From: Centroberyx gerrardi
Taxonomy: Eukaryota > Chordata > Actinopteri > Beryciformes > Berycidae
NCBI RefSeq assembly: GCF_048128805.1
Contig: NC_135999.1
Span: 22,307,659-22,371,658 of the forward strand
DNA: 64,000 nt
Reading direction: 5' to 3'
A model generated the notes under the pieces. It made no database searches. It had not been told where the DNA came from and worked only from the letters and a program-made list of their open reading frames with translations. Of this stretch, positions 1-64,000 are shown in pieces. The number at the start of each line of letters is the position of its first letter. Position 1 is the stretch's first letter. The position numbers were made by a program, and so were the translations under genes.

Positions 1-181
1 AGACAATCGCAGACAAAATTGGTTTAGTCTGTGTGTTGCATTCATTCTCTGTGTCCCCGGACCGCAACTGGCCGTAGTGACTTACGGCAGAAAGACGGCG
101 CCTCAACCAAACCAGGAAGAAAACAGATGCAGTTTGAATGCAGACTAGTTGCTTAGATTGAACAGCGTGAAGCTACTCAAT

Positions 182-361
182 ATGGCAGATAGTGGTAAGA
201 TGGAAGACAGGACGGTAACTGCTGGACCTTCTGCAACAAAACAAAACAGGAAGCTTATAACAGAAGAGGCTAAAACAGCTAAGAGGGAGAGGGAGGGCAG
301 CGCGAGTCCCAGAGCTCCCGGTAGCCCCACGGATCGAATATATATAGGAACTAATGTTTGA
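182..361 (+). other. Possible short coding exon of unknown family
   Basis: An open frame begins with ATG at 182 and stops at 361. It starts MADSGKMEDRT and contains a basic stretch, KLITEEAKTAKREREG. Fish genomes carry many uncharacterised, repeat-associated proteins with a similar lysine- and glutamate-rich start, so this could be the first exon or a decayed end of such a gene. No splice partner is visible in the next kilobases. I do not recognise a function. The frame is short and may be chance. Confidence 0.2.
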
Positions 362-1296
362 GCTACAGTTATCTGCAGCAGTATTTTGTTTACATATTCT
401 AGCTGTATGAGATCGCTAAGAGGTTGCAAAGACATTTGCGACGGTGTCGTTTTTTGGTACTACAACTAGGAGTCGCCAAAATCAACAATATTCAAATCCA
501 ACACATAGGTGCTTCTATAACCCAAGTGACAAACCCGCACCCACACTCCACCCTTTAACATTTAGATTAGGTGGCTGGTGATGGTGCTGACTGATTTTCC
601 TGCAGATTTATGACGGCAGAGCCTGATGTCCTCTGTAGTCACCATTTGTAGGTTAGTACATCATTCTTTTGACATCTGCATTGAATGCTCACCTTGGATT
701 ACGACACCAAGGACTGCAACATCAAATCCTGTCTATTGATAAATGCTTGTATAAGTATATTTTCTTAAATCTTAGAGCAGCAGTAGTGGTGAACAAGGCT
801 TACAGTAAACCAGCCCCAAAGTATATCATGTGTGAGTTTGTGCCAAGCAGATGACTGATGATGAAAGCACACAGCTATACAATATTGACAGTAGGCCTAT
901 ATGTGCAGAGTGATGTGTACAGTACTGTATAACCCACTGTCCACATTATGTATTGCACTGTCCCTTTGTGCTGTATGTAATGTCATGTTACCTGTGTTGT
1001 ATCTGTGTCAGTATGCACTGTGGGACTGTGAATTGTCAATATGTCTCAGCACCAATATCACCAAGACAAAATTCTGTACATTATCTACACTACACTGCAC
1101 TTCTTTTCAACATGTAGTCCTTACAGTTAACCAAATATGTGCTTATCATTGTAAACACAAACTTAATCCACTGGAACACTCAATCCCATGAAATCTGATA
1201 GCTTTTTCATTGCATTGGCTCAAAAACTCATAGCATGAGCAATTAAGAAATGTATTCTAATTCTAAATCTTTGCTTTTTCCCTTCAAATATGTTTC

Positions 1297-1492
1297 AGAG
1301 TAATCCAACAAAGTAATCCAATAGCAAGTATTCACTTCATCTGTTATTAATCATTCAATCATTCCTTTACAAGACTGTTTGTAATCTGATTACTGTTTTT
1401 GCAGTACCTGTAACAGATAGTTACTATTTTTATCAGACTACTGTAATGTAATTACATGTAGGCCTAATCAGTTACTCTCCTACCCTGTTTAC
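1297..1492. repeat. MITE-like interspersed repeat
   Basis: The stretch holds paired motifs such as AGTAATCCAACAAAGTAATCC and GTAATCTGATTACTG, then TGTAATGTAATTACATG, ending in CAGTTACTCTCCTACCCTG. Repeats rich in 'GTAATC-GATTAC' and ending in GTTACTCC are common non-autonomous DNA elements in fish. The boundaries are approximate. Confidence 0.4.
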
Positions 1493-2098
1493 ACATAACA
1501 CTTAACCAAACCAGCATTAGTAAACCCTGCTTGCTCTTTTTTGCAGTGATTCATCACACCAGTAGCACAAGAAATACAAGGTGAATTATTTTATTTGTAA
1601 TCAATCATTCTTTGTATTTGTATGTATGATTGAAGCACCTGAGCACAATGAGTGTTAGTAGATAGTTAAAGAGCAAGAAAATATTAGAGATATTTTAGAA
1701 ATCAGAAACAGAAATAACAGACCTTAAAAGGTATGGCCAATGTGTGAGTATTTAACAAAACAGCGTAATAATTTGCACTAATGCATCAACGACTTGTGAT
1801 TCATCCTATACAATAAACACTACTCTTAAACTGAAATTGAGGTTGCAAAATAAGGGGGGGAAATCTATTGCATTGCAATGTGACTATCATACAACACAGC
1901 CATTTGCCACACATGTCAATTTCCAGTAAGAAAAACATTAATTGAATGGTTCTTAATAGCATAAGCATTAGTAACTGAGTGCATAGAAACTGTTGTGGAA
2001 TTTCTTCAATATTCACAATTCCTCCACATTAGCCAGCAGCAGCTACTCAACATTTGTATGTCCACTTTCTTATTAGCTGATTTTTCATGCTATAATGT

Positions 2099-2665
2099 CA
2101 GAGGTGGTAGAAGTTCACAAATTCCCTACTCAAGTAAAAGTGCAAATACTCATCTAAAAATATACTCTGGTAGAAGTTGAAGTACCATTTCAAATCCTTT
2201 ACTCAAGTCCTTTACATGGTCTTAAATTTACTTAAAGTATAAAAGTAAAAGTCGTTCTGTAAAAAAGTCATTTCTAATAAACTAAACTGGTTCTCTGTTG
2301 AGAGTTCCTCTGAATCCCAGATGAGAAATAGTCTGCAGCTCAAATCACTAACGTTAATTCTAGCAGCTGAATTAACTACGTTAATTCTCTCTCTTGTTGC
2401 TTCTCTCTTCTTCGTGTTGCTTCTCTTTCTGTCCCTTTCCTTCCTTTGTGGTGTCGCTTTGCTGAACAAGCAGCCAAACTCATTTGGCTCTTGATCAGCT
2501 GCTTCCGGGATGGAAGCTGTCTGATGCACAAAATACATTTCTTTTAGAAAATCAGTTGATGATTTCCCAAGAGTAACAAGTCTGTTTTGAAAATGTAATG
2601 AGTAGAAGGTACAGATTTTTCTTTTGAAATGTAGTGAGTAAAAGTAAAAAGTATTCAGTGTTCAA
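2099..2665. repeat. Interspersed repeat with AAGTAAAAGT motifs
   Basis: The left end reads GAGGTGGTAGAAGTTCACAA followed by CTACTCAAGTAAAAGTGC. The right end reads GTGAGTAAAAGTAAAAAGTA. A related element in the opposite layout lies at about 52851-53394. The ends start near GGTGG and show the terminal CTCAAGTAAAAGTAC-type motif of fish hAT-type MITEs. It holds no credible gene; the 108-residue minus-strand frame inside it looks like chance. Confidence 0.5.
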
Positions 2666-2714
2666 AATGTTTATTTTCTTGCATTTTCATATCAAAATCC
2701 TTACTGGGAAAACA

Positions 2715-3115
2715 ATGTATTTTGAATGGTTACCTCATTCCATACCAGTAGGCAGAATAAAAATTCCAAGCAATACCATCACATATTTTTGAACAATTAC
2801 GCTCCGCCCCTCTTCCAAAACGGATATCCCATTGGTTTACACTGTCGAATGATCCCTCCCCACGTTATGTCCTGGCCCAATATCCTGTTTCAACAGGAAA
2901 CACATCAAGAGAGCAAGATGCTCTCAAAAATGCTGTTTCATTGTGACTTTAAAACGGGTACAACCGCCACAGTTGCTATGTCACTCCCTGCCTGGGAATC
3001 CATTAATGAGAGCGCCATTGTGCCCTTTGTCATTGGATCATCCTCAACCAATCACAGTAGCAAATGAGTGTGACATAATCTGACACTTTCCCCACCTGGG
3101 TAGACTGATCTGTAA
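2715..3115 (+). repeat. Dispersed repeat, copy A (second copy inverted at 28.8 kb)
   Basis: Blocks here such as GAATGATCCCTCCCC, CCAATATCCTGTTTCAACA, AGCAAGATGCTC and GTTTCATTGTGACTTTAAA occur in the same order on the opposite strand at about 28757-28960. The pair is diverged, so it is an old dispersed repeat and not a recent duplication. The element type is unknown. The ORF across it has no recognisable domain. Confidence 0.55.
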
Positions 3116-3682
3116 AAAAATATTTATTTGTTAAAAATGCCACAGTTAGTTGATAGTTTCCTTATTTCAGTGTATCCCATACAGAACGATAGCTCCAATA
3201 TCTACTAATGTGAAACTGGAATCAGGTATAATGCTAATAGGTATAAACTGTACAGAATGTATTTTTGAAAATCTCAGTACAATGCTAATATGATAATTAG
3301 CCTCTCTCAACCTATCTGCTCTAGCACTCTAGAGGGCCAACTGGTAAATTAAACTTTTTCCAAATCCAAGTTCCAAAGTTACTCATCACAACATAAATTT
3401 TAGTTCTCAGTGTCAACAATGCTTTAGGTTTGTGTGTAATTTGGTAAAATACAAATTTGGAACGGAAGCTATCTGCTCCTTTGAATGAAAGATGTTTGCT
3501 TCAGTTGCCCTTATTTTGCCATTAACGCCAATACACTGAGAGCAGATCCTATGTGCGATTTTTTTCCCTAACACGCTTCACAGTGATATTTGTTCTACCC
3601 TAAAACTGAGGTTGAATAAGATCTCTGACCTACCATACACTGACCAGAAAGGTTGGCTATAAGGCCATTCTATATAGGAAAT

Positions 3683-6611
3683 CTACATCTCGCAGATCCA
3701 TTTTTCGTCTTTGTCACATGACTCATCGTTCCAAACCCCGTTCCCTGTATGACGACGCCAGAATTCCGCACAGTCCTGGTGTCCATTCCAGCTGTTGGGC
3801 TGGTCGCTGCCCCAGTACCTGCAGTACAGAGAGACATTCAAAAGGAGATTAATTGTTGTTTCCATGACTTTACCAATTCCTGGATGATTGAAATCAACAA
3901 AGAGGATATGAATTCATGAATGGTGGCAAGACAAACCGTTCTTGGTTGTTGTTTTTTTAAATCATGCAAAGGTATGAGTTCAGTCTCTTACGCTGTGGTC
4001 AGTGACGTCCCGTCCACCCACTTCCAATCTCCTTCTACTCTTTCGTCATTCAAGCCAATCCAGATTTCGTCCCCATCTCCATACAAACCATTGATGAATG
4101 ACTGAGAGAGATAACATGATGAAGAGAGATAACATTCAAAACATCAAGCAAATTTACGTGAACAAGAGTACAGCAACACATACTTGCACACATACATATA
4201 AATGCATGCGCACACAGATAAACGCACCATTTCTTCTGGGCTGTTGATGATTGCCAGGTCTGCCCCTTTGCTTTGACAGTCCTGTCTGCTCCGGATCCAG
4301 GATTTACGGGCCATAGAAGGGAAGTAGCAGCTATTCTGAAACTTCTTCCAGCCAGGAAGACAGGTCTTTTCTGTAAATTTAATATATACATCAATCGATA
4401 AGTAGATAGTGAGAACAAGTCAGTGCTCCCTACCATCCTTTTGGAGTATTACAATTTTTTAACTCATTTTTGATGGTTGACTGATTAGTTTTTCACAAAA
4501 CGGCATTGTCAACAAAGTGACATTTCACTTTTGCTCCACATGCTAAGAGTGGAGCAGAGCAGCCCACCTTTCTCAGTGATACACCTTCCCACTGAGCACT
4601 AGACATGATTTCAATGTTGTGTCTATGCTTTAGCTCTCGTATATAGCCCAGGTTTAGATCAAGCAGTAAATACATTATTAAATATTTAAACAACACATAA
4701 ACAGCTGTAGCTGAATATCAAAGTTATGTACCAGAGAAGTCTATATGTACAAGATAAAGCTTTGTTTTCGTCATAAAGATGGAGTCATAGCCGTCTACTA
4801 AACTTTCACTTTTAATCACTATATATAGCAAAATTTTAGCTTAAACATTAATCACCATTAAGACCTCCCAACGCAAAATTGCTCAATGTCTTCCTTCTTT
4901 GTTGAAAGAATAGTAATGATGAGGGATATAAATAATGAACATCCAAGGACAGATTGCAATCCAAGCCTAACCTAGACAATGTTCTGAAAGCAGAGCTCTC
5001 AACTATTACAAAAGTAATACTATAATAATTGTGTTAACTTCTTGTAAATGAAATAATGCTGAAGTTTAACAATTCATCCATTTCCTGTGGACCCCCTGGA
5101 ACCCCCTCAAGGACCCCTGGTGGTCCCCGGACCCCATGTTGAGAACCACTGGGTTAGACATCCAAACTATGCTTTTATGCTGAATATGCTGAATTCATTC
5201 TTTTATTTCTGTTTCCTTTTTCTTACCTCTTATCGTTGCATTCAGTCTCTCAACTTCGGCAGTCAGGTTGTCGCATCTCATCTTTAACTTGTCTCTCTCC
5301 GCAGTTGCGTTGTTGTAACTGATCTGTAGCTGGTCTCGTTGTTGAATCAAAGCAGCATAACTAGCCTGCAGCTGGTTTGTCCCTTTTTCAAGTAAGTTGT
5401 AACTGGCCTTTAAATTCTCTCTCTCCTTAGTCAGGTTGTTGTGACTGCTCTGTAACTTGTCTTTCTCACTGGTGGCGGAGTTGTGGCTGATCTGTAACTT
5501 CTCTACTTCTTTAATCATGGAGTTGTAACTTGTCTGCAACTGCTCTCTTGATCTGGTCAGGTTGTTGTATCTGTTCTGTAAATTGTCCTTGTCTTTGGTC
5601 AATGAGTTGTAATTGGTCTGTAACTCATTTGTCTGTTTGACCGCTGAATTGTAACTTGTTTGTAACAAGTCTCTGGCTTTAGTCAAGGCATCGTTATTAG
5701 TCTGCAATTGGCCTTGACTGTTTTTTAGCTGATCTCTCTCATTCGTTAAAGCATTGTTACTGGTCCGTAACTGGCTTTCACTAATTTTAAGATCATTTCT
5801 TTCTTTTGTCAGAATGTTTATATTTTTTCGTAATTGTTCTCTCTGTGTAGTTATGTAATCATTATTGCTCTGTAACCGGGTTTGGATGCCTTGTAGTTCC
5901 CTTTTGTCTTTAAGCGTTGTCTTCAGGTTCTCCTGTATGTTGTCTTTTTCTTTAGTCATGGCATTGTAGCTGTTCTCTTGGTCTCTCTTTACATTGCGAT
6001 CTGCAGAAGAGGTGAAATATTGATAAACGTGTCCTGGATCAGTGATCTCACCAATGATCTCATCTCAGGTAACTTCTATAAAACATTGGAATATTTGACA
6101 AAGAAAATAGAAAGGTAGACTCACGGTGGACTCCCTGGCCTATGATCCCAGCCAGCAGGAGAACACACAGCAGCCCCAGACAGACTGCAACAGGCCTGAG
6201 AGGGCTCTTTCTCAACTCATGAACTGAATCACAGGAAGCAGTAGAAATGTAAAAAAAGATGAAGTGATCTGAGGAACTTGTGGGTTTGTCAGCATCAGGG
6301 TGAATGTGATTGACTAGGATATTGAACTATTTAATTACAAAATGCTATACAGAATACTAATTTCAAGAAAAAACATTACCAGAAATTAAGTCATTGTTAT
6401 TTCAGAGTTATACATGATTCTGCTGCTATTTTGAAGGTCTTGGAAAATTCTTGAATTGGCAAACAACTTTCCACAGTGAGTTTAACGTTAACAAATGCAT
6501 GATCTCCTTTTGGAATGAAGCTCTCATTTTACCTGAATATTGAAACCTTCTGCCACCCGCTGTAAGGAGCTTATAGCCATTTTGGCTGTCATCAGTCTCC
6601 ATGGTTGTCAT
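3683..6611 (-). CDS. CD209-like type II membrane C-type lectin
   Basis: This is a complete six-coding-exon minus-strand gene of 446 residues. The exons are 6533-6611, 6125-6223, 5227-6000, 4228-4370, 3992-4101 and 3683-3818. All junctions are GT-AG and the frame closes exactly (1341 nt). It encodes a short cytoplasmic tail with a YKLL endocytosis-type motif, one membrane segment (about residues 36-56, [18 protein letters not shown]), and a 257-residue coiled-coil neck. The C-terminal C-type lectin domain (about 318-446) has [21 protein letters not shown] and VWNDESC motifs. Known relatives are CD209/DC-SIGN-type receptors that bind glycans on microbes or cells with calcium. From about residue 170 the neck is a near-perfect 14-residue repeat. 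Sugar-site glutamates appear replaced by glutamine (QPN instead of EPN), so specificity is uncertain. An Asn-Ala-Thr glycosylation site ends the neck. An asialoglycoprotein-receptor-like role is the main alternative. Confidence 0.9.
5078..5155 (+). repeat. Terminal fragment of a hAT-like repeat
   Basis: This stretch contains the motif CCCCGGACCCCATGTTGAGAACCACTGGGTT. The GTTGAGAACCACTG end is a widespread hAT-family terminus. It lies in the intron between the neck exon and the first lectin-domain exon. Confidence 0.5.
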
Positions 6612-6995
6612 CGTAGAGTCACTCTTGCTGGCAAGAGATTACAGTAAATCTCTGCAAGTCAACAAAATATTTCACTTCTGATATGAAGTCAGACAGAATT
6701 TTTAAACGATCTAACTACAACCTCTCTCCCCTTACATCTCCTTTGAATTGCATCCCCCTCTCACGTCTTTACCTCCTCTACTTGCCCCAGTATGCTCATG
6801 TCTTCAAGAAAATATATCCTTCCTATCTGTTCTCCTCAGCTCTTATTATTTTATCTAACATCATCACAGGAACATTTTGTTACATCTAGGTGTATTGACA
6901 GGGTGCTGACCCTTTCACTCCTTCCTGTTGATTGTTTATAATTTATTTAGCTTGTAGTGTGTCACTTATCATAAATGTTCCTGCATAAATCTTAC

Positions 6996-7132
6996 CTGGG
7001 CTTGAAGAGATAATAACAAACACAGCAGAAGGACTTGAAATAAAATGGTACTCCTCTTGAGCAATCCCAGGATACAATGACGTTTCAATGATTCGACCAC
7101 TGGAAGAGTTCAGCCTGCAAAAGCAGCAGTTA
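6996..7132 (-). other. Probable 5' untranslated exon of the lectin gene
   Basis: On the minus strand, CAAGCCCAG is followed by a good donor (GTAAG at 6991-6995). A matching acceptor (TTGCCAG) ends at 6628, placing the start ATG 16 nt into the next exon. The 5' end is estimated from the TATA-like box at 7161-7167. This exon is inferred; transcript data would fix it. Confidence 0.5.
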
Positions 7133-7160
7133 TACCACCCTTGAATCCTTGTGATATTTT

Positions 7161-7167
7161 CTTTATA
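7161..7167 (-). promoter_or_regulatory. TATA-like box upstream of lectin gene
   Basis: The minus strand reads GTATAAAG here, about 30 nt before the inferred start of the untranslated first exon. Its position and form fit a TATA box. No other element was established. Confidence 0.4.
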
Positions 7168-7684
7168 CTTGTGGCCAGTGGGGCGGGAATTGAGGGTTGG
7201 ACAGGAGGCGGAGAGAGAGCCAGGGGCAGTCCAAGAGGCATACCTGCACCTATTTACCCTCTGTCTATATACATTATCTGTGTGTTTCAGTAGATGCTGG
7301 TAGGAAAGCCGTTGTACTGACGGACGAGAGTGTGCGTCCTTACGCCTAAAGACAACCTAAAAAGGCTATTTGTATGTAGACTACTGAATTTATCCCTGAA
7401 TGGGTAGAATTTATAAAGAGCAGGGACAGGCAACCATGTGCCACGCAGGTTTTTGTTCTAACCAAGCAGTATAGACTTCACTGATTATTTCCCCATCTCT
7501 GGTTGAAGTTAATCAATGAAAACTGCTGCTGTGTATGGTTGGAATGAAAAGCTGCATACTCTCGACTCTCCATGGCACATGATGATGATGATGCCCGTCC
7601 CTGCCGTGAGGCGAAGATTGATCTCAACACCGGTGGTGCACAATTTGTGTTGTGATTATTGTTGTAATGCTGACAGAAACTTGT

Positions 7685-7895
7685 GAAATCAACTGGTGTG
7701 TTTTGTTGAAATAAACACCTGCTTCCTCTTTGGTCATGATGACACATGGGTGAAGACCACTGCTCCATGGTGTGTTTGAGATACAGTAATTATACAAAGA
7801 GGTCAGCAATGGCACTTTCACAATCAGTGGTTCAGAAATATGAGTAAGTTCCGATTTCAACATAGAAATGCTGAACTTGCTGTTTCAAAAAAACA
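7685..7895 (+). repeat. Repeat copy 1 of a pair flanking the L1 fragment
   Basis: It shares AATAAACACCTGCTTCCTCT, CACATGGGTGAAGACCACTG, TTATACAAAGAGG and CACTTTCACAATCAGTGGTT, in order and orientation, with 11128-11335. It could be two insertions of one element or a local duplication. Confidence 0.6.
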
Positions 7896-7984
7896 GATAT
7901 CAGCATCCTGTCAAATAATAGTTTGATGCACCTGCACCAACTCTACTTGTCACCAAGTTGAGTCTAACAGCAGAAGACCTTTTA

Positions 7985-8810
7985 TGCTAAATGCAGATTA
8001 CACAACTTTGAAAATCGCCAAATCGCTGTACCGCACACATTACACAACATTCTTTCTTGTAATCTGTTGTCTTGTCGATGTAGTGCTGCGCACACTACAC
8101 AATCAAGCGCAGACGAGATTTACAAATTACAAGATCTCTCACCTACAGGGATCCCTGACAAAGAGCGATACACAGTTTTCTCACGAAAACACACACAAGA
8201 AGTGGCCCTGAATGATTACTGGTGTGTGCTTGTCATTCCATTCTCTGTGTGAGAAAATGTCAGCAGCGGGTAGAGGTCAGGTGACCGAGCTGAAGCATGT
8301 AATGTCATCCTTTTTGCAAAATAATAATAATGATAATAATAATTGTATTCACCATTTTATTCATGATTTTAAGTTTTTATTCATCATTAAAGAATAAAAA
8401 TTGGTCTCGACCTCAAGACTTGAGGTCAAAACCAAGACAAGACCAAGACAAAATAGGTCCAAGACCAAGACCGAGATCAGGCACTGCTGGTCTCAAGACT
8501 GGTCTCGTTCTAGAGACTTACAACTCTGCCGTCCTCAGTACTTGTCATACACTGCTCAAACTACAAGACCATTTCAGATTTTGTGCCGATAATTTCAAAC
8601 ATGCTTGAAAATGTCGGGCCGTCTGGGACGGTTCCAAGACTGGGTCAGAACGAGTCTCTGAACTGCTCATACTTAACGAGCGTCGGTGACGGGCATGAGC
8701 ACTGATTTGGCTCTGACCTGGAGTTTTTGTCCCCTATCTCAAAAACTTGTCTGGGGAGGGAAAATCAGGGCTAAAATCGCGTAGTGTGCGGTTGGCATTA
8801 GATGCCTTTT
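7985..8810. repeat. Non-autonomous DNA-transposon-like repeat, composite
   Basis: The outer parts contain TACACAACTTTGAAAATCGCC near the left and CGCGTAGTGTGCGGTTGGCA near the right. I associate this kind of sequence with a common fish DNA repeat. A different repeat rich in CAAGACCAAGAC (8400-8525) is nested inside. Reading frames across it carry no conserved domain. Confidence 0.45.
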
Positions 8811-8859
8811 ACATCTCATGTGGATGCACAGGAAGTCAACCTGACCTGTCACTGTTCTC

Positions 8860-11010
8860 TCGCTAGATGCAGAAAAAAGCTTTGATAGGGTAGAATGGAA
8901 ATATCTTAGATTTGCCCTGAGGAAATTTGGTATTGGTCTTTGTTTTTTTAAATGGATTGATGTATTGTATTGTGGTACAAAGGCAGCTGTCCAAACAAAT
9001 ATATATGATATCCCAATTTTTTTTTATTATCCAGATCAAAGAAGGCTGTTCTGTATCTCTGTTATTGTTTCTGATTGCACTTGAGCCTTTGGCAATTGCA
9101 ATTAGATCAAACCCACAACTTGAGGGAGTGATGAGAGGACAGGAAGAGCATAAACTTTTCTTACTGGCGGACAACATTTTACGACTAATAAAAAACCCAA
9201 CAAAATCTATACCACCACTTATACAGGTTGTTGACGGATTCTCAGTTATATCAGGGTAAAAGGTAATTGGCATAAGTCAGAGGCTATGCCCGTCTCCATG
9301 GATTGTTCACCAACCTTGGTTATTCCTTTTAATTTTAAGAGGAAGGAAGATTGCCATATGGAAAATCCTGAAACTTAGTTTGTGCAGAAAAATAAATACA
9401 GTGAAGATGGCAATTATACCTAAATTTTATTATGTTTCTATGATGCTCCCAGTGGATATCCCAGAGACCATCTTTAAACTAATAAAATGTTTACAGATTT
9501 TCTTTGGGGTGGGAAAAAAACATGTATTAGTATGCAAAAATGATATGCACTACAAGAAAATGGTGGTTTGGGTGTCCCAAATGCAGAGTTATATAATATG
9601 ACATTTGAGATGGTGAAGCTTGCAAAACACTGAAAATTGAATGATAGGGAACAGAGGTGGATGAAATTAGAGAAAAGCTCAACAGCTCCCTTTGGACCAC
9701 TGCATGTGCTATCCCAGGAAAGGTTAGAGTCAACAGACCAGCAATATAACAGTCCGATGTTCATACATTCAAAAACAGTATTAATAGCAATACATAAAAT
9801 GCTGAAACAATCACCTTATAAACAAACATCTGTTTGGTATAATCCCAAAATCTCTCTTGGTAAAAATAAGTTCTGTCACAGTCTTTGAGAAGGTCGAAAA
9901 TAAGAATGTAGTTGGAGGATTTTTCTTCTTTGCCTGAGCTAAAATGCTATGTAAAAGAACTAATGGCAAGTGTGAAACCTTGCGAATAGTCTGGCAAAGT
10001 GATTTACAAAGTGAGATTGATTATAATGCATGGAAGCAAATCTTGTCAAGGAATAGGGATTATATCAGAGATGCGAGGGGGAGAAAAGGGTACAATTCTC
10101 CATGCTCTCTGGGAATGTTGGGTAATATGCCTTGTATGGGAACAGGTCCTACAGTGTATAGAGGAGGACCTTGAACTTTCAGTAGTACGGAACCCAAGGA
10201 TGTCCCTGCTGTTTGATAGATCCCAGGTTCCAGGATGGGACAAGACTGAATTTGAAATTCTACGCATGGGTAAAGTTGCAATGTTAAGGCTGGTATTAAA
10301 AGGCTGGAAATCTACACAGGCCTGCATTTAACCCCTTGTACCCTGACTTTACCCTTAAATTTCCCCTTAAGCAGCTTCAAAGTTAGAAAAAAAAAAAAAT
10401 CCTATAACTGTACAACAATGTCACGTCCATATTCTTTATCTGATCGTTGCAACACTTTCTTGAAGCTCTAGCTGCTTATATTGAATGAAATATTAAAATA
10501 CAAGACTCCATGTTTTTATGGCTGCACCATTACATCAAATGGAAAAAATCTAGATGTTTGTGCATCATTTTATACAAATTTCCCTGTAATTCAGCATGAC
10601 ACATTTGGTGTCTTTGGAAAACTTGTGTTTTTGGAAAACTTGTTATTAAAATAAAGTTCTGTGGGTTTGAATGAAGCTTGGCCGTGCAACCTGTGTTTGT
10701 AGTGATGGGCCCAGTGGCGGGGCCACCAGGGAAGAAGAGGTTAAAGAATGGGTAGATATGTTAATCAATGCAGTTACATATAAAATGACGTTAACAAAAA
10801 GAATTACAAAAAGTGAAAAGTCATAGGAAACATGGGATAAATTCCTAAGATATTTGCAGGGAGGAGATAGCCTACATAAAGCAGATATACAATCTATCGC
10901 CTTTTGTTTATTCTTTATTTTTAATGATTTAGGTTATTTATGTGTCTCACAATATCTATGTTTTGTAAAGAATGAGGAAAATGAGGTTGGCCAATAGATA
11001 ATGGATGATG
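8860..11010 (+). mobile_element. Decayed L1-type LINE (ORF2 3' part), interrupted
   Basis: The plus strand at about 8865 reads LDAEKSFDRVEWKYL, the reverse-transcriptase block containing FDRVEW. LLADNILRLI at about 9155 is a decayed form of the YADD active-site region. The end of ORF2 (HALWECWVICLVWEQV, then LKGWKSTQAC) lies at 10050-10330. A further C-terminal piece (EEVKEWVDMLINAV) resumes at about 10730, so roughly 400 bp of other DNA interrupts it. Many stops and frameshifts show it is dead. The 5' end is truncated inside the reverse transcriptase. Confidence 0.8.
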
Positions 11011-11127
11011 ATGACTTTAAACCCCTGTGAGCACATATAATTGCGATGACACTGCTGATACCACTGATTAACACGCCTTCAGCCAGAGAGGGGAAACTCA
11101 TTAGTGAGATCAGCTGTTGTGTTTGGT

Positions 11128-11335
11128 TGGAATAAACACCTGCTTCCTCTCACATGGGTGAAGACCACTGCTCCATAGTGTGTTTGAGATCAGGATGGTA
11201 CAGTAGTTATACAAAGAGGCCAGCAATGACACTTTCACAATCAGTGGTTAGTGTAGCATGAGCAAATATGAGGAAGTTCCGATTACACAGGACACAGAAA
11301 TGCTGAACATGCTGTTTCCAAATAACGGTTATTGA
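11128..11335 (+). repeat. Repeat copy 2 of the pair flanking the L1 fragment
   Basis: This is a direct-orientation partner of 7685-7895, with small insertions and deletions such as the extra TCAGGATGG. It lies just past the end of the L1 remnant. Confidence 0.6.
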
Positions 11336-11373
11336 CATACTATCTCTGTGAGAGAATGTCAGGACAGATAGGT

Positions 11374-11604
11374 AGTATTATTTTCATTCTCCGCCAAATG
11401 CGAGCACAACTCGATGAAGAAAATCCTCCTTAGGTGCACGGCCAAAGATTAATACATGAAGAAAGAAAAGCCAGCACTCTTAATGTCCTTTTGTCATATA
11501 TTTGAATGGGCAGCTATAGAGAGTGTCTATAGCTGCCCATTCAAATATATGACAAAAGGACATTAAGAGTGCTGGCTTTTCTTTCTTCAAGTATTATTTT
11601 CATT
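11374..11604. mobile_element. 201-bp insertion containing a perfect hairpin, bounded by 15-bp repeats
   Basis: AGTATTATTTTCATT occurs at 11374-11388 and again at 11590-11604, as expected for a target-site duplication. Between them is a 201-bp insert. Its last 133 bp form a perfect inverted repeat with 64-nt arms (11457-11520 and 11526-11589) and a 5-nt loop, GAGTG. It looks like a short retroposed fragment copied back on itself. The source element was not identified. Confidence 0.7.
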
Positions 11605-13216
11605 ATCATAACCAAACTATACCACGGTTAATTTTTTATCTTGGAGAGAAATATATCGTTAGTTGTTGTGAAGTGAAGTAACTACAGTGGTCACTTGCCC
11701 TATAGTTAGCCAAAAGTAACTGGCATGCACAAGCTGTCTGGGCAGTTTCCAAGGCTCCTCGCCTCTCACACACTCGCTCCTCACCCCTCCCCTCCCCAGC
11801 TACTGCGAAAGCCTCACCCCAACGTATATGAAGCAAAAACAAAAAGAGCTGGTGTGTCAGATGCACTACAGTTTACCAAGAATGGTGCAACAAACAAACA
11901 AATGGTGCAAATTGCTCAAACTAACTACCACAAGTATGGAAATAAAAGCTAATACAGGTATAACTCATCAAACCATGACATCAAACTATGGGCTACAGCA
12001 GCAGAAGACCATGGTGGGTTCCACTCCTGTCGGCTAAGAACAAGAAGATGAAACTAAAATAGGCACCCATAGCTATTAGGAGACTAGAAGAGACCAAAGC
12101 AGAAGAGACAATTTTAATACTTTTTTTTTTTTTCCAGTAGGCATGCTGGCTAAGAAAAAGTTCCATTCTATTCAAATTAATACAGTAAAAGGTTCACATA
12201 GAAAAAAAAAACATGAGATACTAGTTAGGAAAAGTAAATACAAGTGGATATTAAACAGTTAAACAAGGAGTGGATATTGTTGTTGAGGAAAATCACAGGA
12301 GCCTAGAACTGGGAACACAATGCCAGAGCAATGGTTTGCAAATATAATAAGTCTAATTGGATTCCTTTGTTTTTACAGTGACATCCTCTCATTTTTCAAA
12401 ATTATTACTGCATTTCTGATGATGTGTGGTGTAAAATACCTTGTTACAGTAATTATCTCCTCACTGACTATTGTCAGCGAGAAGACAATTGAAGTGGAAG
12501 TGAGACTGTCCTGACAGACTGCTACACCCTTCCCTTATCTAGTCGGGGCAGTTGTGTCATCAGGGTCCGTTAAGATCTATAAAACGGCCTCACCCAGAGA
12601 ATTAAAAAAAAGCAGTTGTTGTTCACCAACAGATAGAACAACTTGGCCTGATAACATACTGAACACTGCAGTATCTGATTTGTCCTGAGGCATTGAGCCG
12701 CACCGGTCTGCTACTCTGAAGCTTTAAACAGAATTATTTCCAACAACAATTTGAACCAAGTCTGGTTATGGAATTAATTTTGTATGAGAGCAGCACTGTA
12801 TGATTGCATATTGTGCAGCTTGCTGGAGCTATGTGTCACCCTGTGTTGTAACACAGAGTGATAGACAGCACCCTCCTCTGGCCTTGGCAAAATAAGCATA
12901 AGCAATAAACAGTGTTTTTAATTATGAGGAAAGCCATGGAAAATTGGATAGATTCCGTTTTCCAATTATACCGTCCAGCACAGCTACTCACATATTTGTG
13001 TAACATATTTATTGTGCCATTCATGCAAGCTGGGTTATATTAAAGCATTTTCAAATGGGTTAGTGGGTTACTTAATGGATACTGTGGGCTCACATAATCT
13101 CACATATATAGATAATAATAACTTAACTAAAATGTATGGCAAACTCATTGTGAGACTGTCAATTGATTTCAACTGAGTACTAACTCCAGTTTAATTCTCT
13201 GCACCCTCACTAAAAG

Positions 13217-13619
13217 TCAGTGTTGTCCATTGGTCGTGATCCTGTCCTTATGCACATCCAGGTAGTAGTGATGATGGCGGACCCGGTAGAACATCCGTTC
13301 CAGTAAGGGCGGTCTGTCACCTGGTGCGATGTATCCATTGGAGACCCCCGTGCACCGGAAGCCCAGCCGCTGGTAGAGCCGGTGGGCAGCCGGTGTGTAC
13401 GCCGTGGTTCCCAAGACCACCGACGAGTACCTGCGAGTCACGGCAAATTCCAGAAGTTTCCGTCCCAGCGCCATGCCAACTCCACAGCGCCGACAGCCCC
13501 GGTCCACAGACATCCGCCGCAGCTCGACAGCACCGCTCGGCTCCTGCTGGCCTACAGCTGCCACAGCACCCACTACTTTGCCTTCCAGCTCTGCTACCCA
13601 CAGACAGGAGTCTGAAATG

Positions 13620-13671
<52 letters not shown>

Positions 13672-15258
13672 CTGCTGATCATTGGGTTACAGGAGTATTT
13701 GTCACACTTATTGTCAAGTCACTGTGGCTCTGCCCCTCAATCTCCTTACTATTGTTTGCTTGCAATATTGGTGATCTAGGAATTTACGCCTATTCTGCTT
13801 TGCACTCAAGTTATTCTGGATAAGAGCATCAACTAAATGCCTATAATGTAATGTAATGTCTGAGTTTTTGCTAATCAAATTCCACCATTATTCACTGACT
13901 ACTCCATGACATGTAGCAAAATTTCCATGACCAATATTTGTCAAAGTCTATGTTCATGTTACATTTTCTCGATGGTAGTGAATAGGCCTACCTGGTTAAA
14001 ATGTCCGGTTTAGGCTAGCTACAGCTATCATCTGTGAGTTTTATAATGTGGACATTTTTCAGGGTTGTCATTACCCCCAGGTGTACCAGCAGGTGTTTAT
14101 GATTTCCAAAACTTTTTTGACATGCATCATTTGCTGTAACTTTTTTGGGCCTGTGATACATAATTATTCAAATTACATTGAACTTACCAGGTTTTGCTTT
14201 ACATTAGGAAACCTGTTATGTGTATTTATGTGTATTTATTTGTTAAGGGAATAAAACCTCGCTTGAAACAGGCACTTTTGCATGTTGTTCTATTGATTGT
14301 TGTAGTCGGGGTTCCTACACAGTTTCAATTTCAAAATTCCATACTTTTTCCAACATTTTCTTGATTTGATTTGAAGAATTTGGTCTTCAATACAATTTAC
14401 ATAGATAGCCATCTTGTCCCTACTAACTGCCATATCACTCCATGGATGGTGAAGATTATTCTTCATTGACAAATACCAAAATATTTGAGATGACAGGGGT
14501 CTAAACAACAGAAAGTGTGTAGTTGCACATTTACATGTACATCGGGACATTTTAACAATATTTTCCACAATTTTCCAATTTACCTGGTGATTTCATGTAA
14601 AACCCCTCGATGTCGCCCATGTCTCCGCTCCTGGCGCGCTCCAGGTATCGGCGGCTCACCCGCCAGCTGCAGAAGTAGCGCCCGCCCAGGACAAGTACCG
14701 GCGCGAGGCCTGCCACCCACCAAGACACGGTGATGACGAAACAGACGACTGCAAGAGGAAAGTTGTGAAAAGATACCAGCAGAAAAATAAAAAGGGAAGG
14801 ATGAGGGCAAGTTGCTATAGCAGATGACACACACACACACACACACACACACTTCTAGCCTACTTATATATATATAATACAATATAATATAATATAATAT
14901 AATATAATATAATTAAATAATACATAATAATAGCCTAATACATAATAATAAACATGTATAAACGCGCATGTTTTGCGCGTTTATGCCTGTTTTCCTAACT
15001 GAAGAGGCAACCATAAAACTCATAAATATTAAATTATATTTGTATCTTACTTGTCACAGCAGTGTAGAGTAAAAGGCTCTCGGGGTGATGTCTCAACCCC
15101 CTGAAGGCCGTGTCCGGTACCATCTCCATCAGCCCTTCATAAAAGATGCGCTGCACCTCCAGATTGTCCGCAGGCTCAAACTCGCGCACAACGACGCTTC
15201 TGTTTTTGAATCCGCTGTCAAGTTCTTTGTCGTCCCCTGTCTGTGCCTCTTCCTCCAT
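13217..15258 (-). CDS. nat8l: NAT8L-like N-acetyltransferase
   Basis: This is a complete three-exon minus-strand gene of 255 residues. The exons are 15051-15258, 14584-14748 and 13217-13611; splice sites are GT-AG and the total is 768 nt in frame. Residues about 20-65 include VVREFEPADN and IFYEGLMEMVPDTAFRGLR, the conserved NAT8L start. A hydrophobic segment (about 64-95) should anchor it in a membrane. The GNAT domain (about 125-235) contains ELRRMSVDRGCRRCGVGMAL, the acetyl-CoA-binding motif A region, then SSVVLGTTAYTPAAHRLY and LGFRC. NAT8L makes N-acetylaspartate from aspartate and acetyl-CoA in neurons. Exon breaks, including the one after the MKSPG segment, and motif order match that family. 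It lacks the long proline-rich N-terminus of the 302-residue human protein. It could be a fish-specific paralogue with another substrate, so the symbol is tentative. Confidence 0.82.
13620..13671. repeat. (GATA)n microsatellite at a splice acceptor
   Basis: Thirteen tetranucleotide units lie directly upstream, in the transcript sense, of the last exon of the NAT8L-like gene. Read on the minus strand they are (TCTA)n followed by CATTTCAG, so the repeat supplies the pyrimidine tract. Confidence 0.95.
13735..13858 (+). repeat. SINE/LINE tail fragment
   Basis: The sequence ends with TCTGGATAAGAGCATCAACT, AAATGCC and repeated AATGT units. This is the widespread fish SINE 3' tail. A related tail lies at 54175-54240. 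Confidence 0.6.
14822..14935. repeat. (CA)n followed by (TATAA)n low-complexity tract
   Basis: About 30 bp of CA repeats are followed by TATATATA and a run of AATAT pentamers. It lies in the first intron of the NAT8L-like gene. A short GC-rich hairpin (AAACGCGCA, loop, TGCGCGTTT) follows at 14960-14984. Confidence 0.85.
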
Positions 15259-15259
15259 G

Positions 15260-16403
15260 TCAAACTATGAAAACCACATGATGCAGATTTTGTTGAGAGC
15301 ATGCTTTAGCCGAGGCCCCAGCACTGATAATTTATTTCTACAATGCTTCCATTGTACTTACATTGTTGTAGATTGTGAACAGTTTTCTCTCTATTTTGGA
15401 ACTGTATGATGCACCTAAAACTTCACTGTTGGTTTTAGCGCGTCTGTCAGTAAGGTTCCCTTGCAGATAAGGACCCCACCATAGAGATATGCTGAATCTA
15501 ATCGTCCGGACTACAGGCTTTTACGTATTCTGACGTTGACTGAAGTGCTCAGCGTGACTATGTGAGTTGGCAAGGGTGCAGGGGTGTGAGACTGGGACAA
15601 GCCAGAGCCATTTATTGAGATGGAAAAAAGTAATGGACAGCCTTCAGCAATAGGATAAAACAGTTTGAAAACTGTTTAATCTCTGTGGTCCCCAGCACGT
15701 TTGGAGGCTATACTGTTATCAGCTGTGAGAAGACATCCTGCTTGGACGGAAGGAAAGTTAAACCCTGTGCAAGCCAATGGTTTTCAAAAAGGGTATAATA
15801 GGCTAATAAAGTTTAACCATCAGGGGCCCTGCCTATGTTGCTATATAATATGACAGCATGAACATCATGTATTAAGTTGCAGGTCAGCTTTGTTCATTGT
15901 AGCTCCTTAATGAGAATTTGTTGGCAACCTTACCTGAACTTGAAGTCTTTCAAAGTCCACCGAGCACCGATCTCAGATACACAGTAACTGCAATATCTAG
16001 CCTATATGAACTGCAACTGTAACTTTTATTATTTATTTATAATATTTGTTTTCAGTAAAACCGATGGGCACAGCTACATGTCTTTTCAGGAACTGATTCT
16101 AATTCAGTTCCGTTTCTGATGTGATGAAGCCATAGCACTGTGTGTTGTTGCCAGATAGTCTCTTAAAGAAACAGTACCAATTACCTAAGAACAATACATT
16201 GTGTTTCAAAGATTAAATTATTATTAAAGCTTCACATTTCAGGGAATGTCAGTTTTAGAGGTCTAGATGTGACTCAAAATAAAAGGTGTTAATTACCTGT
16301 TATTACCAGTTAATGTGTTGGCATGTGTAACACGCTTGGTCGTGTCTTAGCTTATATTAGCTTTAGTGAAATGCTCCTATAGCTTGACAGGGCCAGACAA
16401 CAT
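15260..16403. other. Gene-free stretch upstream of the NAT8L-like gene
   Basis: It holds no convincing coding frame or RNA gene. The part just above 15258 should contain the promoter, but I see no clear TATA box. Confidence 0.5.
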
Positions 16404-16419
16404 CATGATTGGGACTTTC

Positions 16420-18262
16420 TTTTTTTAAGTTTTATAGTTTTTATTATTTTTTAAAGAAGCCACATACAACATACGCAATGTAAACACCAATGCAATACAA
16501 AGACAAAACAATACATAAACAGTACTTGAGAACAACCCCCTTAAAAGGATAATGCATTGAATAAAGTAGACTTATATCTAATGAGAGAAAGGGAGGCATG
16601 AGAAAATATTTGCAGTGCAAACAAAACTTAAATAGTAACAAACAACACTGATTAAAAAAAAAACAACCAACATGTTTTTACAATGGTACACAATGAGATG
16701 GAGGACAAGAGAGTTAACGGTGAGTCGAACTTCCATCAGGGCCCTTAATGTGGATTTCCCAATTATTCCATTTCGGCATGTAAAGGTCTACGTTATTCAT
16801 AAGCCTGAAAGACAGCTTTTCCAGTGCTGCCAGATGTCCAAGCTGACTAGACCAGGAATTCACAGAGGGAGCATCGGGGGCCTTCCATTCACACATGATT
16901 AGTTTGCGACCCAGCATGAGGGCTGTTTGAATCCACTCTGCATCTGAGGGACATAGATCCCTGATCTTTTTAAAATTTCTTAATATCAGGTTCCACTCTC
17001 CTTCTGTGAATGATGTGCCCAGATCAGACTCCCACACCACTTTAAGGGCAGAGGCCGAATTATCTGAGCAGCGTAGAAGCATTAAGTAACAGTAAGATGC
17101 TTTGTGTCCTAGCCCAAATACCTTAAGTATCTGCGTGAGGATGTCTGCAGTGGCGGGTGGTGTGGAGGGGGATCCAAATGTTTGAACAAGTAGATGTCTA
17201 AGTTGTAAATAACGCCAAAACTGATGTTGAGCTAGCGCAAAAGACTCCTTTAGATTATTAAAAGACCTAATAGTGCCCCCCTCATAAAGATCACCCAGTA
17301 CCTTAATTCCTCTGTCAAACCACAATTTCCAGATAACAGGTGAGTGCCCTATACACAACTTGTGGTTTAACCAAATAGAGGCTGAGAGATGGCGGTGAGG
17401 GTCAAATTTGCACATGGCAGCGATTCTCTTCCACAACCACTGCATATGAGATAAAATTGGATGAGTTTGCTCATCTGTTGTCAACTAGGTTGTGACAAAG
17501 TGAATAGGGTGAAGCAGTCTACACAAGGAGCTATCAATGGTATACCAGGGAGGAGATCGTTCTGGGGGGTAAGGACCAGTGAACCATGTGCCGGAGACCA
17601 AAGGCGAAATGATATAACAAAAGGTTTGGGATCTTTTTTTCGCGTAAAAAAGAGAGTGCGTCCCGACCCACACATCCCTCGGGGAAACCGTCGAACCGTA
17701 AGTTGTTGCGTCTGCTCCTGTTCTCCAGGTCGTCGATTTTCCGGCGGAGTTGTTCAACTTCACTCTTGGTGGCTGGGGGGTCCGTTTCCATGGCTTTATT
17801 GGCATCTTCAAGAAAATCCAGCCGAGATTCTGCATTACCGATGCGCGCCGTAGCCTAATGTCTGCTAGTTTGTTTTCACGGTTGCTCGCTGAATGATGTT
17901 GAGTTTTTCCTCTTGTTTCTCAGACATTTCTTTAAGTAGTGCGTACATTTTAGCAATGTCCGCAGCCAGTGAGGCATTGTCCACATCGGGCTTGCTGGAC
18001 TTAGCATCGAGGTTAGCTTGGTCCGTTACTTGGCTAGCATTGGTGCTGGGAGCTAACCCAGACTTTGCAGTGTTTGAGCTGTTTCTTGTAGGAATACCGG
18101 GTGTTTTTGTTTGGTTAGGCATCTTTGTCAGTTTACTTTGATATTTCGATTCGAGAGAGGTTGATTCGTTTGTAATATCTCGTTATATTATGAAATATAC
18201 TGCATCGACAGCCGGAGCTCTCTTTCAAGCCGACATACTTGTTGCCCGCCTCACGTGACTCC
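16420..18262 (-). mobile_element. Internally deleted L1-type LINE with perfect target-site duplications
   Basis: CATGATTGGGACTTTC is present at 16404-16419 and at 18263-18278. The element runs on the minus strand from 18262 to a short A-tail (T-run at 16420-16426). It keeps the start of ORF1 (MPNQTKTPGIPTRN, from 18122) and a coiled-coil piece (SEVEQLRRKIDDLENRSRR). It then jumps to the C-terminal part of ORF2 (16714-17484, WLWKRIAAMCKFDP to WNNWEIHIKGPDG). The endonuclease and reverse transcriptase are missing, so it cannot move on its own. Exact duplications suggest a fairly recent insertion. Confidence 0.85.
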
Positions 18263-18364
18263 CATGATTGGGACTTTCACATGTAGGCCTACCGCTTTAT
18301 TCAACTATACTTATCAACCATACAATGCCTGGTCTCTACGGCACTATATTCTCTATAATATAGT

Positions 18365-18815
18365 GTAACCATAAAGACGTAGTGAGTGTGACGTCACCCA
18401 TAGGTTTCTGAGAGGCCGTTTTGAAGGCAAAAGATTGGGTTTATGACTAGCGCAGCCAGAGCGAGCCTAGTCGTCCCACAGACTATTGGCTCGTAATCGG
18501 GGACCTGTCAATCACTAGGAACACAATCCCGTTTTATAACTGCTATATTCCATTAATGATAATGATAATAATAATTATTTTGAAAATCGCCATAAGGACA
18601 TGCATTAGAATAAGGGAAATTAGCTACTGAGACCATAACCTCTTGTTGAAAAAATTGATTGACTTAATATTTTTAGCGAGAAGTTGGGTTGTGGTCCCAT
18701 TGACTTGGGCCAGGTTTGGAGTCTTTTTGGAGCTCAACCCCTAGCGGACATTAGAGGGTTTGCCATCTGCCACCACTTCCTTATTGGCTTCATTATCCAC
18801 CCGTGAGTTTTGGCC
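18365..18815 (+). repeat. Unnamed dispersed repeat, copy 1
   Basis: It shares GACGTAGTGAGTGTGACGTC, ACCCATAGGTTT, TTTTGAAAATCGCCATA and TTGGAGTCTTTTTGGAGC, in order, with 22651-23184. No coding domain is visible. It is likely a non-autonomous element. Confidence 0.65.
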
Positions 18816-19855
18816 GCATGGTTTCAGAGAATGTAAACACTGCTGCTTCTTCTGTTATTACTTCCGTGTTAACAAAGTACGCCAATACGATCTAGCATTT
18901 CGGTGGTCTACACGCAGAATAACCAACACTGAACTATGAATGCTTGCACTGCTCTAGGCACCTACAGTGTAGCAACGGCGACACTTTGACGCAGAACTAT
19001 AAAACAGCCTTTAGAGTTAGGGCCAATGTTTAAACCACTAATAAATTGCAAATTGTTCAAGGCATACAAGTGCAAATGCATCATAGGAGCAAGCTTTGAA
19101 TGAGTACAGTCAACAACATATACAAATACCAACTGCTGTTGTGTTGACTAGAGGCTTAAGACAAAGCTTACTAAAATGAGCCATGAACGATACAGTTTAT
19201 CCAGCAACAGTACAAAGGGATGTAGACACTGTAGTCATTTGACCAGCTTTCAAAGGATGAAAATAGATCACATTGATGACGACAGAAGGCGAGGCGCTGA
19301 GAGAAGGGAGGGAGAGTTATGGAGAATGACTCATTAATAGCCTGCCAACTTTAGAAAGATCTTTTGAGATCAGAAAGTCTCAGTGAACATCAGACAAGAC
19401 TGAGCGTGCCAAAAGTGACATGAGGGTGGGATCAGTTAGATGCTATATTAAACTACGATGACGCCTTTCGGGTGTGCTGCATATGAAAGTGGAAGAAGGC
19501 AGAAATAAAAGGCTCAAACCAGAGCGAGGGACAAGGGACTCAACAGGGGGTGCACTGTCAAACCTTTGATAGTAGGAGCGCTTGTCAAGGATCATTAATG
19601 TTAACTATCTCTGTCAGTGTGGCCTGAAAGATGAAGCTGATACCTTTAGTCTGACACACTGGATGAACGTATTAGAACACCTGTCCCCTATTGAGTGACT
19701 TCTTTCTCATTTATTTGAAACGACTAACAGCACTGTCTGCTCAGAAACACTTTGTCACATCATGAACCCTTTCCTACACAAGTGAAGCAAAGAAATTGGA
19801 GTAAAAAGGGAGGGGAAAGAACGATTCAAGCTTGGGTCAAATATAAAGAGCATGT

Positions 19856-20220
19856 CCCTTACAAAAAAGTTAAACCCACATGTGAATTCAAAGCACATGT
19901 GGTTTCTGGACACATGTTGGGTTTCACATGTGAACATTTTTCTCATGTTGTATTCTGATGTCACATGACAGTTTTTCTAGTCATTTCTAGATGAAGAGTA
20001 TTTTTACACGTGAACTTTTTTTTCACATTTTCACCTGCCATTAGATATGCCAATATTTATTTCACATGTGAAAACTTAATTTCACATGCAAAGAGACAGT
20101 TCACAGGTGAAAATGTCAATGGGAAATTTCACGTTCACATATGAAAACCAACATGTGTCCAAAAAGCACATGTGCTTTGAATTCACATGTGGGTTTTCAC
20201 ATGCGACTTTTTGGTAAGGG
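19856..20220. mobile_element. MITE with about 75-bp inverted repeats rich in CACATGTG
   Basis: The left end reads CCCTTACAAAAAAGTT, then AAACCCACATGTGAATTCAA. The right end, read inverted, is CCCTTACCAAAAAGTC, then the same block after a 9-bp difference. The 365-bp element is packed with the self-complementary octamer CACATGTG, so one strand can fold into a long hairpin. There is no internal gene. A target duplication was not clear. Confidence 0.75.
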
Positions 20221-20805
20221 CGTGGATAAGGCAGAGACATCCGAATGGTTAAAACGTCACTAACCCACCATGTGCCATGTCTTTTTTATGCAATATTACA
20301 TTCAAAATTAAGTAAAACAAATCTACATCTCTCTGTAAATTCGTATTTTTTCCTTCTTTGAATATACATACAATGCACACATACACCCTCCCACTCACTA
20401 CCACACTGTCAACCTTTCCTATGATATGATATGATATGATTAGCATTATCTCTATCAGGGTTATTTTAATGCATTTTGTTCCCCTTGTTATTTACATTGT
20501 ATTGTGTTTGTACCATTCTCCTTGTTTTTGAGTTTTGGTGTCATTTATAGCTTTTTTTTGTCATTTTGGTCATTATTTCTCTCTTTTTCTTTTTTGTTGT
20601 TTGTAAAGTAAACATATAACCAAAACCGACCCTGTGTATGACAGAGAAGTAAAAGAAGAAGAAATAAAAGCAAACTTACAGTTGTTGCCCAATTTCTGGG
20701 TGGCGAAGATGCTTAACAGAATGTCACCACAGGATATTGAGACCGCTGGCCGTTTTTTTTGTTGTTTGTTTTTTCATTCCTGATTTATCTTTTGTTCAGG
20801 GTTAG

Positions 20806-20990
20806 GGTTTAGGGTTAGGTCTTTAAAATGATATCCTCTGACTCTCCCTGCTTCGTCCTATGACTGGGCAGTTAGATAGAGAGTTATAGGCAAGGCACAG
20901 GTTAGGGTTAGGGTTTAGGGTTAGGTGTGTAAAGAGCTGTCCCATGACCCTCACTCCAATGACTGGGTAGGGTTTAGGGTTAGGGTTTGG
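20806..20990 (+). repeat. Interstitial telomere-like repeats in a degenerate tandem unit
   Basis: Three clusters of GGGTTAGGGTTTAGGG (about 20810, 20905 and 20968) are each separated by similar spacers that contain TGACTGGG(C/T)A. It is a diverged tandem repeat of roughly 70-100 bp carrying TTAGGG/TTTAGGG units. Confidence 0.8.
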
Positions 20991-20999
20991 TTATCTGTT

Positions 21000-22590
21000 C
21001 TTTGCAAAAAATGTCTTTGTCGGGCTAGTGGCTAGTCTGGACTGACAGACTAAATTCTGCTAATCTGCACATGGACAAATGGACTATTGAGATAATTTAT
21101 CTACGTAGTTGTATTTGTCACGTGTGATGCACAATGCCAGTGCTGCTACAATGCAACAAACATGGGGGTTATAGACTTTCATAGTCATATTTATATATAA
21201 ATTATTGTATTAGTGAGAAAGTGGTCACAAAAATGATCATGTAGTGTTAGTTATGTTTTTATTAGCTGCAACCAGCAGGTAGTATAAGTTGGTCTGTCGG
21301 TTCATCTATATCTATTGAACCTCATTTAAGCCCCTCCCCCTTTCCTGATTGGCTGTACTGATGCTGAAGTTGTATAGAGATATGTGATTGTCCCAAAGTC
21401 GCATTTACATGAGTGACAGCTCGCTTGATGAAGCCGCATTTAGATGTTTGCTTGGCTCGTCAGAGCAAACAAATATAAACGTGACATGCAGTAAACTTTT
21501 TGCTCTCTCTCCCTTCTTCATTTTTTTTTCTTTTTTCCTTTTTCTGCTCCCAACTGATAAGGTTTTTTGGTACTCAGGCCGCCCATTGAAATGCAAGATA
21601 GTTAGGTGGTTATCAGCCAGGCAGTACACGCCCCCCATCTTGCAGCTACAGGTTTGCAGAGGAGCAGGTTACCAGGTTTGATGAACCACTGCATGATAAT
21701 CCACATAAGCCCCCCAACACCATATTGACTCGTGGGGTCCTGTTATGTTTTGTCCAACACCTTGTATGTCAATCCTGTATTGTGTAACTTTCTTGTAATG
21801 TGTCAGCACCAAATAATCAGGTCAAATGCATGCATAAGTACAATTTGTGCTCATGCAATACCATCAAAATATGGAGGAGACAAAATGTACAAGTAAGGAT
21901 GCAGTAGAAAGATGACTATAAATCATTGTTGGCAGAGGTGACTCCACAGTGACACGACCAGTAATCACCATTAGAACAGAACAGAATGTGCCTGAGAAAG
22001 AGAAAAGGAGTGAGAGGAGGAGAGGTGGAGAGGGAGGGAGTGAAAGAGAGGCAAGGAGCAGGGAAGGGGTTGAGATGAATGCAAACTCACCATTATATCC
22101 TGTACTGAAAGACACAAGTGTGAGCAGGGGAAAACAGGTGGAGTGGTTCCATGTGAGGTAGAAAAACGTGGACTGGAAGAGATAAAGAAAGAAGGCAGAG
22201 GGAGAGGGGACTGGACTGCAGGGGGCGGCATCACGATTACTCCATGGTTAATTTGCAGTGTAGTTGGTCTGTGACAGTTTTAAGCACCGGAAGCAGAGAA
22301 AGAAATGAGGACATGGAGCAATAGGAACTGTGGGTAGGAGTAATTTATTGGTGCTGTATCATGATTACATGAGATATAGAGATCAGACATGCCCGCCCCC
22401 CTAGTTTCCAGAAATATTTTCTCTGTACTCATAGCCTCTGGCAATTATTAACATTAGCCAAAATTTACTGTGGGACAAATCACTGGTTCTTCAATATCCT
22501 AAAACAGTTGTACATGAATTCCGTTCCAAAACACTATACAGTATATTCACTTTGGGGGGAAAAATTCAAGTCTTGAACTTTTTCACTCAC
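21000..22590. other. Gene-free stretch
   Basis: I see unique-looking AT-rich DNA and a purine-rich patch at 21990-22065. No coding exon, RNA gene or element could be supported. Confidence 0.45.
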
Positions 22591-22604
22591 AGTCGCTAAA
22601 ATCG

Positions 22605-25010
22605 TTGTCCATCCATTTATCCATCCATCTTCTAGCCACTTATTCGGGTCAGAAAATAGACTGTAAAAAACGATGGACGTAGTGAGTGTGACATCACCCA
22701 TAGGTTTATGAAGGGCCGTTTGGAAGCCAAAAGTTGGGGTTTACGAGCACCGCCATGTTGACATTTTTTGGAGCCGGAGCAGCCAGAGTGAAGCCGGGGG
22801 TTTCCCGCAGTGCCACAGCGGCGCCTGCTATTGGTCCGTGATCAGCGACCTGTCGATCACTGGACAGGCGACCTGTCAATCACTCGGAAAACAACCCCAT
22901 TTTATAACCGTTATATCCCGTTAATGACGCAATTATTTTGAAAATCGCCATACGGACACATATTAAAAGAAGTAAAATTAGCTACTGAGACCATAATCTG
23001 TTGTCAAAAAAATGTATTGACTTTATATTTTGAGTGAGAAGTTGAGCTGTCCCATTGACATGAATGGAGTTGGGCGGGATTTGGAGTCTTTTTGGAGCCG
23101 GCCTCTAGCGGACGTTAGAGGAATTGCAGCTTTCAGCCACTTCCTTATTGGCTTCAAAATTCACCTGTGGTTTTGGCCCCTTGGGTCAGGGTCACAGAGG
23201 CACAAGCAGAGCAGCCCAGACATAATTTTCCCCATCAACTTCCACCAACTCCTCCTTGGGGATCCTCAGGCCCTCCCAGGGCAGCTGGGAAATATAGTCC
23301 CTTCAGCGTGTCCTGGGTCTACCCCGGAGTCTCATCCCAGTTAGTCGTGCCCGGTACACCGTTACCTGGTGCCTGAACCACCTCAACTGGCTCCTCTCAA
23401 GGAGCAGCAGCTCCACGCCAAGGTTCTTCTGGATCACTGAGCTCCTTACTCTTTCACAAAGAGTGAGGTCAGACACCCTGATGAGAAACCTAATTTTGGC
23501 CGCTTGTAACTGCAATCTCACTGTCTGTCAGTATCCAGAGCTTGTGGCCATAGGTGAGGGTCACAATGACGATTGACAGGTAAATCGAGAGCTTTGCTTT
23601 GTGGCTCAGCTCTCTCTTCATCACCACGGCTACATTATTGCAGCCAGTGCACCCAACCGGCAGTCAATCTCACAATCCTTCTTACCATCACTTGTGAACA
23701 AGACTCTGACATACCTGCACTCCTTCACATGTGACAGTTGCTCACCACTCATCTAGATGGGACAATCTACCTTTTTCTGGGGGGAAACCATGGCCTCAGA
23801 TTTGGAGTTGCTGATCCTGACGGCATCACATTCAGCTGCAAAACGCTCCAGTGTACATCAGAGATCACGGTCCAATGAAGCCGGAAGGATGACATCATAC
23901 GCGAAAAGCAGAGATGTCACTCTAATGTCCAATGCCCACCTTGAACAAGCTTTATTTAACACCAAGAATGCGAGCATAGCTCTCACTCCGAGCATAAAGG
24001 GATTGAATGGCTTGCAGCAGCAGCGCGGCATCCCATACTCCCACAGCACCTCCAACAGGATACCTTGGGGAACACGATCATAGCCTTTTCCAAATCCACA
24101 AAACACATGTAGACAGGATTAGAAAATTCCCATGACCCTGCAATTATCAGAAACTGGTCCACTGTTCCATGGCCAGGATGGAATCTGCATTGTTCCTCCT
24201 GAATCTTAGGTTCGACAATCACTCCTTTAGTCTCCTTTACTGCACCTTGGCATAGGCTTTGCCAGGGAAGCTGAGTAGTGTGATCCTTCCATAGTTGGAA
24301 CACATCCCCCAGTCCCTCTTTTTGAAAATCACCACCCCTGTCTGCCAATCCAAAGGCACTGTTATCAAATTCCACGTGAGATGGAAGAGACGTGTCAACC
24401 ACAACAGCCCAACAATATCCAGAGCCTTCAGTATTTCAGGAGAAATCTCATCCACCCCTGGCACCATACCACTGAGGAGCTTTCTATTACCTCTGACCTC
24501 TGCCAAGGAGATGGGCTCAGACCCTCCTGAATCTTCATCAATCATCACTGCCTCTTCGTCTCTCGGGTTTAGGAGTTCCTCAAAGTACTCCTTCCACTTT
24601 CCGACAATGCCCCCAGTTGAGGTCAGTGTTTCCCCGCTCCTGCTGAGAACAGCCTGGGCAATGTCCTGCATCCCCCTCTTGCCTTGCCGAATGGGTTTCC
24701 AGCACCTCTTTGAGGCTGCCTGAAAGTCATTCTCCATAGCCTGTCCACACTCCTCCCACACCCGGGTTTTCACTACTGCAGCTGCTACCTTTCTGGCCTG
24801 CCAGTACGTCTCTGCTGAGTCAGGAGTCCCCCGTGCCAACCAGGCCCGGAAGGCCTCCTTCTTCAACTTGACATCCTCCCTCACTGACTCACTCCCACAC
24901 TGACCACCTACTGGCTACACAGCCTCTTCCTCAGCAGATGTTTTGAACAGGGTCCATTCCATGTCTATGTCCCCAAACTCCTCCAGGATACAGGAGAACC
25001 TCGCTCAGGG
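22605..25010 (-). mobile_element. RTE-like LINE, decayed, with a nested repeat
   Basis: On the minus strand, 24884-24237 encodes KEAFRAWLARGTPDSAETYW through GVVIFKKRDWGMCSNYGRIT. The next block (CRFHPGHGTVDQ, VYMCFVDLEKA) is at 24230-24060 and an S-L-L-F-A-Y-D-V active-site block is near 23900. The C-terminal zinc-knuckle-like end and RLRGRPRTR are at 23300-23520. The 3' end has the ATCCATCCATC tail at 22605-22650. Frame breaks and changed catalytic residues show it is inactive. A separate repeat (22651-23184) splits the 3' end. The clade assignment (RTE/Rex3-type) is from memory and uncertain. Confidence 0.75.
22651..23184 (+). repeat. Unnamed dispersed repeat, copy 2, nested in the LINE
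   Basis: This is a homologue of 18365-18815. The 6-mer GGGTCA flanks it at 22645-22650 and 23185-23190, fitting a short target duplication within the LINE 3' end. It includes CGATGGACGTAGTGAGTGTG near its left end. Confidence 0.65.
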
Positions 25011-25689
25011 GTTTAAATTGTATATAATAAATACAGACAGCTAAATATAGGCTCTAAAAATGTTAGCATTTTGTCAATCTAGGACTGAGGAAATACTCTC
25101 TCCTTTCAAAAGTGCCATAATTTGGTAGCTGCCACATTTTAAAGAGAAAGATAGTGGTCATTAAGGTTTCAACACAAAATCCTGTTTCAAAGTAGAGGTT
25201 CAAATCCTGACAAATGAAGCTGACTATGTCAATATACTGTATGCAACCATGGAAAAATCTGTTGCACAGTAAAATTATTTTGGCTTATGTTAATTATCAC
25301 CTGAGGCAATGAGCAGAGACAAATTAGAGGTGGCAGGCATGTCTGAGCTCTTTAGCAAGTTGGAGTAGGTATAGGCAACACCACAACATGATGTATTTTG
25401 ATACTTCAGAGGACATAGGCACCACTGGCACAGTGAATTCAATCAGTTTGAGTTCAGTGTGCAGTGATATTGCAAGAGAAAAATAATACAGTGGGAAGAA
25501 AAAAGAGAGAGTAGACTGACCATCACAAAATATGAGAGTGAGAAAGGTCAGACTCACGGGTCAGACAGATTTATTAAGTTGGTGATAACTATCCTTCCCA
25601 TAGTATTTTAAATAGAATGTAAGATGTGCAAAGCGTCATTTAGTTAGCCAGTGCCGTGTCTGGATCCATGGTATTTCAATGACAGGTCA

Positions 25690-26031
25690 TTTATTTTGAT
25701 CTGTTTTGCTCTGGTCTGTTTTTCTTGTGTTCGTTCCTCTCCTGTCTACCCCTTCCCTCCAATTTGTCTCCTCTGCTGTCGTTTCCTCCACATCCTTCAT
25801 GTTCTCCTTTTGTGTCCTGCCCTCTCTTCTCCACCAAACCTCTCTCCTCACCTCTCCTCTCTTCATTTTCTTCTCTTCTCTCTTCTTCTTTTATGTCATT
25901 GTCTCTCAACCCCATTGCAGTTTTCCCTCCTACTCCCTTTTCCTTTCTAACAACATCTCATTTTAAATGAGGCCCTGACAGATGATGTCAGAATCCAAGA
26001 GACGTGTGTATGTGAGTGTGTGTGTGGGGGT

Positions 26032-26078
<47 letters not shown>

Positions 26079-26095
26079 GCGTGTGTGTGTAGGTG
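25690..26095. repeat. CT-rich tract and (GT)n microsatellite
   Basis: A 280-bp pyrimidine-rich stretch (25690-25965) is followed by about 60 bp of GT repeats (26035-26095). Long apparent reading frames here are simple-sequence artefacts. Confidence 0.9.
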
Positions 26096-26395
26096 TGTGC
26101 GTTTTTTGGGTGGGTTAGCATCTGTGTTGATGGTTGTATATTGGATTCTCTTTGTTCCACCTCATTATAGCAGGATTATTGTAAAGCGAGGGTAGAACTC
26201 AGTAGAAATATCTTTGCAGGAGGAACAGGATCACAGCAGGGTTCATGACGTATTCCCCCTCTTCAGACACATGCACATTAAAAAAATGATCATGCCATGT
26301 AAATAATTCAAGCACAGACATTTCTGGGCCAACTGTTCCAGAAAATATGGTGTGGTGAGTCTGTGGTGTTTGTATGCGTGCATGTATATTTGGTA

Positions 26396-26447
<52 letters not shown>

Positions 26448-27696
26448 TGTGCATGGACTACCCTGCTCGTGTAATGTGATTAGGAACGTCTGTCTCCCAG
26501 TGGGCCATTCTCAAGGCTTTTCAGCAACGACAAACCCTGCCAACAAGGGTGTGTTTGCACGTGTGTGTGCGTGTGTGTCTGCGTACACACTTAAGCCTTC
26601 CAAATGTTCTCTACAGCAAAGAGATCCAAGTACATGACTCAAGCATCACACTTCCTCCGTTGCTATCTTTCTGTCTCCCTCTTTTTCACACTAATTTTCA
26701 TTTTTTTTGCTTCTTTCACCAACAAGCGATGTTTTCCACCCCATATGGCGTCAGTAACTTTTCACCTTTTTCAGTCTTTTTGTTACACACTCGTATTACA
26801 CACATATATTAGCGGTACATGCGCTCACGTGGTCTGTGCTTGGCCATCTCTTCCCACAGAATATCATTCTGTTCTATACTGTTAAGCATGCTCCTGCTTG
26901 GGTATCTATGCATGTGTGTGTTTTCGTGTGCTTTGTGGCATGGGCGCATGCATGTGTATATGTATGCATGTGTGTGATTGGGGCATGTGCATGTTTGTCC
27001 TGGTGTGTGTATGAATTCATCTGAGGATGTGTATGTCTACTGCATAATCATATAATTGAACCTTGCCTCCATGCATGTGTAACACCTACATTAGACCAAC
27101 CACAAGGCTGCTTTGCAGCTACAAATAAGTGACCCACTTCTGTTCTGATTTCTTTGATTTGGAAAATAATTAGATTCCTGCTGGCTGGGCAGAGGGACAA
27201 CAAAGCAAAATAAAAACAAACTGGGACGGATGAAGCCACACAGGGTCTGTGATATTTATTAAGTAAATGACAACAGAATAATAACAAATAATTAAAACAG
27301 CCACAAAGTAGTCAGAAACAGAGCATAGCCAGGAAGATATTAGTCATAATCACTGACCAATAGACACGCAGACACACAGACAAATGGGAAGGTAGAATGG
27401 CACATCTCTAGTTAAGTCAATGAATGAGTGAGAAGAAATCCATGAATCAGAAGAGCTTGCCTGCTCTTGTTGAAGGCCATGCTTTAGAGAGAACAAGGAC
27501 CAGAGAAAGTGTAGAGATGAGAGGGAGTGAGGGGAAGAGCGGAGCAGATGACGTCAGCAGCGCTTTAGAGACAGGATATGTGCGAGAACAAGATTGAAAT
27601 GGAGAGACCTCGTAATAACAAGTGAAAGACATGTTAGATTGCAATGAAAACCGGAAATGTTCATTTATGAAATAATGAAAGAAATGGTTTGCGTGT

Positions 27697-27738
<42 letters not shown>

Positions 27739-28240
27739 CGTGTTTGTGTGTGTGCATAACATGTGAGTGTGGGAGAGGGATGGGGGGCCTGGCAGGTGCT
27801 TTGTGTCACTCATTGTGTGCAAATAGTGTGTTGTCTCCGACGAAGGTGTGAGTGCCTTGACGCATTAACAAAAAACTGCTCAGACCCCACCCTCCTCCCC
27901 ATCTAGGTCTCTCTCTCTCTCTGTCTCATGAATAAATCGAGAGTGGTTAATATTCATCTATTCAACATAGCTTCCACAAACAGATTCATGTCCCTCCTCC
28001 CCCCTCACAGCTCATCCCAGTGACTCCGATTGTGTCTGATTGTTGAGTGACGTGGACACTGTCCAATCAAACCCACACAATTGTTATGTACTCTACGAAG
28101 TGGGTGCGTCATGGAATCTTTTGGCTCACAAGCCTGGAGACCAATGGGGATGTGAAACGTAAGCTGTCTGATGTGTTTGTTTCCTCCTAATATAGGCATG
28201 ACAAGCTGTGATTCCACTGAATAAGTTCCATGCCACCAGT
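26096..28240. other. Intergenic stretch with GT microsatellites
   Basis: The main arrays are 26399-26445 and 27699-27755. Between them is unique-looking DNA without a supportable exon. A purine-rich patch is at 27480-27545. Confidence 0.6.
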
Positions 28241-28245
28241 GTGAT

Positions 28246-28253
28246 CTGTATGT

Positions 28254-28294
<41 letters not shown>

Positions 28295-28345
28295 TGTGTG
28301 AGCGTGTGTATGTGAGTGCATGTGTTAGTGTGCTAGTGAGTGTAT
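28246..28345. repeat. (GT)n microsatellite
   Basis: An imperfect TG/TATG repeat of about 100 bp. Confidence 0.9.
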
Positions 28346-28756
28346 GTGCGCACATCCGTGTTTGTGTGTATGTGTGTGCATGCATGCTTGCAATGTATGC
28401 TTTGTTATCGATGTTAGCTGTTTTCTATGCATGTTTTGTTGTCTGTTTGCACAGAATGAAGGCCATTCTAGCACAGACAGATGGATAAGTGTGTAAAAAA
28501 TTCTTCAAGCCAAGAAAACTATCAGGCTGGTCTGTCATCCTGTTTCATTTATTGTTTCATTTCAAAACTATACATTCAACTACCGAAACAAAAAAAAGAA
28601 AAACAAAATCATACTTGAAATTCACTCACTCATATTCATAGAAAAATATAGATATAGATTCATGCATTCCATATCAAACTAAAATGACAGTGTTTGGTCG
28701 ACAAAGGTCCCATGCTAGCAAAGAACTCAAATGCCTCTGAGAAATTAACTTTACTT

Positions 28757-28960
28757 ACATATCAGTAATCATTTAAAGTCACAATGAAACAGTATTTTGG
28801 GAGCATCTTGCTTCCTTAATTTGATATATAACTTGTTGAAACAGGATATTGGGGCGGGATACAACACGGGGAGGGATCATTCAAATGGAATGGAATTTTT
28901 ACGTACGCCCACTGGTAGAGCATGAGGTCACAACTAAAGATACACTGTACTTCCGGGGGG
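28757..28960 (-). repeat. Dispersed repeat, copy B
   Basis: This is the inverted, diverged partner of 2715-3115. It shares the blocks TGTTGAAACAGGATATTGGG and GGGGAGGGATCATTC. Confidence 0.55.
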
Positions 28961-28969
28961 GGGGGGGGA

Positions 28970-29777
28970 TATTTATTGTATTGTTAAATAGTTGTCTGTT
29001 ATGACTAAGCTAACAAGGTGAAAAAGTATGTTTTCATTTCATTGTGATTTTAAAAAAGGCACAAAGAAAAACCCACAACCTTTCAGAACCTCACAGCTCC
29101 TTCAAGCTGTTCGAATCAAAGCAAACCAAAGTAATGAAATAATTAAATCTACTGCTGGAGAGCAGACAAAGCATTAACGCGATTGCCAGCAACTCTTTAA
29201 CCTTGACGAAAGAAGTTGTGGCCAAAGCGAGTTGTTTTTTAACATTAAAGCTTTGTCTCATTTTCCAAGAGTAGCAATCATTTTGTCAGAATAGTTGGCA
29301 CTTTTATTATTTAATGGTAATTTCATGTGTCTGAACAACTTATTATGAATTGTAAATAAATTGTGTGTTTTTCCCTCCCCGAGTCTGCATTAGTGTATTT
29401 AGACCTTTTTTTTTTTTTTTACAATAATGATCCTGTGATGCTGCTCCACTTCACTGTGTTTTTCACAAATTCATTCTAATAATTATATTCTTGTTCATTT
29501 TTATTCATTCTAATTATGTGCAATTAGCCATTTTGCAAGAGTAGGTATCACTTTTTTCAAATGATGGATTTGTCATTTAGGAATAAAACTCTTCATGTCC
29601 TCAAGCATTGCATGAGGCCAATATCCTGCAATGCATCAATGCAGAATAATAGTAAGTAAGTGTATAGTGCTAGCGCTGCGTTTCCATCTGAAGGCATCCT
29701 GTTCTCTATCTGTCTTAGTTGCATAGTTACATGGTTGAGATAACTGGGTGATTGCCTAGAGGACTTACACAATGGCA

Positions 29778-29817
<40 letters not shown>

Positions 29818-30369
29818 CGCATGCTGTTCCCTCTGGGTGTTTGTTAATATTATACTGAACAATAGCCAAGGCATAGAATGATACACCCACGCAAATATTC
29901 ATTTTGGTAAAACAAATATGTATTTAATCTTTCTTTCAATAACATTTTACTTTACAATAAAAATAAGACAAGTCATTCTGTAAATTTCATAGAGAATTAG
30001 TCTTTCATTCTCAGGCACACACAAAAATGCACACACACATAAAACATCACATTGACAGAGTGAACAAGCACATGGGCAAAATGGCATTGCTGGCGCTTTG
30101 GTCATCTGACAGTGACCTCGCTGTCATGGTCACTGAAGAGCACCGAGGCTCAGTTTGACCTCACCCATACGACTCGCTGACATATCAAACAGCAGGTTAA
30201 CAGCATATTTACCAGAATCTTTCATATTACCAATCATCATAGTCACAAACATTATTTTTTCAACAGAATAACATTGACAAAGTCGCCATGATATTCCGTA
30301 ACTCAAACTGGATAGAGATTGTAAGGACGTTTCTGTTTGAAGCAAGGCTTGATCTCCTGGCTTTGTGAG

Positions 30370-30422
<53 letters not shown>

Positions 30423-32880
30423 GTGCTTGTGGGTGTGTGCGCACCTCACTAATTTTACCTCCTACTCTCTCACTCCTACTGCTAGATCTTGGCCTTGCTC
30501 TCTTCACCTCCATTGCAGCGTTCTCTTATAGAGACCCTCTCCTCTCCTGTTCTCTCTGCCCAGGAGAGATGGAGACAGCTTCAGGAAAAAGGTGTTCAGA
30601 AAGGAAAAAAAAAAAACGAAAAGAAAAAAAGAAAGGTAGGAGAGAGAAGGCATACACGTCATCACGCCTACAGTATCTTGCTTCCTACAAGGCAATGTGG
30701 AAACTTGGATGGAGTGGAAGGGAGGAAGGGAGTGGGGAGAATTGGAAGGAAAAAAAGAGGGGAGGGGCCGAAAGAAAACGGAGAGAGGGAGGGATTATAA
30801 ACCGCTGAAGGAGAATGACAGGATGCCTGTATTTGGTCACCTCTGCCTTCTCCTTTTTTCACACTACTTCCGCTGCCCACCCACTACAATTTTACGTTTC
30901 TCCTCGATCTGATTTTCTGGTCTAGTAATTCTCAGTCTGTCTGTCGGTTTGACATTTTTAGCCCAGTCCTCTGTCAGTTTTAAGATTTTAGGTCGCCGTC
31001 TGTCCATCAATTTGACTGGCTGTCCATCTGTCAGTCGCAATTTGTCTATCACTCTGTCTCTCTCGCTCTCTCTGTCTTTTCTCAGCCATCAGACTCTCAT
31101 TGCTCTCTTAGTGCATTTACAGATCAGCCAATTCCTTTTTGCATGTCAGCCTGTTAGTCAGCCAGACAGTCAGTCAAGCAGGCATCAGCAGTCAACCAGT
31201 CAGCTCAGTGACAAGCTCGCTGACGCATTTGCCTGTTGCGGTGTTGCCAGATTGCCAATCCATTCACCCTCATTTGTCCACGCACAGACAGATGCCCATC
31301 ACAGCCAGAGCCTTTCTGTCCTGTCCTGGCAGTGACATCAAGCCCATTTAGTCAGTCCTTTAGTCCACTTTAGTCACATTTAGTCATGTTTTAGTCACAC
31401 AGAGGCAATCTGTTAAGTTTTAGATTTTTGATGGATGGTTGAAAAGAAAACAAGGCTTTTTAATTGTTTGTTTTTTTAAATCATTTCCCCAGATTGGCTC
31501 TTTGCCTTTTACACTCCTGTGAGGTTCGACATATGTGCATTCTCTAATTATTGCCCCAAAGAAAAGTATGACAATGTTATTCAGAATCGTTTTTTTTATC
31601 AAGATGTTCATCTGTATCTGGTCAAACAATCTTTACACATTATGTCAAACAAAGACATCCAAAGCCAAACTTCTGGCTGCCCGACAGGAAGCATTCTTTC
31701 CCTGCGGCTGCCACGACAACATCATATTTACAGGAACTGGTGGAACGATGGATTTGTAATATAAACAGGTAAACAAACAAATATTAATGAATGGATTTAT
31801 AGCTTTTCTCCTGCAAGTTGCTGCTTCTACGGCCAGCACTGTCCCTCCTAGTCTCGCTCTGCTCTTGCCCTTTCCTGCTTCTCTTGCATTCTTTTCTTAT
31901 TGCTGCTGCGCTGTCCTCGCTCTCTGTCTATCTCTCTCTCTCTCACTGTCTCTCTCACCCCCTCGCTCTCTCTCCGCCTCTCTCTCTACAGTATACCTCT
32001 CTTTCCGTCCCTGCCTCTTTCAGATCTCAACAACATTCCCTCCCATTGCTCTCGTCTCCCTTGTCAGTCATCCTGATGTTTTCTTCATCTCTCCATCTTA
32101 ATTTCCTGTCTCTGAGCTCCTACCTTTATTTTTAACATCTCTGCCCACCCGTTCCCTTTTGGATCTCCCTGCACTTCTTTCTCCTGTGTTCCTCTCTCTC
32201 TGCTTCACAGTATATTTTCCTCTCTTTCTCTCTGATTGCTTGCCTGTCGTAACCTCGCCGTGCATTGTTCTCTGTCCTGTAGAAACACAAGCCCTCACAG
32301 TTTTTCTGGATAGTAGTCGAATGACATGATGATTATGCTGGACCACAGATATTGAAATCAGTTCGAACATTCACACAATACATTCTCAAACCTATTTACA
32401 TGACACTTGAAGTAGTTATAGTATTGTCATTACTGTGCACTGATTATAACAGTGATTGCTGTATTCGTAGCAGCCAGTTAATTAGATGTTGTACTAACAG
32501 CACTAGTTCTAAGTAAGTTGAGGTGACAACATTGTTATCAAATAGCACTGACATTAATGATGGACTCAGCCCTCGTAACCCTGATTACAGGGGATCATGG
32601 GTGACCATGATATGACATCATACAGGTAAGGCGCAGAAAGCCCTACCTGTAGAATAGTGTAGATACATAGCCTTGGCTGAAGAACTCTTAGCAGCCCTGA
32701 AAATGTTAAGCCCTGTAGGTGGTAGATACAGAATCTAACCGTCCCCCTATCTCCCTTGCTGTGCTTTGAGTATTGGTTTAGATAAAGCAGCTCAGCAGAG
32801 CGGGCAAAGGGGGTGTAGAGTGTCTAACAGGGATCCTCGCAGCCTTTAAAACAGGCTGGGAGGGAACGGGTGTAGGACTA
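28970..32880. other. Intergenic stretch downstream of rtn4rl2
   Basis: It contains (GT)n arrays at 29781-29816 and 30373-30440, a purine-rich block at 30600-30800 and a CT-rich block at 31900-32250. Part nearest 32890 is probably the rtn4rl2 3' untranslated region. No exon was supported. Confidence 0.55.
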
Positions 32881-32890
32881 AGAGTCTGAT

Positions 32891-33855
32891 TCAGCCAAAT
32901 AGCAGGTGGAGGTTGAGGAAGAGGGTGAAAACGGAGAGGACCAGGAGCGAGAGGAGAGAGGGAGAGGAGGATGAGGGAGAGGAGGCAGATGGAGGGAGGT
33001 CGAAGTCAGGCGGGCATTCGAGCTCGAAGCAGCGCACAGTGACACCTGAATCTTCGTTGCCGTAGTTTGCCCAGTACTCTTCGGGGTCGAGTTTGGGCAG
33101 CGCCAGCTCTTCCTCACCCAGCTCATACTTGACGACCGATGTGGAGGTGGACGGGCCCTTTCCATACAAACCAGCCTTGACTGTCTCCGAGGATTTCTCA
33201 AAGATGCCCTTGGTGGAGGACTGGGGCTTGTTCTTGGAGAACCACCAGCGGGTCTTGGTGCTGAAGGTGGTGGTGGTGGAGCCAGCGATGGAGCCGGGGT
33301 CGGGCAGGGGGCAGAGAGCGAAGTCCATCTCGCGGAGGAACCGCAGGTCCTGGCCACGGCGGGTGGAAGGGGAGGCACACATCACATCAGAGGAAGAGAC
33401 GCGGGCCTCGCGGAACCATTCCCACAGGGAGCGGGCCTCACAGCCACAGGACCAGGGGTTGCCGTTGAGGCGGAGGAACTGGATGCCCTGGGTGTCCCTC
33501 AGGGTCTGGCTGGGCAGCTCGGCCAAGGAGTTGTTGAAGAGGAAGAGCATGGTCAGCCGGCCGAGGTCGCGGAAGGCGCGGCGGTTGACCTGCCTGATGC
33601 GGTTCTCATGGAGAAGGAGGCGGTCAAGGTTGACCAGGCCACGGAACACGTTCTCTGAGAGGGTGCGGATACGGTTGCCATGCAGGAAGAGCTGGCTCAG
33701 GTTGATGAGGTCAGAAAAGATGTCATCCTGCAGGAAGTGGAGATGGTTCTCCTGAAGAGGGAAATGGTTTAACATTAGAATCACAATACTGGTGGTAAGA
33801 AGAATGGGCACAATGGCTTCTGTCATATTGATAACTGGATATAAGGTCAATGATG

Positions 33856-33899
<44 letters not shown>

Positions 33900-35472
33900 C
33901 TCACTAGCTAAATGAATGGAATGACTGGCTTTCTCCCTTTGTATATTAATGTGTATCAGCGTATCTGCATGCATGTGTGTGTCCCTATCTCTCTGGCGCC
34001 CCTACCTGCAGGTAGAGGAACTGCAGGCTGTAGAGTTTGTGGAAGATGTCATGGGGCAGGGCAGTGAGCTTGCAGCGGTGCATGTGGAGGCTCTGGAGCT
34101 TCTCTAGGCCGCGAAAGGCTCCCCCCTCCAGCCTGTGGAGGCTAGGGTTATCCCCCAGGTCCAACTCCTCCAAGTCCCTCAGCTCACTGAAGGCCCCTGC
34201 CTCGATCCACGTGATGTTGTTGGCAAACAGCCACAGAACCTGGCAGTACAAGAGAACACATCAATGGAATGTGATGATTACTCTTCTATGTGAATATTAC
34301 ACAGCCATAAAATGTGGGAAATGTTAATTAAATTGCTACACTTGCATCAGTAAAGAGCAAGGCATGAAATTTACTTTTCTCTTCTGATTAAAAGATTTCT
34401 GATTAGAAAAATTGTCCCTATCTCCTTCCCTTTAGGCATCCTACATCCATATGCAGACTACTTGCAACCACAAATTCCTACATGAATATACTATATGCTG
34501 TTTTCTCGCTCTTACCTGAGTTCCGAAGCCAAAAGAGCCAACTCTGAGCTCCATGATCCGGTTGTTCTGCAGGAACACGCGCTGCGACTCATAGGGCACT
34601 CCAACCGGGACGGCGGTGAAGTTCTGCGCCTGGCAGCTCACAGTCATTGGCGTCGGGTAGCACACGCACAGGTGCGGGCACGCCGAAGCCGGACTGGGCT
34701 TACCGAGGACCAGCCACACCACCAGCCAGAGGGAGAGACCGCCTGGTAGAGAGAAGAGAAACAGGGAGAGGTGAGACTCAAAGCGGGGAGACCGAGTAGC
34801 CAAAAGGCGCTGTCCATGGTTCATGTTAAAACGGTTATTTTTGGGCTTTGTTGCAGAGAATGCATATAATGTTTTGAAATAGTGACGGGCTATTGTGCAT
34901 CGTTTGCTATGTTTGTTTACTGGGTTTATGCACAAATATTTTGCTAGAATTACATCCGCAAGATCTTGGAACAATAATTATAGCAGGCAGGCTTACAAGC
35001 TTCTGAATAAGGCGAAGTTTGTGCATATGCATTTAATTTCAAAACTTCAAAAGCCTTAATTTGCACCAACTATTACGCACAGCATGATCACAGAATTTGT
35101 CAAACAATCAAAACATGGCAAATCATTTTAGAGCAATTAAAAGTAACCAAAAAGTTCCTGATACTACACTTGACACGCTGCGTGTGCAATTTTACAATTA
35201 GAAATCATATCCAGTTATAGCCTTATAGAACTTCCGAAGCTTAGTCTCATCTCAATTTTGCATCTGTAGGATTTTAACTTCATATCAAAGCATCTCTGAA
35301 AGCTTCTTTTCAATAACTCAGAAGTTGTTGCACAAATTGTGATGAAAGGCTGCATCGTCCTATATGTCTATGTTATCCATGGGTAAACCACAGAGAAGTC
35401 AAAAAGAAACTTACTTTTGCAGTTGCGCATGATGGAGCATCGTCGGCTCCGAGTAGTCGTAGAGGTGTCCAT
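32891..35472 (-). CDS. rtn4rl2: Reticulon-4 receptor-like 2 (Nogo receptor homologue)
   Basis: This is a complete four-exon minus-strand gene of 459 residues. The exons are 35415-35472, 34516-34742, 34006-34239 and 32891-33751 (1380 nt, all GT-AG). A hydrophobic signal (LSLWLVVWLVLG, about residues 22-33) precedes the LRR N-cap CPHLCVCYP. About eight leucine-rich repeats follow, for example LEELDLGDN, LFLHGNRI and LDRLLLHENRI. The C-cap (NPWSCGCEARSLWEWF, then SSSDVMC) is near residues 270-325. A low-complexity stalk contains EEYWANYGNEDSG, matching RTN4RL2 better than RTN4RL1. A hydrophobic C-terminus (LLSLLVLSVFTLFLNLHLLF) after a small-residue region is typical of GPI attachment. Nogo-receptor relatives sit on neuronal surfaces and bind myelin-type ligands that limit axon growth. 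N-linked sites NFT, NIT and NLS are visible. Whether it is the a or b fish duplicate cannot be told. Confidence 0.92.
33859..33898. repeat. (TG)n microsatellite in rtn4rl2 intron 3
   Basis: Twenty TG units lie about 100 bp upstream of the last exon. Confidence 0.95.
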
Positions 35473-35596
35473 CCTGAACCAAAGCCCAAAGCGAGTTAGC
35501 CTGAGAGGGCGAAGTAAAGCCTGCTATCTCCGCTGATGCTCTGGTTCCCGAGTCGGAGCGACTGAGAGAGTGCCGGTTGATGGCTCCCAGTGTCCC

Positions 35597-35603
35597 ATAT
35601 ATA
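35597..35603 (-). promoter_or_regulatory. TATA box of rtn4rl2
   Basis: The minus strand reads GTATATATGGG about 125 nt upstream of the start codon. It implies transcription from around 35570 and an untranslated leader of about 100 nt. Confidence 0.55.
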
Positions 35604-35999
35604 CTGGAGCAATCCGTTGCTGCCTACGGCAGTGGGCAACCGTGGAATCTCCTACGTCACCGATCCGGGGTCAAGACTGAGCGAGGGCGGCAAGAAACGG
35701 AAAGGGGAGGGGCCGCCCGTAGGGGATTCTCTTGGACAGCTTGTATGCGCGTAAAGGCGCGTTGGAGACGTGCGCTCCGACACCGAGAGAGGAGGAGACT
35801 TTTTCGACGCAAATAGGAACAAGAGGAGGGAGGGCTAGAGAATGAACTCAGGGAGGGAGAAACAGAGAAGGGAGGGGGAGCAAACCACGGCACGGTTCCC
35901 GGTAATGATGACTGGGCTTTGTGGAGGAGTGGAGGACGGGTAGGAGAAGAGCGCACAGCTAGTTTCCTGGCTGGCTTTCACAGAGACCGCTATGGTCTG

Positions 36000-37622
36000 T
36001 TTCCGGCGCGGTTCAACTACACAGATAAAGAGAAGAAAAAAAAAAGGATAGATGGGCTGTCTTAGAGAGTGAGGAAGCGAGTGATAGGACTAGGTGAAAA
36101 ACAAAAAAAAAGAAAGTAGGAAGCCCCCGAATTATGATTCAGCTACAAGACACGATTCGGTGCCAAAGAGAAAGTCATTCAGTACAACCGTGATTGATTA
36201 GCAGTCTAAATTTTATGGAGGCTTGTTGATTATGACATTCTCCACTCATTTTGTATGCGCAGTAATAGGTATTGACACATTCCTTTTGATGATGGAGATA
36301 TGGATGAGTTTGTGTTTAATTGGCTAAACAAGACAAGGTGGCAAATTAATGTTGGATAAGATTGGGATAACTTTAAATAAAGTCTGGGACAAAGTGAAAT
36401 GTAATTCTTTTTTTATTGAATTTTTGTAGTTCAGATAGTTGTTCATTTAGTCCAGGCAATAGGGAGAAGGACAGACCAACTAGCTAAAGCAGGGAGACAG
36501 TAAAACACAACAGATGCGTGAGCTATGCATGCCACTTCAAGTCTGTTTTTCTGTTTGTCTGTGCCTCAAGCTGTCAGCGCTTGTGTTTGACTACCAATTG
36601 CAAGATAGCAAGCTAGCAGCTTGTCACTTCACTCCATCCATTCATTCAGCCAGCCAAGGGGCATTCACAGATGCAGACAATGATACAGTAGACAGAGGAG
36701 TGTAAAATCCTGTGATTTTTTATTTTTTTCTTATCAGAATCACGATAAATGCGAAGGAATTTATCTTGAGTAGACACATATAAACAGCTGACACAGTAAC
36801 ACAGGACAAACTGACACACGTAGGCGCTCATATCAGTGCAAGAGGACAGTGTAGGACTGTCAGTGGACTATGCATACACAACAAATCTGTGCTAATTGTT
36901 AATAAGTGTTGATTTGACTTATATAAACACTGGCAGTGGTGATTCTAATACTTTCAGAGTTAAATAGCCTAAACACTGACAATGTTACTCAGTATCATTC
37001 TTCATTAATACAAAAAACCCTCTATCTCTATGCGCAACGATGCAAGGTCACATGCAGTAAGTTGCACCCACAGATGAAAGCCCAGCAGTGCAATGAGGTA
37101 TACTGAATTGGATGGAAATGCATGGAATAAGTTCTGGGACTTATGGAGCATGGACACAGTTCCTGAGTCTAAAGCCGCATAGTTTATAAAGGCTCAAGCA
37201 CACGTTATTGTTAGTGTAAGATTGTGCAATCAACAGTCAAGCAACAATAATAAATAGAACAGACTTGACAGTAGCACTAGAGAGGCTCCAAACTGCTCCA
37301 TAGACTGTGGAAACACTGCTACAGCAGGTGAAAGTGGCAGATCAATGATGCGATTCGTTTTAGAGGACACACTTCATAAGAATCCCTTTTAAAGTGTTAC
37401 ATGGAGTGTTTTCGCACGTCTGGAGGGCACTTGTCTTGGCTCTTTTGTGTGTCTAACATTGAAAATAAATGTCGATGGCCGGTCAGACAGAGGAAAGAGT
37501 AGACAGACAGGTATAGGCAGGTAGATAAACTGAGTGATTGTGATTGTCCGTTGCCTCATTTACTCTAGTCATGAACAGAAATAAGGGGGTATACACGGAT
37601 GCATACACAAACGCATGCATAC

Positions 37623-37665
<43 letters not shown>

Positions 37666-40365
37666 CATATACACACAGCATGCATGCATGCTTGTGGACA
37701 GAGCAACTGGGCCACAGGCATGATAAACAAATGAGTAAGCGAAGGGGATCCATTACATGGTGTGTGTTGTTGTTACCTCACACCTCCTCCTTCATCCTTA
37801 TCTGGACTTCTGGATGCTCACAAGCTTCAGTGCCCACTGTCCAAGCGGGATAAACACCACACAGGCTTCCCCTTCACTCACACCCACACCGCCAGCTGTA
37901 TGAGAATGTGTGTGTGTGTGTACGCACATGTGTTTGTCCACGTATGTGTGTGTGTGTGTGTGTGTGTTTGCACGCACACGTGTGACTGAGGCACAACTTT
38001 GCATAAATGCCACCATGAAGTGTCAGTCAATTAATGTTGTGCTAGTCACCCACACAGCAGGTTTGCGGTATTGTGTAGGCACCTTCTTCTGAATGAGAGT
38101 GATGAATGATATGTCTACTTTGTGTTTGTGTAATCCCCACACAGAAACACAAACTGAGGCTTCCCCAGCGTGTGCCCACTCCAGCAGGTCTGACTGCCTG
38201 CCTGCCTGCCTGTCTGTCTGTCTCTCTGTCTCTCTGTCTCTCTGTCCATCTGCCTGTCTGTCTTCAGCTGCCCCTCTGTCCGTGTCCAGCTGTATAGCGC
38301 TCCATTCACTCTCTGCTTGGCCTTGATTCCGACTGAGTAGCTGCGTCACTTCACCTGCCAGCACAGCATGTTGTTATCTTGCTCACTTGTTATCTTTCTC
38401 TCTGCCCTGGAGTAACCGAATTGCAATTCCGATCAGTTGGTCCAAATTAACCTCCTGGATTAATTGCCTGAGGTGAGGTGTAGTCCTGCGTGACGTCAAC
38501 ACTGTCCCACTGGCAGCCGTTAGGGGGTTGATGCCGGTTAGGGTGGCAGTGGTGCGGGGTCGGTGTTGTAGAGGTGTGTCTGTTGCCAAGGTAACAGCAC
38601 ACATCTAGTGTCCCTCTGTTCTGGGATCTGTGTCGATGTGTCAAAGAGTCAAGCACGGATATATACACTTAACGTACAAAATATTAGGGACATCTTCCTG
38701 TTGTTGAGTTGCAGCGCCTTTTGCACAATCCGCATCTCAATTGTCCCAAATCTTAAAAATCCCTCTCTAACTCGTCTGCTTCTCTTTATCGACATCTCCT
38801 CTCTTTGCGGTTGGTATAGATTTAACAAAGGAAATCAATAAGGGATAATGCCTTTTTTCCAGGATTCACCTCATTAGTACTTCATGAAAAGAGCAAGTGA
38901 AGTAGTAGTATAGTCGCATCCCATGGGGGCCAGATAACGAAGGGGCATGAGATTATATTCTACCAACAGATATATGGATAGAGAGAGGGAAGATGTGCAC
39001 AGACCCTGATGGATAGACACACAAGTAGACTGAGATGTGGATGAAACAAAAGACTGAGCGCCCACAAAGGACACAGACACAGGGAACAGAGGATGCAGAG
39101 ACACTCACACATCAGAGAAATAAAGGGACACGAAAAAGCATACAAATGTTGCAAGGTCACTCATCCACTCGTTGTTGTATACGAAACTATCTAACACATT
39201 GCTCACTGGTGCTCTCTCTCTGCCTATGTGTACACACACATACACATAGGCAGCATCTTTGAGTGTCTGTCTAATTATCACAATGACAAAGACGTTTGTG
39301 CCATCCTCTGTCTTGCTCACTTCCCCTCTCCTGCATCGCTTTTTCTCCTTTTCTTCCAATACTCCCTCCCTTCTTGCCAGCGTTTTTCATTTGTTCTGTC
39401 CTTAGCGTCACCACTTCCGCTCAACCATATACCGCCGACTGCTCCCAACACCGTGCGCCGCCACTGGCACACACTCGGCAGCACAAGGGTAACTGAAGAG
39501 GCGTGTAATTAGTCTCTTATGTTATATGATAACTCTTATGTGCATTTCCAAAAATGCTAGACATCCATTTAGGAAGAAAAAAAAAGTCATTACCTTTGCA
39601 TTTTCTTTTATCAACCAAGGATTTAAGTTATGTTCTATCCTTTTAAAAGTACCAATATTTGTGATTATTAGTGCTATCAATCATTTTATAGTAGCTGTCA
39701 CTTTCTAAAAAATGTAGACTTCACAAATAGCTATTTTTACTGAACTTTAATCTCTCCTGCCAGATGTTGCTATTAGGACAGCCGAGTGAAAAGTAAGAAA
39801 TGTAGTTTTTGATAAGTTTAAATGTTTTATTATATCCTTGCCATCCATCCTGTGTTCATTAAGAATTGTCTCCAGTCCACTTTGCACAGCAGTCACTGCC
39901 TGTGTATGCACATATTTTGTGCAAAAAGAGATACTTTTGTACAATGTATTTCCAATGTAGTTTGTTCAATCTGAATACTGTATCCAGGAGGTGTAATAGT
40001 TTAAACTCAAATTACAAGACAATTTATATGGTTTAAATGGCTGATTCTTCTGTTTACACTGAAATTACTTAAATGGCTATTGTACATCCATTATAGATTT
40101 TTTTTTTTTTTAGTTTTATAACCAAAGGGTACACATGCCCAGAAATACCATATAATTTCTAATACATTGTCAACACAGTCTATATCATAAGCCTGAAATC
40201 ATTGGTAAAGGGCAGTTCCCAGTCACGCATCTTGATTTTGTGTATGGCTCAAAAATATTGATAATAAAAAGAAATTAGAATCCAGTTTTACCAGGTGCAG
40301 GACATCAAAAATGATCAAAAATGAAAATACAAGAAGGATGTCCGTCAACACTGCTGCTCCTAAAA
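36000..40365. other. Intergenic stretch with microsatellites
   Basis: It holds (CA)n at 37624-37663, GT-rich patches at 37908-37970 and (CTGT/CTCT)n at 38195-38265. The rest is AT-rich DNA without a supportable exon. Frames rich in Thr-His or Cys-Val are repeat artefacts. Confidence 0.6.
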
Positions 40366-40747
40366 AAAGATGCAATTTATTAAGACGCACAGAACAACGT
40401 TTCGATCACACAGATCATCCGGTTTCAAAAATATGATTGATATCCTTCGAACTGAGAGACAATACAAGATACAATTTGCATGGTGTTTGTGGGATAATGT
40501 CGTTGCAAAGTGTCTGAAAATCATTTCTGACGCTGTATGTCAACCAGGTGCTGAGGTTCACTTTGTCTCTTCCTCTATGATGTCAGCAGACTTGTATAAC
40601 AGTAGCCCATGTATGTTTGTAGAGGTTAGAATCAATACTGTCCACGTTCCCTCCCCCTCCATCCCTCCATCCCTCCCTCCGCTCACTTACTTCCTCTTCT
40701 TGCAATTTATCATAGATTTCTGGTTTCTCACCGGTCAGCAAGGAAGG

Positions 40748-40749
<2 letters not shown>

Positions 40750-40794
<45 letters not shown>

Positions 40795-40900
40795 AACCTA
40801 AACCTAAACCTAAACCTGCTAATATACATGGGATTTTAGTTCATCATGTATCTTTCTGTTTCAAATCTCTCTGGGTCTCTCTCTCTCTCCTCTATGCCCC
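40750..40900 (+). repeat. Dispersed repeat, copy 1: (CT)n, AAACCT hexamers and a unique arm
   Basis: After 44 bp of CT repeats come four to five AAACCT units. These are followed by GCTAATATACATGGGATTTT, AGTTCATCATGT and a CT-rich tail. The same parts occur inverted at 56505-56655. Confidence 0.75.
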
Positions 40901-41043
40901 CCCTGTCTCTCATACTCATTCTCTCTCTCTCTCTCCTCTCTCCTTCCTTCTCTCTTCCTCTCTTTTCTCTCCCCCTCTTCAAATCTCTCTCTCCTCTTTC
41001 TGCCTTAGTGTCTCTACCCCTCTCTCTTTGCCTCTCTCTCTCT

Positions 41044-41200
41044 CTCTCTCTCTCCCCCTTCATTATCAACTTGAGCTTCTTATCCATTTTCCTCTTTTAG
41101 TATGAAAGTGAAAAATTCTCTCTCACTCTCTCTCTCTCTCTCCCCCCCATTATCAACTTGAGCTTCTAATCCATTTTCCTCTTATAGTATGAAAGTGAAA

Positions 41201-41285
<85 letters not shown>

Positions 41286-41450
41286 CCCCATTATCAACTT
41301 GAGCTTCTTATCCATTTTCCTCTTTTAGTATGAAAGTGAAAAATTCTCTCTATCTCTCTTTCTCTGTCTCTCTCTCTCTCTCTTTCTATCTCTCTCCCCC
41401 CATTGTTAAGCTTGAGTTTCTTTTCCTTTTTCCTCTTTTAGTATGTAAAT
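41044..41450 (+). repeat. Tandem repeat with embedded (CT)n
   Basis: Four copies of a unit containing CATTATCAACTTGAGCTTCT, TATCCATTTTCCTCTTTTAG and TATGAAAGTGAAAAATTC begin near 41058, 41147, 41287 and 41400. They are separated by (CT)n blocks of variable length. The fourth copy is the most diverged. Confidence 0.85.
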
Positions 41451-41914
41451 AAAGACTATGACTTTAGTTTTGGATTGGAGGTTTTTGTTCGTTTTGTTAG
41501 TCCTAAGGTGATTTTTAGTTTAAGACTAAATCGATGTTTGGGAATCATCCATAATGCAAAAAAATCTTGTTTGTTGTTGCTGTTGTTGTTAGATGAACTT
41601 TGCTTCTCTGTTTTGTTCTTTTCTCCAAACTTTTTTGCCACTTTCCTCACATTACCATATTTCAGGCAATGACGTCGTTTTCCCCATCATCACTTCCAAA
41701 TAATAGCTGCGTATGTTTCACCACCTCTCATATCATCTCACTGTGTGTGTGTGTGTGTAGGTGTGTGTGTGTGCGTGTGTGTGTGTGAGTGTGTGTGTGT
41801 GTGTGAGAGAGAGTTGACCTGTTAGTATGGCTTATTAACACTTCAACACTCCATGTGTAAGCTTCTTTTTCACTTTGCTTTCCTTGTGAAAAGGAGCCAT
41901 TTCCACTTCATAAT

Positions 41915-41918
<4 letters not shown>

Positions 41919-42000
<82 letters not shown>
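41919..42000. repeat. (CT)n microsatellite
   Basis: An interrupted CT array. Nearby arrays include (CA)n at 42132-42180 and (CT)n at 42278-42322. Confidence 0.9.
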
Positions 42001-42001
<1 letters not shown>

Positions 42002-42132
42002 GTCTCACTCTCTCTTCATTTGATTTTCATTTCCCCACAGAAAAGACAAAAATTACCTCCCTGTTTTATTTACCTGAAGATTTCCCAAATGATATCCACT
42101 TGAACCATATTTCCCCCCTCCCTCCTCTCCCC

Positions 42133-42173
<41 letters not shown>

Positions 42174-42276
42174 ACACACGCACACTGCACATCCCCTGTA
42201 CCTCTGGTTTATTTTTGTTACCACCTCCCAACTCAGACAACTTTCCTCTATCTCCCATCACCCCTCAGGACCCTAT

Positions 42277-42321
<45 letters not shown>

Positions 42322-42399
42322 GTGTTCCCACCCCTCCGTCCCCCGCTGCCCCCCCCCCCCCCCTCCCCTCCTCTCTAGCCACCAGTCCCCTCTCCTATC

Positions 42400-44200
42400 T
42401 CCTTCCATCCTTCTGTTCCCCTTTCATCTTTTATTTTTAACCCTCAGACTCAGGCATGCCTCACGGATGACGCAGATGGGCACGTAACGCAGACACACTA
42501 AACTAAGAGGGAAAAAGCCTGGGTGGCGGAGGGAGATGATGATAGAAACGGGAGAGACAGAGACAGACGCAGGGAGCCTCACAAGGGAGAGAGACGGATG
42601 GAGAGAGACAGACAGATGGGGTGAGGGCCGGGGGGGGGGGGGCAGGTTTGGACAGCAAGACAGAGAAACAAACAGACAGACAGGCAGGCAGAGAAACAAT
42701 CAGGAATGTCAGTATTTATTTATTTTTCTTTTTTTTCCCTGCGCACAATTTGCATTTGCATCCCTCGGAGCAAAACGAGGTAGTCGTCCCGAAACTCGTC
42801 ACGCAGGACGGCTGTCACACATCACCAAAGCACCTGCCAAAGCCCTGTTCCATCCATTACTGGGACGTGCACCATGTCAACTACTTTAAATCCAAAACAC
42901 GAAAAGCATTGTATTTTTCTCACACTTCTCTCTCTCTCTCTACCCCATCTATCTTTTCTGAGATTCTGAAAGCTCAACACACCCACTCGTTTGTCTGAGC
43001 AGAAAGCAGAGGAGTTACATATCAATCTTACATCACTCAACAGTCAGCCTCAGACTTTTTTCATAGAGGCAGTGAATGAGCATCAACACTGCATGACGCA
43101 CACCAACTGTCAGGCTGAAGAGTTTATGTGTGTGTGTGTGTGTGTGTTTGTGTGTGTATATGCATGTGTGCTTGTGTGTGTGCATGTGTGTGAAAAGGAA
43201 TGCAAATATGTGCAAATGTATTAGTGCATGCAGATGGTAAATTTATGTACATAAAATATTTCAAATCTTGAGAGAAAGTAGTTCCATTGAATCATATAGA
43301 ATCGTAAAAGGCTGAGAGAGTTATTCTCCATTCCTTTTTCTCTCCAACTTTTTAAGGGTTAACATTACTCATAATTGGACAAAGCAAATACAATTGCCAA
43401 TCCACACCTACTCAACATACGTGTGCATGCTGTTTCCAAAGCTATACATCTCATCGTGCACAATGACAGCATCCAAATTACTAGCTATTGCACTGATTAA
43501 TAATGCTACACGTAGGATTTTCAGTGCAAAATTAGTGCTGATGACACATTCTAATGCTGGCAAAAAACAACTTGTGACACACAGTTCCACACAATACCGG
43601 TAATCATCTGCTTTGTGCTTTCATTTCACCCGCCTCGTAAAGGTCTGTGACGCTGAGTAAACCCTTCAAGCTTTCTGGGAAAAAGTGCAAACGCTTCCGG
43701 TGCAACTGGAAAGGCAGATAATGGCATAATCCTACTGAAAGCAAAAGAAGAAACACGAGAACAACATGAGACAGCACTGATGGTCTCATCACAATTCACT
43801 TGACAGTGGTTTGAGGAAATCCTCCTCGGGTTACATGTAATCAAATTGCCTTCCCTTGGAGCTACAGGCTCATGGTGAGTTAGCTAGATTACAGCCTCTC
43901 TTCTATAAAGACAGAAAATGAAAGGCTGGTTTGTCAACTATCGATGTTACTTACAACAAACTCATTGCTTCTATATCCACCGAGAGTAGAGCATGAGCGA
44001 GTTTACCCCTCTGGGAGAAGAAAAGGGGCTTAAGGGGACAAAGAAAAAAGTGAGTGAACAGCTCATCATCTTTCTCAGTGGTGGTGAATGACTGGTCATC
44101 TGAATAGTCAATCAGACACTCAGACAGCTGCGAAGCCGGCAGATGCAGGAGCGAGAAGCAGAACCAGGGAATTGATAGTGAGAAGATGGAGACGTAGCAG
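42400..44200. other. Gene-free stretch
   Basis: I see no exon or element that can be supported beyond short (GT)n at 43125-43190. Confidence 0.45.
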
Positions 44201-44221
44201 GCAATTCTCTGTGTGCGCGTG

Positions 44222-44253
<32 letters not shown>

Positions 44254-44309
44254 CTTGTCTTATTTCTCTTTCTCTCTCTCTCTCCCTTCCTCTCTCTCTT
44301 TCTCTCTCC

Positions 44310-44400
44310 ATTAGTTACAGTACTACTGCACCCCTAGGAGTCATTAAGCTCTTATAAGATATCCCATAATGCCATGCGGGTGAGACAGTCCCAATTCACA
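44310..44400 (+). repeat. Dispersed repeat, copy 1 (partner at 58.15 kb)
   Basis: It shares CTGCACCCCTAGGAGTCATT, GCTCTTATAAGAT, CCCATAATGCCA and GAGACAGTCCCAATT with 58155-58240 in the same orientation. Both copies directly follow a (TC)n tract. (GT)n arrays lie nearby at 44214-44253 and 44441-44484. Confidence 0.75.
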
Positions 44401-44438
44401 GAGTGACATCACAGGCAGGGCTGGAGGTAAGGGGAGTT

Positions 44439-44485
<47 letters not shown>

Positions 44486-44499
44486 CTCCTTCTGTGCGT

Positions 44500-45660
44500 C
44501 TACTCATGCGTGTACATACATACAGTACGTGCGTGTTAGCTTGCATTGTACGTGTGTGCGCGCGCGTGTGTGTGTGTGTGTGTGTGCATGTTTGGGAGCA
44601 TGCGTGTGTGTGTGCATGTCAGTCTGACGTCAGTACTCCTCCGATCCATATTTAACTGGCTAGTGAGGGAAGGCACCCAGCACCTTGTAGGTGTCTTGTC
44701 TCAATGTATTTATAGACTGAAGTGCGGCAGGTGAAGTTTCTCCTTCTCTCTCTCTCTCATCGGAAGGCAGACAGAGGCAGAGGTGAATTAAAAGTATATT
44801 TCTGGACTGGAATCACATAGGAATCTATTGATTAGGTAAACTCGGCTTTCCCCTCCATTTCAGAGGGAGATAAGGAGGGAATGAAGGAGTGGGAGGAAGA
44901 AGATGATGAAGAAAGTGATGAATTGTTACATCATCATATTACACACTTAATTGTAAACTCCGTTAAATGAAAAATGTACTATAAAACACTTTAACACTGT
45001 TAAAAAAAAACAGCTATTAGTGATGTACCTTGCATTTCTGGGTCAATTTTGTTGCTTGGTGGTAGATTTTTCTTAATCCCGCTGACAACTGGCAAAACGT
45101 AGACAAGATGATGTCACACTGAGATCTTTCCAGCTACACCCTATAATGTTTAAAGACATTTTCAGCTATCTAAAACCTCAGCAATAAACGTCAGGTTTTG
45201 GTGTCAGTACCTCAGAATCAAAGCGCGACGGCTTCTTTCTAGATTCACCATTTTTCACAGACGCTCAACAATCATACAGGGAGAAATCCATCGTAGAAGA
45301 GGCAGAGATACCGATTTCTCCACCGACAGCAGCCTCAACAGACCAGAATGCAATGTAGCGACAAGACATGCTGCGTTTTGAATAAGGAGCGCGACACTTT
45401 TTCTCGACTGGAAAACGTCTAGCTTTGCTATCGGTATCCTTATTTCTGTCGTTCTCTCAACCTGCACCTATAACCCACAGCTGAAATTCAACAAGTTCAG
45501 CACTGTTCCCTGGGCGTTGTCGAAAGGCATCCTGGGAAATGTAGGAAAATCAGTAACTGAAATAGAAGTAGAAGTGGCAGGTTGAGGAAAAATGGGTACA
45601 CAAAAAAAAACATAAATTACAACACAAAAAAATACAAAAAATAACTCCTGGATTACACTG
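44500..45660. other. Gene-free stretch upstream of the L2 element
   Basis: GT-rich patches continue to 44620. After that I see AT-rich DNA with no supported gene or element. Confidence 0.45.
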
Positions 45661-45662
45661 AA

Positions 45663-48568
45663 CATAATAATAATAATAATGCATTTTATTTATGGGCGCC
45701 TTTCAAAGCACTCCAGGACACCTTACAAGACACAGTTAAAAACAAGCAACAATGTATCAAGACATCATAAAATCAAACAAAGCAATGATATACAGTAAAA
45801 GTTAATACAGTAAATAGGTATAAAATCATCATCAGTGCAAAACTCAATGTGGGTGTACCCATTAAATTCAGGATCAGACCGAATATGCCAGTTTGAAAAG
45901 GTGCGTTTTGAGACGAGATTTGAAGGTGGAGAGAGAGTCAATATTGCGAATGTCTTGTAGGAGAGAGTTCCAGAGGCGGGGGGCAGAACGACTGAAGGCT
46001 CTAGACACCATGGTAGTCAAGCAGGCAGATGGTGTAGTGAGTTGGATGGCAGAAGAGGATCTGAGAGTACGAGAGGGTGTGTAGATATGAAGGAGTTCAG
46101 AAAGATACGAAGGTGCTAGGTTATGAAGGGCCTTAAAGGTGAGAAGCAGAATCTTGAAATCAATGCGGTATTTAACAGGGAGCCAATGAAGCTGCTGAAG
46201 AACAGGAGTGATATGATCTATGGAAGGAGTTCTGGTAATGATACGGGCAGCTGAATTCTGGACCAATTGAAGTTTATGAAGACACTTGAGAGGAAGACCA
46301 AAGAGGATAGAATTACAGTAGTCAATACGGGATGTAATCAGGGTGTGAATGAGAATGGCGGTGCTGTTAGCTGTAAGCGACGGGCGAAGACAATTAATAT
46401 TGCGTAGGTGGAAGTATGCAGACGGAGTAACATTGTTAATGTGTGCTTCAAAAGATAATGTGCTGTCCAAGATGACACCCAGACTCTTAACCTGAGGGGA
46501 AGGAGAAACTATGGAATTGTCAATAGTCAGAGAAAAACTATCAGGTTTAGCCAAAGTAGATTTAGTACCAACGAGGAGAACCTCAGTTTTATCACTATTA
46601 AGTTTGAGAAAGTTGTATGAGAACCAGGATTTGATTTCCAGTAAGCAGTCGGAAAGGGAAGTGGGCGGAAGAGTGGAAGTAGGCTTGGTGGATAGATAGA
46701 GCTGGGTGTCATCCGCATAACAGTGAAATTGAATGCCGAATTTCCTGAAAATATGACCAAGAGGTAGAAGGTAAATAATAAATAGGAGGGGGCCCAAAAC
46801 AGAGCCCTGAGGGACACCGCTAGTAACTGGAAAGGACTGTGATTTCGAATTTTTACGTTGGACAAACTGAGTGCGGCCAGAGAGATACGATCTAAACCAA
46901 GCAAGAGAGGTGCCAATGGAAGCTAATCTCTCTAGAAGGATGTTATGTGAGATGGTGAACTCAGATCAAGAAGAACACCAAGGCTGTCTCCGTACTGTGA
47001 AAGGAGAGAAAACCAGACTGAAATTGTTCAAACAGATTATTGTCAATCAAGTGAATGTGTACCTGAGCTGCAACTGTTTTTTCAAGTATTTTGGAAAGAA
47101 ATGGTAAATTTGAAATTGGGCGAAAATTATTCAAATTGTTGGGGTCTGCACCAGGTTTCTTAAGTATTGGAGTTATTGCAGCTGTTTTGAGAGATGAGGG
47201 AACAAGACCAGAAGTAAGGGAGGAATGTATGATATCAGTTATTAAAGAGGACAGGGAAGGTAGACAGACTTTTACTAGATGAGTAGGAAGGGGGTCTAGC
47301 TGGCAGGTAGATGATTTGGATTTACGAATGAGACCAGATATTTCAGCAACAGCTGGGAGTTTAAAACTAGATAGTGAAGAAAAGAGGGAAACATAAAAAG
47401 GCGAATAAAGTAAACTGTGTGTAGTATTGTTCGAAAAGGTCAATTGCTGGTGAATATTTTCAATTTTGGCATTAAAAAAAGTCATGAAGGTGTTACATTG
47501 AGCAATTGAATACAGGTGAGGTGCAAGAGTGTCCGGTGGCCATAAAATATTGTTTACCGTGGAGAACAGGGCTCTTGTGTTCCCTTCTCCTGACCTAATT
47601 AAATTTGCATAATAGGTAGATTTAGCTGTGGAAAGAGCATCCTTATAAAGAAGTATGTGGTTGTCATACATGTCTTTATGAACAACAAGGCCAGTTTTCG
47701 CATAAAGGCGTTCCAGATGACGGCTTTTAGCTTTAAACATGGGCGGAAATTACGGGGGGGACAGGGGGGTCCGGACCCCCCCTTCCTGGGAAAAACAGAG
47801 AGTTGTCCCCCTCAATATATCATTGTAAACATAACTATATAATTTTAAATAATATAATAATATGTATTGAAAGCACTTGTGCTAATTATAGACACAAAAC
47901 AATGCGTTTTTAAGTTTCGAAAGATTGCCGGCCCCCCTTCTCATATGCCTCACAGTGGTTTGGTCCACTGCCTACCTGCCTTTTGTTCGCTCCATTACCT
48001 CGCGGTTGAATCTTGTGCGTCAGCGTGTTGGTACGGAGCCGCGTCTCCTAATGCATGTGTGTGTATGGAGGCAGGAGGTCTGTCCACAATTAAAATCCTC
48101 ATAACTCACTGAATTTTCGACCGATTTTCAAGCGGTTTGGTTTGTTACAAATGCCAGACATGTATTTATGATACAGGATACTTGGTTAAATTAAAATGCG
48201 GGTTTTCATACCAAAATTATCTTTTGTAGATGGTAACAGTAATATTTCTATAATATAATAGGCTATTTAAGATTAACTTACCCTACGTAATTAGGTTCTA
48301 AGTATATTCTTTTTTTCTTACTGCATGTAAAATGGCTGCCACTATGTAATTTTGTTTATAATTTTGGAAATAAATGAAGACTTAATTCTTAAAAAAGACC
48401 CTGAAGTAAGTTTCTGGCAGGCTTCATAGCGTTCTGGACTTTTACACATTGACAGCAAAACATTAGAGATCTGCTTTTTCGGGAAAACTAAATCTAATTA
48501 GGCATATATTAGCTTTAGTTCAGTTAATAGGTGTTGCATCTCACCTACTACTGTAAATAACCTGCATG

Positions 48569-48639
<71 letters not shown>

Positions 48640-49190
48640 TATTTGTCAGCCAGCCAGGTCAGTTAAAATGGCAGAGAAAAGAAAAACAGACATCCGATCA
48701 TTTTTCAGTGCACCGAAACGCCAAGTAGAAAGACCCCAGTAATATCAAAGGCAATTTGATAAAATCTTCATAAGAAAGGAATGAAGTGCTTATGGACATG
48801 TTTCATAATGGACCTCTATATACATTTAATACAACAGTACTTTTGGCGGCACCTTTGGTGTCCCCTTCAGGAATTGCTCTTGAGAAATTTTTCTGTTTAT
48901 TGTCCCCCCCAACAGTGAAATGAAATATCCGCCCTTGGCTTTAAACTGGCGTAATTCAGGTGTAAACCAAGGGGCAGAGTGGGTAAAGGAGACAGACCGG
49001 GTTTTTAAAGGAGCAAGAGCATTAAAAAGACTATGAAGTCCATCATTGTAATGAGAGACCAGTTCATCTGGGGTGGATAAATTGTCTTTGCTGGGGAGGT
49101 TGTCAATTCCACTAGAAAGAGCAGATAAATTAATATTCTTAATGTTACGGAATGAGATGGAACGTAACAGATTTGTTTTGGATAATGTTA
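45663..49190 (-). mobile_element. L2-clade LINE, 5'-truncated, interrupted by a hAT element
   Basis: On the minus strand, 45874-46797 encodes the later reverse transcriptase and C-terminus ([38 protein letters not shown]). 46961-47740 encodes the earlier part (KKPGADPNNLNNFRPISNLP, the LSKILEK motif). Frameshifts separate them. The 3' end has the GCGCCTTTCAAAGCACTCC block and an (ATT)n tail at 45665-45682, typical of L2. A 1.2-kb hAT element sits inside at 47738-48937. The L2 frame resumes on its far side (WFTPELRQF) to about 49185, where the element is truncated. Confidence 0.85.
47738..48937 (+). mobile_element. Non-autonomous hAT element with perfect 8-bp target duplication
   Basis: GCTTTAAA is found at 47730-47737 and 48938-48945. 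The ends are CATGGGCGGAAAT and, inverted, CAAGGGCGGATAT, so the terminal inverted repeat is imperfect. At 48668 a short plus-strand frame reads MAEKRKTDIRSFFSAPKRQ and then stops. It resembles the start of hAT transposases with a zinc-finger module. The rest of a transposase is absent. A 68-bp (GT)n array lies at 48571-48638. Confidence 0.8.
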
Positions 49191-49226
49191 AGTTGACATT
49201 GAAAGATACTAACTTTCAATGTCAAC
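49191..49226. repeat. Perfect 14-bp inverted repeat at the L2 truncation point
   Basis: GTTGACATTGAAAG, a 7-nt loop, then CTTTCAATGTCAAC. It sits at the 5' end of the L2 copy. Confidence 0.75.
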
Positions 49227-49229
49227 ATC

Positions 49230-50510
49230 ACAGATTGATGATATATATGTAAGAGTATCAGAAGGTAGAACTTTGTTTTATTTATGACCATATATACTGT
49301 ATGTTGCATGATATTGTTGTATATATTTTTCCTTTTTGTCAAACTGCTTGGTCTGGGGGGTTTTTTATATAGAGTTTCAAGGTGTTTTCTTATTGGAGCA
49401 TCCTCTTATCATTGATGACAACAGTGCTGATTTTTTTATGCTTGGATAGAAAGAGTATGCTGGACAGATAATAAAGGAAGAATAACAAAGAATATGGAGA
49501 AGATGGTCTGAGGTTATTACTGTAACCAGTGAATCACATCTGACATATATCCAAATCCTCATGGAAACCGTCATTTCCGGGCTAACATTGTTTATATTTA
49601 CTGATATTCATTGTTCTTCAGTTTACTGACACTTGCCTCTTAATGGATATGAATAGGAAGCGCTCTGAACTATTTAAAAGCTCTGTTCCGTAAAAGTCTA
49701 GTCATTACTGACATCACTGAGGAGCCATGGACCAATCACAAGGCAAGGAGGGATTCTGCACATTAAATAATGTAATGCATGCTGGTTGCCTTTTTGAATA
49801 TTTGATGAGCGTTACTGGAGTGAGAATTGCATAATTTATTGACACTGTTCTATAAAAAGAAAGTGTAAAAGCCGAAAAGTGGTCGAAGAGTCAAAGCCAT
49901 TCGTCTGCAGACCACACAGCGCTTCAGCACACTCTTTGGTGAGATAGATAAATGACGCATGAAGGCATTCATCATACAAAATTTCAAAACATAATCTGGT
50001 GTTTTAGACAAACACACTGAATGCTTTCAGTGGCTTCAGAATGTTGAGTGGATTCAGAATGTTGATCCAGTGTGTTTCCCTTCTGTGCAAATCAAATCTG
50101 TCCTTCTGCACTACAAATTATGTCGAGCGCTAAAGACATGAGTTGAATGGGAATAGAAATCACAAACTGTCTCAAGGTGAAGCCTACTCTGACAACAAAG
50201 CCACTGAGCTGGTTGATCCTTGAAGTTATAAATATTGTATTAGTTAACAAAGTACAGTTTGCGTATTAAAGGAGAAAGCATCAGCACATCATTTTTTTTT
50301 TTTAAAGTCACACCCCTTAGGCTACATTTTTCCCAAATAAGGCAACATAAATTAGCAGTGTCATTCCGACTTTTTTGAATGAAGGTGTACCTAAAATTTA
50401 CACATTTAAAAAAGAAGTGCTTTTGTAATATCTGCGTTGCAAATACCAAACAATGAGATTTAACAAACTTGACTTGGCATTTCAGAGAATTATAATAGCT
50501 TTCTAAATCA
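49230..50510. other. Gene-free AT-rich stretch
   Basis: Nothing beyond unique-looking DNA could be supported here. Confidence 0.45.
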
Positions 50511-50517
50511 CAATTAG

Positions 50518-50632
50518 TAGTTTAGTTTAGCTTAGTTTAGTTTAGTTTAGTTTAGTTTGGTTTGGTTTGGTTTGGTTTGGTTTAGTTTAGTTTAGTTTGG
50601 TTTGGTTTGGTTTGGTTTGGTTTAGTTTAGCT
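50518..50632 (+). repeat. Pentamer minisatellite with TTTAG and TTTGG blocks
   Basis: Runs of TTTAG alternate with runs of TTTGG in ordered blocks over about 115 bp. Confidence 0.9.
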
Positions 50633-51462
50633 TGTTTTCTTAGTTTCTTTCTTGAGGAAGACACTGGACCCCTAACTACTCACTCAGGATTAGAGCATCC
50701 ACAAAAATCCTTAAAACATCATAAGCATGTGTGAATGAAAGAACCAGTCATTTCAAATGGAGCAGGATGAGAGAGCGTTTATTGGGGTTCAGGGTTGATG
50801 TGGCGTCAGGATCTGAGTACAGTAAACAGGAGAGAGCGCAGTGGACCGCCAACCTAAAATCTCTGTCTGGTTGTGGCTTCCTCCTCTCTCAGATCCCCCA
50901 CCACACAAACACACACAAACTCACACTGGTGCCACACCCAAAATCAGTCTACTAATGGGCTGACTGAGGGTTGAAGAGAGGCAGAGGATGGTGAGATGAA
51001 GAAGAGGAAATGTGTGAGGGGGAGAAAAGGATGGAGGGGAGGATGGGAAGTGGGGGGTGGGGGTGGGGGGCTGACAAACAGAGACGGTGAGAGAGTGAGA
51101 ACAAAATTGGAGAGAGAACGTTTATTATCATCAGACCCAGTCTCGACGGTCTGTCAGTCGTTTCCTATTCATTTAATAATAACTTTTGGGTCATCGTCTT
51201 CTGATCATCACTAGATTACAATGTGTCAACAACTAGAGGGCGTTCAAAAGAAATGAAATTAAAAAACTCTAAATATCTTCCCCTCCATCCCGCGCTCGAA
51301 CCGGCAAGAGATTTCGGGACAGAGGAGGGAAAATTACACCCTCTCCCTCCTCCTCTCCTTCTTCGCCCTCACTCCTCCTCCTCCTGCTCCTGCTCCATCT
51401 CTCTGCTCGCCCTCACCCTCCATCTCTCCGCCGCTCCCTCTCTTCCTCGCCCTCGCTGGATT

Positions 51463-54293
51463 TCACTTGGCGGACATGGTGTAGCAGCCATGGGGATGCC
51501 ACTGCATGTCGCGGATGCGCCTCATGGACTGCATCTGGGGGCAGCGGGCGCCGTACTCATTGAAATGCCTGTACTCGCCCTTCTCCAGCAGGTACTGGCT
51601 GCCGCGGTAGCCGGGGAACTGGTAACCCACCCAACTGGAGAGAGAGAGAGAGAGAGAAAGGAGGAGGAGGGGGGAGGAGAAGAGAATTTACATTTTGAGA
51701 GAAAGTGAGAATGAATGGAGTGATTACAGGAGGAAAAAGGTGATTGAACAGAGAGAGAATAAAGAGAGGAGGGAAAATAAAGTATGTGGAGCAGAGAGAA
51801 AGACAAAAAAAAACCATGAGATAAGATTGAGCAGAATGAAAGACCAGCAGGAGTGAGAGAGAGAGAAAGATGAGGCGGGGAGAAAGCTGGGATACAGGAG
51901 GATGAACACCCTCCAACAAATTAAGGTATCGATCTGTTTGTCGTGCTTTCAGGCTGCCAAACCGCAGACCCTTCTCTCGGGTTGTTTGTTTCAGCTCTTT
52001 CCTCCCAAGCACCGGGGAGAGTTACAAATGAAGTAATCACAGTGTCTGCTGCTGCCACGCACAGACACAGATATACTACTGTGCTGCTGACGTTCGTGAC
52101 ACCCTTGGCTAGCTGCCGATGAGAAACAAAAAAAAAAAAAAAGGCTCTATTCTAAAACTCCTTTCCAGACAAACAGCTAGAGCACTCACACAGCCTGCTA
52201 ATGACTACACTGCCGTTTTTCTGAGGTTGAGAATGACGTCTTGAATCTGGGAATTGTCTCAGACAGGCAGAGTCACATGGAGCTGAACTTTATAGATCCA
52301 TCCATTAGTAAATCCTGGAGTATTTACAGAAATGTTGGGTGTTGACCCTGTTGAAAAAATGTGTCTTGTGTGTATTCCCTATCAGAAACGACATATGGAG
52401 CAATGATTAGAGCAGTAGGCTATAATTGAGGTCCTGCTCCATAGGCGGCTACAGGAAAGCCCCAGGTGTTTCTTCTTGATCGTTAAAAGAGGCAAAGAAA
52501 TGCTTGTATTGTGTTGCCACGCGTCTCGAAAGCTCTATGTAGGCAAATATCCCCATTAAGTGCTTCCTATGTGTCAGTCTGAGCTGTTTTCCGGTGGTGT
52601 GACAGCGCCGTGGGTGTGTGTTTGCGGTCGTGGTAACGGCTGCCACTCACGTTCCGCAGCTGACCATGATGCTGCCCACTCTGTCGGTGAAGCCGTAGGA
52701 GAACAGGCTGGGGACGTCGTCGTCCATGATCTCCATCTTACGGCCCTTGAACTCTCCGACCTCGTACAGGCAGATCTTGTGCTTCTCGGGATCCTGGAAG
52801 ACAGAGGGGAAAGAAAACGAGGGGAGGAGAGGAGTTAGAATAAGGATAGATACAAGGGTGGAAGTAACTAATTACATTTACTCCTGTTACTGTAATTGAG
52901 TCCCGTTTTTGTGTACTTTTTTGAGTATTTTTCAGTGATCAGTCAGTGACTTTACTTTTACTTAAGTACATTTTTGCTGAAGTGTTGTACTCAGCTACAT
53001 TTTCTCCATAAGCAGCTGAAACTGGATCAACGTAAGTTGGCCAATTGTGAAGCGATTCGCAGTAATTGGTCAGTCAGCAAAGAAGAGAAGAGTAATCTGG
53101 CTGTATTTGTTTGTACACTAATTTGTACTGTAATTTCTAATTTTTCCAATTAAAAGACTGTAGTTTGAACTCTGTCCTCTCATCTTTTTATAATTTCATG
53201 GAAAAGATCACATCTAACAAAGTTCTTATTTCTAAGTAACTCAGTACTTATGAGTTTTTTAAATCAGCTACTTTTTACTTTTACTTAAGTAGATTTTTAC
53301 ACCAGTTTTTTTACCTCTAGTTAAGTACATTTTTAGCAAGGTAACAGTACTTCTACTTGAGTAGGATTTTTTACTACTCTTTCCACCACTGGAATGATAG
53401 AAGATGAAGAAAAAGAGAGCTACCCACTGTGGGGAATGTTTTAGCTAGATGAATGAATGATAGATGAGTGGATGGATAAAAGCCACCAAAGCCAGGAATA
53501 CATTTTTTTTCCATTTGCAGTCAGACAGTCAGACAGAGGAACAGAGCGTTTACCATGCGGACGGGCCTGAAGGACAGCAGGTAGTCGTTCTTCTGGCAGT
53601 TGCTCCAGGAGTCCCAGCGGGGATACTCGCCCTTCTCCAGGATAAACATCTCACCACAGAAGTTCATCTGCTCATAGCCCACAAAGCTGCGGAGGGGGAA
53701 AGGTCAGGAGGAGCGGGGAGGGGGGGGCGAGGAAGAGAAGGAGGAGGTGAGATAAGGAGAGAGGAGGGAGGAAGAGTAGGGTTTAGGGAACGAGAATTTC
53801 ACCCCCGCAAAGCTCAGAATAGGATGCATGGTGATTGCATTGCTTTAAGTGTAAAGAGCAAGGGGATTATTTTATATGCAGTATGGTGGTAACACATCGC
53901 CTGTATGCCTTATCCCATGTCTTTATTCTCCTTCCTTCTTTCTTTCTGCTCTAATTTGCTCTTAACTTGAAAAAAAACCATTCCATCCATACCATCTCCA
54001 TTTCTCCTTAGTTCTTATATTTATTTATTTTCCTTGCGCCTCTCTCTTACATGATCATTATATGTTCACAGGAATATTGTCATGGCAGTATGTCTCTGTC
54101 CATCACAGTCGTTGCTGCTGGTTGCTTGTTATGTTGGTGTTCTAGCAATTGAAGTTTACTCTACTGTTGCGCTCATTGGTAGTCACTCTGGATTAAAGCA
54201 TCAGCTAAATGCCTAAAATGTGTGAAATGTAAAATGTAACTCACAGCAAATGAGTGTGTGTGTGAGTGTGTGTAGTGTGGGTGCATTGCTTGC

Positions 54294-54334
<41 letters not shown>

Positions 54335-55117
54335 TGCATCTATGGGCTACTTACGGTCCACAGTCGACACGCAGGGAGCGCACCCTGTCCATGCCCATGT
54401 CACACACGTTCATACACTCGGCGTTGATCTCGATACAACGGCCCTGGAAGTTCTCCTGGTCGAACACACACATCTGGAAGGACGGGGGGGGGGGAGGAAT
54501 GGAGGTTAACGTGATGGAGAAGGATTAGTAAACAAAGATAGACGGAGAATGAGAAAGGAGCAAGGTTTAGGGCGACAGCAGTGACAGTGAGAGGAAAGGG
54601 AGGGAATGAGGGATTTGGAGGAAGGAGGAGAAAGCAGGAGGAGGGGGGAACAGATGACTACAGAGTCATAGTAGTAGCACAGAGGTGGATTCAGCAGCAA
54701 AGGGTGAGTGGGATGTTGGAGGAAAGCAGAGAGTGGAACAAAGGGAGGAGAAAGGGAGCGATCAAAGGAAAAGAAGCGTGCAAACAAGACAGAGAGAGAG
54801 AGGGAGAGAAGAGAGAGCGAAGGGAAGCGACTGTGTTGTTGTCACAGCTTTCTCCACAGAGGCTGAACTCTGAGAAGCCTTACATGGTCTGGTTCTTTTT
54901 TCTTTCTTTCTTTTCTTTTTTTTTTTTTTTACATGGTCTTGTTCTGTCACTTCTAGTTGTCCACCGCCCCCTCACATAGCTATGGAAACTAGCAGCTGCT
55001 GGATGACAGACATCAGCCCAGTAGGTAAAGTGTTAGTGTGAGGCCAGCTGCATAACAAGGTGTCAAGGTGTGAGATGACTGTATAATATGTGTGAATGCT
55101 TCTTTTTCTGAGTATGC

Positions 55118-55157
<40 letters not shown>

Positions 55158-55254
55158 CCTTGTAGGACATCATGCCCATCTCAGACCTCTTAGACTGAGC
55201 AGCCTTCCCGTCAGTCTGGGAAGCAGCCTTGGATTTCTCTCCTCCAGCAGACAT
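51463..55254 (-). CDS. crybb1: Beta-B1 crystallin
   Basis: This is a complete minus-strand gene of 220 residues. The coding exons are 55159-55254, 54355-54473, 53554-53686, 52651-52793 and 51463-51634 (663 nt), with the sizes and one-Greek-key-per-exon layout typical of beta-crystallins. A lysine- and serine-rich N-terminal extension ([20 protein letters not shown]) is followed by four Greek-key motifs: [46 protein letters not shown] and [15 protein letters not shown]. The C-terminal tail ends CYTMSAK. Beta-B1 is an abundant structural lens protein that forms hetero-oligomers with beta-A chains. A non-coding first exon and a TATA box lie at 56127-56214. The gene is divergent from the beta-A crystallin at 60.7 kb. 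The last exon's acceptor is preceded by a (CT)n repeat. Identity is strong; a tandem fish paralogue cannot be excluded. Confidence 0.95.
52851..53394. repeat. hAT-type MITE in crybb1 intron
   Basis: The left end is CAAGGGTGGAAGTAACTAAT. The right end is ACTACTCTTTCCACCACTGG, whose inverse CCAGTGGTGGAAAGAGTAGT pairs with it imperfectly. The body has repeated ACTTTTACTTAAGTA motifs. Flanks GATAGATA and GATAGAAG may be a diverged 8-bp target duplication. Confidence 0.65.
54175..54240 (+). repeat. SINE-tail fragment in crybb1 intron
   Basis: It contains CACTCTGGATTAAAGCATCA, GCTAAATGCC and AAATGTAAAATGT, the common fish SINE tail. (GT)n at 54298-54331 follows, next to the exon 3 donor. Confidence 0.55.
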
Positions 55255-55261
55255 GATGACT

Positions 55262-55407
55262 GGAATGATGAACGAATGGAGAAGAGAAGAGAAGAATAGA
55301 GAAGAGAAAAGAAGAGAAGAGAAGAGCAGAGAAGAAGAGAGAAGAGAAGAGAAGAGAAGAGAAGAGAAGAGAAGAGAAGAGAAGAGAAGAGAAGAGAAGA
55401 GAAGCGA
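55262..55407 (+). repeat. (GAAGA)n minisatellite beside crybb1 exon 2
   Basis: About 25 AGAAG-type pentamers, interrupted near the left, lie directly upstream of the first coding exon in transcript sense. The minus strand is a long (CTTCT)n pyrimidine tract before CATTCCAG. Confidence 0.95.
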
Positions 55408-56126
55408 AGCTGTATTAACACTGTAGCACTAACAAAGCTCAAATTCAGTCCAAACTGCACCACACAAATTCCTATCCTGTCACCTGATCTTCCTCACACT
55501 GATAGTTAAAGCATCAAACTAGAGCACAAAATAATCCCCCTCGTCTTTTGAAGTCCCCGCTACAAAAGGAAATAAAGAATCCGACTAAACGGCTGTCATT
55601 CTTTGCAAAGCACCAAAAACCAAAGCGTCTTTTATATCCATAAATCCTGAGTTTCAATGGACAGCAGTATCTCATCGCAGTTACAAAAAGAGTTTGTCGG
55701 TAGCTTGAAACTAGCTGAAGTTTTCAAAAAAAACATTTCAATTTGGAATTCAAAAGGAGCATTTCCGACTCGTACACCCAGCAATGTCGGTGCTGCGTTT
55801 CTGGAACCAATGCGATTACATTTGAGTTTCCAAAGACATCAAACATTAGCCGTAGCATAATTTATATAAAGAATAATCCCTAATGTATAAGTAAAATACA
55901 CCTATGCGTGATAGGTGCTGTTCTTTTATTGATATTACATTACATAACAGGAATGACCTTTGTGTCATCCTTTTGCTGTAGCTGTAATCTACTCCCTATT
56001 TCACTCTTCTCTACACCTGTTGTTTCTCCCTCTCTTTCTCTCTCTCGCTCCTCTTTCTCCCCCCCTCTCCCTCTCCCTCCCCCTTCTCTTTTTTTCTGTC
56101 TATATGTTGTTTGTCCACTGTCTTAC

Positions 56127-56183
56127 CTGTGGCAGTGTGTGCGTACAGGAGTAGACTCGGGGCTGAGACTGGTGGTCTGTGTG
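56127..56183 (-). other. crybb1: Non-coding first exon of crybb1
   Basis: A strong donor (CACAG then GTAAGA) ends the exon at 56127 on the minus strand, and the TATA box lies about 25-30 nt upstream of the estimated start. Beta-crystallin genes normally have such an untranslated exon 1. Confidence 0.65.
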
Positions 56184-56207
56184 TGAGTGCGCTGGGCCCC
56201 TCTGGGC

Positions 56208-56214
56208 TTTTATA
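56208..56214 (-). promoter_or_regulatory. TATA box of crybb1
   Basis: The minus strand reads CATATAAAAGCCC. A CTCAGC half-site resembling part of a Maf response element lies about 35 nt further upstream (about 56249). That second point is only suggestive. Confidence 0.7.
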
Positions 56215-56289
56215 TGCTGGCGCCCAGAGAGAGGGGATTATACACACAGAAACAAACTCGCTGAGCCCACAGCCCCCACAGAATAGAAA

Positions 56290-56560
56290 TACCCCCATCA
56301 TCAAAGAGAGAGAGGGAGGCAGAGAGAGAGACAGAGAGAGAGAGAGAGAGTGGCAAAGAGAGAGAGAGGCAAAGAGAGAGGGGCAGAGACACTAAGGTAA
56401 GGCCGAAAGTGAAGGAGAGAGAGACTTGAAGAGGGGGAGAGAAAAGAGAGTAAGAGAGAAGGAAAGAGAGAGGAGAGAGAGAGGGAGATAAAGAGAGAGA
56501 GAGAGAGAGAATGAGTATGAGTATGAGAGACAGGGGAGACAGAGGAAAGAGAGAGAGACC
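56290..56560 (+). repeat. (GA)n-rich tract upstream of crybb1
   Basis: Almost pure purine sequence of GAGA and AGAGGC units. Reading frames through it are artefacts. Confidence 0.9.
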
Positions 56561-56658
56561 CAGAGAGGAGTATAAAGATTTGATTTGATTTGAGAAATAG
56601 AAAGAGACATGATGAACTAAAATCCCATGTATATTAGCAGGTTTAGGTTTACTTAAAA
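56505..56658 (-). repeat. Dispersed repeat, copy 2 (inverted relative to 40.8 kb)
   Basis: It contains GACATGATGAACTAAAATCC, CATGTATATTAGCAGGTTTA and GGTTTA. These are the inverse complement of the 40790-40900 arm and hexamers. Both copies lie beside a GA/CT tract. Confidence 0.75.
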
Positions 56659-57639
56659 CAATTATTTCCATTGCGATCCTCGAAAGAAGACAAAATAAAA
56701 TTAACTTGACGCGCAACACAAAACACAATTAAAACACAATCAGCTGTTCGTCCTCGGCACTCATGATTTATATCAGGCTCTGTGATCATGTCACGAATCC
56801 GTGAACTGAATGAATGTGTTTGTGTCTGTCTCCTTGGACACGTTTTGAACTGAGCAACACAGCTACTATAAAGCAGTTTAGAGAGAGTATAGTGAGACAA
56901 TTACACTGTTTCAACACTGGCTGAGAAATGTAAAGTTATTCTAGCTTCATCGGTAGCATTTCATACTACCTGACACTGTTGAATCTACCTATAAAGTGTT
57001 TTCTAGGCCCTATAACATCAACATCGGTTTCATAATAGTGAAAAGCTGGCCAGGTTCACACTTTAGAGCCAAAATGATTCACTCTTATTCCCTCAACAAT
57101 GTAGCGCTCTAATCAAGAGGCGCTGAGGCAAATAATAACAAGAAAAGCAATAAGCCGAGAGAAGCAATAACCTCAGTGTAATGCCACTGGGTGAACAAAG
57201 AGGTTAAGAGTGTGCTTGGACGACGTTTTGAATCTAAGTTCATCGCTGCGGGAGAAAGCTATTTAATTAAAGCCTTCCACTTTTCTCGTATGGGCGGTAA
57301 GATATTATGACGGGTGTAGCTGCAGGAGCATTGCTGTTACGTATTTCAAAGTACGGACAAGGGAAGAAGCAAACTGTAACGCCAAACATGACACATGGCA
57401 CGTGTGGGTCACATGGTGTATGACATCAAGGGTCAAGTGAGCAGGCATGCTGACGAAGGCCAGGAAGGGAGGGGGGGTGATACAGATGTGGGTGATACAG
57501 ATGTGGGTGATAGCTTCCAAGAAACGAAAAACTCCAATACGTTCTAGGAGAAAAAAAGGAGTGTGCCACTACTGCAGCCAAATACATCTCAGCCCGTCAT
57601 CGTCTCAGGCAAGAGAACCGATGACAACGTAAAAAAAGA

Positions 57640-57846
57640 AAAATGTGTGTGCAACACTGTTTGAGAATGTATGTATTTAGATAAATTGGTTGACTGTTTA
57701 TTGTTGTATTTACTAATTTAATGACACATTAAAGTTATTCATTCATTAGATTGATTACTGTCATTTTAATTTGATTTTGTTAACTTTGCTTTGGCAATAA
57801 GTACTTTGGTATTTCATGCCAATAAAGCACCTTGAATTGAATTGAT
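57640..57846 (+). repeat. Probable LINE 3' tail fragment
   Basis: It ends CCAATAAAGCACCTTGAATT, then GAATTGA. A run of TTGAATTGAA after an AATAAAGC box is a common fish LINE terminus. The body was not recognised. Confidence 0.4.
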
Positions 57847-58154
57847 ACAGACCACTGAGTTTCCACAGGCTGTTGCACCAACCAACAACATGACTGAAAA
57901 CTGCAGCAATCCATCCATCACTCCGTCAGTCCATCCATCTATCTGTTTATCCATCAATAAATCAGCCCATTTGTAAGAGATAAGACTGCAGATGTGAAAG
58001 TGCCCGTGAAGTTAAACAGTTTCAGGAAACTCTGCCTTGATTAAGTACAGTTAGTGTGCCATATAAAAACACCATGAAACAAACAATAAAATGCACCTGA
58101 GAGCAATGCTCATCAATGTGAGAAATGAATTTGTGAATGAATCTCTCTCTCTCT

Positions 58155-58240
58155 CTCCATTAATTAATACTGCACCCCTAGGAGTCATTAGGCTCTTATA
58201 AGATAACCCATAATGCCACATGGATGAGACAGTCCCAATT
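58155..58240 (+). repeat. Dispersed repeat, copy 2 (partner at 44.3 kb)
   Basis: Same-orientation partner of 44310-44400, again directly after a (TC)n tract. The two copies differ at a few positions, such as AGGCTCTTATAAGATAACCC here. Confidence 0.75.
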
Positions 58241-58249
58241 AGTAAGTAA

Positions 58250-58640
58250 GAAAGACTTAGTTTATGTATCACTTTTCAAAGTCGTTTACAAAGAGAAATA
58301 AAACAAAAGGCAAGTTGAAAACAAACAGAAATTTAAAAACAAAAGAGCACAGAACATAAAATGCAGGCAAGTAGTACAACAGTCAGTTGAGACATGATTA
58401 TAAATTATATAAAACACTGTAAAATTAAAATCAATAAAATGCCAGTTTAAAAAAATAGGATTTAAGAAGTGATTTAAAATGGGAAACTGAATCTGCCGAT
58501 CGAACACATAGGCGGAGGTGATACCAAAGGGTTGGAGCCAAGACTGAAAAGTTTTTAGTTTGGACCGAAGGACAAGTAAAGTCCTTGGTCTGAGGGAGGA
58601 GCCAGGCCCCGCTATGCTTTAAATGTAATAAAAGTGTATA
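58250..58640 (-). mobile_element. LINE fragment, C-terminal piece
   Basis: The minus strand at 58600-58450 encodes KNFSVLAPTLWYHLRLCVRS, then ADSVSHFKSLLKSYFF, the usual C-terminus of L2/CR1-type LINE ORF2. The A-rich 3' untranslated part continues to about 58255. It is truncated and inactive. Confidence 0.65.
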
Positions 58641-58859
58641 AACGCGCATGTGTGTGTGTGTGTGTGTGTGTGGATGCACACACACGTGTTAGTCGAGTTG
58701 GGGGAACTTGGTCCCAGCTGCCTCACACGCTCTGGTTCAAAGGTCAAGGGTCAGGTGAGGCAAGGGGTAGTGATGGGTGGTGGCATGTTGTCATGGCAAC
58801 TGTGGCCCATTGTCACACAGGGAGGTGTGTGTGTGGGGGGGGGGGAGTATTGTATCACG

Positions 58860-60000
58860 CCTACAGTATAGTTACATTATCAAAATCATATCACTGTAAA
58901 AGACTGCTGGGGCGCTGACAAAGCTTGAAAATTTGTATTATCCTCTGTGGATTTGACACAGTTGCAAGTCCATAGGCTTTCAAAATGGCCTTTTCACTTA
59001 TGAAATGTGTATTTATGTTTTATTTATTGCTGTTCAAATTTGTCTTAGTATTATATTCTTTTTTCTTCATTTGTTTTTTCTCAAGATTTATTATCCTCAA
59101 AATCACTTTGTAACACTGTTTTAAGAATTGTTCTTTATTTATTACTATTATTAGTAGTAGTAGTAATAGCAGCAGTAGTAGCAGTAATAGTAGTAGTAGT
59201 AGTAGTATAATCGTTATCAGTATTATTATAATTATTATTATTGCTAGATCCCAATTTGCTCGACTTTTGTGATATTCAAACGCTCCCCAGATGGCACAGA
59301 TGGCCAAATCCTTCTCATTCTCTGCCTATAGCCCGGGCCTTTGTTGCGCTATACGATGGCACTGCTGACCTATACGAATAGACCAACAACAGCTCCCCAT
59401 TCACTGCCACCTCCCTCTGTGCTGTATATGATCTGCTGAGTCGACAGGCCGCATAGGGTTACACGGCGAAACAAAAAGAGACAGGAGAGAGAGAGAGTGA
59501 GAGAAAAAAAAACTGGGTGGCAAGCACGCTGGCGCGCACACAGGATGTTTTACGCACAAACATTGGACACACGGACGCGCGGGCCGTTCACTCTCAGCAG
59601 CGTCAAACTAGTCACAGTTAGCCAGACCGATACCGGAAAGCAGGCGATTTTGCCTTCAAAATAAAAGTGTAATATTTGTTACTGTTGAAAATAATAAAAA
59701 ATAATAACAAACAACATTTTAAAAAATAATAATGAAGTATTTGGTGTATATATCAATTTAAATAGTATTCAGTTTCAGTTGAATCATTATACTATACATG
59801 GGATGTAAAATGATTATATTGTGGTAAAGAATGCCTTGTTATCTGGTGAATTTAAGGCTAAAAATAAAATTTGATGACTTAAACACAAATACATGATTCC
59901 TGGATGACTGTATTCTTTATTTTCACTTTGGTACTTATAATAAATCAAAATAACGTTCCAACATACATTGGGCTACAGTCGTGAAGGAGAGCTTTTATTT
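58860..60000. other. Gene-free stretch between the crystallin genes
   Basis: It includes a (TAG/TAA)n trinucleotide tract at 59145-59245 and AT-rich DNA. Lens regulatory elements for either gene could lie here but none was proved. Confidence 0.5.
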
Positions 60001-60147
60001 TGAAAATAAAATTGACCGGAAGTGTCGCCTTATCATTCTGGCGAGCTTGACACGTGACACTGTCGCTGTGCTCATAATTGTTTATGCGCTGTGTGGAGAC
60101 ACGTGCACGCGCCCGGTGGACAAGCGCGGACCGAGCGTGGACGCCGG

Positions 60148-60154
60148 TATAAAA
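60148..60154 (+). promoter_or_regulatory. TATA box of the beta-A crystallin gene
   Basis: GGTATAAAACAG lies about 85 nt upstream of a strong donor (CCAG then GTAAGC at 60236). The implied non-coding exon 1 runs from about 60180 to 60235. Confidence 0.7.
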
Positions 60155-60612
60155 CAGAAGCGCCAGAATGTCACAAAAGTCTATGTAAAGAGGATTGGTG
60201 CGTGACGAGCGGTAAGGAGAGTGGAGAGCAGCCAGGTAAGCTCAGCGGGGAACGGGGAAACGGTGCGGGACTACTTGACTGTTACAGAACTTTCCCACGG
60301 GATGGATTTACCGGAGGAAATGCTTATTGTGGCCGGGGAAGGTTTTGGGTATATTTTAGTTTATATTAGGCTGTATGAATATTTTAATAATATTAATCCA
60401 AGTTGTGAAATTTTGACATTTTGACATTAACAACTCAACTCTTGACATTATTGGCCTACTCATTAAAAATTCATATTATAACTTAATTAATTTTTATTTT
60501 ATTTTAATTTTTTTTTTCTTATGGTGTTATACCCTAAATTTAGTAATAAAGGCCTCTGGTTTATGTAGTTTATACAATTTAACTCTGTTTAGACCTCTTC
60601 TCTGATCCTCTT

Positions 60613-60616
<4 letters not shown>

Positions 60617-60664
<48 letters not shown>
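60617..60664. repeat. (CT)n microsatellite forming a splice acceptor tract
   Basis: About 24 CT units run directly into the TAG acceptor one base before the beta-A crystallin start codon. Confidence 0.95.
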
Positions 60665-60666
60665 GA

Positions 60667-61032
60667 ATGAATAGAGCCACTAAAACCCACATGACCTCAT
60701 CCATGTTCTTCCCTAGCATGGGAATGGCCCCTTTCTACAAGGTGAATTCACACACACATACACACACACACCACACACACACATATACACACACATGGAC
60801 ACGCCTTCACACGCCTCCTCTGTGCTCCTGTGTGCAGGTGTGCGTGTTTGAGCAGGAGCACTTCCAGGGCCGGTGTCAGGAGTTCACCTCCGAGTGCTGC
60901 AACATTCACGACTGCGGCCTGGACAACATCCGCTCCATCCGAGTGGAGAGTGGAGCGTGAGTCACACCCCCCCCTGTACGCCTGCAAGTCTGTGTGGACG
61001 GCTGTATGAGTATGTTAGTGAGTGTGTGTGTT

Positions 61033-61069
<37 letters not shown>

Positions 61070-63421
61070 CCAGGAATAGACCAGGTGCGTAAAGCATGTA
61101 AACCCTCAGGTCACTGACTCGCTCTCACAGTGCATTGTGTACACAGCATAGGTGTGAGGGTGGGTGGGTGGAGGGGTGGGGGGGTAGGTGGTTGGGGGCA
61201 GTGGGTCGCCCCTGCCCTTTTTTGTCCTAGTGGCCCTTTTCAGACTGAAACACCCAGATAGAGTTTGTAAAGGGGCATCGCTAACACCGATCACCTGAGG
61301 AGCGATAAGCTAAAAAAGAGCAGGTAACCTTTATATACCGCAGTATTTCCACTACATGTAGGCTGGTCAAACCTGCTGCACATGCCTTAACTGTTGAGTG
61401 TTTTCATCCTCTCTGTAAAATCACACGGCTCTTGCTTCCTTCTCTCATCCAATGTGTGCGGAAAAAAAACATCAAGCTTCTTTGGATGAAAAAACAGACA
61501 AAATTCAGAGAGATTCCAAACTGCACTGAGAAACAACTATCAGGGGCTGTAAACGTAATTTCAAACTCAGGCCAAAATCCGTTCCTTTTCTCTAATTTTC
61601 ACACTGTTAACTGTATGATTACTTTTGGTCTGAATATCGGCCATAGTATCAATAAAGTGATTCTCAAAATGCTTCTTCTCTTTCAGCAGCCTAGTGCAGT
61701 TTCACTTGGAATTCTTCAAGGCCTCAAAAAGAGTTTGTCTCTTATAAATATAACAGTGCAAGTTGTGGATTAAGGTGGAAATTTCAATTTATGAATATTA
61801 ACACTAGCTATTTTGTATAAACCAAGTAACTGAAGTGCTTGCTTATCTAGTATAGATACATGTTTTTAATTAGTTGCTGGAAAATTGAAATGGAAACTAT
61901 CTTGCTAAACAAAGAAACTATTTTTGGCAAGGTCCTATTTGATATTTCAGAGTTGTTTAATTTCAAATTGTATTTAATTTTATACCTGTAATTTTTATAT
62001 TTGATCACATAATCTGGGTGAGAGATGATACATGCAAGATTATAACATTTTCTGCCTTGAAAGGATACATATGTACATGCCACTGTCCAAACCTCAGTAA
62101 CAGTAAAGGAGTTTCCGCTTTAGAGAATTTTGCCCCTGTCCCTTTCAGAGTCAGTGAACGCCACTGGGACCCGGTATTTTCTCCTCCACTTACTCTCTGT
62201 GAAAATTGGAAAGGACATATCACTGTTGTTGTGTGAAAACCTTGTAACTCCAATTTTGGTGATTCTCATGTTGTAAATTCAACCGAAGGATTACATGCTC
62301 CTCTATGGGTTGAGAACATTTTCTGATCCATTGGGTTTATGAAACCCTTTCAAAGCCAACTGAATAAATTCAAAAATGCTGTTTCAGCTTGACCGCCAAG
62401 CATATTTGAATTTTGAACAAAGCTGTATTTCTTAGTTCATGAAAAGTTGACATTTAGGAGATTTAGGTTTTAAAAGAGTTTTATTAAAAAAAAAAAAAAG
62501 AAATGATACATCCATTTTGAAAAAACGTTATCTAATGTTAACTGCTCATCTTTCTTTCTTAGCAATCGTTTTATAAGACTACGAGTCACATTTTGTAAAC
62601 ACTGGATGTCTCATTTTGGAATGAAACATGCTGATATTTGGGCATTTTGCACTGTGGGACTATTATATCAAAAACTATTACATCAAAACAGCACATCTTT
62701 ATGCACCTGGCCCATCATTGTTGCTTGTGACCACTAGAGGGACAAATCTGGTTCAATCTGAATTTGGACATCACCATGTATCATTTCACTCCGCCATGTT
62801 GACCCTGTCCCCCCTTCCCTCTGTCCAGCTGGGTTGGTTTCGAGCACCATGACTTCCAGGGCCAGCAGTTCATCCTGGAGAGGGGCGAGTACCCCCACTG
62901 GGACGCCTACAGCGGCTCCCTGTCCTACCACATGGAGCGCCTCATGTCCCTGCGCCCCATCTACTGTGCCGTGAGTACCTGCGGTGGGGGGATGGAGGGG
63001 TGAAGGGGTGGAGGGGGCGGTGGTGTGTGGAGAGAAGTGGGAGAAAGAGCAAGAAAGAAAGTACGGAGGAGAGAAGATAGTGAGTGGCAGAACGACAGAA
63101 GGAGGGAGCGGATCAAATGAGTGAGCCGTACAGCGAGCTCAAAAATAGAAATATTGTGGAACGTCTTCTCTCTGCGTTCGTCTGTCTGACAGTCTAACTC
63201 TTCCTCCCTCTCCCTCTGCACCCCTCCCTCCCTCCCTCCCCCTCTCCCTCCCCCTCTCCCTCCCCCCACCTCCCCCAGTCTCACCCTAGCAGCCGTATGA
63301 CAATCTACGAGAGAGAGAACTTCATGGGCCGCTGTGCGGAGGTGTGTGACGACTACCCCTCCCTGCAGGCCATGGGCTGGTGCATGCCTGAGGTGGGCTC
63401 CATGCACGTGCAGTGCGGAGC
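60667..63421 (+). CDS. Beta-A crystallin (CRYBA1/CRYBA4-like), 3' end outside window
   Basis: The coding exons are 60667-60741, 60838-60956, 62829-62970 and 63279-63421, all GT-AG with exact beta-crystallin sizes. The fifth coding exon must lie beyond the window. The N-terminal arm is methionine-rich ([17 protein letters not shown]). The three visible Greek-key motifs contain [36 protein letters not shown] and [20 protein letters not shown]. The [11 protein letters not shown] block is a hallmark of A1/A3 and A4 chains. The product is an acidic structural lens protein that pairs with beta-B chains. Position opposite crybb1 matches mammalian CRYBA4, but the N-terminal arm lacks the A4/A1 PWK motif. 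It may be one of the fish A1-like extra copies, so no symbol is given. The 96-bp intron 2 is mostly (CA)n. Confidence 0.92.
61090..62820. other. Intron of the beta-A crystallin gene
   Basis: A (GA)n array is at 61038-61067, just before this stretch. The rest is unique-looking AT-rich DNA. No nested exon was supported. Confidence 0.6.
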
Positions 63422-63499
63422 GTAAGTCAACACACAGTCATTCTTATACCACTCATACCAGTTCAGGCAATTTTAGGAAACGGATTACCATCCCAAGCG

Positions 63500-63830
63500 T
63501 TCTTATGTTTGATAATCTGCCATTTCTGTTTCTTTGTCATTCAAAAATAATCAATCCTAGAGTAGGATTTATGACAATGGGAGAAGAAAGTATACTTTGC
63601 AGTCCCATATCTTCTTTCAACTTATGTATTGCCATTCTATCTTTAGTCAATAATGGTCCCTTGGACTTTACTTCTGTCTAATAAGGGATCCATAACCTGA
63701 GTGAAGTCCCCAGCTAAAATGATATGTCCCTCCATGTCCCCTAAAATGTTATTCACCTCATGAAAGAAATGCAGGTCTTCCTTATTAGGTGCACAGATGT
63801 TGCATATGCCATTTCATTTTCTTAAATAAT
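63500..63830 (-). mobile_element. L1-type LINE fragment, endonuclease region
   Basis: The minus strand encodes CAPNKEDLHFFHEVN, then HIILAGDFTQVMDPLLDRS, the APE-type endonuclease motif of L1 ORF2. After a frame break it continues with a YTFFSHCHKS block. It is a truncated, inactive copy in the beta-A crystallin intron. Confidence 0.75.
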
Positions 63831-64000
63831 TTTTCCCAGTTTACTTCTGAAAACAAGTCGTCCTCAACCCTGATTTACACACTTTATAACTACTATGATG
63901 TGTACAACTTCACTGCTAAGGTGCTGCCACTCCATGTGTCTTTTATTTTCTTTCTATTTTTTATGCCTGCATCTGTTTTTTATCCTCTCTCTTCACCTCC

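Follow-up and report, generated by a model that had tools for sequence, protein, structure and literature searches.

The locus examined here, in the fish Centroberyx gerrardi, raises the question of how a perfect hairpin with 64-nt arms came to lie within a 201-bp insertion that is itself flanked by exact 15-bp repeats. The DNA analysed, referred to below as the window, is a stretch of 64 000 nucleotides of contig NC_135999.1 with a GC content of 42% and a CpG observed/expected ratio of 0.44. This composition is in keeping with an animal genome, as are the reading frames, described below, for leucine-rich repeats, a GNAT acetyltransferase and LINE-type reverse transcriptase. Positions are those of the window and features are described on the plus strand unless otherwise indicated. 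The insert looks like the scar of a repair accident of a known type, neither a gene nor a mobile element. We consider that it arose as a one-off templated insertion during the repair of a staggered break, with template switching, and give this reading a probability of roughly 60 per cent.

Anatomy of the insert and its hairpin

The insert occupies positions 11389–11589. Sequence comparison identified the 15-bp target repeat AGTATTATTTTCATT on its left (11374–11388) and again on its right (11590–11604); the two copies agree at 15 of 15 bp, and this exact 15-mer is found at these two places only in the 64-kb window. From left to right, the insert consists of a single-copy part of 68 bp, whose outer end carries no tail (11389–11456), a left hairpin arm of 64 nt (11457–11520), the 5-nt loop GAGTG (11521–11525) and a right hairpin arm of 64 nt (11526–11589), which is directly followed by the right repeat. 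The right arm is the exact reverse complement of the left, so that the insert contains an overlapping, inverted second copy of part of itself, identical at 64 of 64 nt, with a spacer of 5 nt. The arrangement is asymmetric: the right arm alone abuts a flanking repeat, and 68 bp separate the left arm from the other repeat.

The perfect arms with their short loop had been reported in the preliminary description of the locus and were confirmed base for base, as was the presence of a 201-bp insertion between exact 15-bp copies (11374–11388 being identical to 11590–11604). Pairing had also been said to continue to 71 nt with one mismatch. This extension is real; its last 7 nt on the right-hand side (11590–11596) are part of the flanking repeat and lie outside the insert.

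A chance origin of the hairpin is excluded by comparison with the rest of the window and with randomized sequence. When the site was excised, the longest perfect arm found elsewhere in the window was 14 nt (loops of 3–8, 10 and 12 nt), and five mononucleotide shuffles of the window gave longest perfect arms of 9–11 nt. The predicted RNA fold of the hairpin has an energy of −130.7 kcal/mol, whereas 200 shuffled sequences averaged −45.9 (z = −18.8).

Several other repeated sequences were observed in the window. A 64-nt inverted pair, 94% alike and 197 bp apart, is located at 19872–19935 and 20133–20196 amid words resembling CACATGTG, and is possibly a short inverted-repeat element. A dispersed repeat is present in two direct copies, 18376–18815 and 22676–23178, which are 88% identical in one block and 78% in another. 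The region 41032–41449 is composed of tandem units (periods of 87, 113 and 141 bp) in which CT runs alternate with a conserved non-repetitive core. On the minus strand, there are two open reading frames (ORFs) for reverse transcriptases of the LINE type, of which 45874–46797 matches RVT_1 (Pfam) above the cut-off and 46961–47740 falls below it.

Proposed fold-back copying during break repair

The junction between the right arm and the right repeat carries a trace of the proposed copying. If the right arm was made by copying the left one, the next bases to be added are predicted from the adjoining single-copy part to be TGTATTA; the repeat begins with AGTATTA, that is, with one mismatch followed by six matches. 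The matching GTATTA is located at 11591–11596, and its next-but-one template for the fold-back strand, TAATAC, at 11450–11455. On our reading of the sequence, GTATTA would be the microhomology through which the fold-back copy joined the target, offset by one mismatched base; we propose that the mismatch at the first base of the repeat is due to the overhang having retained its own terminal base. Among 400 000 draws of 7-mer pairs from the window, a run of six matches in seven was seen in 0.07% (0.0007), a somewhat flattering figure since the comparison was chosen post hoc, and pairs agreeing at six or all of the seven positions made up 0.19% (0.0019), a comparison likewise chosen post hoc.

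The proposed event would begin with the opening of the target with a 15-nt stagger, the later filling-in of which would generate the two 15-bp copies, as the repeats themselves suggest. The plus-strand end ...TTTTCATT may then have been extended by, or joined to, the copy of a donor, about 137 nt long and beginning with CTCCGCC; we place the donor outside the window, and the left arm is read as templated by it. At GAGTG, read as the point of fold-back, the growing strand would have turned back and copied itself over 64–70 nt, giving a perfect right arm that is read as self-templated. The order of the parts, and the fact that the right arm alone reaches a repeat, are as expected of a fold-back strand. 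The end ...TGTATTA would finally have annealed, via GTATTA, to the other 3′ overhang, the first base of which would be retained, and the gaps would have been filled; here the junction sequence is observed and the steps leading to it are conjectured. The target repeat would follow from a return point lying 15 nt behind the point of departure.

All of these steps could belong to a single event combining template switching with alternative end joining, with synthesis putatively of a kind performed by Pol delta or Pol theta. A staggered break with two 3′ overhangs would give such an outcome, and so would a back-stepping fork. What is observed in this scheme is the anatomy and the return microhomology; the donor, the polymerase and the type of break are inferred. 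Because no donor was found within the window, neither the left junction nor the bases that would have primed synthesis at the loop can be compared with one, and this counts against the repair reading.

When the insert was compared with the whole window, the matches other than those to itself and to its inverted arm were confined to fragments of 11–20 bp at an E-value of 4.2; the 201-bp unit, which the preliminary description had suggested might be sought elsewhere, has no second copy within the window. Phage records gave no match to the insert. An exact 30-base pattern from the arm had 0 occurrences in a viral contig collection, and an exact 25-base pattern from the 68-bp part had 0 in a genome contig collection, each count applying to that collection only. 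The DNA in these collections comes from phages, viruses, bacteria and archaea, so that such negative results are expected and carry little information. Translated pieces of 38–46 amino acids in five of the six frames (all except the third plus-strand frame) matched no Pfam family above the cut-off; a match to DUF7863 (E-value 0.3; 11.2 bits, for a cut-off of 25 bits) was taken as due to chance. The 68-bp part contains four CpG, which is unremarkable, 8.9% of the 68-bp stretches of the window having at least as many.

Two diverged copies of another sequence, at 7676–7900 and 11093–11332 (3.4 kb apart; about 81% and 89% identity in two matching blocks), would represent a repeat or a local duplication. 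They were examined as a possible source of an empty site. The similarity of 11093–11332 to 7676–7900 ends 41 bp before the left repeat, and the copy at 7676–7900 is therefore uninformative on the insert-free site.

Alternative origins

The preliminary description had attributed both the duplication and the inversion to a fold-back product of LINE-style target-primed copying. One part of this proposal stands: a single fold-back copying event explains the inversion, in agreement with the order of the parts and the 6-nt return microhomology, and a staggered target explains the repeats. The LINE-style priming itself found no support. Such a route would consist of the reverse transcription of a tailless RNA, with the plus-strand end priming within the RNA; the 3′ end of the cDNA would snap back, copy itself over 64–70 nt and join the second-strand nick by microhomology. 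A target-site duplication of at least 5 bp is one criterion for LINE insertion, and the insert has one of 15 bp (15/15), within the stagger of about 12–18 bp quoted for L1 (PMC10830420). The L1 protein ORF2p is reported in the same source to polymerise on DNA in vitro, to extend RNA hairpins, to tolerate some terminal mismatches and to switch templates; internal priming on the RNA is discussed in PMC4476161 for tailless, 3′-truncated retropseudogenes, and pieces of LINE-type reverse transcriptase are present in the window at 45874–47740. Against this, the poly(A) or microsatellite tail that is a further LINE criterion is absent from the insert: within 25 nt of its ends, the longest A run is 3 nt and the longest T run 4 nt, and Tandem Repeats Finder detected no array between 10644 and 13619. 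The candidate nick sites, CATT/A and TACT/A, each agree with TTTT/A at three of five positions, a score equalled by 15% of the 5-mers of the window; this is a weak comparison, since the rule is that of mammalian L1 and may fail for other LINE clades.

Since the 15-bp repeats fit a LINE at least equally well, target-primed copying is retained as a possible, though rather doubtful, origin, and break repair with template switching is the one that we prefer. Repeats of 15 bp are typical of LINE integration without being exclusive to it. In the two-class scheme for human templated insertions (TSIP), the experimental break insertions all belong to class 2, whose members are described as having no target repeats (PMC5110952), and this tells against repair. 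By this scheme the insert is a mixture: it has a target repeat, as class 1 does, but neither the tail nor the site that go with it, and it shares its microhomology with class 2. A literature search on LINE fold-back second-strand synthesis found no paper, and we do not claim its absence from print; if it were the true origin, snap-back of a LINE cDNA would be a way of forming inverted inserts other than twin priming, and this case would display its fold-back point and its two outer junctions in readable form. In twin priming, the 5′ part of the element is inverted but not duplicated, and the 3′ part carries a tail. A twin-primed L1 was rejected as a candidate, the inverted part of the insert being an overlapping second copy of the arm and the tail being absent. 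The features shared with L1 twin priming and with tailless retropseudogenes are the target repeat, an inverted part and complementarity at the junction (PMC4476161).

The same structure might have been built in two events, by an older plain insertion with its repeats and a later template switch during replication, in which the left arm was copied, synthesis resumed at GTATTA of the right repeat and the intervening sequence was lost. It has been proposed that replication template switching can produce a perfect hairpin stem in a single step (PMC8794818), and such a history is compatible with both the anatomy and the microhomology. However, it would then be by chance that the return point coincided exactly with the start of the right repeat, whereas this is predicted by a single event, and we regard the two-event history as unlikely. 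Fold-back chimeras are known from amplified and long-read libraries, and an assembly or library artefact of this kind had been among the possibilities first raised for the hairpin. A chimeric read has no cause to produce an exact 15-bp repeat and a microhomology together, and at this site the two coincide at the junction, which makes an artefact very unlikely. Inverted arms and flanking target repeats would also be expected of a short terminal-inverted-repeat or fold-back mobile element, but the ends of the insert are not inverted copies of each other, the left arm lying 68 bp in from the left end, and the window holds the insert once. A target repeat of 15 bp is moreover longer than usual for elements of these types, to which we give hardly any credence here.

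Relation to known insertions, age and possible function

As a repair product, the insert is a new instance of an already known type of mutation. Among complex break insertions in yeast rad27 mutants, 15 of 23 combine a pair of fragments from a single locus that lie in opposite orientations and overlap in part (median length, 50 bp), their junctions being about 2–20 bp apart; inverted pairs from one locus also account for 14/18 in rtt105, where the pieces scarcely overlap, for 3/3 in rfa1-t33 and, as a rarity, for 9/144 in dna2 mutants (PMC11724301). The insert resembles the rad27 set in its inverted, overlapping pieces of tens of base pairs, its short spacer (here 64 nt of overlap and 5 nt of spacer) and its microhomology, and differs from the rtt105 set in the extensive overlap of its arms. 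In the yeast sets, the two inverted pieces come from one distant locus captured at the break. Unlike the yeast insertions, in which the outer-junction microhomology is 0–4 bp, the present one has a 15-bp target repeat and an outer microhomology of 6 nt, and belongs to an animal germline instead of yeast mutants (PMC11724301).

Tailless duplications with target repeats have been described in vertebrates. In table 1 of PMC2671141, seven of the 12 human interchromosomal duplications without a tail have a target repeat: five combine filler with a target-site duplication (TSD), one has microhomology, TSD and filler, and one TSD only. The target repeats in this table measure 4–21 nt and the microhomologies 2–9 nt. 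An A/T tail is present in 17 of the 29 interchromosomal cases, 12 of which have a target repeat. The table is thus a precedent for our case and not an argument for preferring repair, since repeats are as common with a tail (12/17) as without (7/12) and only one of the seven tailless, repeat-bearing cases also has microhomology. The insert is like these repair-mediated duplications in being tailless and in combining, as some of them do, a target repeat with microhomology. However, 824 of the more than 1000 duplications are closely linked to their donor, whereas the window contains no donor for the insert, and the part of that study concerned describes no fold-back (PMC2671141).

Partial parallels exist with other mechanisms. 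The filling-in of 3′ overhangs leads to small tandem duplications (PMC8355091). Templated insertions made by MMBIR are, like the present hairpin, inverted copies of a nearby template flanked by microhomology, but their template is resident within 100 bp, whereas here it belongs to the insert (PMC8421209). Template switch mutations that create hairpins likewise produce a perfect stem in one step, through copying of the strand being synthesized or of its complement. As described, their substrate is resident sequence, whereas the present stem lies within a larger insertion with a target repeat (PMC8794818).

The insert need not be very young, as had been suggested from the perfection of the palindrome. 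Since the 64 positions compared between the arms and the 15 compared between the repeats show no difference, the age has a 95% upper limit of about 1.9–9.5 million generations if rates of 10⁻⁸ to 2 × 10⁻⁹ are assumed; this clock is unreliable because palindromes are unstable and the arms can correct each other.

Nothing was found in favour of selection of the hairpin as a source of RNA, another of the earlier suggestions: 0 Rfam families reached the gathering score between positions 8000 and 15000. The scan for protein families covered 10 of the 45 ORFs of at least 100 amino acids. Among these 10, the family match closest to the insert is that of a minus-strand ORF for a GNAT acetyltransferase (13217–13573), and the insert lies about 1.6 kb beyond the stop of this ORF. 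Location of the hairpin in a 3′ UTR of this ORF was considered and rejected; four hexamers resembling poly(A) signals (AATAAA or ATTAAA) are found on the minus strand between the GNAT stop and the insert, and transcription of the hairpin is unsupported. Further away, the minus strand carries leucine-rich-repeat ORFs at 32891–34974, with LRR_8 above the cut-off and LRRNT, in the second ORF, below it; these ORFs are possibly Nogo-receptor-like.

The insert is probably without function. It is an otherwise ordinary, clean single-locus case in which both junctions and the point of fold-back can be read. It also indicates that an extended perfect hairpin, from which a hairpin RNA might evolve, could be created by one repair accident in a single step.
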